In this document: in pieces, positions 1 through 64,000 of the stretch
Layout: every line of letters begins with the position of its first letter
Numbering within the stretch: position 1 is the first letter of the stretch
Notes under the pieces: generated by a model
Seen by the model: only the letters and a program-made list of their open reading frames with translations
The model's database searches: none
What the model was told of the DNA's origin: nothing
NCBI RefSeq assembly: GCF_900105455.1
Contig: NZ_FNSF01000002.1
Span: forward strand, 489,501 to 553,500
DNA from: Tenacibaculum sp. MAR_2009_124
Lineage (GTDB): Bacteria; Bacteroidota; Bacteroidia; Flavobacteriales; Flavobacteriaceae
Length of the DNA: 64,000 bases
Reading direction: 5' to 3'
Program-made: the position numbers and the translations under genes

Positions 1-31
1 TAAGTATATCATAGAACGTAGAAAGAAATAA
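1..31 (+). CDS. rplB: 50S ribosomal protein L2, C-terminal end (partial)
   Basis: The first 31 bases hold the last nine codons (KYIIERRKK) and a TAA stop of a gene that starts before the window. The basic tail and the position 6 nt upstream of rpsS fit ribosomal protein L2, which precedes S19 in the bacterial S10 operon. Only the tail is visible, so the name rests mainly on gene order. Confidence 0.75.
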   Translation, partial: KYIIERRKK

Positions 32-37
32 TAAGTC

Positions 38-316
38 ATGGCAAGATCATTAAAAAAAGGACCTTACGTTCACTATAAATTAGAGAAAAAAGTTTTAACT
101 AACGTTGAATCTGGAAGTAAATCAGTTATTAAAACTTGGTCTAGAGCAAGTATGATTACTCCTGATTTCGTTGGACAAACTATTGCCGTGCATAACGGAC
201 GTCAGTTTGTTCCAGTATACGTAACTGAAAACATGGTAGGTCATAAATTAGGAGAATTTTCACCAACTCGTTCATTTAGAGGACATGCTGGTGCAAAAAA
301 TAAAGGTAAAAAATAA
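38..316 (+). CDS. rpsS: 30S ribosomal protein S19
   Basis: S19 sits in the head of the small subunit with S13 and contacts the A-site region. The 92-residue product opens with [19 protein letters not shown] and carries the conserved stretch [17 protein letters not shown] before a lysine-rich tail, which is full length for the family. It lies between rplB and rplV in the normal S10-operon order, with gaps of 6 and 10 nt, so it is cotranscribed. Confidence 0.98.
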
Positions 317-326
317 GTAGGAAATT

Positions 327-731
327 ATGGGAAGTCGTAAAAAAAACATGGCAACGCAGTTAAAAGAAGCTAGAAAGCAAAAAGCTTTCGCTAAGCTTAC
401 TAACTGTCCTACATCACCAAGAAAAATGCGTTTAGTAGCGGACTTAGTAAGAGGTGTTGAAGTTGAAAAAGCTTTACAAATCTTAAAGTTTAGTCCAAAG
501 GAAGCATCTCGCAACTTAGAAAAGTTGTTATTATCTGCGATTGCTAACTGGCAAGCGAAGAACGAGGGTGCGAGTATTGAAGATGCTGGATTATTCGTGA
601 AATCTATTTTTGTGGATAGCGCTGGAATGTTAAAAAGATTAAGACCAGCTCCACAAGGACGTGCTCATAGAATTAGAAAACGTTCTAATCACGTTACTTT
701 AGAGTTAGGAAGTAAAAATAAAAGTAATTAA
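327..731 (+). CDS. rplV: 50S ribosomal protein L22
   Basis: L22 lines the polypeptide exit tunnel. The product (134 aa from this ATG) contains the family core [18 protein letters not shown] and the C-terminal hairpin [18 protein letters not shown], the part that reaches into the tunnel. An in-frame ATG at 348 would remove seven residues. The upstream start keeps the MGSRKK-like N terminus that I recall from Bacteroidota L22 proteins, so it is preferred. It lies 10 nt after rpsS and 11 nt before rpsC. Confidence 0.97.
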
Positions 732-742
732 TCAAAGTAGAA

Positions 743-1462
743 ATGGGACAAAAAACAAATCCAATAGGAAATCGTTTAGGAATCATCAGAGGATGGGAGT
801 CTAACTGGTATGGTGGAAATGACTACGGAGATAAAATTGCTGAAGACAATAAGATAAGAAAGTATATTGATGCTAGATTATCTAAAGCAAGTGTTTCACG
901 TGTTATTATCGAGCGTACTTTAAAACTTGTAACCGTTACTATCACTACTGCACGTCCTGGTATTATTATCGGAAAAGGAGGTCAAGAGGTAGACAAGTTA
1001 AAAGAAGAGCTTAAGAAGATTACAGGAAAAGAGGTTCAAATTAATATTTTTGAAATCAAACGTCCTGAGCTAGATGCGAATTTAGTAGCTGCTAGTGTAG
1101 CACGTCAAATCGAAAACAGAATTTCTTATAAGAGAGCTATTAAGATGGCCATTGCCGCTGCAATCAGAATGAATGCAGAAGGAATCAAGATTCAAATATC
1201 TGGTCGTTTAAATGGTGCTGAAATGGCGCGTTCTGAGCATTATAAAGAAGGAAGAATTCCTCTTTCTACTTTTAGAGCGGATATCGATTATGCACTTAAT
1301 GAAGCTCATACTACATACGGAAGAATCGGTGTGAAAGTATGGATTATGAAAGGTGAGGTTTATGGAAAACGTGAATTATCTCCGTTAGTTGGATTATCTA
1401 AGCAAAAAGGTAATAACTCTAACAAAGGTGGAGGAAAGCGTCAACCTCGTAGAAGAAAATAA
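743..1462 (+). CDS. rpsC: 30S ribosomal protein S3
   Basis: S3 lies at the mRNA entry channel of the small subunit. The 239-residue protein has a type II KH domain with the RNA-binding loop [18 protein letters not shown] (about residues 73-90). The C-terminal S3 domain includes [20 protein letters not shown] and ends in a basic Gly/Lys/Arg tail. Length and order (rplV-rpsC-rplP) are normal. Confidence 0.98.
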
Positions 1463-1481
1463 TTTTTAAAAGAAATTAGAC

Positions 1482-1913
1482 ATGTTACAGCCAAAAAGAG
1501 TAAAATTTCGTAAAGTTCAGAAGGGCAAGGGTAATATGAGTGGTAACTCTGGCAGAGGAACTCAACTTTCAAATGGAATGTTTGGGATTAAATCGCTAGA
1601 TCAAAACTTACTTACCTCTCGTCAGATAGAAGCAGCTCGTATCGCGGCAACTCGTTATATGAAAAGAGAAGGGCAACTTTGGATTAAAATATTTCCAGAC
1701 AAACCTATTACTAAGAAGCCATTAGAAGTACGTATGGGTAAAGGTAAAGGTGCACCTGATCATTTCGTAGCAGTAGTTAAACCTGGAAGAATCTTGTTTG
1801 AAATTGGTGGTGTGCCAATGGAAGTAGCTAAAGAAGCTTTACGCTTAGCAGCTCAAAAACTTCCGGTGAAGACTAAGTTTATCATCGCAAGAGATTTTGA
1901 TTTTAACGCTTAA
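1482..1913 (+). CDS. rplP: 50S ribosomal protein L16
   Basis: L16 helps organise the A-site and peptidyl-transferase region of the large subunit. The product has 143 aa, close to the usual length. It starts [15 protein letters not shown] and contains [20 protein letters not shown], a diagnostic L16 stretch with the loop that approaches the P-site tRNA. It sits between rpsC and rpmC and shares their operon. Confidence 0.98.
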
Positions 1914-1924
1914 TTCTAGAAACA

Positions 1925-2116
1925 ATGAAACAATCAGAAATTAAAGAATTATCAACAGCTGATTTACAAGATAAGCTTGGAGCGTTGAAGAAAAATTATA
2001 CTGATCTTAAGATGGCTCATGCTATAACTCCATTGGAGAATCCTTTAGAGTTACGTACCTTAAGAAAAACTGTGGCAAGAATTGCTACAGAGTTAACTAA
2101 AAGAGAATTACAATAA
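1925..2116 (+). CDS. rpmC: 50S ribosomal protein L29
   Basis: A 63-residue, largely helical protein that binds near the exit of the polypeptide tunnel. The N-terminal MKQSEIKELSTADLQDKL and the central LENPLELRTLRKTVARI match the L29 family, including the conserved turn before the last helix. It lies 11 nt after rplP and 18 nt before rpsQ in the standard order. Confidence 0.96.
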   Translation: MKQSEIKELSTADLQDKLGALKKNYTDLKMAHAITPLENPLELRTLRKTVARIATELTKRELQ

Positions 2117-2134
2117 TTCTAGTCAGTTTTAAAG

Positions 2135-2392
2135 ATGGAAAAAAGAAATCTTAGAAAAGAGAGAATAGGTGTTGTATCTAGCAATAAGATGGAGAAATCT
2201 ATCGTGGTAAGCGAGGTAAAGAGAGTAAAGCACCCAATGTACGGAAAGTTCGTTTTGAAAACGAAGAAGTATGTTGCACATGACGAGAATAACGATTGCA
2301 ACGAAGGTGATACTGTTAAAATAATGGAAACTCGTCCATTAAGTAAATCTAAGCGTTGGAGATTAGTAGAAATCCTAGAAAGAGCTAAATAA
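2135..2392 (+). CDS. rpsQ: 30S ribosomal protein S17
   Basis: S17 is an OB-fold protein that binds 16S rRNA early in assembly. The 85-aa product has the motifs [19 protein letters not shown] and [20 protein letters not shown], followed by [20 protein letters not shown], all classic S17 signatures. The stop codon lies 1 nt before the rplN start, so the two genes are probably translationally coupled. Confidence 0.98.
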
Positions 2393-2393
2393 T

Positions 2394-2762
2394 ATGTTAC
2401 AAACAGAATCAAGATTAAAAGTAGCAGACAATACTGGTGCCAAAGAGGTTTTAGTAATTAGAGTTTTAGGAGGAACAAGAAAGCGTTACGCTAGCGTTGG
2501 AGATAAAATCGTAGTTACGGTAAAGTCTGCAACTCCAAACGGAACTGTAAAGAAAGGTCAAGTATCTCGTGCAGTTGTTGTTCGTACTAAGAAAGAAGTT
2601 AGACGTAAAGACGGATCATATATCAGATTTGATGATAACGCATGTGTGTTATTAAATCCAACTGAGGAAATGAGAGGAACTCGTGTTTTCGGACCTGTGG
2701 CTCGTGAATTACGTGAGAAACAATTTATGAAGATAGTATCATTAGCACCTGAAGTGCTTTAA
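2394..2762 (+). CDS. rplN: 50S ribosomal protein L14
   Basis: L14 lies at the subunit interface and forms bridges with 16S rRNA. The 122-residue sequence begins [19 protein letters not shown] and ends [23 protein letters not shown], both highly conserved, and the length matches the family exactly. It is the first gene of the classical spc operon, here fused to the S10 operon without a visible gap. Confidence 0.98.
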
Positions 2763-2775
2763 AATCGAAGATAAG

Positions 2776-3084
2776 ATGAAGAAGTTTAAAATCAAATCAG
2801 GAGATACTGTTAAAGTTATCGCTGGAGACCACAAGGGGGCTGAAGGTAAAGTATTAAGTATACTTAAAGATACGGACAGACTAGTAGTTGAAGGGGTTAA
2901 TATGGTTTCTAAGCATACTAAACCTAGTGCTACTAATCCGCAAGGAGGTATCGTAAAAAAAGAAGCTTCATTACACATTTCTAACGTTGCACTTGTTGAA
3001 GACGGTGAAACAGTTAGAGTAGGTTACAGAGTTGATGGAGATAAGAAGGTAAGATTTTCAAAGAAATCAGATAAAGCAATATAA
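2776..3084 (+). CDS. rplX: 50S ribosomal protein L24
   Basis: L24 is an assembly-initiator protein of the large subunit. The 102-aa product has the N-terminal KOW motif ([20 protein letters not shown]). The family stretch [20 protein letters not shown] and a C-terminal basic segment follow. The stop is 2 nt before the rplE start, which suggests coupled translation. Confidence 0.97.
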
Positions 3085-3086
3085 CC

Positions 3087-3635
3087 ATGAGTTACGTACC
3101 AAGATTAAAAGAGGAGTACAAGAGCAAAGTTGTAAAAGCTCTTACTGAAGAATTCGGTTATAACAATCTAATGCAAGTGCCAAAATTACAAAAAATCGTT
3201 GTAAGCAAAGGGGTAGGTGCAGCTATAGCTGATAAGAAATTAATTGAATATGCTATTGAGGAATTGACTACAATTACTGGGCAGAAAGCAGTTTCAACTA
3301 TATCTAAAAAAGATGTAGCAAACTTCAAACTACGTAAAGGAATGCCTATTGGAGCAAAGGTTACGTTAAGAGGTAATGTTATGTACGAGTTTTTAGATCG
3401 TTTAGTCACTGCTTCTTTACCGCGTGTTAGAGATTTCAACGGTATAGCTAATGGTTTTGATGGTAGAGGTAATTATAATTTAGGAATTACTGAACAAATC
3501 ATTTTCCCAGAAATTAATATTGATCAAGTGAAAAAAATTAGTGGAATGGATATTACATTTGTAACATCTGCAGGAACTGATAAAGAAGCGAAATCATTAT
3601 TAGCAGAATTAGGATTACCATTTAAAAAGAATTAA
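3087..3635 (+). CDS. rplE: 50S ribosomal protein L5
   Basis: L5 binds 5S rRNA and forms an inter-subunit bridge near the P-site tRNA. The 182-residue product contains [16 protein letters not shown] near the N terminus. It also has the diagnostic [20 protein letters not shown] and [19 protein letters not shown] stretches, and is full length. It lies 2 nt after rplX and 4 nt before rpsN. Confidence 0.98.
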
Positions 3636-3639
3636 TAAG

Positions 3640-3909
3640 ATGGCTAAAGAATCAATGAAAGCGCGTGAGCGCAAAAGAGCTAAAACGGTAGAGAAATACG
3701 CTGAAAAGAGAAAAGCTTTGAAAGAAGCTGGAGACTATGAAGGCTTACAAAAGTTACCGAAAAATGCTTCACCGGTTAGAAAGCATAACCGTTGTAAATT
3801 AACTGGACGTCCAAAAGGATATATGCGTCAGTTTGGTATTTCACGTGTAACTTTCCGTGAAATGGCGAACCAAGGGTTAATTCCTGGAGTTAAGAAAGCA
3901 AGCTGGTAA
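3640..3909 (+). CDS. rpsN: 30S ribosomal protein S14
   Basis: S14 completes the head of the small subunit. At 89 aa, without the paired CxxC motifs of the zinc form, this is the longer zinc-independent type. Diagnostic residues are [20 protein letters not shown] and the C terminus [11 protein letters not shown]. It is the last gene before the unusual break in the cluster: an intrinsic terminator follows within about 25 nt, and rpsH does not appear until 6508. Confidence 0.98.
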
Positions 3910-3932
3910 AATATTTATTTTATTATATAAAA

Positions 3933-3966
3933 AAGGTCATACTGTTAAAGTATGGCCTTTTTGTTT
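3933..3966 (+). terminator. Intrinsic terminator after rpsN
   Basis: An 8-bp stem (GGTCATAC with GTATGGCC, one G-T pair) around a loop of about 6 nt is followed by TTTTTGTTTT. It follows the rpsN stop by about 23 nt. It would end transcription inside what is normally one continuous spc operon. Confidence 0.8.
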
Positions 3967-4011
3967 TGTAACGATTAAACAATAATTGACATTTCGTATG
4001 TTTGAGGACAT

Positions 4012-4872
4012 ATGAAAAACAATATTACGACATACTTAAACAGAGTGTATCCATATTACTATAATTTAAGAAACACGATAATTATAGGGGGATTAGTTTT
4101 GTTGTTGTCTGTTTGTTTTAGCATTTTTTTTGAGCCGTTTGAAGTTAATCAAGGTGAACTTAAGTTTAGTTTTTTTCTGGTTTCTTTAATACATTCTTTG
4201 TTGTCGCTTGTAGTTTTTTTTATACTAGTATTGGTTTTACAATTATTCAGAACTAATGGTAAAACATGGAGAATAAAAGATGAATTTGGATTCTTATTGA
4301 CTTTAATAATAATAATAGGAGTGTTTCAGTTTTTAATACGAGATTTTATTTATGATAAAGATGATAATTGGTCTTTAAGATATTTATACGAGGAAGTTAG
4401 AAATACAATCTTAGTAGGAGGTCTTTTAATTTTTATAATTACGTCTATTAATGCTAAAAGATTAAATTTAAAAAAGGAGTCAAAGGAAAAAGAGGGGATG
4501 TTTAGTAAGGACTCTATTCCTTTTGTATCAAATGAAATAGCAATAAAAACACAAGTAAGGTTAGATGATTTTGTTTTAAATATTAATGAGTTTGTTTGCG
4601 CCAAGTCGGATAAAAATTATGTAAAGATTGTTCTAAATAATGATGTAATGTTAAAAAGAATGACCATAAAGAGTTTAGAGGATCAATTGTGTTCCTATAA
4701 ATTTATCTTTAGAACTCATCGTTCATTTATTTTAAATCTAAAAGTAGTCCAATCAGTAGAAAGAAGCTCACAAGGCTATAAAGTTTTAATTAGAAATTTT
4801 AAGGAAATAGTACCCGTTTCTCGAGCAATGATTATTGAATTTGATAAGAAGAATAGAACCATTAATAATTAA
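4012..4872 (+). CDS. Membrane-anchored LytTR-family transcriptional regulator
   Basis: A 286-residue predicted DNA-binding regulator held in the inner membrane. The N-terminal half has four hydrophobic segments (about residues 24-46, 53-79, 92-111 and 131-146), and no receiver domain is visible. A linker leads to a C-terminal LytTR domain (about residues 183-280) with CAKSDKNYVKIVL and FIFRTHRSFILNL, as in LytR/AgrA-type regulators. The gene sits inside the ribosomal cluster, after a terminator, and is followed by an acyltransferase whose upstream region carries a perfect inverted repeat, so that gene is its likely target. The ligand or signal is unknown. Confidence 0.85.
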   Translation: MKNNITTYLNRVYPYYYNLRNTIIIGGLVLLLSVCFSIFFEPFEVNQGELKFSFFLVSLIHSLLSLVVFFILVLVLQLFRTNGKTWRIKDEFGFLLTLIIIIGVFQFLIRDFIYDKDDNWSLRYLYEEVRNTILVGGLLIFIITSINAKRLNLKKESKEKEGMFSKDSIPFVSNEIAIKTQVRLDDFVLNINEFVCAKSDKNYVKIVLNNDVMLKRMTIKSLEDQLCSYKFIFRTHRSFILNLKVVQSVERSSQGYKVLIRNFKEIVPVSRAMIIEFDKKNRTINN

Positions 4873-4994
4873 TTTATACTGTTAATAATCAAATTTAGTT
4901 TGTAATTAGGGCTATATTTATAATCTAATTATAGTAAGAGGAACTATATATTCTTGGATTTTTAGAGCTACTTGATATTAGTAACATATTTTAT

Positions 4995-5013
4995 GCTATT
5001 TGTCCCAAATAGC
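4995..5013. promoter_or_regulatory. Candidate operator: perfect inverted repeat upstream of the acyltransferase
   Basis: GCTATTTG-TCC-CAAATAGC is a perfect 8-bp inverted repeat with a 3-nt spacer. A second, partly related block (GGGCTAAACGG) lies about 10 nt downstream, and a -7-like TATTTTCG sits at 5046-5053. No T-run follows, so this is not a terminator. Binding by the adjacent LytTR protein is inferred from position only. Confidence 0.45.
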
Positions 5014-5045
5014 CGTAATACTGGGCTAAACGGATTTCATGTATC

Positions 5046-5053
5046 TATTTTCG
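5046..5053 (+). promoter_or_regulatory. Candidate -7 element for the acyltransferase gene
   Basis: TATTTTCG is one mismatch from the Bacteroidota -7 consensus TAnnTTTG and lies 24 nt before the start codon at 5077. No clear TTG -33 element is present at the usual distance. That would fit a promoter needing an activator bound at the upstream inverted repeat. Confidence 0.4.
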
Positions 5054-5076
5054 TAAAAACTATTTAATTTTTTAAA

Positions 5077-6201
5077 ATGGATAAAATAAGAAGGTACGAT
5101 TTGGATTGGTTACGTGTAATTTCGGTTTTTGCGGTTTTTTTACATCATGTATTAATGCCTTTTAATGGAGATGGATTTCATATTATAAATGAAGAATCGA
5201 GTAAAGTATTAGATGACACTATGGTGTATTTTGAACAGTTTAGATTACCCTTGTTGTTTTTGGTATCTGGAATAGGAACAGTGTATGCGTTTTCTAAGAG
5301 GAACTGGTTGAGTTTTATGAAAGAGCGAAGTAAAAGATTGTTAATTCCATTGATTTTTGGAGTATTGGTATTAGTACCGCCTCAAATTTATTTCGAATTC
5401 TTGAATGAGCACGAAAGTTTTCTTATTGAATATCCAACTATCATGAGTAAACTGGAAGTCAATCATCTTTGGTTTATTGAGAATCTTTTTCTGATGTCTT
5501 TGGTTTTTATTCCATTTATAGTTTTTTTTAATTCGAATAGAAGTGCTAAAATAAAGCGGTACATACGGAAAGTAACAACTAACTACGGCTTGTTTTTATG
5601 GGTAACTTTGTTAATAGTAATAAGGGTTATAACTAAACATTATTTTCCAAGTGATTCTAAAAGTTTCACGAATCCCTCGACAACGTTATACTACAGTTTC
5701 TTTTATGCAAGTGGAATAGTTATTTCAAGTACTAAGAGCTTATGGAAGGTGCTATTGAAAAATAGGAGGAGAAATTTAATTATATCATTATTGTGCAGTT
5801 TAATTTTCTATGGTTATTATTATATTCCTAATGAGTATGTTTCTCCTTATTTTTCTTTAACAACGAGATGGCACTTGTGGTATATTGCCTGTTCTTTAGT
5901 TTCTTGGTCTGTCATAATATGTTGTTTAGGGTATGGGCAAATATTTTTAAATAAAAGAAGTAAATTATTATATAAACTTAACGAAGCTGTATATCCTTTC
6001 TATATGCTACATCAAACGGTAATAATTGCTATTGGATATTATGTTTTAAAAATTAAAGCAGATATATCGGTAAAGATAGTTGTTTTAAGTATTAGCTCAT
6101 TCTTTGTAATAACAGCAATTTATTTATTGTGTGTATATCCGTTTAAATGGATGCGTTTTTTATTTGGTATGAAAGAAAAAAAAACAGTGCTAAAAAACTA
6201 A
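5077..6201 (+). CDS. Membrane acyltransferase (acyltransferase 3 / OafA-like family)
   Basis: A polytopic 374-residue membrane protein. The N terminus RYDLDWLRVISVFAVFLHH holds the conserved Arg and catalytic-type His region of acyltransferase 3 proteins, which move acetyl or other acyl groups onto sugars or lipids at the membrane. About ten hydrophobic segments follow, with LNEAVYPFYMLHQTVII near the C terminus, another family hallmark. It follows the LytTR gene by 204 nt with its own candidate promoter and operator. The acceptor substrate cannot be told from sequence. Its place between rpsN and rpsH is abnormal and suggests insertion or rearrangement. Confidence 0.85.
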   Translation: MDKIRRYDLDWLRVISVFAVFLHHVLMPFNGDGFHIINEESSKVLDDTMVYFEQFRLPLLFLVSGIGTVYAFSKRNWLSFMKERSKRLLIPLIFGVLVLVPPQIYFEFLNEHESFLIEYPTIMSKLEVNHLWFIENLFLMSLVFIPFIVFFNSNRSAKIKRYIRKVTTNYGLFLWVTLLIVIRVITKHYFPSDSKSFTNPSTTLYYSFFYASGIVISSTKSLWKVLLKNRRRNLIISLLCSLIFYGYYYIPNEYVSPYFSLTTRWHLWYIACSLVSWSVIICCLGYGQIFLNKRSKLLYKLNEAVYPFYMLHQTVIIAIGYYVLKIKADISVKIVVLSISSFFVITAIYLLCVYPFKWMRFLFGMKEKKTVLKN

Positions 6202-6507
6202 AAATATAGCATGCTTGATTGTGTTCAAGATTTGTACCTATGTAATACGAATTGACAATAAATTAATAGTCAAACTGATAATTGGTAAAAGCCTTTTTTT
6301 TTCGAAAACTTTATGTATATTTGCACTCTGTTTTTTATGGGGTAATTACGCCTTGTAATGAAATTTTATGTAAAAAGGTTTCATTTTTTAGAGCATAATT
6401 GTCATAAAAACAAAAAATAAATATTAACTGGTTTCAGGTTTAGTAATTACGATAAGTCGTAGGTACTATAGAAATTACTAAAAACCAAAACCGCAAATTA
6501 ATTAATT
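6202..6507 (+). promoter_or_regulatory. Promoter and structured leader of the second ribosomal half-operon
   Basis: This 306-nt gap holds no gene. TATATTTG at 6316-6323 matches the flavobacterial -7 element, though I see no good TTG at -33. That would give an rpsH leader of roughly 180 nt. Within it, TTTAGTAATT (6439-6448) pairs perfectly with AATTACTAAA (6473-6482), and the loop contains a small hairpin (ACGA/TCGT). The stem ends about 25 nt before the rpsH start. It could be an autoregulatory r-protein site; that is inference. Confidence 0.5.
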
Positions 6508-6906
6508 ATGTACACAGATCCAATCGCGGATTTTCTAACTCGAGTGAGAAATGCAATCGGTGCAGGTCACAGAGTTGTTGAGGTTCCTGCTTCAAAGCTG
6601 AAGAAGGAGATGACCAAAATTTTGTTCGATCAAGGGTACATTTTAAGTTATCAATTCAATGATGAATCTGTACAAGGTTCAATCAAGATAGCTTTAAAGT
6701 ACGACAGATCAACAAAGGAGTCAGTTATCAGAAAGATTCAAAGAGTTTCAACGCCAGGTTTACGTAAGTATGTGGGAGCTAAAGAAATGCCTAGAGTTTT
6801 AAACGGTTTAGGTATTGCTATTGTGTCAACATCGAGAGGTGTAATGACTAACAAGAAAGCTCGTCAAGAAAACGTAGGGGGAGAAGTATTATGTTACGTT
6901 TACTAA
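6508..6906 (+). CDS. rpsH: 30S ribosomal protein S8
   Basis: S8 binds the central domain of 16S rRNA; in E. coli it also represses the spc operon. The 132-aa product starts MYTDPIADFLTRVRNAIGAG and ends with the conserved GIAIVSTSRGVMTNKKARQ plus GGEVLCYVY, so it is complete. It normally follows rpsN directly, but here about 2.6 kb of non-ribosomal DNA intervenes. A long leader with a hairpin precedes it. Confidence 0.98.
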   Translation: MYTDPIADFLTRVRNAIGAGHRVVEVPASKLKKEMTKILFDQGYILSYQFNDESVQGSIKIALKYDRSTKESVIRKIQRVSTPGLRKYVGAKEMPRVLNGLGIAIVSTSRGVMTNKKARQENVGGEVLCYVY

Positions 6907-6921
6907 AAACACGTTTGTAAA

Positions 6922-7467
6922 ATGAGTAGAATAGGAAAAAATCCAATCGCATTGCCACAAGGTGTTGAAGTTAAAGTAAACGATAACGTGGTAACAGTAA
7001 AAGGTAAATTAGGAGAATTAACGCAAGAGTTAACTTCTAATATTACTGTAAAAGTTGAAGATGGTACTATTACAGTTGAAAGACCATCAGAAACTAAAGA
7101 GCACAGAGCTAAGCATGGTTTATACCGTTCTTTAATCAATAATATGATTGAAGGAGTTAGCAAAGGTTATACGAAAGAATTAGAGTTAGTTGGAGTTGGT
7201 TATAGAGCTTCAAATCAAGGTCAAAAATTAGATTTAGCTTTAGGTTTTTCTCATAACATAGTTTTAGAATTAGCTCCAGAAGTTAAAATAGAGACGGTTT
7301 CTGAAAAAGGTAAGAACCCAATCATAAAGTTAACTTCACATGATAAGCAATTAGTAGGTCAAGTTGCCGCTAAAATTCGTTCATTCCGTAAGCCAGAACC
7401 TTACAAAGGAAAAGGAATTAAGTTTGTAGGAGAAGTATTAAGAAGAAAAGCAGGTAAATCTGCATAA
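6922..7467 (+). CDS. rplF: 50S ribosomal protein L6
   Basis: L6 lies near the factor-binding site of the large subunit. The 181-residue product starts [19 protein letters not shown]. It carries both repeats of the fold and the C-terminal signature [19 protein letters not shown]. Length is normal. It lies 15 nt after rpsH and is clearly cotranscribed with it. Confidence 0.98.
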
Positions 7468-7487
7468 TAAATAAGAGAAATATTATT

Positions 7488-7838
7488 ATGGCATTATCAA
7501 AGCTTGAAAGAAGACAACGTATTAAGTATAGAATAAGAAAAATAATAACTGGAACTGCTCAAAAGCCAAGGTTATCTGTTTTTAGAAGTAATAAAGAGAT
7601 CTATGCTCAATTAATTGACGATGTTGCTGGAGTTACATTAGTATCAGCTTCATCAAGAGATAAAGAGGTTTCATCTAGCTCTAAAGTAGAGGCAGCTACA
7701 GCAGTTGGGAAATCTATTGCTGAAAAGGCTGTTAAAGCTGGAGTGGAAACTGTTGCTTTTGATCGTAACGGTTATTTATACCACGGAAGAGTAAAAGTAT
7801 TAGCTGACGCTGCAAGAGAAGCTGGTTTAAAATTTTAA
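7488..7838 (+). CDS. rplR: 50S ribosomal protein L18
   Basis: L18 attaches 5S rRNA to the large subunit together with L5. The 116-aa product has [20 protein letters not shown] at the N terminus and [20 protein letters not shown] near the C terminus, both standard L18 motifs. It lies between rplF and rpsE as expected. Confidence 0.98.
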
Positions 7839-7849
7839 GAAATTATATT

Positions 7850-8371
7850 ATGTTAGGATATAAAAACGTAGAAAGAGTAAAACCAAGCGGATTAGAGCTT
7901 GTAGATAAATTAGTTGGCGTACAACGTGTTACTAAGGTAACTAAAGGTGGTAGAGCATTCGGTTTTTCTGCAATTGTTGTTGTTGGTGATGGAAGTGGAG
8001 TTGTAGGTCACGGATTAGGAAAGTCTAAAGACGTTTCGTCTGCAATTGCAAAAGCAGTTGAAGAAGCTAAAAAGAATTTAGTTCGCATTCCTCTTTTAGA
8101 TGGTACTTTACCTCATGAGCAAAAAGGTAAATTTGGTGGAGCTAGGGTTTTCATTAAGCCAGCATCACATGGTACCGGAGTTATCGCAGGTGGAGCTGTT
8201 CGTTCAGTTTTAGAATCTGTAGGAGTAAAAGACGTATTATCAAAATCTCAAGGTTCTTCTAACCCTCATAATGTGGTTAAGGCTACTTTCGATGCATTGT
8301 TACAATTACGTAGTGCAGAGACTATCGCTAAGCAAAGAGGAATTTCTTTAGAGAGAGTTTTTAACGGATAA
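7850..8371 (+). CDS. rpsE: 30S ribosomal protein S5
   Basis: S5 helps form the mRNA entry tunnel and affects decoding accuracy. The 173-residue product has the double-stranded-RNA-binding region with [20 protein letters not shown] and [14 protein letters not shown]. The C-terminal domain includes [20 protein letters not shown]. It is complete and lies in the usual place, 11 nt before rpmD. Confidence 0.98.
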
Positions 8372-8382
8372 AATTTAAGACG

Positions 8383-8565
8383 ATGAGTAAAATTAAAGTT
8401 ACACAAGTAAAAAGTCAAATTGGTCGCCTTAAAAATCAAAAAAGAACTTTAGAGGCGTTGGGTTTACGTAAAATCAACCAAACTGTAGAGCACGAAGCAT
8501 CGGCTACAATTTTGGGGATGGTAAATAAAGTTAAACACTTAATTTCTGTTGAAGAAATTAAATAA
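8383..8565 (+). CDS. rpmD: 50S ribosomal protein L30
   Basis: A 60-residue large-subunit protein. KVTQVKSQIGRLKNQKRTLE and LGLRKINQTVEHEASATILG match the L30 family from end to end. Its place between rpsE and rplO (gaps of 11 nt on both sides) supports the assignment. Confidence 0.97.
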   Translation: MSKIKVTQVKSQIGRLKNQKRTLEALGLRKINQTVEHEASATILGMVNKVKHLISVEEIK

Positions 8566-8576
8566 GATATTATAAA

Positions 8577-9026
8577 ATGAGTTTACATAACTTAAAACCA
8601 GCATCAGGATCTACTAAAAGCGGTAAAAGAATCGCTCGTGGAGAAGGTTCTGGTCACGGAGGTACTTCTACAAGAGGTCATAAAGGAGCTAAATCTCGTT
8701 CAGGATATTCTCGTAAAGTAGGTTTTGAAGGTGGTCAAATGCCTCTTCAAAGACGTGTACCAAAATTTGGATTCACTAACAGAAATCGAGTAGAATATGT
8801 TGGTGTTAATTTAGATAAATTACAAAATTTAGTAGACAAGGGTAGAATAACTGATACTGTTACTTTAGACATATTAGTAGAAAACCGTTTGGCTCGTAAA
8901 AATGACCTAGTAAAGATATTAGGGAATGGAGAGTTAAAGACTAAATTGAATATTACTGTGCATAAATTTACTGCATCAGCAAAAGCTGCAATAGAAGCAG
9001 TTGGTGGTGACGCGGTTACCTTATAA
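8577..9026 (+). CDS. rplO: 50S ribosomal protein L15
   Basis: L15 is a late-assembly protein with a long Gly/Arg/Lys-rich N-terminal extension that threads into rRNA: GKRIARGEGSGHGGTSTRGH and SGYSRKVGFEGGQMPLQRR are visible. The 149-aa product ends in the globular domain with KFTASAKAAIEAVGG. It lies 11 nt upstream of secY, the usual arrangement. Confidence 0.98.
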   Translation: MSLHNLKPASGSTKSGKRIARGEGSGHGGTSTRGHKGAKSRSGYSRKVGFEGGQMPLQRRVPKFGFTNRNRVEYVGVNLDKLQNLVDKGRITDTVTLDILVENRLARKNDLVKILGNGELKTKLNITVHKFTASAKAAIEAVGGDAVTL

Positions 9027-9037
9027 GAAAACTGTAA

Positions 9038-10366
9038 ATGATGAATTTTATAAATACTTTAAGAGACATTTTCAAGATTGAAGAGTTAAAAGAAAAAATA
9101 CTTTTAACCATTGGTTTAATTGCTGTATATAGATTTATGGCGGCTGTTCCTTTACCTGGAATAGATCCAACTCAATTAGCAGCATTAAAAGACCAAACTG
9201 GAGGTGGTCTTTTAGGTTTATTAAACGCATTTACAGGTGGGGCATTTGCTAGAGCGTCAGTAATGGCACTTGGTATTATGCCATATATTTCTGCATCTAT
9301 TGTTGTTCAGTTAATGGGTATTGCGGTACCGTATTTACAAAAGCTACAGAAAGATGGAGAGAGTGGTAGAAAAAAGATTACTCAAATTACTAGATGGCTA
9401 ACCATTTTAATCACTTTGGTTCAAGGACCAACTTATATTACAGCTATCAAAACACAATTTGGTTTACCAGATGCAGCATTCCTAGTTTCAGGAGCTACCT
9501 TCTGGGTGTCATCAATGACTTTACTAACAGCAGGTACTATTTTTGCTATGTGGTTGGGTGAGCGTATTACTGATAAAGGTGTTGGTAACGGTATTTCGTT
9601 ATTAATTACTGTTGGTATTATAGCTAATTTCCCAGTAGCATTTTTACAAGAAGTTGTATCAAAAACAGAAAACGCTGGTGGTGGTGGTATCATGATGATC
9701 TTAATAGAACTAATTGTTTGGTTTGTAGTAATTTTATTAACCGTGTTATTAGTAACAGCCGTTCGTAAAGTTGCTGTTCAGTACGCTCGTCGTACTGCAG
9801 TAACGAATATAAAGGAAGTAGATGGCGCTAGACAGTACATTCCTTTAAAGTTAAATGCGGCGGGTGTAATGCCAATTATATTTGCTCAAGCTATTATGTT
9901 TTTACCAGTAGCTTTAGGTCAAAAATATCCAGCATTAAATAGTTTAGCTGATAATTTCGGTTTATGGTATAACGTTATATTTGCTATCTTAATTATTGTC
10001 TTTAGTTACTTTTATACAGCGATTACAATTCCTACGAATAAAATGGCTGAAGATTTAAAGAGAAGTAATGGTTTTGTTCCTGGATATAAACCAGGAGAAG
10101 AAACGGCAAGCTATTTAGATTCGGTGTTATCTAAAATAACATTCCCAGGATCTTTATTCTTAGCGGCTTTATCTATTTTACCAGCAATTATTGTAAAGTT
10201 TGGAGTTACTCAAAACTGGGCAATGTTTTACGGTGGAACATCCTTAATCATTATGGTAGGTGTTGCAATTGATACAATTCAACAAATTAACTCGTACTTA
10301 TTAAACAGTCGTTACGATGGTTTAATGAAGTCAGGAAATAGTAACAACAGAAAATCATTAAAATAA
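9038..10366 (+). CDS. secY: Protein translocase subunit SecY
   Basis: SecY forms the protein-conducting channel of the inner membrane. The 442-residue product has the expected ten hydrophobic segments. [20 protein letters not shown] lies near the N terminus, and [20 protein letters not shown] marks transmembrane helix 2, next to the plug region. The cytosolic loop [19 protein letters not shown] lies between later helices. It starts 11 nt after rplO, and infA follows after 1 nt. Confidence 0.98.
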
Positions 10367-10367
10367 T

Positions 10368-10583
10368 ATGGCTAAACAAGCAGCAATTCAACAAGATGGA
10401 ACTATAACCGAAGCATTATCAAATGCTATGTTTCGTGTAGAATTAGAGAATGGACATATTGTTACGGCTCACATTTCAGGAAAAATGAGAATGCACTATA
10501 TTAAGTTATTACCTGGTGATAAGGTAAAACTTGAAATGAGTCCGTATGATTTATCGAAGGCAAGAATTACTTACAGATATTAA
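10368..10583 (+). CDS. infA: Translation initiation factor IF-1
   Basis: IF-1 blocks the ribosomal A site during initiation. The 71-aa OB-fold protein shows the family signature [20 protein letters not shown] followed by [19 protein letters not shown] and [11 protein letters not shown] at the end. Length is normal. It lies 1 nt after secY and 12 nt before rpmJ, the usual spc-alpha junction. Confidence 0.98.
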
Positions 10584-10595
10584 AAAACAAAACTG

Positions 10596-10712
10596 ATGAA
10601 AGTAAGAGCATCATTAAAGAAAAGAAGTGCCGACTGCAAAATTGTTCGCAGAAAGGGCAGATTATATGTAATAAACAAGAAGAATCCTAGATTTAAACAA
10701 AGACAAGGGTAG
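10596..10712 (+). CDS. rpmJ: 50S ribosomal protein L36
   Basis: A 38-residue gene read directly from the sequence: it begins [20 protein letters not shown], continues [18 protein letters not shown] and stops with TAG. This is L36 at full length. Only one Cys (position 14) is seen and the zinc-binding Cys/His set is lost, so it is the zinc-free form. It lies 12 nt after infA and 2 nt before rpsM. Confidence 0.97.
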
Positions 10713-10714
10713 TT

Positions 10715-11080
10715 ATGGCAAGAATCGCAGGTATTGATATTCCAAAGAATAAGAGAGGCGTTATCGCTTTAACTTACATCTTTGGTATAGGAAGAAGCAG
10801 AGCTAAAGAAGTTTTAGCAAATGCTAAAATAGATGAGAGCATCAAAGTTCAAGATTGGACAGATGATCAAATTGCAGCAATTCGTGAGCAAGTTGGAATT
10901 TACACTATTGAGGGTGAGTTACGTTCTGAAGTTCAATTAAGCATTAAGCGTTTAATGGATATCGGATGTCAAAGAGGTATCCGTCACAGACTTGGTTTAC
11001 CTTTAAGAGGTCAGAGAACTAAAAATAACTCTCGTACGAGAAAAGGTAAGAGAAAAACTGTAGCTAACAAGAAAAAATAA
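10715..11080 (+). CDS. rpsM: 30S ribosomal protein S13
   Basis: S13 lies in the head of the small subunit and bridges to the large subunit. The 121-residue product starts [20 protein letters not shown] and contains [20 protein letters not shown] before a basic tail, all standard. It opens the alpha operon part and follows rpmJ by 2 nt. Confidence 0.98.
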
Positions 11081-11113
11081 TCACTAGGTTATTTTTACTA
11101 ATAGTAATGAATT

Positions 11114-11500
11114 ATGGCAAAGTCTAAAGTAACAAAAAAACGTAAAGTTGTAATTGAATCAGTTGGTGAAGCACACGTAACTGCATCATTTAACAACATC
11201 ATTATATCGTTAACAAATAAAAAAGGAGATGTAATATCTTGGTCATCAGCTGGTAAAATGGGCTTCAGAGGATCAAAGAAAAACACTCCTTATGCAGCAC
11301 AATTAGCAGCAGAAGATTGTTCTTCTGTAGCAAAAGAAGCTGGATTACGTAAAGTTAAGGTATATGTAAAAGGACCTGGAAATGGTAGAGAGTCGGCGAT
11401 ACGTGCTATTCACAACTCAGGGATAGAAGTAACCGAAATCATTGATGTAACTCCAATTCCTCATAACGGGTGTCGTCCACCTAAAAGAAGAAGAGTATAA
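11114..11500 (+). CDS. rpsK: 30S ribosomal protein S11
   Basis: S11 lies in the platform of the small subunit and contacts mRNA near the E site. The 128-aa product contains [20 protein letters not shown] and [18 protein letters not shown], and ends [20 protein letters not shown]-like (here [20 protein letters not shown]). It is complete and lies between rpsM and rpsD as expected. Confidence 0.98.
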
Positions 11501-11552
11501 GCTGAAGTAATTTCAGTTTATATTTATTTTAAAGTAATATAAATTTTAACCT

Positions 11553-11602
11553 AGCAGGAGAACGATTATCGAAGGAATACGCCTTAATTCATAATCCCTG
11601 CT
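11553..11602 (+). ncRNA. Candidate S4 ribosomal-protein leader (rpsD leader RNA)
   Basis: The 115-nt rpsK-rpsD gap contains a nested hairpin. AGCAGG (11553-11558) pairs with CCTGCT (11597-11602), GATTAT (11564-11569) pairs with ATAATC (11591-11596), and an apical AAGG/CCTT pair closes the top. The stem ends 13 nt before the rpsD start, where it could affect initiation. S4 represses its own synthesis through leader RNAs in several phyla, and leader candidates of this kind have been proposed in Bacteroidota. Assignment to a named family is not verified. Confidence 0.6.
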
Positions 11603-11615
11603 TAATAATATAGAA

Positions 11616-12221
11616 ATGGCAAGATATACAGGACCAAAAACTAAAATTGCTCGTAAGTTTGGAGAAGCAATTTTCGGAGAGGATAAAAGTTTTGAAAAAA
11701 GAAATTATCCTCCAGGACAGCATGGATCAGGAAAGAGAAGAGGTAAGAAATCTGAATATGCTATTCAGTTAAGTGAAAAGCAAAAAGCTAAATATATTTA
11801 TGGTGTTTTAGAACGTCAATTTAGTAACTTATTCAAAAAAGCATCTTCTTCTAAAGGGATTACAGGTGAGGTTTTACTTCAATTATGTGAATCTCGTTTA
11901 GATAACGTTGTTTATCGTTTAGGTGTTTCTAACTCTAGGAGAGGTGCACGTCAGTTAGTTTCTCACCGTCACATTACTGTTAATGGTGAAATCGTTAACA
12001 TACCATCATATAGCGTAAAAGCTGGAGATGTAGTAGCGGTAAGAGAAAAGTCTAAATCTTTAGAAGCTATAGAGAACGCATTAGCTTCTAATAGTAGTGT
12101 TTATGAATGGTTATCTTGGAATTCTGATCAGAAGGCTGGTACTTTTATTAAAGCTCCGGAAAGACTTCAGATTCCAGAAAACATCAAAGAGCAGTTAATC
12201 GTAGAATTATATTCTAAGTAA
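11616..12221 (+). CDS. rpsD: 30S ribosomal protein S4
   Basis: S4 nucleates 16S rRNA assembly and often represses its own operon. The 201-residue product starts [20 protein letters not shown]. The central S4 RNA-binding domain contains [20 protein letters not shown] and [20 protein letters not shown]. The C terminus [20 protein letters not shown] is also typical. A structured leader precedes it. Confidence 0.98.
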
Positions 12222-12318
12222 TAAATTAATCATATTGGTATTTAGCCAAAGGGTTTGTTGGAATTTCTTCAATCTTATAAACCGCGCAACTGAATAACAA
12301 TTAAAACGAAGAAAACAA

Positions 12319-13311
12319 ATGGCAATTTTAAACTTTCAAAAACCTGACAAAGTAATAATGGTCGAATCTACTGATTTTACAGGAAGATTCGAATTTAGAC
12401 CACTAGAGCCAGGTTTTGGATTAACAGTTGGTAACGCTTTAAGGAGAGTATTATTATCATCTTTAGAAGGATTTGCAGTTACATCATTACGTATTGATGG
12501 AGTAGATCATGAGTTCTCAACAATAGAGGGAGTAGTGGAAGATGTAACAGAAATCATCTTAAACTTAAAGCAGGTTCGTTTCAAGAAACAAATTGAAGAA
12601 TCTGATAGAGAAACTGTTTCTATTGCTATTTCAGGACAAGAGCAGTTAACGGCAGGTGATTTGCAGAAATTTATCTCAGGTTTTCAAGTATTAAATCCAG
12701 ATTTGGTACTTTGTAATATGGATAAATCAGTGAATTTGAACGCTGAAATTACTATCGAAAAAGGTAGAGGTTTTGTACCAGCTGAAGAAAATAAAAGAGC
12801 TGGAGCTCCATTAGGGACGATTTTTACAGATTCAATTTACACTCCTATTAAGAATGTAAAATATGCTATAGAAAATTTCCGTGTAGAGCAAAAGACTGAT
12901 TACGAAAAACTTGTTTTCGATATTGATACTGATGGTTCAATTAACCCAAAAGACGCTTTAACAGAAGCTGCTAAAATTTTAATCCACCACTTTATGTTAT
13001 TCTCTGATGAGCGTATCACTTTAGAGGCGGATGAAATTGCACAAACTGAAACATATGATGAGGAATCATTACACATGCGTCAGTTGTTAAAGACAAAATT
13101 AGTTGATATGGATCTGTCAGTTCGAGCATTAAATTGTTTAAAAGCTGCAGAAGTTGATACTTTGGGAGACCTAGTATCATTTAACAAAAGTGACTTAATG
13201 AAGTTCAGAAACTTTGGTAAGAAGTCATTAACTGAATTAGAAGAGTTAGTGCATAACAAAGGGTTGAATTTTGGAATGGATTTAAGCAAATACAAATTAG
13301 ATAGAGATTAA
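12319..13311 (+). CDS. rpoA: DNA-directed RNA polymerase subunit alpha
   Basis: The alpha subunit dimerises to start RNA polymerase assembly. The 330-aa product has the N-terminal assembly domain with [20 protein letters not shown]. The C-terminal DNA- and activator-binding domain includes [20 protein letters not shown]-type residues (here [20 protein letters not shown]) and [20 protein letters not shown]. Length is normal. It sits between rpsD and rplQ. The 97-nt upstream gap may fold (GGTTT with AAACC around an inner hairpin), but I cannot tie this to a known motif. Confidence 0.98.
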
Positions 13312-13312
13312 C

Positions 13313-13356
13313 CTTTCATATTTTGCTCCTTATGATGAGTTGCAGCAAGATGAAAG
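13313..13356 (+). other. Hairpin in the rpoA-rplQ gap
   Basis: CTTTCAT (13313-13319) pairs with ATGAAAG (13350-13356), and TTGC (13323-13326) pairs with GCAA (13345-13348) inside it. The hairpin fills most of the 60-nt gap and ends 15 nt before the rplQ start. It lacks a T-run, so it is not an intrinsic terminator. A translational control or RNA-processing role is possible. Confidence 0.4.
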
Positions 13357-13371
13357 ATAAAGCCAAATGTC

Positions 13372-13854
13372 ATGAGACACGGAAAGAAAATCAATCATTT
13401 AGGAAGAAAAACTGCGCATAGAAAAGCTATGTTAGCGAACATGTCTTGTTCTTTAATAGAGCACAAGCGAATCAACACTACTGTTGCTAAAGCTAAGGCA
13501 TTACGTAAATTTGTTGAGCCTTTAATTACTAAATCAAAGGCGGATACAACTCACAATCGTCGTATTGTGTTTAGTTATTTACGTGATAAATTTGCAGTTA
13601 CTGAGCTTTTCAAAGAGATATCAGTAAAAGTAGCTGATAGACCAGGTGGATATGTTCGTATTATCAAGTTAGGAAACCGTCAAGGAGATAACGCTCCTAT
13701 GGCTATGGTTGAATTAGTTGATTACAACGAGTTATACGATCCTAAAGGAAATAAAGCTAAAAAGTCTACTCGTCGTAGTCGAAGAGGTGGAAAGAAGAAT
13801 GCTGAAGCAGCTCCTGCAGCAGTTGAAACTCAAACTTCTCAAGAAGAGGAATAG
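13372..13854 (+). CDS. rplQ: 50S ribosomal protein L17
   Basis: L17 lies near the tunnel exit of the large subunit. The 160-residue product starts [20 protein letters not shown] and has [20 protein letters not shown], the family core. The C-terminal extension after about residue 125 is rich in Lys/Arg and then Ala/Glu, making the protein longer than the E. coli form (about 127 aa), as is common in Bacteroidota. It is the last gene of the cluster. Confidence 0.98.
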
Positions 13855-13872
13855 TCTAATTTTTAGGTATTT

Positions 13873-13909
13873 AAAAAAGGGATAAACATATGTTTATCCC
13901 TTTTTTTGT
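13873..13909 (+). terminator. Intrinsic terminator closing the ribosomal cluster
   Basis: A perfect 11-bp palindrome (13879-13900; left arm GGGATAAACAT) is preceded by A residues and followed by TTTTTTT. It follows rplQ by about 25 nt. Confidence 0.9.
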
Positions 13910-13940
13910 TATTTTTGAGAATCACACTAAATGATTGATC

Positions 13941-14636
13941 ATGAGAAATTTAATGATAGTTATGTTGTTGTTCTCTTCGTTTTATATAAAGGGACAAGAT
14001 AATGATAATGTTATTTTAAATAATGAAGCCCTAAAAATGGGAATATACGCCATAAACACCCAGTATGGAAGTTCAACATGGGTGAACAACCCTTCAAGAA
14101 GTATTGAAGGGTCAGTATTCCTTTTTGAAAATTGGTCTAACACTGGAGTATTTCATACGAGAGATAAAAAGGAGCTTACTTTAAAAAGTATAAATATTAA
14201 TTTATCCGCGAATATTTTCGTTGCTCGTTTTGGAAAAGGTTTGGACTCTCTCTTCACTTTCGATAGCAATAAAATCGGAAAAGTTAGAATTGGTAAATCG
14301 AGTTTTAAATTTGTAAATATTGATGGGCAGAATAGAATCGCGGAGGAGTTATTAAACGTTGAAGATTATGCTTTATATAAATACACGTTTCTTGGGATTA
14401 TTGAAGGATCGGTCAATCCCATGTTAAGTAGGAAGTCTGATAAATATGTAAAAAAGAGCCAGCTGTACTTTCAAAATGAAGAGATTCTAACTGAGATCAA
14501 ACTGAAAAAGAAAAGCATCTTAAAAGTAGTAGCACAATCAGAAGAAGAAAGGAAATCAATAGAGCGTTTTTACAAGAAAAACAAACTATCCTTTAAAAAG
14601 ATTGAAAGCCTAAAAAAATACTTAACTACCTTATAA
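13941..14636 (+). CDS. Secreted protein of unknown function
   Basis: A 231-residue product from the ATG at 13941; a TTG six bases upstream is less likely. It opens with a signal peptide (MRNLMIVMLLFSSFYIKGQ) probably cut after the Gly-Gln region. The rest is a soluble mixed alpha/beta sequence with STWVNNPSRSIEGSVFLFEN and FTFDSNKIGKVRIGKSSFKF, and a lysine-rich C terminus. I recognise no family. It stands alone between the ribosomal terminator and carA, and its function is unknown. Confidence 0.7.
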   Translation: MRNLMIVMLLFSSFYIKGQDNDNVILNNEALKMGIYAINTQYGSSTWVNNPSRSIEGSVFLFENWSNTGVFHTRDKKELTLKSININLSANIFVARFGKGLDSLFTFDSNKIGKVRIGKSSFKFVNIDGQNRIAEELLNVEDYALYKYTFLGIIEGSVNPMLSRKSDKYVKKSQLYFQNEEILTEIKLKKKSILKVVAQSEEERKSIERFYKKNKLSFKKIESLKKYLTTL

Positions 14637-14820
14637 GCGTATTAAAAATGTTTTAATCTGTAAAGATTTAATTAAACATATTGTTTCTAATATTGTAGTA
14701 CAATCTAATAGATCGATTTAAAAATCTGTTTAATCATAATACCAGCGAAGTATTTATATACTGTTGAAAGGTGATCTTCTTAATTTTAGGACTTATTTAC
14801 TTAAAAAAAGATAAAAAGTG

Positions 14821-14852
14821 TTGATTATTAAACTCGTTAATTAGTACTTTTG
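14821..14852 (+). promoter_or_regulatory. Promoter of carA
   Basis: TTG at 14821-14823 and TACTTTTG at 14845-14852, 21 nt apart, match the Bacteroidota -33/-7 consensus (TTG / TAnnTTTG). The carA start codon lies 41 nt downstream of the -7 box. Confidence 0.7.
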
Positions 14853-14893
14853 CATGATTTATTTAATGAGTAAATAGAATTAATATAGTAAAG

Positions 14894-16000
14894 ATGAAGT
14901 ATCAACAAAGAAAACAGGCTTTAGTATTATTAGCTGACGGGACAATTTTTTACGGTAAATCTGTTGGAATTGAAGGAACAGCAACTGGAGAGATTTGTTT
15001 CAATACTGGGATGACGGGCTACCAAGAAATTTTTACGGATCCTTCGTATTTCAGACAATTAATGGTTACAACCAATGCTCATATTGGAAACTACGGTGTC
15101 AATAGTCAAGAAGTAGAATCTGATGGAATTAAAATTTCTGGTTTAATCTGTAGAAATTTTAGCTTCACACACTCAAGACCTGACTCTGAAGGAAACTTAA
15201 AAGACTGGTTTGAAAAACACAATTTAGTTGCAATATCAGATGTTGATACAAGAGCATTAGTTTCTTATATTAGAGACAATGGGGCTATGAATGCGGTTAT
15301 TTCTACTCAAGTTGATAATGTTGAAGAATTAAAGAAGCAATTGCAAGAGGTTCCTAGCATGGAAGGATTGGAGTTGGCATCTAAAGTATCAACAAAAGAA
15401 CCTTATTTCATAGGAGAAGAAGATGCACCAATTAAGATATCAGCGCTTGATATCGGTATTAAGAAAAATATATTAAGAAACTTAGCTAAAAGAGGAGCTT
15501 ATATTAAAGTATATCCTTATAACTCAAGTTTCCAAGATTTGAACTCATTTAATCCTGACGGTTATTTTATTTCTAATGGCCCTGGTGATCCAGAACCTCT
15601 AGTAGACGCTCAGAATACTGCAAAACAAATTATAGAGAAAGATTTACCGTTATTTGGAATTTGTTTAGGACATCAAGTAATAGCCCTAGCAAATGGAATT
15701 TCTACTTATAAAATGCATAATGGGCATAGAGGAATTAATCATCCCGTGAAAAACTTAATAACAGGAAAAGGAGAAATAACTTCTCAAAACCATGGTTTTG
15801 CTATCAATAGAGAAGAAACTGAAGCACATCCTGATGTTGAAATTACACATGTTCATTTAAATGATAATACAGTGGCAGGTATTAAGATGAAAAACAAAAA
15901 TGTTTTTTCAGTTCAGTATCACCCTGAAGCGAGTCCTGGACCAAATGATGCAGAGTATTTATTTGACCAGTTCATTGAAAATATTAAGAAAACAAAATAA
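14894..16000 (+). CDS. carA: Carbamoyl-phosphate synthase small (glutaminase) subunit
   Basis: This subunit hydrolyses glutamine and passes ammonia to CarB for carbamoyl phosphate, used in arginine and pyrimidine synthesis. The 368-residue product has the N-terminal CPSase domain (GEICFNTGMTGYQEIFTDPS). The C-terminal class I glutamine amidotransferase domain carries the nucleophile in PLFGICLGHQVIALA, the His/Glu pair in SVQYHPEASPGP, and ISNGPGDPEP. carB is not in the window. It has its own promoter and terminator, so it is a single-gene unit. Confidence 0.96.
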   Translation: MKYQQRKQALVLLADGTIFYGKSVGIEGTATGEICFNTGMTGYQEIFTDPSYFRQLMVTTNAHIGNYGVNSQEVESDGIKISGLICRNFSFTHSRPDSEGNLKDWFEKHNLVAISDVDTRALVSYIRDNGAMNAVISTQVDNVEELKKQLQEVPSMEGLELASKVSTKEPYFIGEEDAPIKISALDIGIKKNILRNLAKRGAYIKVYPYNSSFQDLNSFNPDGYFISNGPGDPEPLVDAQNTAKQIIEKDLPLFGICLGHQVIALANGISTYKMHNGHRGINHPVKNLITGKGEITSQNHGFAINREETEAHPDVEITHVHLNDNTVAGIKMKNKNVFSVQYHPEASPGPNDAEYLFDQFIENIKKTK

Positions 16001-16004
16001 GAAT

Positions 16005-16032
16005 AATTCCCACTAAACAGTGGGAATTTTAC
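16005..16032 (+). terminator. Intrinsic terminator after carA
   Basis: AATTCCCAC and GTGGGAATT form a perfect 9-bp stem with a 6-nt loop, starting 5 nt after the carA stop and followed by T residues. Confidence 0.85.
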
Positions 16033-16115
16033 TTTGACAACGTTTTCGCAGAATCATTATAAATTAAAAGAATTAAAGGGTAGTATTTTGTAACTTGGCT
16101 ACCAGAAATTACTAA

Positions 16116-17417
<1,302 letters not shown>

Positions 17418-17466
17418 AAATAGAAAAATTTCAAAGCAAGGTTTTTTTCTAACAAGAATGGAATTT

Positions 17467-17502
17467 TAGATCTCAGAAAATAGGTTTCTGAGGTCTTTTT
17501 TG
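17467..17502 (+). terminator. Intrinsic terminator after eno
   Basis: AGATCTCAGAAA pairs with TTTCTGAGGTCT (one G-T pair) around a 5-nt loop, followed by TTTTTGTTTTTT. It lies about 50 nt after the eno stop. Confidence 0.85.
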
Positions 17503-17738
17503 TTTTTTACAGTTGTTAAAGAAGAGTAATGAGATTAAAATAATTAGTGTAGTTGTGAACTTTTAATTGAAATATTAGGGTTTAAGTACTTGTTTGTTAG
17601 TGTTTTGTGTTTGTTTTTGCGTTGACTGTGTTTTTTTTGGTGTTGTTAAGATAGAATATTTCTTTATAGAATAGGTGTATTGTAAATTATAACGAACAAT
17701 CAATCCACTTTAATATGAATTAACAAAAAAACAATATA
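17503..17738. other. AT-rich intergenic region, no gene seen
   Basis: This is the rest of a 321-nt gap between eno and the next lipoprotein gene. It is AT-rich with T/G-rich runs around 17590-17650. I see no ORF, RNA gene or clear -33/-7 promoter, though a promoter for the downstream gene must lie here or nearby. Confidence 0.5.
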
Positions 17739-18491
17739 ATGAAAACCTTTCTAAGATACTTTTTAATAAGCGGATTTATTTACCTGGCTTCATGTTCGGG
17801 AAATGAAGATGAGAATATATTACCTCAATCTTTATTGAATAAATCAATAGAAAAAGATACGAATTACAAAAATTTATTATTTAATGGACCAGATGCCTTT
17901 GATCAGGTACCATGGCCAGTGAATTACGAGATTTGGGGCGAATCGATTCCTATCCCGGGAGATCATACTTTAACTGGACCAAATCCTGTATTAGATGAAC
18001 TGAATGATTTCAAGGATTATGTTTCAAATGTATCACTTACTTTAGAAGTAAGTAGTACAGGTGGATCTTGGTATAAACGATATAAATACACATTTACAAA
18101 CCGTTCGCAAGAATCAATGCATGTTGACGCGGCGGTTTTCATGTTTGTAGGTCCAAAAAATACCAGTGGAGAAAGACATGTTTCTATTTTAAACAATGTT
18201 GATGGTCATGGGCATCCTCAGCAAGATTTTGTTGAAGTTCCGCTTGGGAATGGTGCAGATTCCTACTATATAGCTCGATTGGTGTTTCATGATGTACCAG
18301 AAGCAAAGAGAACATTAACACCAGGAAGTTCTCTCGTCTATATGATTGGATTCCCAATGAATCCGTTTTCTAGTCCTTATGGAATATCCGTTGAAAATTC
18401 GATGAAAACAGTGAGATTTATAGCGGATCTTTCAGGAAATAAAAACGAAGATTTAGTTAGAAAATATGGAACAAAAAGATATACTAACTAA
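17739..18491 (+). CDS. Lipoprotein of unknown function
   Basis: A 250-residue predicted lipoprotein: the N terminus MKTFLRYFLISGFIYLASC ends in a good lipobox (LASC), with the lipid-bearing Cys at residue 19. The mature part is Pro/Gly-rich early (WPVNYEIWGESIPIPGDHTL) and then looks like an all-beta domain with NVSLTLEVSSTGGSWYKRY and ARLVFHDVPEAKR. The repeated mention-like pattern of hydrophobic strands suggests an immunoglobulin-like fold, but I recognise no family. It is flanked by terminators and so is probably monocistronic. Confidence 0.7.
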   Translation: MKTFLRYFLISGFIYLASCSGNEDENILPQSLLNKSIEKDTNYKNLLFNGPDAFDQVPWPVNYEIWGESIPIPGDHTLTGPNPVLDELNDFKDYVSNVSLTLEVSSTGGSWYKRYKYTFTNRSQESMHVDAAVFMFVGPKNTSGERHVSILNNVDGHGHPQQDFVEVPLGNGADSYYIARLVFHDVPEAKRTLTPGSSLVYMIGFPMNPFSSPYGISVENSMKTVRFIADLSGNKNEDLVRKYGTKRYTN

Positions 18492-18547
18492 CCGTTTAAC
18501 TTAAATTTTAATTAAGATATTGGATTGTTATTGTTTGAAATAATTCA

Positions 18548-18583
18548 GGATCGCTGAAAATTAACTTTCAGCGATCTTTTACT
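18548..18583 (+). terminator. Intrinsic terminator after the 17739 lipoprotein gene
   Basis: GATCGCTGAAA pairs with TTTCAGCGATC across a short AT-rich loop, followed by TTTTA and more T residues. It lies about 57 nt after the stop codon. Confidence 0.8.
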
Positions 18584-18841
18584 TTTAAATAATTGTTGTA
18601 AAAATTACTAGGTTAGATGAAATATCGAATTTATTAAGAAGAGAATTTATTTATAAGATTAATTTATTTGATTCTAGGAAAGTATATTTTTAGACTTTAT
18701 TTACCAGGGCTTTTTTATGTCTAATAATTATAAAAAGATGTTATCTGAAAATGATAAAAATCTATTCGTCGCATCTTTCAAAATTTTATAAAAAATGGTA
18801 TCTTCGCAAATGACTACAATTATAAAAAATTAAGATACAAA
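18584..18841 (+). promoter_or_regulatory. Upstream region of gltA with candidate -7 element
   Basis: This is the second part of a 350-nt gap. TATCTTCG at 18799-18806 is one mismatch from the TAnnTTTG -7 box. The bases at the expected -33 position read TTTC rather than TTG. No ORF or RNA gene is seen in the rest. Confidence 0.45.
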
Positions 18842-20128
18842 ATGTCAGATATAGCAAAATTACAAATTGGCGAAAGCATATATGAGTTTCCTTTGGTAAA
18901 AGGGGCGGAAAATGAAACTGCAATTGATATAAAAACTCTTAGAGGTGCAACTGGAGGAGTAGTTACAATTGATCCAGGTTTCAAAAACACAGGTTCTTGC
19001 CAAAGTGCTATAACATTTCTTGACGGAGAAAAAGGTATTTTAAGATATAGAGGGTATTCAATTGAAGAATTGGCCGAAAAAGCAGATTTCTTGGAAGTTG
19101 CTTATTTATTAATTTTTGGTGAATTACCTACGAAGGAGCAGTTAGATAAATTCTATAATGATATATTAGATAATGCTATAGTAGATGATGACATTAAAAA
19201 AATATTAGATGCATTTCCAAAGAATGCACACCCGATGGGAATTTTATCTTCATTAACTTCTGCACTAACTGCATTTAATCCTACTTCTGTAAATGTTGAT
19301 TCAGAAGAAGAAATGTATAATGCAATTGTGAAGATAATGGGGAAATTTCCAGTTTTAGTTGCTTGGTCTATGCGCAAGAAGACAGGAATGCCTTTACATT
19401 ACGGTTCTCGTAAATTAGGATATGTTGAAAATATCTTAACAATGATGTTCCAAAAACCTAACGACGAGTATGATATAAATCCTATCTTGTTAAATGCGTT
19501 AGATAAACTTCTAATTTTACACGCTGATCATGAACAAAATTGTTCAACCTCAACAGTAAGGATTGTAGGATCTTCTCATGCTGGTTTATTTCCATCAATA
19601 GCAGCAGGTATTTCTGCGCTTTGGGGGCCTTTACACGGAGGCGCGAACCAAGCGGTTTTAGAAATGTTAGAAGGAATTAAGGCAGATGGAGGAGATACTA
19701 AAAAATATATGGGGAAAGCGAAAGATAAAGAAGATCCTTTCCGTTTAATGGGATTCGGACACCGTGTTTATAAAAACTTTGATCCAAGAGCAAGAATAAT
19801 AAAAAAAGCAGCAGATGAAGTTTTAGCAGATTTAGGTGTTGAAGATCCTGTTTTAGATATAGCAAAAGGATTGGAAAAAGAAGCTTTAAGTGATGAGTAC
19901 TTTGTAAATAGAAAATTATATCCAAACGTAGATTTCTATTCAGGGATAATTTATAGAGCAATGGGAATACCTGTTGAAATGTTTACAGTTATGTTTGCAC
20001 TTGGGCGTTTACCAGGTTGGATAGCGCAGTGGAGAGAAATGAGGTTACGTAAAGAGCCTATCGGTAGACCTCGTCAGGTTTATACAGGAGCAAACGAAAG
20101 ATCATTTGTTAAGTTAGAGGACAGATAA
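18842..20128 (+). CDS. gltA: Citrate synthase
   Basis: This enzyme joins acetyl-CoA and oxaloacetate to citrate, the first step of the TCA cycle. The 428-residue product is of the type II (hexameric, NADH-sensitive) length. Active-site regions are visible: SSHAGLFPSIAAGISALWGP, PLHGGANQAVLEML with the catalytic His, GFGHRVYKNFDPRA, and NVDFYSGIIYRAMGIP with the catalytic Asp. It is followed by a terminator and then the arginase-family gene. Confidence 0.97.
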   Translation: MSDIAKLQIGESIYEFPLVKGAENETAIDIKTLRGATGGVVTIDPGFKNTGSCQSAITFLDGEKGILRYRGYSIEELAEKADFLEVAYLLIFGELPTKEQLDKFYNDILDNAIVDDDIKKILDAFPKNAHPMGILSSLTSALTAFNPTSVNVDSEEEMYNAIVKIMGKFPVLVAWSMRKKTGMPLHYGSRKLGYVENILTMMFQKPNDEYDINPILLNALDKLLILHADHEQNCSTSTVRIVGSSHAGLFPSIAAGISALWGPLHGGANQAVLEMLEGIKADGGDTKKYMGKAKDKEDPFRLMGFGHRVYKNFDPRARIIKKAADEVLADLGVEDPVLDIAKGLEKEALSDEYFVNRKLYPNVDFYSGIIYRAMGIPVEMFTVMFALGRLPGWIAQWREMRLRKEPIGRPRQVYTGANERSFVKLEDR

Positions 20129-20145
20129 AAAATAACCAATAACCG

Positions 20146-20178
20146 AATGTCATTTAAATATTTAAATGGCATTTTTTT
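20146..20178 (+). terminator. Intrinsic terminator after gltA
   Basis: AATGTCATTTAAAT pairs with ATTTAAATGGCATT (one G-T pair), directly followed by a run of T residues. It lies about 18 nt after the gltA stop. Confidence 0.85.
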
Positions 20179-20244
20179 ATTGAAGAGAGAAAAGAAAAGA
20201 TTAAATCATTTTCATCGACTTCAATAAGTTTTAAAATTTTAGAG

Positions 20245-21198
20245 ATGAAGGAAATTAAAATAATTAAAAACCGATCTGATATTGGAGCAGGAACGCGGGG
20301 TTCTGATATGGGAATTGATGCTATTGAAATAGCAGCCATTAATAAAGGAAGTAATTATTTCGATAGATATGATTTTGAAGATGTAATTACAGAAAATGAA
20401 TCTATTTACGATAAGAAAAATAATTCTTTTGCGAAACGAATTGAAAATGTTTTCAATCAATGTAAACGACTTTCAAATCATGTAAAAGTAAATCTTCAAG
20501 AAGGAAAGTTTCCCGTGGTAATATCAGGTGACCATTCATCTGCGTTAGGAACTATAAGTGGTGTAAAAGCTGCGAACCCTACAAAAAGAGTTGGGGTTAT
20601 ATGGATTGATGCTCATGGAGATTTACATTCACCATACACCTCTCCTTCTGGAAATATTCATGGTATGCCTTTGGCGGCCGTAATTGCGGATGATAATTTA
20701 GATTGTCAAATAAACGATATCGATAGAGAAACTTCAGAGTTTTGGGATAGAATGAAAAATATTGGTACTCCTGGACAAAAAGTGTTAGGAGAAGATATCG
20801 TGTTTTTTGGTGTTCGTGACACAGAGATGCCTGAAGATAAGCAAATGGAAAAATTCGGAATCAAAAATTATATGGTTGCCGAATCTCGTCACAGGGGAAT
20901 TGACGTTTGTGTTAATGAAGCATTAGAGAAATTAAGTAACTGTGATGTTTTATATGTATCTTTTGATGTAGATGCAATGGATTGCGATATGATTTCTTAC
21001 GGTACAGGAACACCTGTGTCTAAAGGATTTGATCAGTTTGAGGTGATAGAAATCATTAAATTGTTACTAAAAAGTACAAAGGTAGCCTGTCTGGAGCTAG
21101 TTGAAGTAAATCCTTTATTAGACAACAAAGGGAATAAAATGGCTGAAACGGCTTTTGATGTGTTAGATTCAATTACTCAGGAGATTGAAAATCTCTAA
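20245..21198 (+). CDS. Arginase / agmatinase-family ureohydrolase, probably arginase
   Basis: Ureohydrolases release urea from arginine or related guanidino compounds using two Mn ions. The 317-residue product shows the metal-binding motifs in order: ISGDHSSALGTISG, IWIDAHGDLHSP (DAHxD) with SGNIHGMPLAA, and SFDVDAMDCDMISYGTGTP (DxDxxD). The GTGTPVSKG stretch and general form fit arginase better than agmatinase, but substrate cannot be fixed. It follows gltA after a terminator, and a CtlX-type gene lies 15 kb away. Confidence 0.85.
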   Translation: MKEIKIIKNRSDIGAGTRGSDMGIDAIEIAAINKGSNYFDRYDFEDVITENESIYDKKNNSFAKRIENVFNQCKRLSNHVKVNLQEGKFPVVISGDHSSALGTISGVKAANPTKRVGVIWIDAHGDLHSPYTSPSGNIHGMPLAAVIADDNLDCQINDIDRETSEFWDRMKNIGTPGQKVLGEDIVFFGVRDTEMPEDKQMEKFGIKNYMVAESRHRGIDVCVNEALEKLSNCDVLYVSFDVDAMDCDMISYGTGTPVSKGFDQFEVIEIIKLLLKSTKVACLELVEVNPLLDNKGNKMAETAFDVLDSITQEIENL

Positions 21199-21211
21199 AA
21201 AATAAAAAATT

Positions 21212-21246
21212 AAAAAAGTCTTGTGTTTAACAAGACTTTTTTTTTG
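21212..21246 (+). terminator. Intrinsic terminator between convergent arginase and MBL genes
   Basis: AAAAAAGTCTTGT pairs with ACAAGACTTTTTT around GTTTA, with T residues after it and A residues before it. It can work in both directions, serving the converging minus-strand gene at 21260 as well. Confidence 0.85.
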
Positions 21247-21259
21247 AAATGAATATTCA

Positions 21260-22132
21260 TTATAATTTAATAGTTTCGCCTTCAAAAGGTATTTGAAATC
21301 TACTTTTAATACTTTTTACTTGAAATTTAACATGTTCTTTTAAACTTTCTTTAGATAAACTGCAATGGTTAATAGCATCCATATGCATGGGAATAATAAC
21401 TGCATTTTGATGTTCTTTAGCAATTGTAATAAGCTCCTCTTTTGTGAGGGTCATGGTTATTCCAGGAGATAATACAGGGTTTACTTGAGAAAAACTGCAC
21501 TCACCTGTATTTGCAACAATAAAGTCAGGAGAAATATTTAGTAAAGCATTTTTTAAATAAGAATCCAATATAGCATCTCCAGTAATAAATATACTTTTGT
21601 TCTTGTTAGATATGGAAAATGAAGAAGATTCTCCGAAAGGAGGTGTTCCCGTAGCTCCTTCATGATGATGCACTTCGAATCGATTTATTTTAATATCACC
21701 CCAAAAAGTTTCCTTATCAATGCTTTTAACATTTGTGAAGCCTTTGGATAGAATCATTTTTAGATCATAAGGTTGACAAAATATTTTTTTATCCTTAGGG
21801 ATAAGCTTTTCGGAGGCTATATCAAAGTGATCTGGATGATAGTGTGTAATAAGAATAGCATCTGAACTATTTATTATTTCGTCAGTAGATATTGGTAATT
21901 CATTTTGTGGGTTTCGATTATTGTTTGAAAAAGGAATAGGTTCTAGTTCTCCTTTTTTAGATAAAACAGGATCGACAAGAAGTCTTTTTGAATTTATGGT
22001 CAGTATAAAAGTGGCTTGTCTAATAAAACGTATAGAGGTTTGAGATTTATTCGAATTTAGTATTTGTTTTGTGTTCTGACATGAAAAGTAAATGATAAAA
22101 ATAAATAGACATAAAAGAGATCTTTTCTTCAT
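21260..22132 (-). CDS. Metallo-beta-lactamase-fold lipoprotein (UlaG-like)
   Basis: A 290-residue product from the ATG at 22132, which gives a proper lipoprotein signal (MKKRSLLCLFIFIIYFSC); an in-frame start at 22162 would add ten polar residues. The mature domain has the MBL zinc motif LITHYHPDHFD (HxHxDH form), FEVHHHEG, FITGDAILDS and a late His in VIIPMHMDAINH. It resembles UlaG-type hydrolases. Substrate is unknown. It is divergent from the HxlR regulator gene 131 nt away, which probably controls it. Confidence 0.8.
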   Translation of the reverse strand: MKKRSLLCLFIFIIYFSCQNTKQILNSNKSQTSIRFIRQATFILTINSKRLLVDPVLSKKGELEPIPFSNNNRNPQNELPISTDEIINSSDAILITHYHPDHFDIASEKLIPKDKKIFCQPYDLKMILSKGFTNVKSIDKETFWGDIKINRFEVHHHEGATGTPPFGESSSFSISNKNKSIFITGDAILDSYLKNALLNISPDFIVANTGECSFSQVNPVLSPGITMTLTKEELITIAKEHQNAVIIPMHMDAINHCSLSKESLKEHVKFQVKSIKSRFQIPFEGETIKL

Positions 22133-22263
22133 TATTGGTTTAATTTTGTTATTTACCGACAAAACTAAGCTCCAATAAGTACTTAAACAATACGTTACTT
22201 TTTGGTGTTTAACGTACCTTTTAGTTAGTCTTTTTGTTTATCAATTATTTATCAAATAAAAAA

Positions 22264-22593
22264 ATGCAAAAAAAAATCACATATTGCCCTTTAGATACTG
22301 CAGTAAATATTATTAGTGGCAAATGGAAGCTGTTTATTTTGGTTAGGTTATTGGAAGGACCGCTGAGATATGGACGTATTAAAGCTTCTTGCACGAATAT
22401 TTCGGAAAAAGTACTAACAAATCAATTGAGAAGCCTTGAAGATTCAGGTATTATTATAAGAAAAGTATACCCTGAAATTCCCCCTAAAGTTGAATATTCT
22501 ATTTCTGAACTAGGTATGGAATTAATGAATGCCCTTAAACCTTTATATGAATGGGGTGTGAAATTCGAAGGTACAACGGATAATATAAATTGA
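22264..22593 (+). CDS. HxlR-family transcriptional regulator
   Basis: A 109-residue winged-helix DNA-binding protein from the ATG at 22264; an upstream in-frame ATG at 22234 would add ten residues. Family motifs are CPLDTAVNIISGKWKLFILV and GRIKASCTNISEKVLTNQLR followed by LEDSGIIIRKVYPEIPPKVE. HxlR proteins often sense redox or electrophile stress through a Cys near the N terminus, and Cys8 (YCPLD) is present. Divergence from the MBL gene suggests it regulates that gene. Confidence 0.88.
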   Translation: MQKKITYCPLDTAVNIISGKWKLFILVRLLEGPLRYGRIKASCTNISEKVLTNQLRSLEDSGIIIRKVYPEIPPKVEYSISELGMELMNALKPLYEWGVKFEGTTDNIN

Positions 22594-22830
22594 AAACCAA
22601 AAATAATAGCCTTGAGTAGACTTGATTAAATGATAAAGGATCTTTACCTAAAGATTCACATATGATTTCTCTGTAATGTTTGTCGTGATTTCTAAGTTTT
22701 TTGTTTTATAGATATTTAATGTATTGAAAAACATGAGTTTGTTTTGTTTTTGAGTTCTGGTAATTCATTTTTTTAGGTTGGAGTAATAGAAAATCCAGAA
22801 GAAAAGAATGTAATTCATTTAATAAAGGCT

Positions 22831-22838
22831 TATATTTG
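22831..22838 (+). promoter_or_regulatory. Candidate -7 element of the thiamine operon
   Basis: TATATTTG matches TAnnTTTG exactly and lies 8 nt before the first paired base of the TPP aptamer, so transcription would start right at the aptamer. A TTG at -33 is not seen at the expected spacing. The region 22594-22830 shows no other feature. Confidence 0.5.
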
Positions 22839-22846
22839 TACTTGTA

Positions 22847-22926
22847 AACTTTAGGAGTAGCTAGATTACTAGCTTGAGAAATATCCTTAGAACCTGATAT
22901 GGTTAACACCAACGTAGGGAAAAGTT
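22847..22926 (+). ncRNA. TPP riboswitch (THI element)
   Basis: The conserved TPP aptamer elements occur in order: the P3-side segment ending GCTTGAGA (consensus GCTGAGA), CCTTAGAACCTGAT (consensus CCTTTGAACCTGAT), GGTTAACACCAACGTAGGGAA for the P4/P5 junction, and a closing P1 helix AACTT/AAGTT. It lies about 80 nt upstream of thiS and heads the complete thi operon. I see no classic terminator between aptamer and thiS, so control is more likely at translation; that part is inference. Confidence 0.93.
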
Positions 22927-23004
22927 GTGAAGATAAACTCACTCAAATAAATAGGTTGAATAAAATCTATTTAACTTCTATAGTTTGCTTAAAATATTCA
23001 TTCA

Positions 23005-23205
23005 ATGCTTATAAAAGTAAACGAGACTCAAAAAGAAATTTCAAGTAATTTAACAGTTAAAGAGCTTGTTGGAGAATTAAAAATCTCTGATAATGGAATT
23101 GCCATCGCCATCAATAATAGTGTTGTAAAAAAAGATGATTGGATCAATCATAAACTTCAAAGTAACGATAATGTATTAATCATCCGATCTACTCAGGGAG
23201 GATAA
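23005..23205 (+). CDS. thiS: Sulfur carrier protein ThiS
   Basis: ThiS is a small ubiquitin-like protein whose C-terminal thiocarboxylate donates sulfur to the thiazole ring. The 66-residue product begins MLIKVNETQKEISSNLTVKE and ends STQGG, with the Gly-Gly end required for adenylation by ThiF. It is the first gene after the TPP riboswitch and lies 42 nt before the thiC start used here. Confidence 0.95.
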   Translation: MLIKVNETQKEISSNLTVKELVGELKISDNGIAIAINNSVVKKDDWINHKLQSNDNVLIIRSTQGG

Positions 23206-25107
<1,902 letters not shown>

Positions 25108-25122
25108 AATATAAAATGATAG

Positions 25123-25166
25123 TTATGAATTACGAATGTTAACATTTTTAAATTCGTAATTCATAA
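25123..25166. repeat. Perfect 15-bp inverted repeat between thiC and the ThiE-like gene
   Basis: TTATGAATTACGAAT (25123-25137) and ATTCGTAATTCATAA (25152-25166) are exact reverse complements with a 14-nt AT-rich spacer. The second arm ends 15 nt before the next start codon. There is no T-run, so simple termination is unlikely. RNA stability, translational control or a repeat-element role are possible. Confidence 0.75.
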
Positions 25167-25181
25167 TTTAAAGTGAAACAT

Positions 25182-25784
25182 ATGATTATTTTAATAGCCC
25201 CAGAGAAAGATGTAGAAAATGAAATAGAGATTTTACATCAATTATTTGAGGCAGGTTTAACCAACTACCATTTAAGAAAACCATTTAAAGGATACGAAGA
25301 GCATTCAGAATATTTGAAGGCTATTGATAAAAAATATCATAATAGGATTGTTGTACACTATTTTCATGAATTACTTAATGAATTTAATTTGAAAGGAGTT
25401 CATTTACAGGAGCAACCTAGAGTTGATTTGAAAGTTCATTTACAGGAATATGTTGAAAGCTTTAAATGTAAGGGGAAATCTGTAAGCAGTTCTTTTCACG
25501 AGCCAGAAATATTGCATAATTGCTCAGTTAATTTTGATTATCATTTATTAAGCCCAGTATTTTCTTCAATATCAAAATCAGGATATAAAGGAAAAGGATT
25601 TGATGTAAATCATATCAATCGAACAATTATAGGGATGGGCGGAATAAATCATTCAACAATAGAAAGAACTTTAGAATTAGGATTTAAAGGTGTTGGTGTT
25701 CTTGGAGGAGTTTGGAATGCAGAAAACCCTATTGAAAGTTTTCAGAAAATAAAGAATGTTTTTGAAATGAGTGTTAGTAGCTAA
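25182..25784 (+). CDS. ThiE/TenI-like protein (probable thiamine phosphate synthase paralogue)
   Basis: A 200-residue TIM-barrel-type protein of the ThiE/TenI superfamily; a GTG at 25173 would add three residues. It starts MIILIAPEKDVENEIEILHQ and has LKGVHLQEQ where ThiE has DGVHLG, and LLSPVFSSISKSGY where ThiE has GPxF. The C terminus IIGMGGINHSTIERTLELGF resembles the phosphate-binding VAIGGV loop. The ThiE pattern NDYxxxA before the DGVHLG loop is missing (here HYFHELLNEF). The true ThiE lies at 26623, so this may be a second, diverged synthase or a TenI-like helper. It lies between thiC and thiD in the thi operon. Confidence 0.75.
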   Translation: MIILIAPEKDVENEIEILHQLFEAGLTNYHLRKPFKGYEEHSEYLKAIDKKYHNRIVVHYFHELLNEFNLKGVHLQEQPRVDLKVHLQEYVESFKCKGKSVSSSFHEPEILHNCSVNFDYHLLSPVFSSISKSGYKGKGFDVNHINRTIIGMGGINHSTIERTLELGFKGVGVLGGVWNAENPIESFQKIKNVFEMSVSS

Positions 25785-25787
25785 AAT

Positions 25788-26543
25788 ATGGATGATAAAA
25801 AGTACATACTTACAATAGCAGGGCTTGACCCTTCGAGTGGAGCAGGAATTACTTCTGATATCAAAACATTCGAATCGTTTGGATTGTATGGACTTTCAGT
25901 TTGTACAGCAGTTACTGTTCAAAACGATGTTGATTTCAGGAATTGTGTTTGGATAGGAGAAGCAGTGATAATTCAGCAGATTGAAACCTTGTTTGAAAGA
26001 TTTGAAATACCAATAGTCAAAATTGGAATTATAGAATCATGGGAAGTTCTACTTAGGATTCAAAAGATACTTAAAAAACTAAACCCTCAGATTGTAATTG
26101 TGTTAGATCCTATATTAAAGGCAAGTGCAGGATTTAATTTTCATTCAGAGAAGAACTATGAAACATTTAATGAGGTATTAAATCTCTGTGATTTCATAAC
26201 ACCTAATTATGATGAAATAAAGGCGTTATTTTCAGAAAAAACAGTGGAAGATACCATTGATCTCATTGCTCAAAAAACCAATATTTATTTAAAAGGAGGG
26301 CATAGAAAAGATAAGAAAGGATGGGATGAGGTGTATCATAGTAAAATTGTTATGGTAAATATTCCTCCTATTTCTAAATCTGTACATCAAAAACACGGAA
26401 GTGGATGCGTTTTGTCAGCAGCACTTGCAGCAAATTTTTACAATAACCTACCTATAGAAGATAAAAGTAGAAATGTAAAAAAATACATAGAAGAATATCT
26501 TAACTCAGATACTTCCCTTTTGGGAAGGCATAAATATATTTAA
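25788..26543 (+). CDS. thiD: Hydroxymethylpyrimidine/phosphomethylpyrimidine kinase ThiD
   Basis: ThiD phosphorylates HMP and HMP-phosphate to make HMP-PP for coupling to thiazole. The 251-residue ribokinase-fold protein starts YILTIAGLDPSSGAGITSDI and has the GLYGLSVCTAVTVQND stretch. LDPILKASAG and KHGSGCVLSAALAANF (anion hole and catalytic Asp-equivalent region; GSGC where many have GTGC) follow. It starts 3 nt after the ThiE-like gene, so translation is probably coupled. Confidence 0.93.
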   Translation: MDDKKYILTIAGLDPSSGAGITSDIKTFESFGLYGLSVCTAVTVQNDVDFRNCVWIGEAVIIQQIETLFERFEIPIVKIGIIESWEVLLRIQKILKKLNPQIVIVLDPILKASAGFNFHSEKNYETFNEVLNLCDFITPNYDEIKALFSEKTVEDTIDLIAQKTNIYLKGGHRKDKKGWDEVYHSKIVMVNIPPISKSVHQKHGSGCVLSAALAANFYNNLPIEDKSRNVKKYIEEYLNSDTSLLGRHKYI

Positions 26544-26570
26544 GTTAATAATTGACTGATTAGAGAAAAA

Positions 26571-26597
26571 CAACAAACAACAAACAACAAACAACAA
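26571..26597 (+). repeat. CAACAAA tandem repeat in the thiE leader
   Basis: Nearly four copies of the 7-nt unit CAACAAA lie in the 79-nt thiD-thiE gap, about 25 nt before the thiE start. The stretch is free of G and unlikely to fold, so it may act as an unstructured ribosome-entry leader. Confidence 0.7.
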
Positions 26598-26622
26598 TAA
26601 CAACTAAACTACATAAAACGAA

Positions 26623-27264
26623 ATGATTAGTAAACTACAATATATAACGCAAGGGAATACCCCAGAGGGACATATAGAAAATTTACAAAAGGCCTGTTCT
26701 TATGGTGCAGAGTGGATTCAACTTAGATTAAAGAATGTTGATGAGCAAACTATTTTAGAAATAGCAAAAGAAGCAAGGGCCATTACAAATCATTTTCAAA
26801 CTCGATTAATAATAAACGATTATTATCAAATAGCAAAAGAAGTTACGGCCGATGGTGTTCATTTAGGTAAGAAGGATACTTGTCCTTTAGTAGCGAAAAA
26901 ATATTTGGGAAAGATGTATACTGTTGGTGGTACAGCCAATACGTTAGAAGATTGTAAAGAACTAGTTAAAAAAGGTGTAAACTATATTGGTTTAGGACCT
27001 TTTAGATTTACCGAAACAAAGAAAGATTTAAGTCCAGTATTGGGGATACAAGGCTATCAACTAATTGTCGAAGAGTTGGCTAAAGAAATACCAATTGTAG
27101 CAATAGGAGGAGTAACGTTAAAAGATGTTTCTCTTTTATTAAAAACAGGAATACATGGAGTGGCTGTATCTTCCGAAATAACTCAAAGTTTTAGTACAAT
27201 TCCTGCGTTTCACACGCTTCTAAAAGGAGGAAGTACAATGGAAAAAGTATATAAGTTTAGCTAG
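26623..27264 (+). CDS. thiE: Thiamine phosphate synthase ThiE
   Basis: ThiE joins HMP-PP and thiazole phosphate to thiamine phosphate. The 213-residue TIM barrel shows the classical motifs: WIQLRLKNVD, RLIINDYYQIAKEVTADGVH, LGKKDTCPLVAKKYLG, YTVGGTANT, YIGLGPFRFTETKKD and IPIVAIGGVTLKDVSLLLKT. All substrate- and Mg-binding regions are present, so this is the canonical ThiE of the operon, in contrast to the diverged copy at 25182. Confidence 0.95.
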   Translation: MISKLQYITQGNTPEGHIENLQKACSYGAEWIQLRLKNVDEQTILEIAKEARAITNHFQTRLIINDYYQIAKEVTADGVHLGKKDTCPLVAKKYLGKMYTVGGTANTLEDCKELVKKGVNYIGLGPFRFTETKKDLSPVLGIQGYQLIVEELAKEIPIVAIGGVTLKDVSLLLKTGIHGVAVSSEITQSFSTIPAFHTLLKGGSTMEKVYKFS

Positions 27265-27288
27265 TATTAAACTTTTTTAAATAAAATC

Positions 27289-28056
27289 ATGACAACATTA
27301 AAAATAGCAGATAAAACATTTAACTCTCGATTATTTACGGGAACTGGAAAATTTAGCTCATCTCAATTAATGAGAGATGCGTTATTGGTTTCTGAAAGTG
27401 AATTAATAACTGTTGCTTTAAAAAGAGTAGATGTTCAAAATGAAGAAGATGATATTTTAACTCATTTAGGGCATTCTAGAATTAATTTATTACCTAATAC
27501 TTCAGGGGTAAGAACGGCTAAGGAAGCAGTTTTTGCAGCAGAGTTATCTCGTGAAGCATTAGAAACAAATTGGGTTAAATTAGAAATTCATCCTGATCCT
27601 AGGTATTTATTACCAGATCCAATTGAAACATTGAATGCCGCTGAGCAATTGGTAAAAAAAGGTTTTGTAGTAATGCCATATATCCATGCTGACCCTGTTT
27701 TATGTAAGCGATTGGAAGAAGTAGGTGTTCAGTGTGTAATGCCCCTTGGAGCGCCAATAGGAAGTAACAAAGGCTTAAAGACATTAGAATTTCTTGAGAT
27801 TATTATAGAACAATCAAATGTACCAGTGGTTGTGGATGCGGGGATCGGTTCTCCATCACATGCAGCACATGCCATGGAACTAGGAGCAGATGCAGTATTG
27901 GTAAATACAGCCATTGCGGTATCTCAAAATCCGGTAGAAATGGCAAAGGCGTTTAAAATGGGAGTTGAAGCTGGAAGAATGGCTTATGAAGCGAAATTGG
28001 CACCTGTAAAAAAACAAGCAGAAGCAAGCAGCCCATTAACAAGTTTTTTAAATTAA
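27289..28056 (+). CDS. thiG: Thiazole synthase ThiG
   Basis: ThiG condenses deoxyxylulose phosphate, dehydroglycine and ThiS thiocarboxylate into the thiazole phosphate ring. The 255-residue barrel has [20 protein letters not shown], the Schiff-base Lys region [35 protein letters not shown], and [20 protein letters not shown] with [12 protein letters not shown] at the phosphate site. Length is normal. It forms a complex with ThiH, encoded next. Confidence 0.97.
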
Positions 28057-28071
28057 AAGATTCATTTAATA

Positions 28072-29184
28072 ATGGATAATTCTTTTAGAGATATATTCGA
28101 TCAATATAATTGGGACGAAACTCTTTCGAGTATTTTAACAAAAACTCAAGAAGATGTTCTGTATGCATTAGGAAAGCAGAAAAGAGACTTAGAAGATTTT
28201 AAGGCTTTAATATCTCCTGCCGCCAAGCCGTTTTTAGAACAGTTGGCACAGATGAGTAGAATGCTAACAAAAAAACGTTTTGGGAATACAATTCAAATGT
28301 ACGCTCCAATGTACCTTAGCAATGAATGTCAAAACATTTGTACGTACTGTGGATTCAGTTTTACGAATAAGATTCCGAGACGTACATTAACTGATGCAGA
28401 GATATTACAAGAGGTTAGTTTTTTAAAAGAGAAAGGATATGATCATATATTGCTAGTAACAGGGGAAGCTAATAGAACCGTAGGAGTTGACTATATAAAA
28501 AATGCAGTAGAACTTATTCGATCTAAATTCTCGAACATAACCATTGAAGTTCAGCCTTTAGATCAAGAGGAATATGAGTCGTTGATAGAGAGTGGTTTGT
28601 ATGCTGTTTTAGTGTATCAAGAAACTTATCACGAGCAAGAGTATAAAAAACATCATCCAAAAGGGAAGAAGTCCAATTTTTACTACAGATTAGAGACACC
28701 AGATAGGTTGGGTAAAGCGGGAATTCATAAAATCGGTTTGGGAGCATTGTTTGGGCTAGAGGATTGGAGAGTAGATAGTTTTTTCACTGCATTGCATTTA
28801 AAATATTTGCAAAAAAATTACTGGAAAACAAAATATTCTATTTCTTTTCCAAGATTGCGTCCTCATTCCGGAGGACTTGAGCCTAAAGTAGAAATGAAAG
28901 ACAAAGATCTAGTACAATTAATTTGTGCTTTTCGCTTGTTGGATGAAGATTTGGAATTATCAATGTCGACTAGAGAAAGTGAAATCTTTAGAAATAATAT
29001 TGTTAATTTAGGAGCGACTTCTATCAGTGCCGAATCTAAAACAAATCCTGGAGGTTATAGTGTAGCACCTCAGTCATTAGAGCAGTTTGAAATTTCTGAT
29101 GAAAGGAGCACAGAAGAAATTGTGTCTATGCTAAAACAACAAGGATTAGAGGTTGTTTGGAAAGACTGGGAGCATTTTAAATAA
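28072..29184 (+). CDS. thiH: 2-iminoacetate synthase ThiH (tyrosine lyase)
   Basis: ThiH is a radical SAM enzyme that cleaves tyrosine to dehydroglycine and p-cresol for thiazole synthesis under low-oxygen conditions. The 370-residue product has the CxxxCxxC cluster motif at Cys86, Cys90 and Cys93 (ECQNICTYCGF). LLVTGEANRTVGVDYI and the C-terminal SMSTRESEIFRNNIVNLGAT also match the family. Use of ThiH rather than ThiO fits the lack of a thiO gene here. It lies 15 nt after thiG. Confidence 0.97.
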   Translation: MDNSFRDIFDQYNWDETLSSILTKTQEDVLYALGKQKRDLEDFKALISPAAKPFLEQLAQMSRMLTKKRFGNTIQMYAPMYLSNECQNICTYCGFSFTNKIPRRTLTDAEILQEVSFLKEKGYDHILLVTGEANRTVGVDYIKNAVELIRSKFSNITIEVQPLDQEEYESLIESGLYAVLVYQETYHEQEYKKHHPKGKKSNFYYRLETPDRLGKAGIHKIGLGALFGLEDWRVDSFFTALHLKYLQKNYWKTKYSISFPRLRPHSGGLEPKVEMKDKDLVQLICAFRLLDEDLELSMSTRESEIFRNNIVNLGATSISAESKTNPGGYSVAPQSLEQFEISDERSTEEIVSMLKQQGLEVVWKDWEHFK

Positions 29185-29241
29185 TTAACCTTAGTTATTT
29201 AAAATTTAGAAAAGACACCCAGAAATTAAAAGCTTAATATA

Positions 29242-30294
29242 ATGTTCACAAAGGAAGAACTTAAACAATATAATCGACATTTAATTCTAGATAAAATAGG
29301 AGAGGACGGTCAGTTAAAATTAAAACAATCTAAGGTTTTAGTTATTGGAGCAGGAGGCCTAGGTTGTCCAATTTTACAGTATTTGACTGCCGCTGGAGTA
29401 GGAACTTTAGGAATTATTGATGAAGATGTTATCGATCAAAGTAATCTGCAACGACAAATATTGTATAGCTTCGATGATATTGGGAAATCAAAGGCACAGA
29501 CTGCGAAGAAAAGATTGTCGAGGTTAAACCCTTTTATAAAGTTTAATGTTTATAAAGAGCGATTAACAAAAGAAAATGCACTTTCTCTTTTCGAAATGTA
29601 TGACGTAATAATCGATGGTAGTGATAATTTCGCAACTCGATACTTGACTAACGATGCCGCCGTTTTAACCAATAAACCTTTGGTATATGGGGCTATTTTT
29701 AAATTTGAAGGGCAAGTAAGTGTATTTAATTATGAAGAGAGTGCAACGTACCGATGTTTGTATCCGACTCCGCCGAAACCAGACGAATCTCCTAATTGCT
29801 CAGAAATCGGAGTACTTGGTGTGTTACCAGGAATTATAGGAAGTTTACAGGCAAATGAGGCTATTAAGATTATTTGTGGAGTGGGAGAGGTTTTGACGAA
29901 TAAGTTATTTATGTTTGATACTTTAAGTATGCGTCAAATGACTTTGAAGTTCGAAAGAACAGAGAGTGCTGAGGTGGAACAATTGGAAGATGATTATGAT
30001 TTTTTTTGTGGAATTAAAACGGCAGAAATTGAAATAAGCTTGGTTGAATTAGAAGCTGAAAAAGAAAAATATAATCTATTAGACGTAAGAGAATATTGGG
30101 AACGAGAAACATCGCATATTGGTGGGCAGCATATCCCATTGGGAGAATTATCTGTACGATATAAGGAGCTTAAACATGATAAACCAGTAGTAGTTTATTG
30201 CAAATCTGGAATAAGGAGTAAAGCGGCGATTTCATTTTTGAAAGAGAAAAATGTCGACATGATATGCATTAACCTAAATAATGGAGTAGGTTAG
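29242..30294 (+). CDS. thiF: ThiF-type adenylyltransferase fused to a rhodanese domain
   Basis: This E1-like enzyme adenylates the C terminus of ThiS. The 350-residue product has an N-terminal Rossmann ATP site (VLVIGAGGLGCPILQYLTAA), DNLQRQ-like residues SNLQRQILYS, DGSDNFATRYLTND, and the region around Cys in SPNCSEIGVLGVLPGIIGSL. A C-terminal rhodanese domain (about residues 265-350: NLLDVREYWERE, VVVYCKSGIRSKAA) bears an active-site Cys and could supply sulfur as the ThiI rhodanese domain does. It ends the thi operon. Confidence 0.92.
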   Translation: MFTKEELKQYNRHLILDKIGEDGQLKLKQSKVLVIGAGGLGCPILQYLTAAGVGTLGIIDEDVIDQSNLQRQILYSFDDIGKSKAQTAKKRLSRLNPFIKFNVYKERLTKENALSLFEMYDVIIDGSDNFATRYLTNDAAVLTNKPLVYGAIFKFEGQVSVFNYEESATYRCLYPTPPKPDESPNCSEIGVLGVLPGIIGSLQANEAIKIICGVGEVLTNKLFMFDTLSMRQMTLKFERTESAEVEQLEDDYDFFCGIKTAEIEISLVELEAEKEKYNLLDVREYWERETSHIGGQHIPLGELSVRYKELKHDKPVVVYCKSGIRSKAAISFLKEKNVDMICINLNNGVG

Positions 30295-30302
30295 TTAGTT
30301 GG

Positions 30303-30518
30303 TCATTCATTTTTATTGCTAAAATAATAACCAATTACAACCCCTATTATTCCCGAAAAGAAGGACGTAGCGCTATTTAAAGTTTTAAATAATATGTTTT
30401 CCGTTGCGGCATGACCGTCTAGAGTGGTAACAAAGGGATAAATGATAATAAATGCCAATATTGAAAAGCAAGAAACTAAGGTAATAACTGCTAATTTATT
30501 TCTAAATTTATTTTCCAT
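30303..30518 (-). CDS. Small membrane protein of unknown function
   Basis: A 71-residue protein with two hydrophobic segments (about residues 9-30 and 47-66, the second ending SGIIGVVIGYYFSNKNE). The start overlaps the end of the upstream 30508 gene by 11 nt on the same strand, which suggests translational coupling. I recognise no family; a small inner-membrane component working with the upstream secreted protein is possible. Confidence 0.55.
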   Translation of the reverse strand: MENKFRNKLAVITLVSCFSILAFIIIYPFVTTLDGHAATENILFKTLNSATSFFSGIIGVVIGYYFSNKNE

Positions 30519-31647
30519 TAATACATTTTTTTAGTTCGGTTCGTAAAGGTTCGAAATTGTTTTTAGAAAGATCAGTTCTGGCAGGATTACTCAAAGTTCT
30601 ATTAGGACTTTTAAAATACTTAACATTAAATTTTAATTGCCCTTTTTTCGAGAGGTCCACAGAGAAAACTTCAATAAGATAAAAATCTTTAAATCTGGTT
30701 TCTATTAAATCGACATCCTTATAAAAGTAAAGTATTCCATCGGGATGATAATACCGGTAATTTTTTAGTTTTCCTCTGAAGAAATCATCTCCAACACTAC
30801 ATTTACTATTTATGGGATATTCAATAACAGTTTGATCATAAGGAGGAGTGTCTTCATAGAACTTTTTATATTTGGTAAAAAAGTTTTCGTTATAAACAAG
30901 TTCGCATTCAACAGCTTTCCAGCTAGTTAAACCGCCCTTTTGAACCAATACATCCTTTACAATAGTTTTATAAGTGGCAGGAATATTTTTTTCCTTCACT
31001 CTTGATTTTTCATAGGTTATGTTTTTTACAATTGTTTGGTATGTAGGAGGAATATCGAGTTCTTCATTGTTTGAAACTGAACGCTTCAAAGAGTATTTGA
31101 TATAAAACTTTTTTTGAGCGGGTGTTTCTACAACCTCTTTTTTTGAGTCATTTGATAAAATTTTCACATCAAATGTTTCATATTTAGCCGGTGTCGACAC
31201 ATAACACCAATAATTTCGATCCCCTGACTTTTCTGAAGAGCAACTATATTCGGGTTCTTGAGAACTCCATTTGGCGCTAGCTGCCTTTATTTCAATAGTT
31301 TCCTTGTTATAGGAAAATGTTGCAGGAATTATATTAAAAGTTTTTGTCGGTTCAATAGCATGATAATAAATAGTGTCAATTTTCCAACTATCCAATCCTA
31401 GATCAATTTTACTATTATGAGCAGGTTTTACTAAAACTTTTTCTTTTACTTGATTATACTTCGCAGGTATGATCTCGAGTTTTTTATAGGCAGGAGTTAG
31501 CTTAATTTGAATCTGTTGTTTTTCATAAACATCAGGTGTAACATATTTCACATAACATTTTCCGGGCTCAGGTGTTGTCGGTAAATCTTGACCTTTAACT
31601 GAATATATAGCGAATACAAGAAAGATAGGTAATATAACTTCTTTCAT
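30508..31647 (-). CDS. Secreted beta-repeat protein related to Bacteroidota OmpA-associated repeat regions
   Basis: A 379-residue product from the ATG at 31647, which yields a clean signal peptide (MKEVILPIFLVFAIYSVKGQ); an upstream in-frame start at 31737 would add 30 unlikely residues. The mature part starts PEPGKCYVKYVTPDVYE. It has repeated units of the type PAxYxxxxxxV (ITPAYKKLEIIPAKY, STPAKYETFDVKI, IPPTYQTIVKN, IPATYKTIVKDV), each probably a beta hairpin. I recall such units next to OmpA domains in Bacteroidota, but no OmpA domain is present. It overlaps the small membrane gene downstream. Confidence 0.6.
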   Translation of the reverse strand: MKEVILPIFLVFAIYSVKGQDLPTTPEPGKCYVKYVTPDVYEKQQIQIKLTPAYKKLEIIPAKYNQVKEKVLVKPAHNSKIDLGLDSWKIDTIYYHAIEPTKTFNIIPATFSYNKETIEIKAASAKWSSQEPEYSCSSEKSGDRNYWCYVSTPAKYETFDVKILSNDSKKEVVETPAQKKFYIKYSLKRSVSNNEELDIPPTYQTIVKNITYEKSRVKEKNIPATYKTIVKDVLVQKGGLTSWKAVECELVYNENFFTKYKKFYEDTPPYDQTVIEYPINSKCSVGDDFFRGKLKNYRYYHPDGILYFYKDVDLIETRFKDFYLIEVFSVDLSKKGQLKFNVKYFKSPNRTLSNPARTDLSKNNFEPLRTELKKCINGK

Positions 31648-32038
31648 TATGATAGGTTTGTTTGGTTGAGCTTTTATTGTTAGATAAAAAATGTTCCTAT
31701 AAACTTTAGTAACCAAAAGTTCTCTAAAATTCAACAATTTTATCTTTTAATAAAATACTTTGTTAGTTTTTAATCTGTTGAAAATAAATGTATTGAATTA
31801 ATTTCACAGGATGTTTGTAGATATTGCAAATAGCCATGAATCAGATGATTATAAATTGCAATTTTTGATAGGTTACGATTGAAGTTATGCAGAAAGGTTT
31901 CCAATCATTCTTTCGGTGAACCATGGAGTTTATCGCAGTTGTAACTATAATTAAGTTCTTTTAAAGAATGTGAAATTTAAAAATGTAAAAAAGGAAGTTA
32001 AGATTTTATCCCCCTGTTTAGGGGGATTTTATTTGAGG
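31648..32038 (-). other. Intergenic region between two minus-strand genes
   Basis: About 390 nt without a gene. At 32008-32027, ATCCCCC and GGGGGAT form a stem with a 6-nt loop just after the stop of the 880-residue gene. On the minus strand it is followed by only a short A/T-rich tract, so it is a weak terminator candidate. I see nothing else recognisable. Confidence 0.5.
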
Positions 32039-34681
32039 TTACTCGATGATAAGTTTTTTAGATATTATGGAACCAGCATCGTTTTCCAATCGGACAATAT
32101 AGATACCTTGTGAAAGATTTGACACGTCAATTTTACCGATGTTGTTTTCAAAAACCACACTTTTTTCCATCAATATTTTTTTCCCATCAAGGGAAATGAT
32201 TGAAATATTTAATCCAGATTTAAAAGAATCTTTAAAATTAAGATATACATGATTTTTGGTAGGGTTTGGATAAATATTGAAACTTTCAACAAGACTGGAA
32301 TTATCTGTGCCTAAAGAGGTTTCTTCTATTGAAAAATCTAGTATTCCTGATCCCCAAGAACCGAAACGAACGGTATTTGTTGAAGCAATATAATCAACAT
32401 CCATAGCATTAAAAAAGCCTATTCCCTCTGCTATTGAATACCAAGTTTCTTCTTCTACATCAAAAGCAAATGGACCAATGTCCGTACCAGCGAAAACGAA
32501 TTTACCGTCGTCAGATGCAACCAAACCACTGGTTTGAGCGTCAATTCCACTAGGGAAAATACCAGTAACATCCATCCAGGATTGTCCTCCATCTTTGGAT
32601 AAAATTGATCCAACCTCGTTGTTGCTCGGACCACAAAAAAGGATCCAATTATCGTTAGTAGGAAGCACGATTCCACTCCCTATATCACCTCTAACCCAAG
32701 CTTCTGTTGTTTTAGAAAATGGGGTTTGAATACCCTCATCGAAAGTGTCTCCTCGATCATTTGAACTAAAAACCTTTGCATCTTGTAACATGTAAATATG
32801 GTTAGGAGTATTTTTTGCCTGGGCGAGTGCTGCGACATGATTTGTTCCTTTATCAACAATATGACTAGTTAATGATCCATTATTCCAAACAACTCTTTTT
32901 AGGTCTCTGGATAAAAGCCAAATTCTTTTATCAGATTCATCTCTGTCGATATAAGTTTGTATCCATCCCATGACAGAATTTTTAGTTAAACTAATCGAAT
33001 TTTCGTTAGAGAATTGGGAGTTAATTTGACCGATTGATTGAAAGTTGCCTGCGTTAGAGTAAACTTTAACAGGGGCAAATACTTTTTTTCCCTCTCTTTG
33101 CCATTTCCAAGCATGTTCTCCATCATAACTATCTATTGGAGGGCCATCTCCACCTATACTTTGATAGAAATCAAGAACATCTTCATTCGTATCTTCAATG
33201 ATACTTCCACTTCCTTGGTCTTGAGTACTATAGTATATGTGGTTCGGATTGTTTATGCCCGTAAACAAGTTTTTTCGATAAATTAATGGGTTTATTGTAT
33301 GAAGTACGTTGATGTTAATATAATGGGAATTTTCATAACCGTTATTATTGAAAGCCGTTCCTTCGTCTGGAAAATCCAACCACTCTTTATAAGAGACAAA
33401 GATACCTCCATCGGAACATCGAGTACTAAATAAATCGCCAGAGCTATTATAGAAAAATTGTGAAGCTTGAAAATCAGGATGGTAATTAAAACGAATTCGA
33501 TTGTAATAATCGGGAGCATTTAAATTTGTTCCATTTTGATATCTTCCCCAGCCACTGGTTGTAGAAAGAGCATTATCTAATTTATCAAAGGATATGATAG
33601 GTTGTGCATATCCACCCAAAGAAATATTTGGGTTTTCTGGATGAGCAGAAAAGAACTTTCCAGCAGACATTTTTCCTGTTCTATCGCCATACCAATTTCC
33701 TTTAGGGAATTTTTCCACCCAGTTAACCCCGTTATCAGTAGACACCCAGTAGTTTTTTGATTGTGTAACATAAAGTACTCTTTTATCTCCTCCTATGCTA
33801 AACTGATTTTCTCCATGATTCGAGGAATAGGAACCTTTAAGAACAAAATCTGTTTTAGCTGCATTAAGCATATAAAAGTTTCCAGACCTTGCTAGATATA
33901 CAGAGTTCGCTTCTTGTTGAATAGTATAGCGCGGCGTGTATAAAAAAGAACTCTCAGAAGAACCAAAATCTTTCAATTCAGTGAAATTCTGCCCAAAGTC
34001 GGTCGAGTAATAAATTTTACGATTGTCAGTAACATAAACAACATGATTATCCTGACGGTTAACAATAGAACTTTTAAGTGTGTCGGGAAGGCCATTAGAA
34101 CGTACCCAAGTTTGCCCGTCATCATCAGAAAAATACAAAGGGCCATTTTCAATATGAGCTATCAACCTGACAGCTCCGTTAATCTCAAATGCAAATAAAT
34201 TTTGGTATCTATTGGGCCAGTTTTCAGTAAGTAGTTGAAAATCATCTCCGCCAGAACCTCTTTCTGGATTATAAACGGTTCCTTTAAAAATATAAGATTT
34301 CGAGTTATATTCACCAACATAGTGATTATGGGTTACTCCATAAATAACATCAGTTCCGTCAAGCATTTCCGCAAATTTAAATGCTCCGGGCATATTTTTT
34401 GGCCCTCGATTTTTCCAGTTACCCTTCAATTTTCCATTTGCATAAGTATTCGAATTCAAGTTTCTTTTGGGTGATTTTACCTTTGAGGCTCCAATTTTTT
34501 CTAATATTTTTTGATGTCTAATGGCCTGTTCGGGTGTCCAAATGGCATTTTTATCAGGGTTATGATCTTTTTTTTCTTTTTTATATTTATTCAGAGGTTT
34601 GGTGATTTCTGAATTGTCTTTGGTTTTGCATGTCGAAAATAAAATAGTTAATACAACTATAAAAAAGTATCTTTTTTTCAT
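32039..34681 (-). CDS. Large T9SS-sorted beta-propeller (BNR/sortilin-like) protein
   Basis: An 880-residue exported protein. The N terminus MKKRYFFIVVLTILFSTC is a signal peptide, possibly with an imperfect lipobox. Repeated Asp-box-like strands follow (YFSDDDGQTWVRS, YYSTDFGQNFTE, YWVSTDNGVNWVEK, ILSKDGGQSWMDV), which build beta-propeller blades. The C terminus (FNIYPNPTKNHVYLNFK through GIYIVRLENDAGSIISKKL) is a type A T9SS sorting domain. Its ligand or enzymatic role is unknown; such proteins may bind or cut surface polymers. Confidence 0.85.
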   Translation of the reverse strand: MKKRYFFIVVLTILFSTCKTKDNSEITKPLNKYKKEKKDHNPDKNAIWTPEQAIRHQKILEKIGASKVKSPKRNLNSNTYANGKLKGNWKNRGPKNMPGAFKFAEMLDGTDVIYGVTHNHYVGEYNSKSYIFKGTVYNPERGSGGDDFQLLTENWPNRYQNLFAFEINGAVRLIAHIENGPLYFSDDDGQTWVRSNGLPDTLKSSIVNRQDNHVVYVTDNRKIYYSTDFGQNFTELKDFGSSESSFLYTPRYTIQQEANSVYLARSGNFYMLNAAKTDFVLKGSYSSNHGENQFSIGGDKRVLYVTQSKNYWVSTDNGVNWVEKFPKGNWYGDRTGKMSAGKFFSAHPENPNISLGGYAQPIISFDKLDNALSTTSGWGRYQNGTNLNAPDYYNRIRFNYHPDFQASQFFYNSSGDLFSTRCSDGGIFVSYKEWLDFPDEGTAFNNNGYENSHYININVLHTINPLIYRKNLFTGINNPNHIYYSTQDQGSGSIIEDTNEDVLDFYQSIGGDGPPIDSYDGEHAWKWQREGKKVFAPVKVYSNAGNFQSIGQINSQFSNENSISLTKNSVMGWIQTYIDRDESDKRIWLLSRDLKRVVWNNGSLTSHIVDKGTNHVAALAQAKNTPNHIYMLQDAKVFSSNDRGDTFDEGIQTPFSKTTEAWVRGDIGSGIVLPTNDNWILFCGPSNNEVGSILSKDGGQSWMDVTGIFPSGIDAQTSGLVASDDGKFVFAGTDIGPFAFDVEEETWYSIAEGIGFFNAMDVDYIASTNTVRFGSWGSGILDFSIEETSLGTDNSSLVESFNIYPNPTKNHVYLNFKDSFKSGLNISIISLDGKKILMEKSVVFENNIGKIDVSNLSQGIYIVRLENDAGSIISKKLIIE

Positions 34682-34760
34682 GGAGTTAGGGGTAAGTGGT
34701 TGTATTCCATAAAAGTAAATAAAAAAAAGTAATTTGATCTTTATAATAAAAAAGAGCTGT

Positions 34761-35192
34761 TTACGCTTTTTGTTCGCAGTATACTTTTAATGCATTATTC
34801 ATTAATTCAAAGCCTTGTTTGGTATTGGATAAATCAAAATACTTGATAAGAAAACCACTAAAAATTTCACCATGGATAAAAGTACATGTTCCATTGTTAT
34901 TGTCTATTAATTTAAAGAAATGTTCACCATCGAAGATTCCTTTAAAAAGTAATTTCCCTTTCCATATTAAGAGCTCATTCTTTACGTAGTTAAGAATTAT
35001 AGGTTTAAAGACCATTTTCGAAGACTTGTTCTTTTGAATAGTTACGGTTATAGTATTGCCAATTTTAAAAACTCCTTCAATTTTTTTAATGAAAGGATTC
35101 CATAATGAATACGAGTCTGTGTTTACTAGAGTATTCCACACTTTTTCAGGGGGAGTGTTTATGATGATTTGAGTAGTGATGTTTTTTGTCAT
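34761..35192 (-). CDS. SRPBCC (polyketide cyclase / START-like) domain protein
   Basis: A 143-residue soluble protein with the SRPBCC opening pattern (QIIINTPPEKVWNTLVNTDS, YSLWNPFIKKIEG), a fold with a deep hydrophobic ligand pocket. The C-terminal helix HGEIFSGFLIKYFDL and EQKA end are usual. Ligand unknown. It follows the Crp-like regulator at 35266 on the same strand by 73 nt, so the two are likely coregulated. Confidence 0.82.
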   Translation of the reverse strand: MTKNITTQIIINTPPEKVWNTLVNTDSYSLWNPFIKKIEGVFKIGNTITVTIQKNKSSKMVFKPIILNYVKNELLIWKGKLLFKGIFDGEHFFKLIDNNNGTCTFIHGEIFSGFLIKYFDLSNTKQGFELMNNALKVYCEQKA

Positions 35193-35265
35193 GATATTTT
35201 AATTATTATTAACACAACAAAAATGTTTAAAGAATCGTTAGGTTCTCTTGATATAAATCAAGAAC

Positions 35266-35835
35266 TTAAAATTTACGTTTTCTAATTCTACTGAAAGTTT
35301 CAGGGGTCATACCTAAAATAGAAGCTAAATATTGCAAAGGTACCTGATTGAACAAGTCTTTGTTTTGTTCAAAATATTGATCGTAACGCTGTTCAGCTGT
35401 CATAGACAAATGAGAAAAAACTCTATTTTCAAGTACTCCGAAGCATTTCGCCATAAAATTCCTTTCAACTTTATTCCATTTAGGGAATTCATTGCAGAGT
35501 TTACTATAGTTTTGTTTATTAAGAGTTAGGAGTTCGACATCTGTTAAAGCCTGAATGGTCCATCGATTAGGTTCATTAAAAAAGAACCCACTAATATCTG
35601 TGACAAAGTAATTTGACGAAGAAATCCATTGTGTAATTTCTTTGCCGTCGGCAAGAGTATAAATTCTTAAGAGGCCACTTTTAACAAGACTTAAACGATT
35701 ACAGTAGCCATTAGATTTTGAGAAGAAATCATTTTTTGAGAATTTTTCTTCTTCGAAAAAAGAACGAAGTAAATTTAGTTCATCTAAGGTTAACGCTCCA
35801 AAATATTCTTTAATTACAGAATTGAAAGTATCCAT
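35266..35835 (-). CDS. Crp/Fnr-family transcriptional regulator
   Basis: A 189-residue regulator with an N-terminal cyclic-nucleotide-binding-type beta barrel (SNGYCNRLSLVKSGLLRIYT, WTIQALTDVELLTLNKQNY). A C-terminal helix-turn-helix contains PLQYLASILGMTPETFSRIR. The effector is unclear because the barrel lacks the strong RxSxAA phosphate-binding cassette of CRP. The SRPBCC gene follows in the same direction and is a probable target. Confidence 0.88.
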   Translation of the reverse strand: MDTFNSVIKEYFGALTLDELNLLRSFFEEEKFSKNDFFSKSNGYCNRLSLVKSGLLRIYTLADGKEITQWISSSNYFVTDISGFFFNEPNRWTIQALTDVELLTLNKQNYSKLCNEFPKWNKVERNFMAKCFGVLENRVFSHLSMTAEQRYDQYFEQNKDLFNQVPLQYLASILGMTPETFSRIRKRKF

Positions 35836-36006
35836 TTTTATAGCTTCAATAGAAACAAAAGTACTAGATTATTTGGCTAAACTAGTTTTTCATTAGATTT
35901 AGTTTCAATAAAACCAGCTATAATCTTTCAATAGAAGTGAAAGTATGATATCTTTTTATAATTTCGCAATGCACAAAGCAATGGTTATAACGATATAGAT
36001 GATCAA

Positions 36007-36939
36007 ATGAAACAGATTACAAATACTTTAGTGATGGTTCGTCCAACGAGTTTTAGAATGAATGAACAAACAGCAGTTAATAATTACTATCAGCAAAATA
36101 CTGCACTGCTACCCGCAACTATTAATAAAAAAGCTCAGCAAGAATTTGACAATTTTGTGGATAAGTTAAGAGCAGTTGGGGTTGAGGTTATTGTAATTAA
36201 TGATACAGAAGTACCAAGCACACCCGACGCTTTGTTTCCTAATAACTGGATTTCTTTTCATGAAAATGGCGATGTTGCCATCTATCCAATGTTTGCCGAA
36301 AATAGGAGGCAGGAGAGAAGGGAAGATGTATTAGAAACATTGGAAGAAAAAGGTTTCATAATTGAAAACGTAATTGATTATTCAGAAGCAGAGGATGAAG
36401 GTTATTTTTTAGAAGGAACGGGAAGTATGATTTTGGATAGACAAAATAGAAAGGCCTATTGTGCAATATCACCTCGTGCTGATGAAGAATTGTTTATCGA
36501 ATTTTGTGAAGATTTCGAATATACACCTGTAGTTTTTATCGCTAATCAAACAGTAAATGGAAAGAGAGAACCTATTTACCATACGAATGTTATGATGTGT
36601 GTTGCAGAAAAGTTTGCGATTGTTTGTATGGATGCTATTGATGATAAAAAAGAAAAGAAAAACTTGTTAAAACATTTAAAATCGGATGGTAAAGAAGTAA
36701 TTACCATATCCGAAAAACAGGTAACTCAATTTGCTGGTAATATGTTACAACTTATAGGAGGTGAAGAGAAGCCATATCTGGTAATGAGTTCTTCAGCATT
36801 CAATTCTTTGAATGATAATCAAAGGAATACTATAAATAAGTACAGCAAAATTATACATAGTCCGTTAGAAACTATAGAAACATGTGGAGGAGGAAGTGCT
36901 CGTTGTATGATGGCTGAAGTATTTTTACCTAAAGAATAA
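36007..36939 (+). CDS. ctlX: Citrulline-utilisation hydrolase CtlX (guanidino-modifying enzyme family)
   Basis: A 310-residue member of the amidinotransferase/arginine deiminase superfamily. TPDALFPNNWISFHENGDVA and YPMFAENRRQERR are typical. FLEGTGSMILDRQ (Glu region), HTNVMMCVAEKFAIVCMDAI (His) and ETCGGGSARCMM with the catalytic Cys293 complete the active site. The family is annotated as CtlX, linked to citrulline or methylated-arginine breakdown. It is followed after 6 nt by a small hydrolase gene, probably in an operon. Confidence 0.88.
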   Translation: MKQITNTLVMVRPTSFRMNEQTAVNNYYQQNTALLPATINKKAQQEFDNFVDKLRAVGVEVIVINDTEVPSTPDALFPNNWISFHENGDVAIYPMFAENRRQERREDVLETLEEKGFIIENVIDYSEAEDEGYFLEGTGSMILDRQNRKAYCAISPRADEELFIEFCEDFEYTPVVFIANQTVNGKREPIYHTNVMMCVAEKFAIVCMDAIDDKKEKKNLLKHLKSDGKEVITISEKQVTQFAGNMLQLIGGEEKPYLVMSSSAFNSLNDNQRNTINKYSKIIHSPLETIETCGGGSARCMMAEVFLPKE

Positions 36940-36945
36940 TTTTTT

Positions 36946-37476
36946 ATGAAAAATAACGAAAAGAGAAAACTCATTATCCTTTCTGATCTTTGGGGGAATA
37001 AAGAAATTGATTGGATCTATGGATATGTGTCGGAGCTTCGAAACAAATTTGAAATTGTTTTTTACGATGTTCGAGAATTGGCAAGTATTGATACTTCAAA
37101 AGAAGAAGAGGAATCAATTCATAAGGAGTTTTTGAGTGGAGGAATTGAAAGAGCCATTGAAAGGTTGAAGTTAGAAGAATTAACGAAAGACTCAATTCTT
37201 TTAGGCTTTAGTATTGGAGGAACCATAGGCTGGAAGTATGCTATTGAAACAGGATTGGTAGCTAAATTAATTTGTATTTCTTCAACTAGACTGAGATATG
37301 AAAAAGTTAAACCAAGTTGCGAAATAGATCTTTATTTTGGAAATAAAGATACTTATGCACCCGATGAGAAATGGTTTGAAGAGCTAGCCATAAACAAAAT
37401 CACTTTAGAAGGAGGACATACTATTTACAAAAAAGAGAGTTTTTCAAAGTTCATCTCCTTTCAATTACTTCAGTAA
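36946..37476 (+). CDS. Small alpha/beta-hydrolase-like protein
   Basis: A 176-residue protein with a GxSxG nucleophile elbow (ILLGFSIGGTIGWKYA, Ser near residue 89). A later Asp (FGNKDTYAP) and His (LEGGHTIYKKES) complete a catalytic triad. It is shorter than most esterases of this fold and has no signal peptide, so it acts in the cytosol. It starts 6 nt after ctlX and is probably coexpressed with it. Substrate unknown. Confidence 0.72.
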   Translation: MKNNEKRKLIILSDLWGNKEIDWIYGYVSELRNKFEIVFYDVRELASIDTSKEEEESIHKEFLSGGIERAIERLKLEELTKDSILLGFSIGGTIGWKYAIETGLVAKLICISSTRLRYEKVKPSCEIDLYFGNKDTYAPDEKWFEELAINKITLEGGHTIYKKESFSKFISFQLLQ

Positions 37477-37695
37477 GTTAAAACCAGGAGTTCATCTTAT
37501 TTTTTACGTTTAAAGAGGTTTTATAAAAATCAGGTTTTAATTGCGATAGTTTTCAATTGAGTAGGGGGAATTGGATTTTAATTGTTTAACTCTAAAACTT
37601 ACTTTATATAATAATTTTTTAATTGGGGAATTAAAGTGAAATAATTATTAGAAAAAGAGGTTATATCTGAAGATTAATACACTAAAAATAAATAG

Positions 37696-38559
37696 ATGAG
37701 AAAACTAGCGTTATTTATAACGGCGACAATACTAATGACTTCTTGTGTGCCGAAAAAAAAGTATGTTGCCTTAGAAGAAAAGTATAAAAATACTCGAGGA
37801 ACTTTGCAAAAAACTAAGTTAGAAAAAGAACAGCTAGAGCAGAGATTTGCTAAAATAGAGAAGCGAGTTGATAATTATAACAATAAATTAAACTCTTTAC
37901 GAGATATAAATTCTGGTTTACAAAAGGAAAATGATGTGAAATTAGATGTTGTTGGTAATACAGTGATCTCAAATTCGATGAAAAGAAAAATGAGAGAAAC
38001 TTTAAAAAACGTTGATCAAACTAAATTAGCCAAGGCAAAAACGTTACAAGATTCGATGAATTTGGCGGTTTCGTATAGTTTAAAGAAATCTATAGATACT
38101 TCTGATCTAGAGAACTCTGATGATATCGATATTAATATAGATAATACAGTAGTAATGATTTCTGTTTCGGATAAAATGTTATTTAATACAGCTAGTTATA
38201 GAGTAAATAGAAGGGCTCATAGAATATTGAAAAAATTAGCGGATATTATTAAATCAGAACCAAGTATGGAAGTGATGATTGAGGGGCATACAGACTCAAG
38301 ATCTATTAGAAATGAAGTAATAGAAGATAACTGGGATTTAAGCGTGAAAAGAGCTACCTCTATAGTAAGAGTGTTAGAAAAGAAATATGGAATTGAATCT
38401 GATAGATTAATTGCAGCAGGAAGAGGTTCTTCTGTGCCTTTAGTTAATAATACTACAAGCAAGAACAGAGCAAGAAATAGACGTACTAAAATTATGATTT
38501 TACCAAACTTAGATAAGTTTTTTGGTTTAATGGCGAAAGAAGAAGTTTTACAGCCTTAA
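37696..38559 (+). CDS. OmpA-family peptidoglycan-binding lipoprotein
   Basis: A 287-residue lipoprotein: MRKLALFITATILMTSC is the signal with lipobox (MTSC, Cys17). A coiled-coil rich in Lys/Glu/Gln (about residues 25-75) follows, then a C-terminal OmpA domain with MLFNTASYRVNRRAHRILKK, MIEGHTDSRS and NWDLSVKRATSIVRVLEKKY, ending RNRRTKIMILPN. These residues bind peptidoglycan, tying the outer membrane to the cell wall. It has its own terminator. Confidence 0.88.
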   Translation: MRKLALFITATILMTSCVPKKKYVALEEKYKNTRGTLQKTKLEKEQLEQRFAKIEKRVDNYNNKLNSLRDINSGLQKENDVKLDVVGNTVISNSMKRKMRETLKNVDQTKLAKAKTLQDSMNLAVSYSLKKSIDTSDLENSDDIDINIDNTVVMISVSDKMLFNTASYRVNRRAHRILKKLADIIKSEPSMEVMIEGHTDSRSIRNEVIEDNWDLSVKRATSIVRVLEKKYGIESDRLIAAGRGSSVPLVNNTTSKNRARNRRTKIMILPNLDKFFGLMAKEEVLQP

Positions 38560-38574
38560 ACAATATAAGTTGAT

Positions 38575-38611
38575 AAAAAAAGCGGTTTTTACTAGTAAAA
38601 ACCGCTTTTTT
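38575..38611 (+). terminator. Bidirectional terminator after the OmpA lipoprotein gene
   Basis: A perfect palindrome, AAAAAAGCGGTTTTTACT and its reverse complement, ending in TTTTTT and starting in A residues. It separates the OmpA gene from the convergent membrane-protein gene at 38634. Confidence 0.9.
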
Positions 38612-38633
38612 CATTTCTTTAATTTGAAAAACT

Positions 38634-39086
38634 CTATACCAATGCAGTATTTGAAACTTTGTAGTTCTTGTAATATTGCATTAAAATAAAAGCACAAGTA
38701 ACAGAAGAAGCTATTCCTTCTATAGCCAATGCAAAAACAACAAGAGGTAAACTCAGGTTTTTACCCCAAAAAGAGGAGTTTTCTAGAACACTTAAAAACG
38801 CTCCATCTATAAAGGAAACGTAAATAATAAGTCCTACAATTGTCAATCCAACTGCCAGAATTGAAGTTCCTGCTCCAATTAATAGATTTTCAAAGTATAA
38901 GGTTTCTTGATTTGTTTTAATGTTTGTTTTTATAGCTCTGTTTATTCCCCAGAACACAAAAACAAAATTTAAAAAACGTAATTCAGAAACATTATCTAAC
39001 CCTGAAAACTTCATAATAAAGAAGAACCCGATGATGCCAGCAAAAATTAACAAAGCATTGTTAATGATTATTTTGTTTTTAGACAT
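38634..39086 (-). CDS. Four-helix membrane protein of unknown function
   Basis: A 150-residue protein from the ATG at 39086; an earlier in-frame start at 39110 would add eight residues. Four hydrophobic segments are visible: ALLIFAGIIGFFFIMKF, a weaker second near FLNFVFVFWGINRA, GAGTSILAVGLTIVGLIIYV and LPLVVFALAIEGIASSV. Position between a bidirectional terminator and the YdiJ gene gives no hint at function, and I recognise no family. Confidence 0.6.
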   Translation of the reverse strand: MSKNKIIINNALLIFAGIIGFFFIMKFSGLDNVSELRFLNFVFVFWGINRAIKTNIKTNQETLYFENLLIGAGTSILAVGLTIVGLIIYVSFIDGAFLSVLENSSFWGKNLSLPLVVFALAIEGIASSVTCAFILMQYYKNYKVSNTALV

Positions 39087-39281
39087 ATTAGGTAAATTTA
39101 TATTACACAATAGTTAAAAATACGAAATAATTGCTGTATAACTTGTTGTTTGTTAGTTTCTTGTGTGTTTGGTGGCGATGGTTTACTAATTAGTTACGAT
39201 CTTGTTATAATTTAAAATTTCTTAATTAGACGAAGATACTTTATGTTATAAATTCAGAATCACACGTAATGATAATTATCT

Positions 39282-42176
39282 TTAACACAATAAAGCTTCT
39301 TTTAAAATACTTATTGGATGTTTAGCAATACGATAAGTTCCATCATAAATTTGATGCCTACAACTTGTTCCTGCGGCTACAATTTCAGTATCCTTATCAC
39401 AATTTCGAACTTTAGGGAAAAGAGTATCTTCCCCAACTTGCATACTTACTTGGTAATGCTCCTTTTCATATCCAAATGACCCAGCCATGCCGCAGCAACC
39501 AGTATTCATAATGGTAACCTTAAAGTTTTTTGGAATGTTTAATACTTTAAAAGATGAATAAGTACTTGATAAAGCTTTTTGATGGCAATGACCATGAATT
39601 TTTAGATCTTTGGTTTCGTTTGTGAATAACGAAACTTCAATGTGATTTTTTTCATACTCGTTCGCTAAAAACTCTTCAATTGTAAAAGTATTATTGGCAA
39701 TTCTTTGCGCTGATTCTTTATCGTCAGCTAATCGGATATATTCATCTCTAAAGGTTAAAATAGCTGAAGGCTCAATTCCTATCAACGGAGCGTTTTCAGT
39801 AATTAAATCTTTAAAGATGGATACATTTTTATTAGCAATAACTTTGGCTTCCTTTAAGAAACCTTTTGAAATATAACTACGACCACTTTCTTCATGATTA
39901 CTGATCTTAATTTGATATCCCAATTTCTCTAATACGAAAACAGCGTCTTTCCCAATTTCAGTGTCATAATAATTGGTAAACTCATCGTTAAAAAGATAAA
40001 CGACTTTTTCGGATGTAGTTTCTTCATAGTTTTTAAACCAAGCTTTTAAAGATTGTTTCGCCAGCTTAGGAACGGTTCTTTCAGGAGCTACTCCCATAAC
40101 CTTTTTAGCTAACAAAGTATTTGTAAAGAAGTTCGTTAGCAATGGGAGTTTACTTCCTAGTTTGTTGTACTTTGCATTGTTGGCAAACAACTTACTTCTA
40201 AAAGAATATCCATTAGTTTCTTGGTATTGATATAGAAACTCAGCTTTCATTGAAGCAATGTCAACATTACTAGGACACTCACTAGCACAAGCTTTACAAC
40301 TTAAACATAAATCCAAAACTTGTTTTAACTCTTTAGAATCGAATTTATTTTTTGCATCATTATTTGTTAGTACCTCTCTTAAGGTATTAGCTCTTGCTCT
40401 GGTGGTTTCTTTCTCATTTCTGGTGGCACGATAGCTAGGACATAAAGTTCCGCCTGCTTCAGGAGACTTTCTACAATCTCCAGAGCCATTACATTTTTCG
40501 GCTAGTTTTAAAATACCTTCACTATCTGAAAAATCTTGAATAGTTGCAATTTCTAGTTCCGTACGATCAATTTCATAACGTAGGTTCTCATCCATTGCAT
40601 AAGCATCTGTTATTTTACCTTTATTGAAAACATTATTTGGGTCGAAGGCTTTTTTAATTCTTCGTAATAACTCATAGTTCTTTTGACCGATCATTAAAGG
40701 AATAAATTCGGCACGAACAATTCCATCACCATGCTCTCCACTAAATGAACCTTTATACTTTTTGACTAATTCAGCGGTTTCGGTAGTTATTTTTCGAAAC
40801 AACACTACATCTGCCTGTTTTTTTAAATTTAAAATAGGACGTAAGTGCAGTTCACCAGCACCGGCATGAGCATAATAAACAGCTTCTTGCTCATATTTCG
40901 TCATAATTTGTGTAAACTCTTCGATATATTCGGGTAAGTCTTCTAAAGCGACAGCAGTGTCTTCAATACAAGCAACTGCTTTTTTATCTCCGACCATATT
41001 TCCAAGTAAGCCTAAACCTGCCTTACGTAAATAATGAACTTTATGTATATCATCACCATATACTTTCGGATGATGATATCCAAACCCATTAGATTTTAAA
41101 TCTTCGATTAATTTGTCTGCTAAAACTTCAGCATCTTCAATAGAATAGGCACTAACTTCGAGCATTAAAACGGCTTCTGGATCACCTTGCAGAAAAAACC
41201 TATTTTTTGCTTGTTCACGATTGTTTTTTGTGCAATCGAGAATTACTTTATCCATAAGTTCACAAGTATATAAATTGTGATTCATGGCAGTTACGGTTGC
41301 TTTCAAGCTATCATTTACGCTCGTAAAATGAGGACAAACCATAATACTATGACTAGGAGGTAGGTCATCAAGTTGAATTGTAATAGCTGTAGAGAAGAAC
41401 AAAGTCCCTTCACTTCCAGATAGAAATTTAGCAGGATTTATAGTTGTATCTGTTCCTCCAAATAAATCAGAATGAAGGAATTCGTCTACAGCATATCCCG
41501 TATTTCTTCTATGAATACTTTTTTTAGGAAACTCTTTTAGTATTTCTTGTTGAATTTCTGACTGAGATAATTCATTGTAAATAGTCTTATAGATATTACC
41601 TTCTAGAGTTTGTTCAAGCCTTTTTTGTTTAAACTCTTGCGAACTTATTTCATAAAAAGAAGCTTCACTACTATCGCTCAATAGTCCTCCAATCGCAACT
41701 ACTTTGTCACGGGTTACACCATATTGAATAGAAGTGCTTCCTGAAGAGTTATTTCCAACCATTCCGCCAATCATACAACGATTGGATGTTGAGGTGTTGG
41801 GACCAAAAAACAATCCGTAAGGTTTTAAAAATCGATTTAAATCATCTCTAATAATACCTGGTTCAACAGTAATTGTTTTAGCTGTCTCATCAAAGGCTAA
41901 CATATTGGTAAAGTATTTTGATACATCAACCACAATACCGTCACCAACACATTGTCCAGCAAGAGATGTTCCTGCGGTTCGAGGAATTAAGGTAATTGAA
42001 TTCTCATTAGCAAAAGAGATTAATTTTTTAATGTCTTGCTTATTCTTAGGATAGGCAACAGCTAAAGGAATTTTCCGGTATACAGAAGCATCTGTAGCAT
42101 ATATGTTTTTATGTAGATTATCAAAAAGAACCTCCCCTTCTAATGACTGATGTAAATAGTTTAATTTGTTGCCCAT
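39282..42176 (-). CDS. FAD/Fe-S oxidoreductase, YdiJ-like (D-2-hydroxyacid, probably D-2-hydroxyglutarate, dehydrogenase)
   Basis: A 964-residue multi-domain flavoenzyme. The N-terminal PCMH-type FAD-binding domain has TLIPRTAGTSLAGQCVGDGI and GGMVGNNSSGS. A FAD-oxidase C-terminal domain (about residues 270-525) includes SGEHGDGIVRAEFIPLMIG. A ferredoxin-like region has clusters around Cys562/568/579 and Cys624/627/630/634 (CLSCKACASECP). Then comes a GlpC/CCG-type domain with HGHCHQKAL and NTGCCGMAGSFGYEKEHY. The order matches YdiJ, which oxidises D-2-hydroxyglutarate. An Lrp regulator gene lies 2 nt upstream, and an HglS-like gene is divergent. Confidence 0.88.
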   Translation of the reverse strand: MGNKLNYLHQSLEGEVLFDNLHKNIYATDASVYRKIPLAVAYPKNKQDIKKLISFANENSITLIPRTAGTSLAGQCVGDGIVVDVSKYFTNMLAFDETAKTITVEPGIIRDDLNRFLKPYGLFFGPNTSTSNRCMIGGMVGNNSSGSTSIQYGVTRDKVVAIGGLLSDSSEASFYEISSQEFKQKRLEQTLEGNIYKTIYNELSQSEIQQEILKEFPKKSIHRRNTGYAVDEFLHSDLFGGTDTTINPAKFLSGSEGTLFFSTAITIQLDDLPPSHSIMVCPHFTSVNDSLKATVTAMNHNLYTCELMDKVILDCTKNNREQAKNRFFLQGDPEAVLMLEVSAYSIEDAEVLADKLIEDLKSNGFGYHHPKVYGDDIHKVHYLRKAGLGLLGNMVGDKKAVACIEDTAVALEDLPEYIEEFTQIMTKYEQEAVYYAHAGAGELHLRPILNLKKQADVVLFRKITTETAELVKKYKGSFSGEHGDGIVRAEFIPLMIGQKNYELLRRIKKAFDPNNVFNKGKITDAYAMDENLRYEIDRTELEIATIQDFSDSEGILKLAEKCNGSGDCRKSPEAGGTLCPSYRATRNEKETTRARANTLREVLTNNDAKNKFDSKELKQVLDLCLSCKACASECPSNVDIASMKAEFLYQYQETNGYSFRSKLFANNAKYNKLGSKLPLLTNFFTNTLLAKKVMGVAPERTVPKLAKQSLKAWFKNYEETTSEKVVYLFNDEFTNYYDTEIGKDAVFVLEKLGYQIKISNHEESGRSYISKGFLKEAKVIANKNVSIFKDLITENAPLIGIEPSAILTFRDEYIRLADDKESAQRIANNTFTIEEFLANEYEKNHIEVSLFTNETKDLKIHGHCHQKALSSTYSSFKVLNIPKNFKVTIMNTGCCGMAGSFGYEKEHYQVSMQVGEDTLFPKVRNCDKDTEIVAAGTSCRHQIYDGTYRIAKHPISILKEALLC

Positions 42177-42178
42177 TG

Positions 42179-42637
42179 TTACTTTATAGGTAAATTACGT
42201 TTAAAGCAAGTGTCAAATGAAATAAATGTATCGGTGCCCGCTACTCCGTTTATTAAATGAACCTTGTCATATAATATTTTTTGTAAATGTTCATTATCCT
42301 TTGCAAAAATGAGAATAAAAATAGCATAATTACCTGAAACAAAATTGCATTCTACGATTTCTTCTATTTTTTCTAATTCTTTCATAGCACTTTTAGCGAA
42401 TCTTGCCTCTCGCAATCGAATTCCTGTGTACGATTTTGTTTTGTAACCAAGTTTTTTTTCATCAAGGATAAATTCTGCATTTTTTATGACTTTATCGTTC
42501 GTTAGTTTTTTTATTCGTTGATGAATCAGTGAATTAGAGACATTAAGTTCTTCGGCGATTTGCGAGAAGGCTTTTCTCGCATCTGAACGAAGCTTAATAA
42601 GTATTTGCTGATCTATATAATCAAATTGATTTTCCAT
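42179..42637 (-). CDS. Lrp/AsnC-family transcriptional regulator
   Basis: A 152-residue regulator with an N-terminal helix-turn-helix (DQQILIKLRSDARKAFSQIA, LNVSNSLIHQRIKKLTNDKV). The C-terminal RAM domain binds small effectors, typically amino acids or keto acids (NFVSGNYAIFILIFAKDN, VAGTDTFISFDTCFK). It is the first gene of an operon with the YdiJ-like dehydrogenase (2 nt gap) and divergent from the DUF1338 gene 244 nt away, so it probably controls both in response to a lysine- or keto-acid-derived signal. Confidence 0.9.
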   Translation of the reverse strand: MENQFDYIDQQILIKLRSDARKAFSQIAEELNVSNSLIHQRIKKLTNDKVIKNAEFILDEKKLGYKTKSYTGIRLREARFAKSAMKELEKIEEIVECNFVSGNYAIFILIFAKDNEHLQKILYDKVHLINGVAGTDTFISFDTCFKRNLPIK

Positions 42638-42881
42638 GGATGATTTGAATAAGGTTAAAAAATCTTTTTATATACGATATCTTAATTTTAAAATCAAATT
42701 AATATAAAATGATGTTTACGAGTGTGAAATTAGCTATAAAATAAGTTTTAAAAAAGTAAAATGACTTAGTTTTGTTGTCAGGATACTAAATATGAATAGA
42801 TAAGGTATTCGAATAGAATTATAACGAAACGATAAATATTATTGAGTATTTAACCTCATATAGTAAGTAAAATATTTAGTT

Positions 42882-43694
42882 ATGGATGTAGCAACAATTT
42901 TCGATAAATTATGGAATGAGTATACGGATAGAACACCTTCTGCTCAAAAAATTAAAGATTTGTTTACAGATAAAGGAAATTCAGTGTATAACGACCATGT
43001 GGCCTTTAGAACTTTTGATGACGAAAGAGTAAATATAGAAGTGCTAGCAGCGCCTTTTATAGAGGCTGGTTACCAAGAAATGGGAGACTATACTTTTGAA
43101 GCCAAAAAATTGTATGCGAAGCATTATGAACATAAAACAGAGAAAGATGCACCGAGAGTTTTTATTAGTCAGTTAAAAACCAATGAATTTTCGGAGGGAT
43201 TACAAAATGAAGTTAAGCGATTAATTGATAGTATACCGACTGAAGAATTAACCCCTATAGATTTGGTTTTTAAGGGGCGACTTTGGGAGCAACCTAGTAT
43301 TGATCTTTATGAAAAGCTACAAACGGAAAGCGAGTATGCTGCTTGGTTATATGTAAATGGTTTTTGCTCAAATCATTTTACAGTCGATGTAAACAGATTA
43401 AATAATTTTGAATCATTGCAAGAAGTAAATGAGTTCTTGAAAGAAAACGGATTTAAAATGAATGCTTCGGGTGGAGAAGTTAAAGGTACACCTGAGCAAT
43501 TTCTTGAGCAATCGAGTGTTTTGGCTGATAAAATTCCAGTTCAATTTCAAGAATTAACAAAAGAAATAACTTCATGTTACTATGAATTTGCTTTCCGTCA
43601 TCCAATGGAAAATGGAGAGTTATATTCAGGTTTTATTGCGAAATCAGCGGATAAAATTTTTGAAAGTACCGATATGAAACTTCAGGAAGCATAA
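42882..43694 (+). CDS. DUF1338 (HglS-like) protein, possible 2-oxoadipate dioxygenase/decarboxylase
   Basis: A 270-residue protein of the DUF1338/PF07063 family. HglS members are Fe(II) enzymes that convert 2-oxoadipate to D-2-hydroxyglutarate and CO2. Visible features are YNDHVAFRTFDDERVNIEVL (His39, likely metal ligand), LYVNGFCSNHFTVDVNRL (second His) and CYYEFAFRHPMENGELY. It is much shorter than HglS of Pseudomonas (over 450 aa), so it represents a short form and the reaction is inferred. Divergent from lrp-ydiJ, whose enzyme would use its product. Confidence 0.75.
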   Translation: MDVATIFDKLWNEYTDRTPSAQKIKDLFTDKGNSVYNDHVAFRTFDDERVNIEVLAAPFIEAGYQEMGDYTFEAKKLYAKHYEHKTEKDAPRVFISQLKTNEFSEGLQNEVKRLIDSIPTEELTPIDLVFKGRLWEQPSIDLYEKLQTESEYAAWLYVNGFCSNHFTVDVNRLNNFESLQEVNEFLKENGFKMNASGGEVKGTPEQFLEQSSVLADKIPVQFQELTKEITSCYYEFAFRHPMENGELYSGFIAKSADKIFESTDMKLQEA

Positions 43695-43714
43695 GTTTTT
43701 TTTAATAATTGGGT

Positions 43715-43748
43715 AAAAAAGAGGTTGTGATATCACAACCTCTTTTTG
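43715..43748 (+). terminator. Terminator after the DUF1338 gene
   Basis: A perfect palindrome centred on TGATATCA (left arm AAAAAAGAGGTTGTGA) ends in TTTTTG. It lies about 20 nt after the stop. Confidence 0.9.
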
Positions 43749-43817
43749 ATTATTTAAATCAATTTTCGTTAAAAAAATATGCCATTTCAATATCAATATA
43801 GATATAAGAAAATTGTT

Positions 43818-44933
43818 TTAATTGATGGTTAACTTTATCAACAGTCCATTATATCCAATAACTAAAAATTCTGTTTGAGAGATCGCAAAAACATCGTTCC
43901 ACTCCGCTGTTACATATTCATGTGGGATTCTATTCCAATTTTGACCTTCATCCTTTGAATAGGACAAAAACTCGCCATCTGAAAGATTATTCGATTTATT
44001 TCTCCCTGCGATTACAATAGTGTTTTCTTTCATTTCAACTGAAACAATTTTATTAGTAGCATTATAATCAATAGAACTCCATACTCCAGAATTTGTATCA
44101 TAGCTACATAAGCCACCTCTTTCGGAAGTACTGTTGGTTTGCCCATTATTTCCTCCAGCGACAAGAAGTCCATCTTTAATTGATAGATCCATTATTTTGG
44201 TAGGAATAACGCTATTTGTAACATCCCAAAAGTTATTGTTTTTAATTGATATTTTTCCTTCTGACCAAATTCCTCCACCAAAGATTAAAGCATCTGTAGG
44301 AGGATAGTAAGTTATGGTTCTTAAAATATTATTTGTTAACATCTCTGTATAATCCAAATTTGGATTGTTGTTGCTGGCTTCTAAGTCAGACCAACTATTA
44401 CCGTTGTTTTCTGTTTTTAAAATGAAGCCCTTAGTATTACTACCTCTCTGTCCAACAATATATGCATTGTTTTCATCGGTAAAATAAATATCGGTCATAT
44501 AATAACCTCTATTTTTAAAAGTTTCATTTAGTGTCCATGTATTCCCTCCATTATTGGATATAACAATGGTACCATTGTTTGTTACAGCATAAATTTTGTT
44601 TTCACTTTTTATATGGATTTTGTTAATGTAAAAAGTATTATTTGCGTAAACTTTTGTCCACGTTTTTCCTCCATCAAGAGAACGTAGTATTTCACTTTCA
44701 GGAGCGGGATAGGCCTTACCTGAAGCAATGAAACCTTTTTGGTTTTCAAAGAAATCAACGGATTGTAATGTAAGTTCTGAAGGAACTGCTATTTTTTCAA
44801 TAGTAAAATTATTCCCGTTGTTATCAGGTGTTTCATTTGTTGGGTCCTCCATGTTATTGTTGTCATCGTTATTGGAACAACTTGAAATGAAAATGATTAA
44901 AAGGGTAAAGGCTAAAGATTTTAGTGTTTTCAT
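43818..44933 (-). CDS. YCF48/BNR-repeat lipoprotein
   Basis: A 371-residue lipoprotein: MKTLKSLAFTLLIIFISSC has a good lipobox (ISSC) followed by an Asn/Asp-rich linker. The body has repeated Asp-box strands (EILRSLDGGKTWTKVYANN, VISNNGGNTWTLNETFKNRG, ILKTENNGNSWSDL, YSKDEGQNWNRIPHEY) of a beta-propeller. YCF48-like propellers help assemble membrane complexes in some bacteria, but this member has no known partner. No T9SS domain is visible; it ends FLVIGYNGLLIKLTIN. Confidence 0.82.
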   Translation of the reverse strand: MKTLKSLAFTLLIIFISSCSNNDDNNNMEDPTNETPDNNGNNFTIEKIAVPSELTLQSVDFFENQKGFIASGKAYPAPESEILRSLDGGKTWTKVYANNTFYINKIHIKSENKIYAVTNNGTIVISNNGGNTWTLNETFKNRGYYMTDIYFTDENNAYIVGQRGSNTKGFILKTENNGNSWSDLEASNNNPNLDYTEMLTNNILRTITYYPPTDALIFGGGIWSEGKISIKNNNFWDVTNSVIPTKIMDLSIKDGLLVAGGNNGQTNSTSERGGLCSYDTNSGVWSSIDYNATNKIVSVEMKENTIVIAGRNKSNNLSDGEFLSYSKDEGQNWNRIPHEYVTAEWNDVFAISQTEFLVIGYNGLLIKLTIN

Positions 44934-45205
44934 AAAAAAATAATGTGGTTGTTTTTACTTGTTTTTCTTTTTACACTTTTTAAGGGAGGGAATTTTTGAG
45001 AAAAGCTTTGAGAAATATGATTTTTTTTTTTGCCAAAAATAGGATTTGATGCATGATAAATCTTCCCAATCATATGTTAATTTTGAGAGAGGAGTGTTAA
45101 ATAATATGAATGATTAATACCTCAGGAATTTAAGGTTATATTTTAACGTAAAGTGATTAATTGAGTAGGAAAATAAATTGTCTCATTTTGATTGAGGGGC
45201 TAAAT
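44934..45205. other. Intergenic region, no gene seen
   Basis: The 306-nt gap between the 43818 and 45240 genes holds only the terminator at 45206-45238. A 66-codon plus-strand ORF from 45161 overlaps the lipoprotein and terminator and is judged spurious. The promoter of the 43818 gene should lie at the left side, reading leftward; I cannot mark it with confidence. Confidence 0.5.
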
Positions 45206-45238
45206 AAAAAAAGAGAAGTTTTTAAACTTCTCTTTTTT
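45206..45238 (-). terminator. Terminator after the 45240 lipoprotein gene
   Basis: A near-perfect palindrome, AAAAAAAGAGAAGTTT with its reverse complement, flanked by A- and T-runs. It lies immediately after the minus-strand lipoprotein stop at 45240. Confidence 0.85.
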
Positions 45239-45239
45239 G

Positions 45240-45674
45240 TTATCTCATCGTTTTGGTCTCTTCTGAAAATACCGAAATTTTTAAGCTATTTGGTTTGCCA
45301 TTTTCTTCATAATATATTAGAAGTTCTTCTTCTTTATTATCACAGTTGGAGGTTGAAATAATATACTTGTCCTTTAGAGGGATTTCAAGAATATAATTAC
45401 CTTGTTTCGATATTTTGTTTAAATATGAAGTTCCTTTTTGTTCCTTTAGCAGATAACTACAGGTATAGCATGTACCTTTACTTTTTACTTCAACTCTGTC
45501 AATTTTAATAGAAGAAGTATTCATCGTTTTAAAGTTAACTTTATAGTTACTATAAGACGGTATATTAGGACGCCCTGGAAGAACCGTTTCTTTTATACTA
45601 GAAATAAGAATTAAGTTACTTTTACAGCTCATAAGTATAAAAGAAAGAGAGAGAATAAAGAATGTTTTTCTCAT
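45240..45674 (-). CDS. Lipoprotein of unknown function
   Basis: A 144-residue lipoprotein: MRKTFFILSLSFILMSC gives a lipobox (LMSC, Cys17). The mature domain has a CxxC (GTCYTCSYLL) and alternating beta-like strands (YKVNFKTMNTSSIKIDRVEV, KYIISTSNCDNKEEELLIYY). It starts 18 nt after the T9SS propeller gene upstream and shares its operon, so it may work at the same surface site. Family not recognised. Confidence 0.7.
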   Translation of the reverse strand: MRKTFFILSLSFILMSCKSNLILISSIKETVLPGRPNIPSYSNYKVNFKTMNTSSIKIDRVEVKSKGTCYTCSYLLKEQKGTSYLNKISKQGNYILEIPLKDKYIISTSNCDNKEEELLIYYEENGKPNSLKISVFSEETKTMR

Positions 45675-45692
45675 CAGAATGTCTATGTTAAA

Positions 45693-48206
45693 TTATTTTA
45701 CAATTAATTTTTTGGTGATTTCTCCTTGTTCATTGTTCACCTTTACAAGATAAATACCACTTGAATAATTAGATAAATCAATAAGCTCTTCGCTATTCTT
45801 AGTAGTAATGTCCTTAACAACAGTTCCGATAACATTGTAAATAAGAATATTATTTTTACCATTAAGGTTATTCATTTTAAGGGTGAATAATTTATTGTTA
45901 GTTGGATTAGGAAACATTGTAACTGTGTCATTAGAGAGTACTTCATCTTTTGTGTCTAAAGACGCTTCATCTATGGAAGTTTCCCAAACACCTCTACCAT
46001 AAGTAGCAGCTCTTAGTTTGTTGGTAGCATAATGAATTTCTATATCATGCGCAATAACATAAGGAAGACCGTTTCCTAATCTTACCCAGTCGTTTGTTGA
46101 GTTCTTCCAGTAATAAACTCCAATGTCAGTAGCAAGAAACAGTTCTCCATCTGTGGAGCCTGTTTTATAAATAATTTTGTGAGCAGGAACATTCGCTAAT
46201 GAACCAGATATATTTGTCCAAGTATCACCTCCGTTTGTAGATTTATATACTCTTCCGTCTAAATACCCTGAATAAGCAATATAAACTTCAGAGGGATTTG
46301 TAGGATGCACTTCTATACTTTTTACAGAACCAAAAATAGGTAGGTCAATAACCGTCCATAAAGTTCCTCCATTTGTTGTTTTTTTAACAGTTCTATTTTT
46401 TCCAGCACCATAAATAACATTAGGGTTAGAAGGAGCAATGGAAATAAACTCAACAGATCCAATCCCCGAATTCAAATTTGTCCAGTTATCACCTCTATCT
46501 GTTGATTTATAGATGTCTCCAAAACCTCCATAAATGGTGTTCGGGTCAGTTGGGTGTATTTCTAATTCCCATACGAATGGTGCTCCACTGGGAGTACTGA
46601 TAGATTGAGCTGCGGTTTGGAAACCGTCGAGGGTTCTTCTCAGGCTTCCTGCTTGGCTGGCAGACCATGCTATGTTTGAGTCAGAATAACTCCATAGACC
46701 TTCAACTCCATCACTTCCTGGATTTTCACCTTTAAATCCATTATTACCATCATAAATGGCAATATCATTGTCTTGAGCTCCTAGAATTAACTTCCCTGCA
46801 TTTTGAGGCGTTCCTGAAACATTGTAGTATTGAGTGATTGCTAATCCCGATGATAGATCTGTCCAAGCAACATCTGTTGAAGCGTCGCCTTTAAAAACAC
46901 CGCCGTCGTTTACCGAGAAAACTTGATTTGAATTCGGTAAAAACATCATGTCATGATGATCTGAATGAACGTAGAAATAAGGATTTCCTGTAGTCCAGTA
47001 ACCATCTAGGTATCTGTGCCATGTTGATCCACCATTTGTTGATCTCCATCCGTGAACTCCTCCAGCTACCATTAAGTCCTTATTGATAGGTGAGATAGCC
47101 AAAGCTATATCAAATCCTCCTTGCGAAGAATATCCCGAAAGAAAAGTAAGTGTCGTCCAAGAAGTTCCTTGATTTATAGATTTCCTTACCACTCCTCCTC
47201 CGTCAATACTAAGAAGTAAATCAGGATCATTTGGCGTTTGCGCAATATCAAGTCGGTCGGAAGTCGGTTTAGAAGCCTCTTGCCAAGAAGTTCCATTATT
47301 CGTAGAAATATAGAACTTTCCAGTTTTTGACGTGGCATAAATAACTGAGTCACTATTGGTTTTATATTCAAGATCGTTGAAGTAAACATTACTATCCGTG
47401 TGAACATCAGTCCAACTAGTTCCTCCATTAGTAGATCTTTTGATGTTATTTCTGGTAGCAGCAAAAATTGTATTCGTATTGTTAGGATCAATTAATAATT
47501 TACTAATAGAATTAAAATCAGTTAGATTAAAGGTTAAGCCTGTTAAACTCCAGCTTTCTCCAGCATTTATTGATTTTATAACACCAATAGAAAGATTGTT
47601 TCCACCATCCCAGTCGCCTGTTGCGGCAAATAAAACATTATTGTCGGTAGGTGAAATTACAATATGAGAAACTCCTATATTCGGTAAATTGTCCGATTGA
47701 GATGCCCATGTTGATCCTCCGTCGGTAGTTTTCCAAATACCACCTGCAGGAGTTCCGACATACATTATATTCGTGTTGTTTTCTTGGAAAGCTAATGTAT
47801 TGACTCTTCCCATACCTGGATAAAACTCAATAGATGACTGTGGTGGTACGGTTGGACCTAATAGAGACCATGAACTGTTATTGGTGTTTCTCGATGCACG
47901 ACGCTCAGAATATCTATTATTATCTTTAGCCCACTCATTATAGGTATGCATAGGAGAAATGAAATTTCCATTTGGAGAAATTCTATCTCCCCAAAAATCG
48001 GCCCAACGTTCAAATTGTTTTATTTGTTTTTTATTTTCAAGTGTGTTTTGAGATCTTAGTTCTTGCTGATTTTCTCTATTTTTCGAAACAATATCGAAAT
48101 AATTACTTTTTTCAATAGAAATATTCCTCCATTCATAATTTTGTGCTAAAAGCACAACAGGAAAAAGTAAGAGAAAGTTTAAAAGGGGTAAAGCTTCTTT
48201 TTTCAT
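45693..48206 (-). CDS. T9SS-sorted beta-propeller (BNR/sortilin-like) protein
   Basis: An 837-residue exported protein. A signal peptide (MKKEALPLLNFLLLFPVVLLA) precedes two or more beta-propellers of Asp-box repeats: GIWKTTDGGSTWASQSDNL, VIKSINAGESWSLTG, IKRSTNGGTSWTDVHTD, IYKSTDRGDNWTNLNSGIGS and VYKSTNGGDTWTNISGSLAN. The C terminus (VTMFPNPTNNKLFTLKMNN through GIYLVKVNNEQGEITKKLI) is a type A sorting domain. It resembles xyloglucanase/sortilin-type propellers, but enzymatic residues cannot be assigned. The lipoprotein at 45240 follows in the same operon. Confidence 0.87.
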   Translation of the reverse strand: MKKEALPLLNFLLLFPVVLLAQNYEWRNISIEKSNYFDIVSKNRENQQELRSQNTLENKKQIKQFERWADFWGDRISPNGNFISPMHTYNEWAKDNNRYSERRASRNTNNSSWSLLGPTVPPQSSIEFYPGMGRVNTLAFQENNTNIMYVGTPAGGIWKTTDGGSTWASQSDNLPNIGVSHIVISPTDNNVLFAATGDWDGGNNLSIGVIKSINAGESWSLTGLTFNLTDFNSISKLLIDPNNTNTIFAATRNNIKRSTNGGTSWTDVHTDSNVYFNDLEYKTNSDSVIYATSKTGKFYISTNNGTSWQEASKPTSDRLDIAQTPNDPDLLLSIDGGGVVRKSINQGTSWTTLTFLSGYSSQGGFDIALAISPINKDLMVAGGVHGWRSTNGGSTWHRYLDGYWTTGNPYFYVHSDHHDMMFLPNSNQVFSVNDGGVFKGDASTDVAWTDLSSGLAITQYYNVSGTPQNAGKLILGAQDNDIAIYDGNNGFKGENPGSDGVEGLWSYSDSNIAWSASQAGSLRRTLDGFQTAAQSISTPSGAPFVWELEIHPTDPNTIYGGFGDIYKSTDRGDNWTNLNSGIGSVEFISIAPSNPNVIYGAGKNRTVKKTTNGGTLWTVIDLPIFGSVKSIEVHPTNPSEVYIAYSGYLDGRVYKSTNGGDTWTNISGSLANVPAHKIIYKTGSTDGELFLATDIGVYYWKNSTNDWVRLGNGLPYVIAHDIEIHYATNKLRAATYGRGVWETSIDEASLDTKDEVLSNDTVTMFPNPTNNKLFTLKMNNLNGKNNILIYNVIGTVVKDITTKNSEELIDLSNYSSGIYLVKVNNEQGEITKKLIVK

Positions 48207-48267
48207 TTTAGTTCTATATGTTTTATATTATTTTAAGACAGGTGTGTTATGAGTTACCCTAACTATT

Positions 48268-49362
48268 TTATAAAATGACATCGTTTTTCCATTGGTATGG
48301 CTCGGGGATATCATCATCATCGATTAGTTGTCTAATATCTATTTCAATTCCTCTCGATAAATCAGTAATAGGAACATCATTTGGACCACCTTCGAAAGGG
48401 TTTTCAGAGTTTTCTCCAATAGCTTCCATAGTAAAAAACACCCATGATATTAGTGTGCTAAAAGGAATGGATAACCAAACAAAATGTTCGGCAATAAACT
48501 CCTGTAATTGATGCATAATTGCTGTATGGGACTTATGATTAGCTAAAGCTTCTAGTATTTTATCGCCAATGTTTTCGAATTCTTCCATAATTCCAAATGG
48601 TAATAGAATGATAAACACCCATAGAAATATGAAATTGAGTGTTGCAAATTGTCTGGGATAAGGAAAGTTTTTAATCCTTTCAGATTTACCTTGAAGAGTA
48701 TATAACTCCACAATTGACTTTTCAATTTCCATATGGCGAAAGTTGTCAATAAGACCTTGTTTGTGAATTTCTTTGAGTCTTTTTGATTGGATACCCAATA
48801 ACTGTGAGGCTTGATTTCCTTTGGCAAAAATTTCTTCAACTTCTGAAGGAGAAATATAATTTGAAATAACATCTTTAATAGGAATATTATCTTCTATAAC
48901 ATACATGTTTTGAGATCTGAATTCTTCGTTAGATTTGTCTTTTTTCAAATGATTTTCCCAAGGCTTGTCCTTTCTTAATTGATAGCGCAGAGCAGTCATC
49001 CATGCAATATGTCTATGGACAAGTTCTTTGTGAATTGAATTTAGGTTTTTTTCTGAAGTCTTTCCATTATCGACTATAAAATCTTTAACCATTACTGTAA
49101 AAGACCTTGAAGTATTAACAATACCTCCCCATATTTTACGAGCTTCCCAAAGTCGATCATAAGATGCGTTGTTTTTAAAACTAACAATAAATGATACAGC
49201 CGTACCCAAAACTCCTAAAGGAAGCCAAGGTACATGTAGCCATTTCCAGCCCATAATGTCAAATAGAAAAACAGGAATAAGACTAAATAATAAGAATAAA
49301 TAAATGTAGCGTCTCGTCCAGTGCAACAACCCTTTTAAAGGGTAGGTTTTTCTAATATACAT
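48268..49362 (-). CDS. Bestrophin-family chloride channel protein
   Basis: A 364-residue bestrophin/YneE-type membrane protein; bestrophins are pentameric anion channels. The N-terminal half has hydrophobic segments (YIYLFLLFSLIPVFLFDIM, LPLGVLGTAVSFIVSFK) before NNASYDRLWEARKIWGGIVN, a hallmark of the family. The C-terminal signature is FVWLSIPFSTLISWVFFTME with IGENSENPFEGGPNDVP. It lies 61 nt upstream of the T9SS propeller gene on the same strand. Confidence 0.93.
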   Translation of the reverse strand: MYIRKTYPLKGLLHWTRRYIYLFLLFSLIPVFLFDIMGWKWLHVPWLPLGVLGTAVSFIVSFKNNASYDRLWEARKIWGGIVNTSRSFTVMVKDFIVDNGKTSEKNLNSIHKELVHRHIAWMTALRYQLRKDKPWENHLKKDKSNEEFRSQNMYVIEDNIPIKDVISNYISPSEVEEIFAKGNQASQLLGIQSKRLKEIHKQGLIDNFRHMEIEKSIVELYTLQGKSERIKNFPYPRQFATLNFIFLWVFIILLPFGIMEEFENIGDKILEALANHKSHTAIMHQLQEFIAEHFVWLSIPFSTLISWVFFTMEAIGENSENPFEGGPNDVPITDLSRGIEIDIRQLIDDDDIPEPYQWKNDVIL

Positions 49363-49596
49363 GAAATAATATTTAAGTATCTGATTATAAAAGTAATAAA
49401 ACTGATTTAAATGTTCTTTTTGAAATTTTTAAGTGCTTAAAATATTGTTTTTGTTTTGACTACTTTTTCGGTAATTATGATGATTGACTTTAGATCTTTT
49501 TTATTCATGTAACATAATGTTATGCTAAATACGTAACAGCGGATGTTATTGTTTTTTATATTTTATCTTATATGTTCTAAAAAAACTTAGCATAAG

Positions 49597-51135
49597 ATGA
49601 ATCGAATAAACAAAATCAAAATTTTAATCTGTGGTATCATGATAGTATTGTTTTCTTGTTCATTTATTTCTCCCATTAAAGAGAAGAAAAACAATAAAAT
49701 ACCAAATATCATTATTTTTCTTGTTGATGATATGGGACTTATGGATACTTCCGTTTCTTTCTTAACAGACGAAAAGAATTGCCCTAAAGAGTTTTATTTA
49801 AATAAACTGTATTCAACACCTAATATGGAGAAATTAGCAAAACAAGGGGTGCGTTTTTCAAACTTTTATGCCCATTCCGTTTGCTCTCCCTCTCGAAGCA
49901 CAATACTAACAGGCCAAAATTCTGCGCGTCATGGTGTAACAAATTGGATTAGACCTGAATTTAATAATAAGGGCGATTTCGGACCAACTAATTGGAATTG
50001 GGAAGGGCTTACCAAAGATAAAATAACCTTACCAAAAATTTTAAAAGAAGCGGGGTATAAAACAATTCATATTGGAAAAGCGCATTTTGGTCCCATTGGT
50101 AGTGAAGGAAGTAATCCAATGAATTTAGGTTTTGAGGTTAATATTGCCGGTAGTTCTATTGGTCAACCAGGAAGTTATTTGGGAACAGATAACTTTGGTA
50201 ATTCAAAAGGAAAAAAAAAGAGGGCGGTAAAAGGATTAGAGATATACCATGGTAAAGAAGTTTTTTTAACAGAAGCACTTACTTTAGAGGCAAAAGAAGT
50301 AATTACTCAATCTAAAGAAGAAGGAAAGCCTTTTTTTCTGTATATGTCGCATTATGCGGTTCACTCTCCATTTCAATCAGACATTCGATTTAAAGAGAAT
50401 TATGAAAACAAGAACATTTCAGAAAAAGCAAAAGCATTTGCTACTTTAATTGAAGGAATAGATAAGTCTTTAGGCGATATTGTTCGTCATGTTAGAAACT
50501 TAGATTTAGGAGAAAATACGATACTGCTTTTTGTTGGAGATAACGGATCAGATGCTCCTCTCAAAATTGAAAACAATTACAGTAGTTCATTTCCTTTAAA
50601 AGGAAAGAAAGGAACTCATTGGGAAGGAGGTATGCGTGTTCCTTTTATAGCTTCATGGATTACACCTACTGAAAAGAATCTACTACAAAGAAAACTACCA
50701 ATTAAATCTGGTTATATTCAAGAGCAAATGGGGTCAATCATGGATTTTTTGCCAACGCTTTGTGATATTACTAGTACCACCATTCCTGAAAATTATATAA
50801 TGGATGGTTTTAATTTGAAAAAACAATTTTTAGGGAAGAAAAATCGTAAAAGAAAAGAGAGCTTTTTAAATCATTATCCTCATAAACATAGAAGTAGTTA
50901 CTTTACAAGTTTGGTTGAGATGAACTGGAAAGTAGTTTACCATTATCAAGTAGAGAATACACCAAAATATGAACTATATAACTTAAAAACCGACCCATTT
51001 GAATCAACGAATTTGGCGTCAAATAAGCCGATACGCTTGAAGAAAATGATGAAAGCGCTGCAATTTGAATTACAAAGTAAAAATGCATTGTATCCGATAA
51101 GGAATAACAAAGTTCTAGAGGTTGTCATTCCTTAA
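49597..51135 (+). CDS. Sulfatase (formylglycine-dependent, lipoprotein)
   Basis: A 512-residue arylsulfatase-type enzyme, predicted to be a lipoprotein (lipobox around LFSCS, Cys21). NIIIFLVDDMGLMD carries metal-binding Asp residues. The sulfatase signature SVCSPSRSTILTGQNSARHG places the Cys to be converted to formylglycine at residue 96. FVGDNGSDAP, KGTHWEGGMRVPFI and the GTHWEGG motif complete the active site. It removes sulfate esters, probably from algal polysaccharides. Substrate unknown. Monocistronic. Confidence 0.95.
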   Translation: MNRINKIKILICGIMIVLFSCSFISPIKEKKNNKIPNIIIFLVDDMGLMDTSVSFLTDEKNCPKEFYLNKLYSTPNMEKLAKQGVRFSNFYAHSVCSPSRSTILTGQNSARHGVTNWIRPEFNNKGDFGPTNWNWEGLTKDKITLPKILKEAGYKTIHIGKAHFGPIGSEGSNPMNLGFEVNIAGSSIGQPGSYLGTDNFGNSKGKKKRAVKGLEIYHGKEVFLTEALTLEAKEVITQSKEEGKPFFLYMSHYAVHSPFQSDIRFKENYENKNISEKAKAFATLIEGIDKSLGDIVRHVRNLDLGENTILLFVGDNGSDAPLKIENNYSSSFPLKGKKGTHWEGGMRVPFIASWITPTEKNLLQRKLPIKSGYIQEQMGSIMDFLPTLCDITSTTIPENYIMDGFNLKKQFLGKKNRKRKESFLNHYPHKHRSSYFTSLVEMNWKVVYHYQVENTPKYELYNLKTDPFESTNLASNKPIRLKKMMKALQFELQSKNALYPIRNNKVLEVVIP

Positions 51136-51386
51136 TTTCTTAAGATGGGTAGATAAACGCTGTTTTTTTTAGTAGAAGAAAGTGTAAGTTATTGGAAAGT
51201 AGTCTGTAATGGTTAGTGTTGTACTCTAAATTAGTTCTTAAAATAACGTTAAAAAAAACTGGCAAAAAAATTAAAAGAGCTGTATTGAGTATCTTTAACA
51301 ACACATTGAAATGCTTATTAATATTTAATTTATTTCATGATTAAATTTAAGAGTCTTTCAATAGAACCATAAACAAACTAAATAAA

Positions 51387-53885
51387 GTGAAAAAAATACT
51401 CTTACTATTAGTACTTGCTATAGGTGCCAACACCCAAGGGCAAGTAAGTTTAAATTATTATCTCCCCAAAAATGTAACGTACAATAAAAACATTCCAGTT
51501 CCGGCTTCTGTGATAGATCATGAAATAGGAGAATGGCATATAACACATGATAAACTTGTGAATTATATGAAAGAGCTGGCTAAGTCATCGGACAGAATCT
51601 CTATAGAGAATCGAGGAGAAACTTTTGAAGGAAGGCCTTTACTGTTGCTAACCATAACCTCTGCAAATAATCATACTAGAATTGATGAAATAAGAAAAAA
51701 ACATATTGAACTTACAGATAACGAAAGTTTAGACGTTTCAAATGAACCAATAGTTGTATACCAAGGATTTTCTATTCATGGAAACGAGGCAAGCGGTGCA
51801 AATGCGGCATTAGCATTGGCATATTATCTTGCAGCAGCTGAGGGTAAGGAAATTGAAAGTTTACTAAAGAATACAGTTGTTTTATTAGATCCAGCAATGA
51901 ACCCTGATGGTTTGCAACGTTTTGCATATTGGGCAAATACGAATAAGGCAAGTAATATAAACCCCGATCCTAATGATAGAGAGTATCATGAAATATGGCC
52001 AGGAGGAAGAACGAACCATTATTGGTTTGATATGAACCGTGATTGGCTACCTGTGCAATTGCCGGAAAGTACGGCTAGGGTTAAAACTTTTCATGATTGG
52101 TTGCCAAATATTTTAACCGATCATCACGAAATGGGAACAAATTCTACATTTTTCTTCCAGCCAGGAATTCCAGAAAGAACAAATCCATTAACTCCTGAAT
52201 TAAATCAGGAATTAACTAAAGAGATAGGAAAGTACCATGCAAAAGCATTAGATAAAATAGGCTCTTTGTATTATTCTGAAGAAGATTTTGATGATTTTTA
52301 TTATGGAAAGGGGTCAACGTTTCCAGATGTTAATGGTAGTATTGGTATCTTATTTGAGCAAGGAAGCTCAAGAGGGCATGCTCAGGAAAGTGAAAATGGA
52401 TTGTTAACTTTTCCTTTTACGATCAGAAATCAATTTACGGCATCATTATCTACTTTAGAAGCTGCTCATAAAATGAGAGCGAAAATTTTAAACTATCAAC
52501 AAAGTTTTTATAAAAAGTCGAGAAGCTTATATGAAAATAAGGCCATTGTTTTTGGAGATGAAAAAGACGCAGGGAAGTCATATGAGTTGGCAAAGGTGCT
52601 AAAAAAACATAGAGTGAAATTACACTCAATTAAAAACGATTTCGAGGCGAACGGAAAAAAGTTTAAAAAGAATTATAGCTATGCTATTCCTTTAAATCAA
52701 AAAAATAATCGTTTAGTACAAGCGATGTTTGATACAAGAAAAAAATTTAAAGATAGCTTGTTTTACGATGTTTCTGCTTGGACATTTGATGCAGCATTCG
52801 GAGTAGATTTGGTACGTAATGTTTCTTTGAGTAAAGTAGGGGAGGAAATTAAAGACCTTCATAAAAATATCGGACGGGTGACTAACAATAGTCATGTTGG
52901 ATACTTAATGCCTTGGAATGAGTATTATACACCTAAAGCGTTAAATAAAATCTTAGAGAAAGGATTGAGGGCTAAAGTAGCTATGAAAAACTTTAATAAC
53001 GATGGAAATTCATATGACTATGGAACTATTTTTATTCCAGTTCAAAATCAAAAGTTAAATCAAACTGAGTTATATTCTTTCTTAAATGAGGTAGCTAGAG
53101 AGAGTAAATTATCAATTTTTGGGGTAAGTACAGGACAAAATATTGGAATTGATTTAGGAAGTAGAAATTTCAGAGCTGTAAAAAAACCTAAAGTAGCCAT
53201 GTTGGTTGGAAATGGTATCACAAGTTATGATGCTGGAGAAATTTGGCATATGTTGGATCAGCGATTCGATATGAAATTAACGAAGCTTGATACCGATTAT
53301 TTAGGGAGAGCCAATATAGACAAGTACACAACTATTATTGTTCCGAATAGTTATGGTTTAAATGCGGATGTAAAAAACAAATTAAGTAAATGGGTAAAGA
53401 ATGGCGGCGTATTAATAGGTTATAGAAACGCTATACGATGGTTTAAGAATGCGAGTCTTTTAAATGTAGATGTTACATCTACGAAAATTGATGAGGTCAA
53501 AAAGGTTTCATTTGAAGATCGTAGTTTGCATTCAGGTGCTCAGGTAATCGGAGGTGCTATTTTTAAAGCAAAAATTGATCGTTCTCATCCAATAAACTTT
53601 GGGTATAAAGATAGTCAGATTTCTTTATTTAGGAATACAACGTTGTTTATAAAACCAGATAAAAAAAGTTATAATAACCCAATACAGTATACTGAGTCTC
53701 CTTTATTAAGTGGTTATGTTTCTGAGAAAAATCTTGAGAATTTAAAAAATACAGTACCATTTAAAGTTCAAAGATTGGGTGCAGGTAGAGTTTTAGGTTT
53801 TACAGATAATACAAACTTTAGAGGTTTCTGGTTTGGAACCAATAAGCTTTTAATGAACGCTATATTTTTTGGAAAATTGATGTAA
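51387..53885 (+). CDS. M14-family zinc carboxypeptidase
   Basis: An 832-residue secreted peptidase starting at GTG (position 51387), which gives the signal peptide MKKILLLLVLAIGANTQGQ. The M14 domain has the zinc motif SIHGNEASGANAALALAYYL (His131, Glu134), a third ligand in DHHEMGTNSTFFFQPG (near His246) and the general base in ILFEQGSSRGH (Glu324). A long C-terminal region (from about residue 400) with VAMLVGNGITSYDAGEIWHM resembles a class I glutaminase-like or accessory domain found with such peptidases. It trims peptides in the periplasm or outside. Confidence 0.93.
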   Translation: MKKILLLLVLAIGANTQGQVSLNYYLPKNVTYNKNIPVPASVIDHEIGEWHITHDKLVNYMKELAKSSDRISIENRGETFEGRPLLLLTITSANNHTRIDEIRKKHIELTDNESLDVSNEPIVVYQGFSIHGNEASGANAALALAYYLAAAEGKEIESLLKNTVVLLDPAMNPDGLQRFAYWANTNKASNINPDPNDREYHEIWPGGRTNHYWFDMNRDWLPVQLPESTARVKTFHDWLPNILTDHHEMGTNSTFFFQPGIPERTNPLTPELNQELTKEIGKYHAKALDKIGSLYYSEEDFDDFYYGKGSTFPDVNGSIGILFEQGSSRGHAQESENGLLTFPFTIRNQFTASLSTLEAAHKMRAKILNYQQSFYKKSRSLYENKAIVFGDEKDAGKSYELAKVLKKHRVKLHSIKNDFEANGKKFKKNYSYAIPLNQKNNRLVQAMFDTRKKFKDSLFYDVSAWTFDAAFGVDLVRNVSLSKVGEEIKDLHKNIGRVTNNSHVGYLMPWNEYYTPKALNKILEKGLRAKVAMKNFNNDGNSYDYGTIFIPVQNQKLNQTELYSFLNEVARESKLSIFGVSTGQNIGIDLGSRNFRAVKKPKVAMLVGNGITSYDAGEIWHMLDQRFDMKLTKLDTDYLGRANIDKYTTIIVPNSYGLNADVKNKLSKWVKNGGVLIGYRNAIRWFKNASLLNVDVTSTKIDEVKKVSFEDRSLHSGAQVIGGAIFKAKIDRSHPINFGYKDSQISLFRNTTLFIKPDKKSYNNPIQYTESPLLSGYVSEKNLENLKNTVPFKVQRLGAGRVLGFTDNTNFRGFWFGTNKLLMNAIFFGKLM

Positions 53886-53904
53886 TCAAAACACATATTT
53901 AAAT

Positions 53905-53940
53905 AAAAAGCTGGAAAGACTCATCTTTCCAGCTTTTTTT
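53905..53940 (+). terminator. Terminator after the M14 peptidase gene
   Basis: AAAAAGCTGGAAAGA pairs perfectly with TCTTTCCAGCTTTTT around a 4-nt loop, followed by TTG and more T residues. It lies 20 nt after the stop. Confidence 0.9.
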
Positions 53941-53988
53941 GTAACATTTTACCTGCAAAACAGTCTTTTATATAAAAGAGAATTAACT

Positions 53989-54144
53989 ATGAGTATACTA
54001 CGAGTTTTACTAGCCATTTTTTTTCCACCATTAGCTGTTATTGGCAGAGGATGTGGTTCTATTGTAATCGTATTTCTTTTAACACTTTGTGGATGGGTTC
54101 CTGGGGTAATAGGAGCTTTGGTGATTTTAAATAACCCAAATTAA
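53989..54144 (+). CDS. YqaE/Pmp3-family small membrane peptide
   Basis: A 51-residue gene: it begins MSILRVLLAIFFPPLAVIGR and continues GCGSIVIVFLLTLCGWVPGV. The end IGALVILNNPN completes a typical Pmp3/YqaE peptide with two membrane segments around a polar GRGCGS turn. Members help keep membrane potential or stress tolerance, mostly known in plants and fungi. It sits after the M14 terminator and before two small secreted protein genes. Confidence 0.88.
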   Translation: MSILRVLLAIFFPPLAVIGRGCGSIVIVFLLTLCGWVPGVIGALVILNNPN

Positions 54145-54223
54145 TAAAGTTTATTTTTTATTTGGTGACTTTTGTATTGATAATGAGTCATATAAGTAGT
54201 AGGAATTATTAAACGATAAAAAA

Positions 54224-54565
54224 ATGAAGTCACTAAAAAATGTTGCAATGATTTCTTTATTTGCATCAGCTTTTATGATGTCTTCTGAAGTTATCTCTCA
54301 ACGGAAAAATGAAACGAGTTCAAAATTAGAACTAAAAATTGAAGCTGATTCGGATCACAGCTCTATTTGCAAGGGTCATTCAGATGTTAAAGAGGAAAGT
54401 TCAATCAAGGGGGGCAAAAAGATTAAAAAGGGAAGAAAGAAATTGACGGCAGCGGAAGCTGAAGAAATGTTAGGGCATGGAAATTTTATTCGATATCGAA
54501 AAAGAAGATCCGGTTCTAAATGTTATGCCAAAGATTCTGAAAAAAGTCATAACAAGCAATGTTAA
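54224..54565 (+). CDS. Small secreted basic protein, paralogue 1
   Basis: A 113-residue protein with a signal peptide (MKSLKNVAMISLFASAFMMS) probably cleaved near SQR. A Ser/Lys/Glu-rich middle with IKGGKKIKKGRKK follows, then a C-terminal segment LTAAEAEEMLGHGNFIRYRK that recurs in the next gene. A lone Cys pair (CKG early, KCYAK late) is present. The downstream protein shares the signal peptide layout and the AEEML-HGN motif, so the two are tandem duplicates. I know no family. A terminator (GCGCTC/GAGCG stem at 54574-54591) follows. Confidence 0.72.
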   Translation: MKSLKNVAMISLFASAFMMSSEVISQRKNETSSKLELKIEADSDHSSICKGHSDVKEESSIKGGKKIKKGRKKLTAAEAEEMLGHGNFIRYRKRRSGSKCYAKDSEKSHNKQC

Positions 54566-54569
54566 GAAA

Positions 54570-54598
54570 AAGAAAGCGCTCTATGGAGCGTTTTTTTT
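54570..54598 (+). terminator. Terminator between the two small secreted protein genes
   Basis: AAAGCGCTC and GAGCGTTTTTTTTT form a 6-7-bp stem with a 4-nt loop and a long T-run. A very similar hairpin (AACGCTC/GAGCGTT) ends the second paralogue at 55089-55118, another mark of duplication. Confidence 0.75.
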
Positions 54599-54740
54599 TG
54601 AACTAAACTCAAACTATCTTCTTGAAAAGAATCAGAGATATTCAATAGAAAAGAAATTATTTTAATACGAATTTTAGAAATTGTGACTTTTTAATTGATA
54701 CTGTGTCATATAAGTGTAACAAGTAATTAAAAACAGTAAA

Positions 54741-55106
54741 ATGAAAACATTAAAAAACACAGCAATTATAACATTATTTTTATCTTTATTTATGATGTCA
54801 CCTGCAATGTTTTCTCAGGAGGTGGTAGTGGAAGATAATGTAGAATATATTGCAGACTCAGATAGTATAGAAGATGAAAATTCGTTAAATTCAGTTTTAT
54901 TAAAGAAAACAACTGCTAAAAAACGAAAAAACAAAACAATAAAAAAGAAGAAGAGCAGATCTAGAAGGATTACTGCAAAAGAAGCGGAGGAAATGCTAAG
55001 ACACGGAAATTTAAGATTCAGAAAGAAAAGAACATCTACTAAATGTTTTATAGAGAAAGAATCTGAAGAAAAGTGTGATAGTAAAGAAGAAAAAAACGCT
55101 CAATAA
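54741..55106 (+). CDS. Small secreted basic protein, paralogue 2
   Basis: A 121-residue protein, paralogue of the one at 54224. The signal peptide MKTLKNTAIITLFLSLFMMS is followed by an acidic stretch (EVVVEDNVEYIADSDSIEDE) and then a basic run with KKRKNKTIKKKKSRSRR. The shared C-terminal motif ITAKEAEEMLRHGNLRFRKK, plus one Cys-containing tail (STKCFIEKES), completes it. The signal, the AEEML-HGN motif and the C-terminal Cys line up with copy 1, while the linkers have diverged. Function unknown. Confidence 0.72.
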   Translation: MKTLKNTAIITLFLSLFMMSPAMFSQEVVVEDNVEYIADSDSIEDENSLNSVLLKKTTAKKRKNKTIKKKKSRSRRITAKEAEEMLRHGNLRFRKKRTSTKCFIEKESEEKCDSKEEKNAQ

Positions 55107-55118
55107 GAGCGTTTTTTT
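55089..55118. terminator. Terminator between paralogue 2 and the convergent phosphatase gene
   Basis: AAAAAACGCTC pairs with GAGCGTTTTTT across a 5-nt loop. The T-run touches the stop codon of the minus-strand phosphatase gene at 55118, so it serves the plus-strand gene mainly. Confidence 0.75.
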
Positions 55119-56758
55119 TATTTTATTACTTCTTCTATTATTTTCCCAGTACTTCCATTTGGGAATTCGACGTTCAATAAATTTGAAATTGTAGGAGCGA
55201 TATCTATAATTTCATACTTTCTTTTTGAAGAACCTTTATTAATCTTTTTACCATAAAAAATAATCGGAACATGAGTATCATAAGAATATCCTGAACCATG
55301 TGTAGTACCTCTTTTAGGGTAAATAATGGTAGAAGGGGTAGGTATCAATAACACATCACCCGAAAATTTTTGATTATAACCGTTTTGTAAAGAATTTAAA
55401 ATTCCACTCGTAAAAGTTGTCGATTGCATAGTTTTAGCCGCTACTGCTTTGTATATTCCCTTATAGGTAATTGAAGCATTAGCAATAACATTAGCAACCT
55501 CTTCAAGGTTCAAATTAAGACTCTCAATTTTCTCTTTATTTAGGAAAATTTGAAAATTAGAAAAGTCTTCGATAAGTCTATCTGAGTTAAAATGTTTTTT
55601 TGTTTTCTCTTTCAAAAAATTCATGAACTTAACAGGTTCAATATAATTACCAGGAATTTTATTTGCTTTTAAATAAGATGGTACTTGGGTTGCTGCATGA
55701 TCTGCCGTTAAAAATAGTGTATAATTACCTTCTCCAATTTTTTCATCTAAAAAATTAAATAAACTAGCCAAGTCTTTATCTAAACGCAAGTAGGTGTCTT
55801 CAATTTCTTTTGACGCAACTCCAAACTGATGACCAACATAGTCTGTAGAAGAATAACTAATACTTAAAAAATCAGTATGCTCTGATTGTCCAAGGTTTTC
55901 ACCAATAATGGCCGCTTTAGCAAAATCAGTCGTAAATGAGTTACCAGCAGGAATGGCTTTTAAAATACTATAGTCGTTATTACTTTTTCTTAACTCAGGA
56001 ATGTTGTGAGGAAATATTGGTTTTTCTTGTCCCTTAAATGGAGCTTCGAAATCATTATCATCTTCAATGCTTTCTGTGTAGGAACTAATATCATATAGGG
56101 TGTTCCATGGAAGGCTCAAATATTCATCAGCCTTTTTTGATTTATTAAAATCATGAGCCCATTTTGGTAATGAATTCATATAGTAAGTTGAAGTAACCCA
56201 GTCACCTTTTTTTCCACCATCAAACCAATAAGCAGCATTTGCTGTATGCCCCACAGGTAAAATAGCTGAACGATCTTTAATTGCAATACCAATAGATTTT
56301 CCTTTCATGTTTTGAGCCAAACGAAGCTGATCTGCAACTGACGTCGTAATTAATCGGTAGGGTGATTTTTTACCACCATTACCATCATTACCTACGGTTT
56401 CATACTTTCGATCATCTACGCAATAAATAGATAGTTTTTCGTATTTATCGTACCAATTATTTCCAATGATTCCATGATTTGAAGGAGTTGTTCCAGTAAA
56501 AATGGAAGCATGTCCTACGGCTGTATAGGTTGGAATATAATTATAGTGGGCATTTTCAAGAGAAAATCCATTATTTAATAATCTTTTAAAGCCATCGGAA
56601 CCATATTTTTTATCAAAACGAGTTAGATAATCATAACGCATTTGGTCGATAACTATACCAACAACAAGTTTTGGCTTTTCCGAATAATGTTGTTGCCCAA
56701 TAAGTTTGGCATTTATTAATAAAATAAATGCGAATAAGGCAAAATTACTTTTCTTCAT
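55118..56758 (-). CDS. pafA: PafA-like alkaline phosphatase
   Basis: A 546-residue secreted phosphatase of the PafA type, known from flavobacteria. A signal peptide (MKKSNFALFAFILLINAKLIGQ) precedes VVGIVIDQMRYDYLTRFDKK with metal-binding Asp. IPTYTAVGHASIFTGTTPS holds nucleophile Thr79, and Asn100 lies in GIIGNNWYD. KDRSAILPVGH holds Lys161/Arg163 of the phosphate pocket. YSSTDYVGHQFGVAS and FLTADHAATQVPS supply the other metal ligands. It frees phosphate from organic esters in the periplasm or at the surface. It is monocistronic. Confidence 0.9.
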   Translation of the reverse strand: MKKSNFALFAFILLINAKLIGQQHYSEKPKLVVGIVIDQMRYDYLTRFDKKYGSDGFKRLLNNGFSLENAHYNYIPTYTAVGHASIFTGTTPSNHGIIGNNWYDKYEKLSIYCVDDRKYETVGNDGNGGKKSPYRLITTSVADQLRLAQNMKGKSIGIAIKDRSAILPVGHTANAAYWFDGGKKGDWVTSTYYMNSLPKWAHDFNKSKKADEYLSLPWNTLYDISSYTESIEDDNDFEAPFKGQEKPIFPHNIPELRKSNNDYSILKAIPAGNSFTTDFAKAAIIGENLGQSEHTDFLSISYSSTDYVGHQFGVASKEIEDTYLRLDKDLASLFNFLDEKIGEGNYTLFLTADHAATQVPSYLKANKIPGNYIEPVKFMNFLKEKTKKHFNSDRLIEDFSNFQIFLNKEKIESLNLNLEEVANVIANASITYKGIYKAVAAKTMQSTTFTSGILNSLQNGYNQKFSGDVLLIPTPSTIIYPKRGTTHGSGYSYDTHVPIIFYGKKINKGSSKRKYEIIDIAPTISNLLNVEFPNGSTGKIIEEVIK

Positions 56759-56874
56759 TTAATTTAATTTGTTTTCCTGTTCAAAAGTAATTAAATCAGC
56801 GCTTAAAACACATAAATATGGTAAGAGTTAATGGTTTTTTATACATTAGCAAATGAATAAATCAATTTTAATTA

Positions 56875-57615
56875 ATGAATTATATTGAACACATCGGTAA
56901 ATATTTTCTGATGTTAAAACAAGTGTTTACTAAACCCCAAAGGGCCAGAGTTTTTAGAGAGGCATTAATGAGAGAAATTGAGGAATTAGGACATAAATCT
57001 ATCGGAATAATTGCTTTTATATCTTTTTTTATTGGCGGAGTAATAGCCCTTCAAACAGCGTTAAATTTGGAGAGTCCATTTATTCCTAAAAGTTTAATTG
57101 GGTTCGCAGCAAAACGTTCGGTAATTCTAGAATTTGCACCAACATTTTGCTCTATCATTTTAGCAGGAAAAGTAGGATCATACATAACTTCTAGTATTGG
57201 AACGATGCGTGTAACGGAACAAATAGATGCATTAGAAGTAATGGGGATTAATTCATTAAACTACTTGGTGTTACCTAAAATTATAGCAACTGTTTTATTC
57301 TATCCATTCTTAATTGTTTTGGGGATGTTTCTTGGAATTTTCGGAGGCTGGGTTGCTGGTGTTTTTTCTGGGTTATTTTCAGGAACTGATTTTATTGCTG
57401 GAGTTCAAATGGAATTTAATCCTTTTCTAATTAAATATGCGCTCATAAAAACAGTCGTTTTTGCATTTCTTATAGCAACAGTACCATCATATCATGGATA
57501 CTTTGTAAAAGGAGGTTCTCTTGAAGTAGGAAAGGCAAGTACACAATCCGTTGTATGGACGATCGTAGTGATTGTAATTGCAAATTATTTCTTAACTCAA
57601 ATGTTGTTGACTTAA
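56875..57615 (+). CDS. MlaE-family ABC transporter permease
   Basis: A 246-residue inner-membrane permease of the MlaE type, which moves phospholipids or similar lipids between membranes. About five to six hydrophobic segments are visible, with IIAFISFFIGGVIALQTALN, the signature VGSYITSSIGTMRVTEQIDA and EVMGINSLNYLVLPKIIATV. It precedes the ATPase gene by 1 nt and forms a transporter with it. The MCE-domain partner is not in the next gene, so it lies elsewhere. Confidence 0.92.
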   Translation: MNYIEHIGKYFLMLKQVFTKPQRARVFREALMREIEELGHKSIGIIAFISFFIGGVIALQTALNLESPFIPKSLIGFAAKRSVILEFAPTFCSIILAGKVGSYITSSIGTMRVTEQIDALEVMGINSLNYLVLPKIIATVLFYPFLIVLGMFLGIFGGWVAGVFSGLFSGTDFIAGVQMEFNPFLIKYALIKTVVFAFLIATVPSYHGYFVKGGSLEVGKASTQSVVWTIVVIVIANYFLTQMLLT

Positions 57616-57616
57616 A

Positions 57617-58381
57617 ATGATTGAAGTTAAAAATTTACATAAAGGATTTGGTGATGTTGAAATTTTAAAAGGAATAACAACGTCATTTAATCCAGGAGAA
57701 ACGAGCCTTATTATAGGTCAAAGTGGTTCAGGAAAAACGGTATTTTTAAAGTCGTTGATTGGATTACACACACCCGAAGCTGGAACAATAATATACAATG
57801 GACGTGTAAACACTGAAATGACCATTGAGGAAAAAAGAGAGTTTAGACAAGAATTAGGGATGGTTTTTCAAGGGAGCGCCTTATTTGATTCACAAACTGT
57901 AGAGGAGAATGTAATGTTTCCGCTTAAAATGTTTACTAAAAAGCCAAATGATGAAATGTTGGATAGAGTAAATATTGTTTTAAAAAGAGTAAATCTTGAA
58001 AACTCAAATACCAAGTTTCCGGCTGAATTATCAGGAGGGATGCAAAAGAGGGTCGCTATTGCCCGAGCCATTGTAATGAATCCTAAATACCTGTTCTGTG
58101 ATGAACCAAACTCAGGTTTAGATCCGCAAACAGCTATTGTGATCGATAATTTAATTCAAGAGATAACCGACGAATATCAAATAACTACAGTTATAAATAC
58201 ACATGACATGAATTCGGTGATGGAAATTGGAGAAAAGATCGTTTTTCTTAAAAATGGAAAGAAAGCGTGGGAAGGAACGAATAAAGAAATCTTCAAAACG
58301 GACAACGAAGCAATAGTCAATTTTGTGTATTCTTCGAACTTATTTAAAAAAGTTAGAAAAGCTTACTTAAATGATTTATAG
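57617..58381 (+). CDS. MlaF-family ABC transporter ATP-binding protein
   Basis: A 254-residue ATPase that powers the MlaE-type permease encoded 1 nt upstream. Walker A is LIIGQSGSGKTVFLKSL, the signature motif is AELSGGMQKRVAIARAIVM, and Walker B is YLFCDEPNSGLDPQTA. The switch His is in NTHDMNSVMEIGEK. The two genes form a short operon directly before the tRNA promoter. Gram-negative lipid-asymmetry maintenance is the known role of such pairs; the exact cargo here is inferred. Confidence 0.94.
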   Translation: MIEVKNLHKGFGDVEILKGITTSFNPGETSLIIGQSGSGKTVFLKSLIGLHTPEAGTIIYNGRVNTEMTIEEKREFRQELGMVFQGSALFDSQTVEENVMFPLKMFTKKPNDEMLDRVNIVLKRVNLENSNTKFPAELSGGMQKRVAIARAIVMNPKYLFCDEPNSGLDPQTAIVIDNLIQEITDEYQITTVINTHDMNSVMEIGEKIVFLKNGKKAWEGTNKEIFKTDNEAIVNFVYSSNLFKKVRKAYLNDL

Positions 58382-58451
58382 GGTAACTTTCTGTCTTTTA
58401 GAGAGGTAAAAAAAAGCTTGTTTTTTTTCTTTAAATAACCTCAAAAAAAGT

Positions 58452-58481
58452 TTGCGAGATCAATAAAAGATTCTATCTTTG
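58452..58481 (+). promoter_or_regulatory. Promoter of the tRNA-Lys/tRNA-Tyr pair
   Basis: TTG at 58452-58454 and TATCTTTG at 58474-58481 are separated by exactly 19 nt, a perfect match to the Bacteroidota -33/-7 consensus. The tRNA-Lys gene begins 33 nt after the -7 box. Confidence 0.85.
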
Positions 58482-58514
58482 CACCCGCAAACGCAGATAT
58501 GCAAAAGCAAAAAT

Positions 58515-58587
58515 GACCGGGTAGCTCAGTTGGTAGAGCATCTCCCTTTTAAGGAGAGGGTCCTGGGTTCGAGCCCCAGCCCGGTCA
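58515..58587 (+). tRNA. tRNA-Lys (anticodon UUU)
   Basis: A complete 73-nt tRNA. The acceptor stem is GACCGGG with CCCGGTC plus discriminator A, and the D arm is GCTCAGTTGGTAGAGC. The anticodon stem TCTCC/GGAGA has the loop CTTTTAA (anticodon TTT), and the T arm is CTGGGTTCGAGCCCCAG. CCA is not fully encoded. It lies 39 nt before tRNA-Tyr and shares one promoter. Confidence 0.97.
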
Positions 58588-58626
58588 CAAAAAGCTTCTT
58601 ATCGAAAGAAGCTTTCATTAGCTCTA

Positions 58627-58709
58627 GGGGAGATTCCAGAGCGGCCAAATGGGACGGACTGTAACTCCGTTGTCTTACGACTTCGCAGGTTCGAATCCTG
58701 CTCTCCCCA
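58627..58709 (+). tRNA. tRNA-Tyr (anticodon GUA)
   Basis: An 83-nt class II tRNA with a long variable arm (GTTGTCTTACGACTTC). The acceptor stem GGGGAGA pairs with TCTCCCC plus A. The anticodon stem ACGGA/TCCGT has the loop CTGTAAC (anticodon GTA), and the T arm GCAGGTTCGAATCCTGC is complete. It follows tRNA-Lys and is followed by a terminator. Confidence 0.97.
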
Positions 58710-58710
58710 C

Positions 58711-58748
58711 AAAAATCTCAATCATTTAGATTGAGGTTTTTGTTTTTT
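58711..58748 (+). terminator. Terminator after the tRNA pair
   Basis: AAAAATCTCAAT pairs with ATTGAGGTTTTT (one G-T pair) across a 7-nt loop, ending in a long T-run. Confidence 0.85.
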
Positions 58749-58770
58749 ATGTAAATTTGCAAAAAAGAAA

Positions 58771-58778
58771 TTGCTTAG
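58771..58778. repeat. Target-site duplication, left copy
   Basis: TTGCTTAG directly abuts the left end (GGATCA) of the insertion sequence and is repeated exactly at 60194-60201 after the right end. An 8-bp duplication is the length made by ISL3-family transposases. Confidence 0.9.
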
Positions 58779-58800
58779 GGATCAAGACTAATAGTTGTGT
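58779..58800. repeat. Insertion sequence left terminal inverted repeat
   Basis: GGATCA, 8 variable bases, then AGTTGTGT form the left end. The right end (60172-60193) read inward is GGATCA, 8 bases, AGTTGTGT, so 16 of 22 positions match, including both end blocks. Confidence 0.85.
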
Positions 58801-59795
58801 TTAGGCAAAAATTTGGATTAATCTAAAAAGAAAGAATTCTACGTTTCTTACCCCCCTGAACTGCGCTCTAAACGCTTTCACTTTCGCATTAAAAGATTCT
58901 GCTGCTGCATTTGTACTTCTGTTGTCAAAATAATTAAGGATGGATTGGAATTTAAACTAATGGAGTTTGCTACTATATTAAAAGCTTTAAACCCTGAATC
59001 TTCAACTTCTTTAAACCATTTAGCAAGTTTTGTATAAGCTACCGCTTTAGTTATTAATCGGTTATTAAATATAGTTCTGAGTTTTTGACATATTACATAT
59101 GCTTTTCTAATGTCTGGGAATTGTTCAAATAAAATCTGAGCTCTAATCTTTTGTTTAGTTGTCCAGTTTGCTTGCGTCTTATAAAGTAAATAGCGGCTTC
59201 TAGCTAAAAGCTGTTTTAAAGTATCTCCGTTACTAAAAGTTATAGGGGTATATGTATTGTTATTGTTTTTAGCATCTTTTATATCATTGTTTTCCTGATC
59301 TATTGCTTCCCAACGATGTTTTATGCGTATATCTTGTAAAGCATCTAAAGCCAATTTTTGCACATGAAATCTATCGGTAACCTGCGTGGCTTTAGGAAAG
59401 CATGTTTTAGCTATTAGTTTCATGGTATTGGCCATGTCTAAAGTGATTTCCTTAACCTTATTTCGTTTGGAGTTTGGAATTTTAAGGAGCTTACCACTAA
59501 CGTCTTCAGCTTTGGTTCCAGCAATAATAGCTACAATACTTCCTGCTTTCCCTTTCGCTTTTTTATTAGTAACAATAGTATAAAGTTCTCCTTTAGATAA
59601 AGCAACTTCATCAATAGAAAGCTGTTTTCCTATATTTTCAGGAAATAGCAACCAATCTTTAGCATGTGACTTCTCTTTCCACTGTTTAAAATCACTTAAA
59701 TAATCTTTAAACTGACGTTGTAATTTTTTACCATTGAGCCCGTAAAAACCTGCTATAGTATGACAGTCATTCGCTTTAGTACTGACTAAGTGCTT
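58801..59795 (-). pseudogene. ISL3/ISAon1-type transposase ORF2, frameshifted
   Basis: The catalytic part of the transposase. Its frame is open from about 59795, with no ATG; it reads HTIAGFYGLNGKKLQRQFKD then WLLFPENIGKQLSIDEVALS and ITLDMANTMKLIAKTCFPKA, with VTDRFHVQKLALDALQDIR. Near 58948 one base (probably an A of a Tyr codon) is lost. After that the original frame carries on in another phase as SILNYFDNRSTNAAAESFNA, KVKAFRAQFRGVRNVEFFL, to a stop at 58801-58803. The uncorrected product ends at 58878 with a nonsense tail and lacks the NAAAESFN motif with its catalytic Glu. Confidence 0.8.
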
Positions 59796-60156
59796 TTAAA
59801 AAAACAGCAAACTCAACGGTCATGCGAGTTCCCTGTGCTACTAAATCCCAATCTCTTTGTACTACTTGTTGAGTTTCTTTATTTAGCCATCTGCGACGTT
59901 TAATATGAAGTAATACTGTTTTACCTCTCAAGGGAAAGTCTTCAATAGTGGTTTCTTTATGAAAACCATGAGATATAATTAACCCTTTTGAAAACTCATC
60001 TGGAATAGCTTTCTTTTCTTCAAAATAAAGATGTAAATCTTTCCCTTGTACTTTATGAGTTGTTAAATTAAAATGTGTGATTAATAACTCAGGGAGTAGA
60101 AATTTTAAAACATCTAATGATAAATCCAAATCTCTCTTTTTTGCAAAAATCAACAT
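59776..60156 (-). CDS. ISL3/ISAon1-type transposase N-terminal region protein (ORF1)
   Basis: A 126-residue product: KRDLDLSLDVLKFLLPELLI, HFNLTTHKVQGKDLHLYFEE, and IEDFPLRGKTVLLHIKRRRW followed by WDLVAQGTRMTVEFAVFLK. This matches the N-terminal region protein of ISAon1-type elements as I recall it. It ends overlapping the ORF2 frame; ORF2 lies +1 relative to it, just after GTTTTTTTAAAA. So the second part may be made by frameshifting or by separate initiation. It is complete. Confidence 0.8.
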   Translation of the reverse strand: MLIFAKKRDLDLSLDVLKFLLPELLITHFNLTTHKVQGKDLHLYFEEKKAIPDEFSKGLIISHGFHKETTIEDFPLRGKTVLLHIKRRRWLNKETQQVVQRDWDLVAQGTRMTVEFAVFLKALSQY

Positions 60157-60171
60157 TTAATATTAATTCAC

Positions 60172-60193
60172 ACACAACTTTTGTGACTGATCC
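60172..60193. repeat. Insertion sequence right terminal inverted repeat
   Basis: Reads ACACAACT, 8 bases, TGATCC on the plus strand, the inverted partner of the left end. The last base touches the second TTGCTTAG copy. Confidence 0.85.
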
Positions 60194-60201
60194 TTGCTTA
60201 G
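60194..60201. repeat. Target-site duplication, right copy
   Basis: TTGCTTAG, identical to 58771-58778. Bases outside the two copies differ (A to the left, C to the right), so the duplication is exactly 8 bp. The stretch 60202-60433 that follows contains no gene; a GC-poor hairpin with AGCCG/CGGTT-like pairing near 60310-60335 precedes a T-run and may be an old terminator. Confidence 0.9.
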
Positions 60202-60433
60202 CATCTTCATGTATGCTATGAAACTAAATTCTAATACGATTTGTGATTAAAAATTTCGTATAAATTAATTGAATTATTATTTCATTATACAAGACAAAAA
60301 AAACAAAGCATAGCCGATAGCTACGGTTTCTTTTTTTAACGCATTAGAATGTAAAAAGAAGCTGTTCATATGCGAAATGTTTACTTGTAAATCGTATAAT
60401 ACATATTAAACTATTTTATAAATTCAAATTATT

Positions 60434-61642
60434 ATGAAAACAACAATGAAAATTGCTGTCATTGCCGTGATGGGAATGAGTTTTGGGTTGAAAGCTCAAG
60501 ATAACAAAATTAGTACTACAGGTGATGTAGGAATAGGAACAACAAGTCCAAGTCATAAATTAAGTGTTTCGTCAAGCGATAATTCAGTATTAGAATTATC
60601 GAGTGATACTTCTGGAACATGGATGGATTTTGAGAATACAGAAGCATCTGCAGGTTCAAGAGTATGGAGTATGGGGCATCTTGGAAGTTCAGGAAAGTTT
60701 GGTATATATCAAAGAGATAATACAAACGAGTATCGTTTTCTAATTACGAAAGAAGGAAAAGTGGGTATTGGAACTTCTGGGCCTAGTCATAAATTAAGTG
60801 TTTCGTCAAGCGATAATTCAGTGATGGAACTATCGAGTGGAACTTCAGGGACATGGATGGATTTTGAGAATACTGCGGCATCTGCAGGTTCAAGATTATG
60901 GAGTATGGGGCATGCTGGAAGTTCAGGGATGTTTGGTATATATCAAAGAGATAATACAAACGAGTATCGATTTCTAATTACGAAAGAAGGAAAAGTGGGT
61001 ATTGGAACTCCTGGGCCTAGTCATAAATTAAGTGTTTCGTCAAGTGATAATTCAGTAATGGAACTGTCGAGTGATACTTCTGGAACATGGATGGATTTTG
61101 AGAATAAAGCGGCTTCTGCGGGTTCAAGGATATGGAGTATTGGACACAATGGGAGAGGTGGAGCTTTTGGTATTTATCAAAGAGACAATACAAATGAATA
61201 TAGATTGTATATTACTAACGATGGAAAAGTGGGAATTGGAACAAATAATCCGAAAGGATTTCAGCTAGGTGTAAATGGAAAAGTAGCAGCGACTGAGGTC
61301 AAGGTAGCGACATATTCTAATTGGTCTGATTTTGTATTTTATGATAATTACCAATTGCCGACACTGAAAGAAGTGGAAGCTCATATTCAAGAAAATGGGC
61401 ATTTAAAAGATATTCCAAGTGCTGAAGAGGTTGAGAAAGATGGTTTCTTTTTAGGAGAAATGGATGCGAAACTATTACAAAAAATTGAAGAACTGACTTT
61501 GTATACCATTCAGCAAGAGAAAAAAATAGAATCATTGCAAGAGCAAAATAGTAAAATCGAAAGTCAACAGAAGCAAATTGACGATCAAAAGAATGAAATC
61601 GAAGAGTTAAAAAAGTTGGTTCAATCTTTGTTAAAAAACTAA
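60434..61642 (+). CDS. Tail-fibre-like surface protein with three 78-residue repeats
   Basis: A 402-residue exported protein. After the signal peptide (MKTTMKIAVIAVMGMSFGLKAQ) come three near-identical 78-residue units beginning VGIGTTSPSHKLSVSSSDNS and ending NEYRFLITKEGK (aa 32-109, 110-187, 188-265). A fourth, partial VGIGT unit leads into a C-terminal region (NWSDFVFYDNYQLPTLKEVE, LKDIPSAEEVEKDGFFLGEM). A Gln/Glu/Lys coiled coil ends the protein. The VGIGT units and C-terminal part are common in Bacteroidota secreted proteins that resemble phage tail fibres and probably trimerise. Function unknown. Confidence 0.82.
   Translation: MKTTMKIAVIAVMGMSFGLKAQDNKISTTGDVGIGTTSPSHKLSVSSSDNSVLELSSDTSGTWMDFENTEASAGSRVWSMGHLGSSGKFGIYQRDNTNEYRFLITKEGKVGIGTSGPSHKLSVSSSDNSVMELSSGTSGTWMDFENTAASAGSRLWSMGHAGSSGMFGIYQRDNTNEYRFLITKEGKVGIGTPGPSHKLSVSSSDNSVMELSSDTSGTWMDFENKAASAGSRIWSIGHNGRGGAFGIYQRDNTNEYRLYITNDGKVGIGTNNPKGFQLGVNGKVAATEVKVATYSNWSDFVFYDNYQLPTLKEVEAHIQENGHLKDIPSAEEVEKDGFFLGEMDAKLLQKIEELTLYTIQQEKKIESLQEQNSKIESQQKQIDDQKNEIEELKKLVQSLLKN
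60527..61228 (+). repeat. Three tandem 234-bp repeats
   Basis: Copies lie at 60527-60760, 60761-60994 and 60995-61228, in frame and without gaps. Long stretches are identical, such as CATAAATTAAGTGTTTCGTC in all three and AATTACGAAAGAAGGAAAAG in copies 1 and 2. The third copy has diverged most at its end. This points to recent in-frame duplication or ongoing gene conversion. Confidence 0.9.
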
Positions 61643-61664
61643 GGTTACTATCGGTATAAATATA

Positions 61665-61698
61665 AATGGTTTAAGAGAGATTCTTAAACCATTTTTTT
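61665..61698 (+). terminator. Terminator after the tail-fibre-like gene
   Basis: AAATGGTTTAAGA pairs with TCTTAAACCATTT around a short loop, followed by a T-run. It lies about 23 nt after the stop. Confidence 0.85.
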
Positions 61699-61774
61699 TG
61701 TTCTTGCCTAAAAAAGTTAACCTTAATTATTAAAATAAATTGGTTTACTTTGATTTAAGATTATCGCTGCAGTC

Positions 61775-62626
61775 ATGGAAACAAGCATTATTTTGATATA
61801 CGGAACACTTTTATTGAGCGTTATTTCAATTTGGACGGAAATTAAACTTTTAAAAAGAATACCATTATGGATTATTTTGCTTGGTCTTTCTTTTACTCTA
61901 GCTGTTATTTTTAAAAGAGTATCAATTGTCGGGTTAATCTATTCTGGTGTATTCGGACTATCCATCTTTTATTTTTATAAACGAAAGAACATTTGGTTGT
62001 TTTTATTAATAATTAGTCTAGCCATCCCTTTGTTTTTTCATTTCTCATTTACTAGTTTCAATAATTACAAATACTTAAATAGTGTTTCCTTATCACCGCA
62101 TTCAATATCCTATAGTTTATACTTTAATCTAGATAAAACGTTAATAGGACTGTTTATTATTGGTTTTAGTTTTAAGAAAATGGATATATCAATAATGTCT
62201 TTATTGAAACGGATAGGAATATCACTGTTGATAATGTCTATTTTCTTTTTTGTATTAACGAGTGTTTTAGATTATTCCAAATTCGATCCGAAGTTACCAA
62301 GCTTTACAATCGTATGGATTCTATGTAATTTGTTCTTTATTTGTATGGCTGAAGAAGCTTTATTTAGAGGTTTTGTTCAAAAAGAATTGGAGATTTTTAT
62401 CAAAGGAAAATTGTCGGGAATTATAAGTGTTGTTATCGCTTCTTTAGTTTTTGGAATGGCTCATTTTAAAGGAGGTTTAATGTATATAATATTATCTTCA
62501 ATAGCAGGGCTGTTTTACGGATACGTTTACTTTAAGACAAAAAGAGTTGAAAGCTCGATGCTTTTGCACTTTCTGTTTAATCTCATTCATTTCTTACTTT
62601 TTGCTTATCCAGCATTGAAGCAATAA
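61775..62626 (+). CDS. CPBP-family intramembrane metalloprotease
   Basis: A 283-residue integral membrane protein with about eight hydrophobic segments and all three CPBP (CAAX-like) motifs: AEEALFRGFVQKEL (Glu193, Glu194), VFGMAHFKGG (His230) and LHFLFNLIH (His265, Asn269). Such proteases cleave within membranes or act in bacteriocin self-immunity. Here no bacteriocin gene is near, so the role is unknown. It stands alone and ends at a shared terminator with the convergent T9SS gene. Confidence 0.9.
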   Translation: METSIILIYGTLLLSVISIWTEIKLLKRIPLWIILLGLSFTLAVIFKRVSIVGLIYSGVFGLSIFYFYKRKNIWLFLLIISLAIPLFFHFSFTSFNNYKYLNSVSLSPHSISYSLYFNLDKTLIGLFIIGFSFKKMDISIMSLLKRIGISLLIMSIFFFVLTSVLDYSKFDPKLPSFTIVWILCNLFFICMAEEALFRGFVQKELEIFIKGKLSGIISVVIASLVFGMAHFKGGLMYIILSSIAGLFYGYVYFKTKRVESSMLLHFLFNLIHFLLFAYPALKQ

Positions 62627-62656
62627 AAAAGAGCCTAGAATTTCTAGGCCCTTTCA
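62624..62656. terminator. Terminator between the convergent CPBP and T9SS genes
   Basis: GCCTAGA and TCTAGGC form a 7-bp stem around an AT loop, flanked by AAAAAAGA on the left and CCTTTC on the right. The A-rich left flank gives a T-run on the minus strand, so it works best for the T9SS gene at 62689. Confidence 0.65.
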
Positions 62657-62688
62657 AAATCAAATTAATTACAACTCTCGCGGGAAAA

Positions 62689-64000
62689 CTATCGTTTCGA
62701 CTTCACAAATGTGGCAGAATGTTGTTCTTTATGGTTTGTTATTTTAATAAAATACAAGCCTGCAGGAAGTTCTTCAATATTAATAGATTTATTAAAAGTA
62801 TTTTGCTTCATTACTTTTCCATTGGCATCTGTAATGATATAGTTTGCATTTAAAATATCCTTATTACTTGAGATATTCAAAACATGACTTGCCGGGTTCG
62901 GATATATCGAAACATTTATAAGTTCATTGGTTATTTTGGGAGTATCCGTTTTTTCAGCTACGCGTAATGCGGTTTGAACAATGTTAATGGTGTAGTCTTC
63001 AACCTCTCCATCGTCAAACATTTCACAAGGAGTTGATGAACTATTGTATTTCAATGAAACACGCATTCTTGTTTCTCCTAATTTCGCTTCAACAGGTGTT
63101 TTTATTGAGAAAACTAAATTGTCACTTTTGGATATAGAAGTAGAAACAATTTTTTCGTTGTCATCAAATTGCCCATTTTGATTATAATCTATCCAAACGG
63201 TGAAGTATTCTGTATAAGGTCCTCCGTTGAAATTACAACTTAATGTTAAATCATTTGTCGAATTCGAAATAATGGTTGCAGTTTTAGCAGTAAAATCTCC
63301 ATATCCTGAATCTGCATTGGATGCATTTGTCATGTCTCCATAAGAAACAAAATCGATCCATTCATACTGAATGTTCTTTCCTTTTGATTCACAATATCCA
63401 ATACTATCGCTGGTAGTCGTTATCTCAATGCTATTACTGTTTTCAGAAACGTTTCCTGCGTAGTCAATTGCCTTTACAAAGAAAGAATAGGTACTATTTT
63501 TAGCGAGTTTTTCAACATTGAAACTCGTTCCGTTTGCAGTCGCTATTTTAGAATTATTACTGTAAATTTCATAAGTCTTTACTTTGACGTTGTCATTAGA
63601 AGCAGTCCAATTTAAGTTCACTGAAGTATCAGAAATATCACTTGCTTTTAAATTCATTGGAGCTTCAGGAGCGATCTCGTCGAGGCCAATTGTCTTATAA
63701 GAGATGTTATCGATTTTAGCTAAATCATTTCCTTTTTTTACAGAACTATCTTTTTTATATGTCCAAGATAAGGTATGTTGACCAGCAGGAACTTTAAAGC
63801 TTGTAGTTGCCCAAGGCTTTTCACCACTCCAACGCTTTTGCTGCTTATCGTCGATTTTAAAAATTAAGAAGTCATACCCTCCCTCAGAAGAAACCATATA
63901 ATCGAATTTAATAGTACTTTCAACTGTAAAGTTTTCTGTAAGTGTTAAAACAGATTCTTGGTTGTCATTGACTGAACCAGATTGTGCGAAGTGATTGCTA
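62689..64000 (-). CDS. T9SS-sorted protein with fibronectin type III and GEVED domains (partial)
   Basis: The frame stays open through the right edge, so the N terminus is missing; at least 437 residues are present. Seen in order: a beta-sandwich end (FKVPAGQHTLSWTYKKDSSV), a fibronectin type III domain (APMNLKASDISDTSVNLNWT, YSFFVKAIDYAGNVSEN), and a GEVED domain (YFTVWIDYNQNGQFDDNEKI, FDDGEVEDYTINI). A type A sorting domain (NVSIYPNPASHVLNISSNK, GLYFIKITNHKEQHSATFVK) ends the protein. The missing front may hold a peptidase or other catalytic domain. It is secreted to the cell surface by T9SS. Confidence 0.88.
   Translation of the reverse strand, partial: SNHFAQSGSVNDNQESVLTLTENFTVESTIKFDYMVSSEGGYDFLIFKIDDKQQKRWSGEKPWATTSFKVPAGQHTLSWTYKKDSSVKKGNDLAKIDNISYKTIGLDEIAPEAPMNLKASDISDTSVNLNWTASNDNVKVKTYEIYSNNSKIATANGTSFNVEKLAKNSTYSFFVKAIDYAGNVSENSNSIEITTTSDSIGYCESKGKNIQYEWIDFVSYGDMTNASNADSGYGDFTAKTATIISNSTNDLTLSCNFNGGPYTEYFTVWIDYNQNGQFDDNEKIVSTSISKSDNLVFSIKTPVEAKLGETRMRVSLKYNSSSTPCEMFDDGEVEDYTINIVQTALRVAEKTDTPKITNELINVSIYPNPASHVLNISSNKDILNANYIITDANGKVMKQNTFNKSINIEELPAGLYFIKITNHKEQHSATFVKSKR

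Follow-up and report, generated by a model that had tools for sequence, protein, structure and literature searches.

A conserved hairpin directly upstream of rpsH, the gene for ribosomal protein S8, copies the S8 site of 16S rRNA. In our reading the leader that carries it is an S8 autoregulatory leader not yet catalogued, one that would make the distal part of spc self-contained and the operon itself breakable. Judged on sequence, the best explanation of the locus as a whole is probably that this S8-mimic leader, together with a promoter, has set apart the distal half as a self-contained unit. Across the Flavobacteriales it seems fairly likely that the distal spc half is regulated by an undescribed S8-binding leader at rpsH, with feedback acting there and not at rplE; that the addition of a promoter in one lineage produced two self-regulated modules; and that the seam between them turned into a place where other genes land repeatedly and where even the chromosome may break. 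The window analysed is a 64,000-nucleotide stretch from Tenacibaculum sp. MAR_2009_124, an organism placed in the Tenacibaculum part of one Polaribacter/Tenacibaculum genus.

Organisation of the rpsN–rpsH junction

An earlier note on this DNA described spc as split between rpsN and rpsH by genes for a LytTR regulator and an acyltransferase, and Pfam matches, a terminator scan and a promoter motif confirm this. All features lie on the forward strand. The proximal half ends with rpsN (uS14; positions 3640–3909; PF00253, E 3.5e-28), behind which the terminator scan places an intrinsic terminator at 3930–3962, a 14-pair hairpin with a T-rich tail. Then come the LytTR-domain regulator (4012–4872), the membrane acyltransferase (5077–6201), a Bacteroidota-type promoter with its −7 element TATATTTG at 6316–6323 (a motif match conserved in relatives), a leader of 184 nt (6324–6507, the interval between that element and the gene) and rpsH (uS8; 6508–6906; PF00410, E 1.3e-50), the first gene of the distal half. 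The ribosomal gene cluster concerned is one that is seldom interrupted, and both inserted genes are unrelated to the ribosome. rpsN and rpsH are 359–2435 bp apart in the 15 Tenacibaculum loci, of 17 named, in which both genes were seen; all other junctions from rpsS to rpsD in the 17 named loci measure at most 237 bp.

A candidate S8 site in the rpsH leader

That a long leader precedes rpsH had been recognised, and this part of the description stands; what it missed is the conserved S8-site mimic in the last part of the leader. The conserved hairpin occupies the last 80 nt upstream of rpsH, and its core copies 16S rRNA helix 21, where S8 binds. In the window the candidate hairpin (6430–6492, from covariance model R1 and the core alignment) has the form GGUUU-C-A-GG-UUU...AAA-AA-CC-AAAACC; the core of helix 21 in the genome's own 16S rRNA is AAGUC..GAUACU. 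With the core positions for S8 binding as given in the available text of PMC4176348, the equivalents in the window are A595 at 6436, G597 at 6438, U598 at 6439, A640 at 6482, A642 at 6484 and C643 at 6485. A595, A642, G597–C643 and U598–A640 are present in all 58 aligned leaders (24/24 in the family set and 34/34 in a second set). A595 stands unpaired next to the 596–644 pair, which is GC or AU in 22 of 24 leaders (A-C in the other two) and GC in 34 of 34. At position 641, where 16S has a U that forms the (G597–C643)–U641 triple, 23/24 and 32/34 Flavobacteriaceae leaders have A, and the 594–645 pair is non-standard in 14/24 and 29/34. By eye, spacer L186, which lies outside the alignments, has U at 595.

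Among the 24 family sequences, 8 of the 12 hairpin pairs show changes on both sides. Such changes fill 39 cells, against 10.1 ± 3.4 in shuffles, and on each of the five measures 0 of 500 shuffles did as well, in counts that treat related sequences as independent. Within the genus, changed cells (26 versus 10.4 in shuffles) and the covariation score again lie above shuffles; the pairs changed on both sides (three) and the further pair types are no more than shuffles give. The locus thus has the mark of a ribosomal-protein leader, in that a ribosomal protein gene is preceded by a structure conserved through compensatory changes, more weakly so within the genus. A second conserved structure, considered for the opening 100 nt of the leader in Tenacibaculum, was rejected: its consensus fold reaches only −3.34 kcal/mol, with one covarying pair.

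Distribution of the leader

Model R1 contains no member of the window's genus, and the window was left out of its alignment. In the window it matches 6414–6510 with 60.9 bits, the only match listed genome-wide at E ≤ 1. It finds the leader in 82/82 sources searched and, under strict filters, in 161 of 249 family genomes; under the same filters 88 of the 249 (61 of the 210 good ones) give no match. Four loci with spacers of 23–27 bp have no leader either, so the switch is not essential. The 3' end of the match falls on the start codon of rpsH in all 112 genomes compared, namely those of the 161 positive genomes among the matches listed in both searches.

Outside the family, at order level, R1 gave no match below E 0.03. 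In a second family (f5), an S8-site core is found, on different helices, in 25 of 30 rpsH upstream regions (from 30 of the 39 f5 genomes with S8), where control shuffles of whole spacers, over the 31 regions tested, lead one to expect 1.05. Position 641 in these is U, as in 16S, in 13/25 and A in 12/25. Among 19 loci outside the family, the motif was seen by eye in the two f5 loci and in L231, which belongs to f3, and 15 have spacers of at most 37 bp; L231 was rejected as a carrier by the strict core search, and L241, with an 87 bp spacer, was judged by eye only.

In Rfam nothing matches the window's leader at E ≤ 5, and the loci of seven relatives give no match at E ≤ 1; the S4 leader at 11564–11596 of the window, by contrast, is recognised. 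Weak minus-strand matches (Thr_leader, SAM-II and Atu_C9) fall below the gathering scores and were taken as chance. A search for the S8-site core at the rplX–rplE junction (3000–3200) found none.

Promoter and terminator at the seam

The motif TAnnTTTG, which we take to be the −7 promoter element of Bacteroidota, was followed through Polaribacter-side junctions (class A) and Tenacibaculum-type spacers (classes B and C). With duplicate spacers removed, it stands 110–230 nt upstream of rpsH in 73/73 class A, 19/19 class B and 8/8 class C distinct spacers; with duplicate records kept, the counts are 86/86 and 35/35, against 2.2 and 4.8 expected from shuffles. This placement is not chance. Just one of 57 distinct short rpsN–rpsH spacers holds the motif anywhere. 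A sigma-70-type promoter scan of the window listed no site at this promoter. All distinct Flavicella spacers have the promoter as well. In a tree, L186, a lineage without the promoter, splits off between Flavicella and the Polaribacter/Tenacibaculum genus, and for this reason a single gain is not certain; the tree leaves out incomplete rpsN or rpsH matches, S8 below 83.5% identity (except L016), L013, L121 and duplicates.

The promoter is present without any insertion at 55/55 class A and 13/13 Tenacibaculum-type (class B) junctions, a distribution by which it is older than the insertion. The earlier proposal that the insertion was tolerated since a new promoter formed therefore finds no support. 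Read as a history in which the insertion preceded a promoter that arose later to rescue rpsH, this proposal could be drawn from the window itself and from nothing further; against those insertion-free genomes, and Flavicella, it is extremely improbable. A terminator-like hairpin follows rpsN in 25/26 class B and 9/9 class C records (some genomes being counted twice) and would prevent read-through. The view that the two halves are separate transcription units is supported at the level of sequence, since terminator and promoter are conserved in Tenacibaculum-type spacers and one T. finnmarkense assembly has rpsN and rpsH on separate contigs. Were the terminator leaky, the region might still be one transcript, with regulator and acyltransferase as passengers of the ribosomal operon. 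The unchanged strand and gene order would suit this, but the recurrence of the hairpin in all but one of the class B and class C records, that of the promoter in every distinct spacer of both classes, and the separation of the halves in that assembly, make it quite unlikely.

Inserts of 1.7–8.5 kb, with at least four different contents, occur in 7 of 20 assembled Tenacibaculum-type junctions, and all sit 3' of the terminator and 5' of the promoter. The gap between the two is an insertion hot spot in junctions of this type. Whether the arrangement is ancestral has a divided answer: the split is common to the Tenacibaculum clade, the window's particular insert is not, and L148, a member of the carrier clade, is without an insert. 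The right-hand border of the insert is marked by a block upstream of the promoter, CAATAAATTAATAGTCAAACTGATAA (6256–6283), with the conserved motif CAATAAnTTAA; the motif occurs in 8/8 distinct class C spacers, in G326 and in 7/19 distinct class B spacers, and is absent from the G266 spacer. Class B spacers, that of T. piscium (565 bp) among them, were searched for remnants of the insert genes, and none was found at E ≤ 0.05; the sole match of that search lies in G266, 3' of rpsN.

The inserted genes

The LytTR domain of the regulator covers residues 187–279 (PF04397, E 6.5e-15; 55.6 bits, cut-off 22.6), and its N-terminal half looks, on our reading, like membrane helices. The domain search gave LytTR only and found no receiver domain; with this, and with 29.1 bits to the BtsR model (cut-off 246), its identification as a two-component response regulator was rejected. 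The acyltransferase (PF01757, E 1.8e-30) was likewise rejected as an MdoC/OpgC glucan acyltransferase, the nearest NCBIfam model, NF003014, giving only 72.8 bits (cut-off 338); by its domain match it is a member of the wider PF01757 family only. Homologues of the regulator stand at the same junction in G250, G326, G282, G318 and record L145, and related junction regulators are about 44–56% identical to the window's.

LytTR regulators have direct-repeat operators, in which a pair of 9-bp repeats is spaced by about two turns of the helix. The regulator here resembles them in its C-terminal domain and in such repeats upstream of a neighbouring gene; it differs in that no receiver domain was found and in its PF01757 partner. 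The direct repeat ATTAGTAAC / ATTTGTCCC (4977–5006), with a spacing of 21 bp and none of 500 shuffles as good, is a probable LytTR operator of the acyltransferase. Repeats 20–21 bp apart are found in all 11 regulator–acyltransferase gaps tested (13 pairs are known; L041 and L045 were left out), with a consensus drawn from the same gaps on which it was scored.

Alternative explanations and proposed mechanism

The LytTR regulator could have been recruited for the distal ribosomal genes and the arrangement kept by selection, much as the earlier note had suggested in a selected coupling of rpsH to the regulator. The divergence of the junction regulators indicates that the insert is old in its clade, and the window does carry a LytTR-like repeat at about 6230–6258, upstream of the rpsH promoter (14/18 positions; equalled in 2/300 shuffles, and in 8/500 in a second test). 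As an operator this repeat was rejected, since it is found in the window alone and is missing in five of six carriers; the better repeat sits upstream of the acyltransferase. In two relatives the cargo is broken, by in-frame stops in the regulator (G318) and by a split acyltransferase (G282), so coupling is unlikely, and with L148 lacking the insert we regard recruitment as very unlikely. Less improbable, though still unlikely, is that the hairpin is a ribosomal-protein leader for another ligand (S14, L6 or another distal product), or a mere stabiliser of the mRNA. S8 as the ligand is our inference, and most Flavobacteriaceae leaders depart from 16S at position 641. Against this, the nucleotides important for S8 in the available text of PMC4176348 (the A595 triple, G597–C643 and A642) are invariant across all 58 leaders of the alignments, the second family has this core again on different helices, and the leader adjoins the S8 gene wherever compared.

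On the S8 reading, a control point of spc would most likely lie directly upstream of rpsH in many Flavobacteriaceae. The hairpin, mimicking helix 21, would bind free S8; because it stops 15 nt short of the start codon, it would when bound hinder initiation at rpsH and, through coupling, the genes that follow. Such binding and translational repression are inferred from the sequence. Polaribacter, Tenacibaculum and Flavicella carry a promoter upstream of this presumed S8 leader, and in Tenacibaculum and Flavicella a terminator also follows rpsN, elements that may have been gained once or more than once. With its own promoter and feedback switch, the distal half would become a complete unit, and the space between terminator and promoter in Tenacibaculum consequently a harmless landing place, entered by several gene sets; the window's insert would be a self-contained regulator/acyltransferase pair. 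The break seems to have been tolerated because a start signal and an S8-site hairpin were already in place ahead of the second half.

Relation to known systems

In E. coli the S8 operator of spc mRNA lies at the start of rplE, according to the available portions of PMC10931766 and PMC4176348. The likeness is a helix broken by a core of the 16S helix 21 type in an S8-encoding operon; that operator is at the rplX–rplE junction, whereas the present element is the leader of rpsH itself, in another phylum and, in this clade, with its own promoter. Ribosomal leaders for S4, S15 and S16 have been catalogued in Flavobacteria (Eckert and Weinberg 2020, PMC7247131), and Table 1, in the part available, gives no S8 leader. 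These leaders, including S4-Flavobacteria of Rfam, are likewise short, covarying, lineage-restricted and upstream of the gene for the presumed ligand; the rpsH leader differs in having no Rfam match. A 2024 review (PMC10931766), in its available sections, states that S8 regulation of spc in subtilis and others outside named gamma-proteobacteria is unknown. For the Flavobacteriales, the S8-site core in leaders of at least two families would offer a direct, testable answer. It may also explain why so conserved a gene order breaks at one point and not at others, since what lies downstream of the seam has a promoter and feedback of its own. Published insertions into fixed ribosomal clusters similarly involve small gene sets; those analysed, in the text available, lie between operons (rpoBC–str, str–S10) or at rplL–rsmC in Gammaproteobacteria and Bacilli, whereas here one point inside spc has been struck repeatedly in one genus.

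The rpsN–rpsH junction as a recurrent insertion site

The junction between rpsN and rpsH in the spc operon is a recurrent landing site for inserted genes, one at which a promoter was already present and which, in the wider family, carries an S8-like switch. In the window, the order rpsS-rplV-rpsC-rplP-rpmC-rpsQ-rplN-rplX-rplE-rpsN is resumed, after a promoter and leader, by rpsH-rplF-...-secY-infA-rpsM-rpsK-rpsD; apart from rplE, rpsN and rpsH, the ribosomal names come from a reading of the ORFs. Both rpsN and rpsH are single-copy at the thresholds used in the complete assembly, which comprises 5.5 Mb in 8 contigs. All the parts placed between them by an earlier note are present, namely a terminator (3930–3962), a LytTR protein gene (4012–4872), an acyltransferase gene (5077–6201), a promoter and a leader, and the operon break which it claimed is real.

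Among 17 named Tenacibaculum loci, rpsN and rpsH are 359–2435 bp apart in the 15 where both genes were seen, and the other junctions seen from rpsS to rpsD measure at most 237 bp. The rpsN–rpsH distance is at most 164 bp in 32 Polaribacter-side loci and at most 263 bp in 31 other loci, with the maximum in Flavicella. The cluster is not perfectly tight elsewhere: infA–rpsM reaches 310 bp in the 31 other loci, and the longest other junction is rplP–rpmC in one Polaribacter-side locus (343 bp). As no other junction exceeds this length, kilobase inserts are seen at the rpsN–rpsH seam only.

Spacer classes and their distribution

In a genus sample of 97 genomes, rpsN and rpsH share a contig in 77. 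Two of these have short spacers without a promoter (93 and 108 bp); 55 have class A, or Polaribacter-side, spacers (153–172 bp); 13 have class B spacers, of Tenacibaculum type without insertion (342–565 bp); and seven have class C spacers, with insertion (1680, 2438, 2555, 2601, 3165, 4676 and 8494 bp). The two genes lie on separate contigs in G326 and in G266, a T. finnmarkense assembly; G334 yielded rpsH only, and the remaining 17 genomes no rpsH at threshold. Among the best 80 named records, class A is mainly found in Polaribacter and classes B and C in Tenacibaculum. An insert is present, for example, in the named record of T. skagerrakense and absent from those of T. caenipelagi, T. discolor, T. 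larymnensis, T. adriaticum and T. piscium. In a tree of rpsN and rpsH (106 sequences), classes B and C form one clade, which includes the window (support 0.962). The two short spacers (L115 and L116, from G302 and G328) keep the leader and are nested among class A in this tree, suggesting that the promoter was perhaps lost in these two. A 3-kb contig of G308 (L121, on C8) carries a second S8 gene, 74% identical, with its own rpsN, and may be a contaminant of that assembly.

Contents of the inserts

Across relatives the split proved recurrent and not a one-off, whereas the insert content described in the earlier note differs among carriers. The LytTR gene occurs in six: the window, G250, G282 (T. 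skagerrakense), G318, G326 and record L145. The acyltransferase adjoins it in five, the contig of the sixth, G326, stopping about 250 bp beyond the LytTR match. Together with the insert-free L148, these carriers form a clade with support 0.977 in the rpsN and rpsH tree. Elsewhere the insert encodes an outer-membrane receptor, a histidine kinase and a LytTR response regulator (G295), a WYL regulator followed by three genes without a Pfam match (G339, locus L081), or a DUF6973 protein (G327). WYL regulators with such gene sets often come from defence islands. At least four different contents are thus found at the seam, the G318 insert having been read in part. Of the selected coupling of rpsH to the regulator that had been proposed there is no sign: cargo genes are broken in relatives, the G318 regulator being interrupted by stops and the G282 acyltransferase split.

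The regulator–acyltransferase pair also occurs outside spc, in the window's own genome and in seven of the eight other genomes with a LytTR match; in the eighth, L050, the stretch examined holds no acyltransferase. A direct repeat, 20–21 bp apart, is present in all 11 regulator–acyltransferase gaps tested (13 pairs are known), and the pair therefore looks, from its sequence, like a self-contained circuit. The second pair in the window's own genome (L002, C1:613224-614054; 41% and 31% identity) likewise has such a direct repeat separating its genes, and neither rpsN nor rpsH beside it in the stretch examined.

In G266, rpsN has its own terminator, behind which lies a fragment resembling the G327 insert gene (44% over 70 residues), and other genes stand before rpsH on its different contig. 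Misassembly is a possible explanation of this separation; in the T. finnmarkense record L152, the 10 kb before rpsH contain no rpsN.

Promoter, terminator and insert borders

The alternative raised in the earlier note, that a new promoter formed, is not supported, as the seam had a promoter already. The −7 element TAnnTTTG lies 110–230 nt before rpsH in every distinct spacer of class A (73/73), class B (19/19), class C (8/8) and Flavicella (2/2), and anywhere within 1 of 57 distinct short spacers. Counted by records, with some genomes counted twice, a terminator-like hairpin follows rpsN in 25 of 26 of class B, 9 of 9 of class C, 3 of 3 of Flavicella and 3 of 60 with short spacers; G266 and G326 also have one. 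In L089, the only class B record missed, the hairpin is A/T-rich and does not pass the G+C rule of the scan. Among the 86 class A records, 71 have a hairpin by the same scan, and an inverted repeat with a T run encloses the −7 element in 64 of 73 distinct spacers (e.g. L010, L053 and L097), so that terminator and promoter seem to overlap; this repeat is perhaps a weak terminator. Inserts sit downstream of the terminator and upstream of the promoter, and a CAATAAnTTAA block some 60 nt upstream of the −7 element ends all eight distinct inserts and that of G326. Of the 19 class B spacers, 7 contain the block; G266 lacks it.

A leader resembling the S8 site of 16S rRNA

The leader is a hairpin directly before rpsH (6430–6492 in the window), and the same kind of motif ends class A–C spacers and the 60–110 bp spacers of most other genera inspected. 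In E. coli numbering, checked against PMC4176348, its core has A595 free, 596–644 paired, G597–C643, a 641–642 bulge with A642, and U598–A640. This is the core of the S8 site in 16S helix 21 (AAGUC..GAUACU in the organism's own 16S). An alignment of 24 sequences, all from genera other than the window's, supports 12 pairs, in eight of which both sides change; pairing holds in 91.7% of cells, compared to at most 56.9% with partners slid one to three columns. Within the genus alone, covarying pairs are no more than in shuffles, and all 34 of 34 sequences share an invariant core.

The covariance model built from this alignment matches 82 of 82 sources (G327 entered twice), the window at 6414–6510 (60.9 bits), with one additional weak match in L090 (E 0.09). 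It matches 161 of 249 family genomes, one each among the matches listed, and the match reaches the rpsH start codon in all 112 compared. A strict core search, for which the organism's own 16S served as the positive control and which gave hits on 13 of 1162 110-nt window tiles, was run on distinct spacers; it finds the core in 138 of the 155 that exceed 40 bp and in none of the four shorter ones. Several of the spacers that it misses do hold the motif, with further mismatches below the core; in L186, also missed, position 595 is by eye a U.

A second family, f5, has longer spacers. The core is present in 25 of 30 f5 upstream regions. Shuffles of these 30 and of L231 from f3, a region negative in the strict search, give an expectation of 1.05 across all 31. 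Pair 596–644 is A-U in each of the 25, and 13 of them have U at 641, as in 16S; the flanking helix is not the one seen in Flavobacteriaceae. That the core recurs on other helices is the strongest evidence for S8 as the ligand, which we infer it to be. The longest spacer measured in f5 (L268, from G502; 677 bp) is perhaps a further insertion at the same seam.

Proposed regulation by S8

Sequence comparison establishes the architecture, the conservation, the S8-site core and the position of the leader, whose hairpin ends 15 nt before the rpsH AUG. Free S8 would bind the leader and so block initiation at rpsH; in relatives without the promoter, the same leader would act within a long mRNA. The 2024 review PMC10931766 states that the regulation of spc in B. 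subtilis, and in species other than the γ-proteobacteria it names, is unknown. We call the leader a putative new form of S8 feedback site because it is absent from Rfam, from the entries in Table 1 of PMC7247131 and from the open-access literature searched. That search found no description of an S8, uS8 or rpsH leader, most subscription journals being outside its scope, and Rfam gave nothing on the rpsH leader in the window or in relatives' loci. The Rfam S4-Flavobacteria ribosomal leader is found upstream of rpsD (11564–11596, 47.8 bits), and the window also contains a TPP riboswitch (22843–22937, 69.5 bits).
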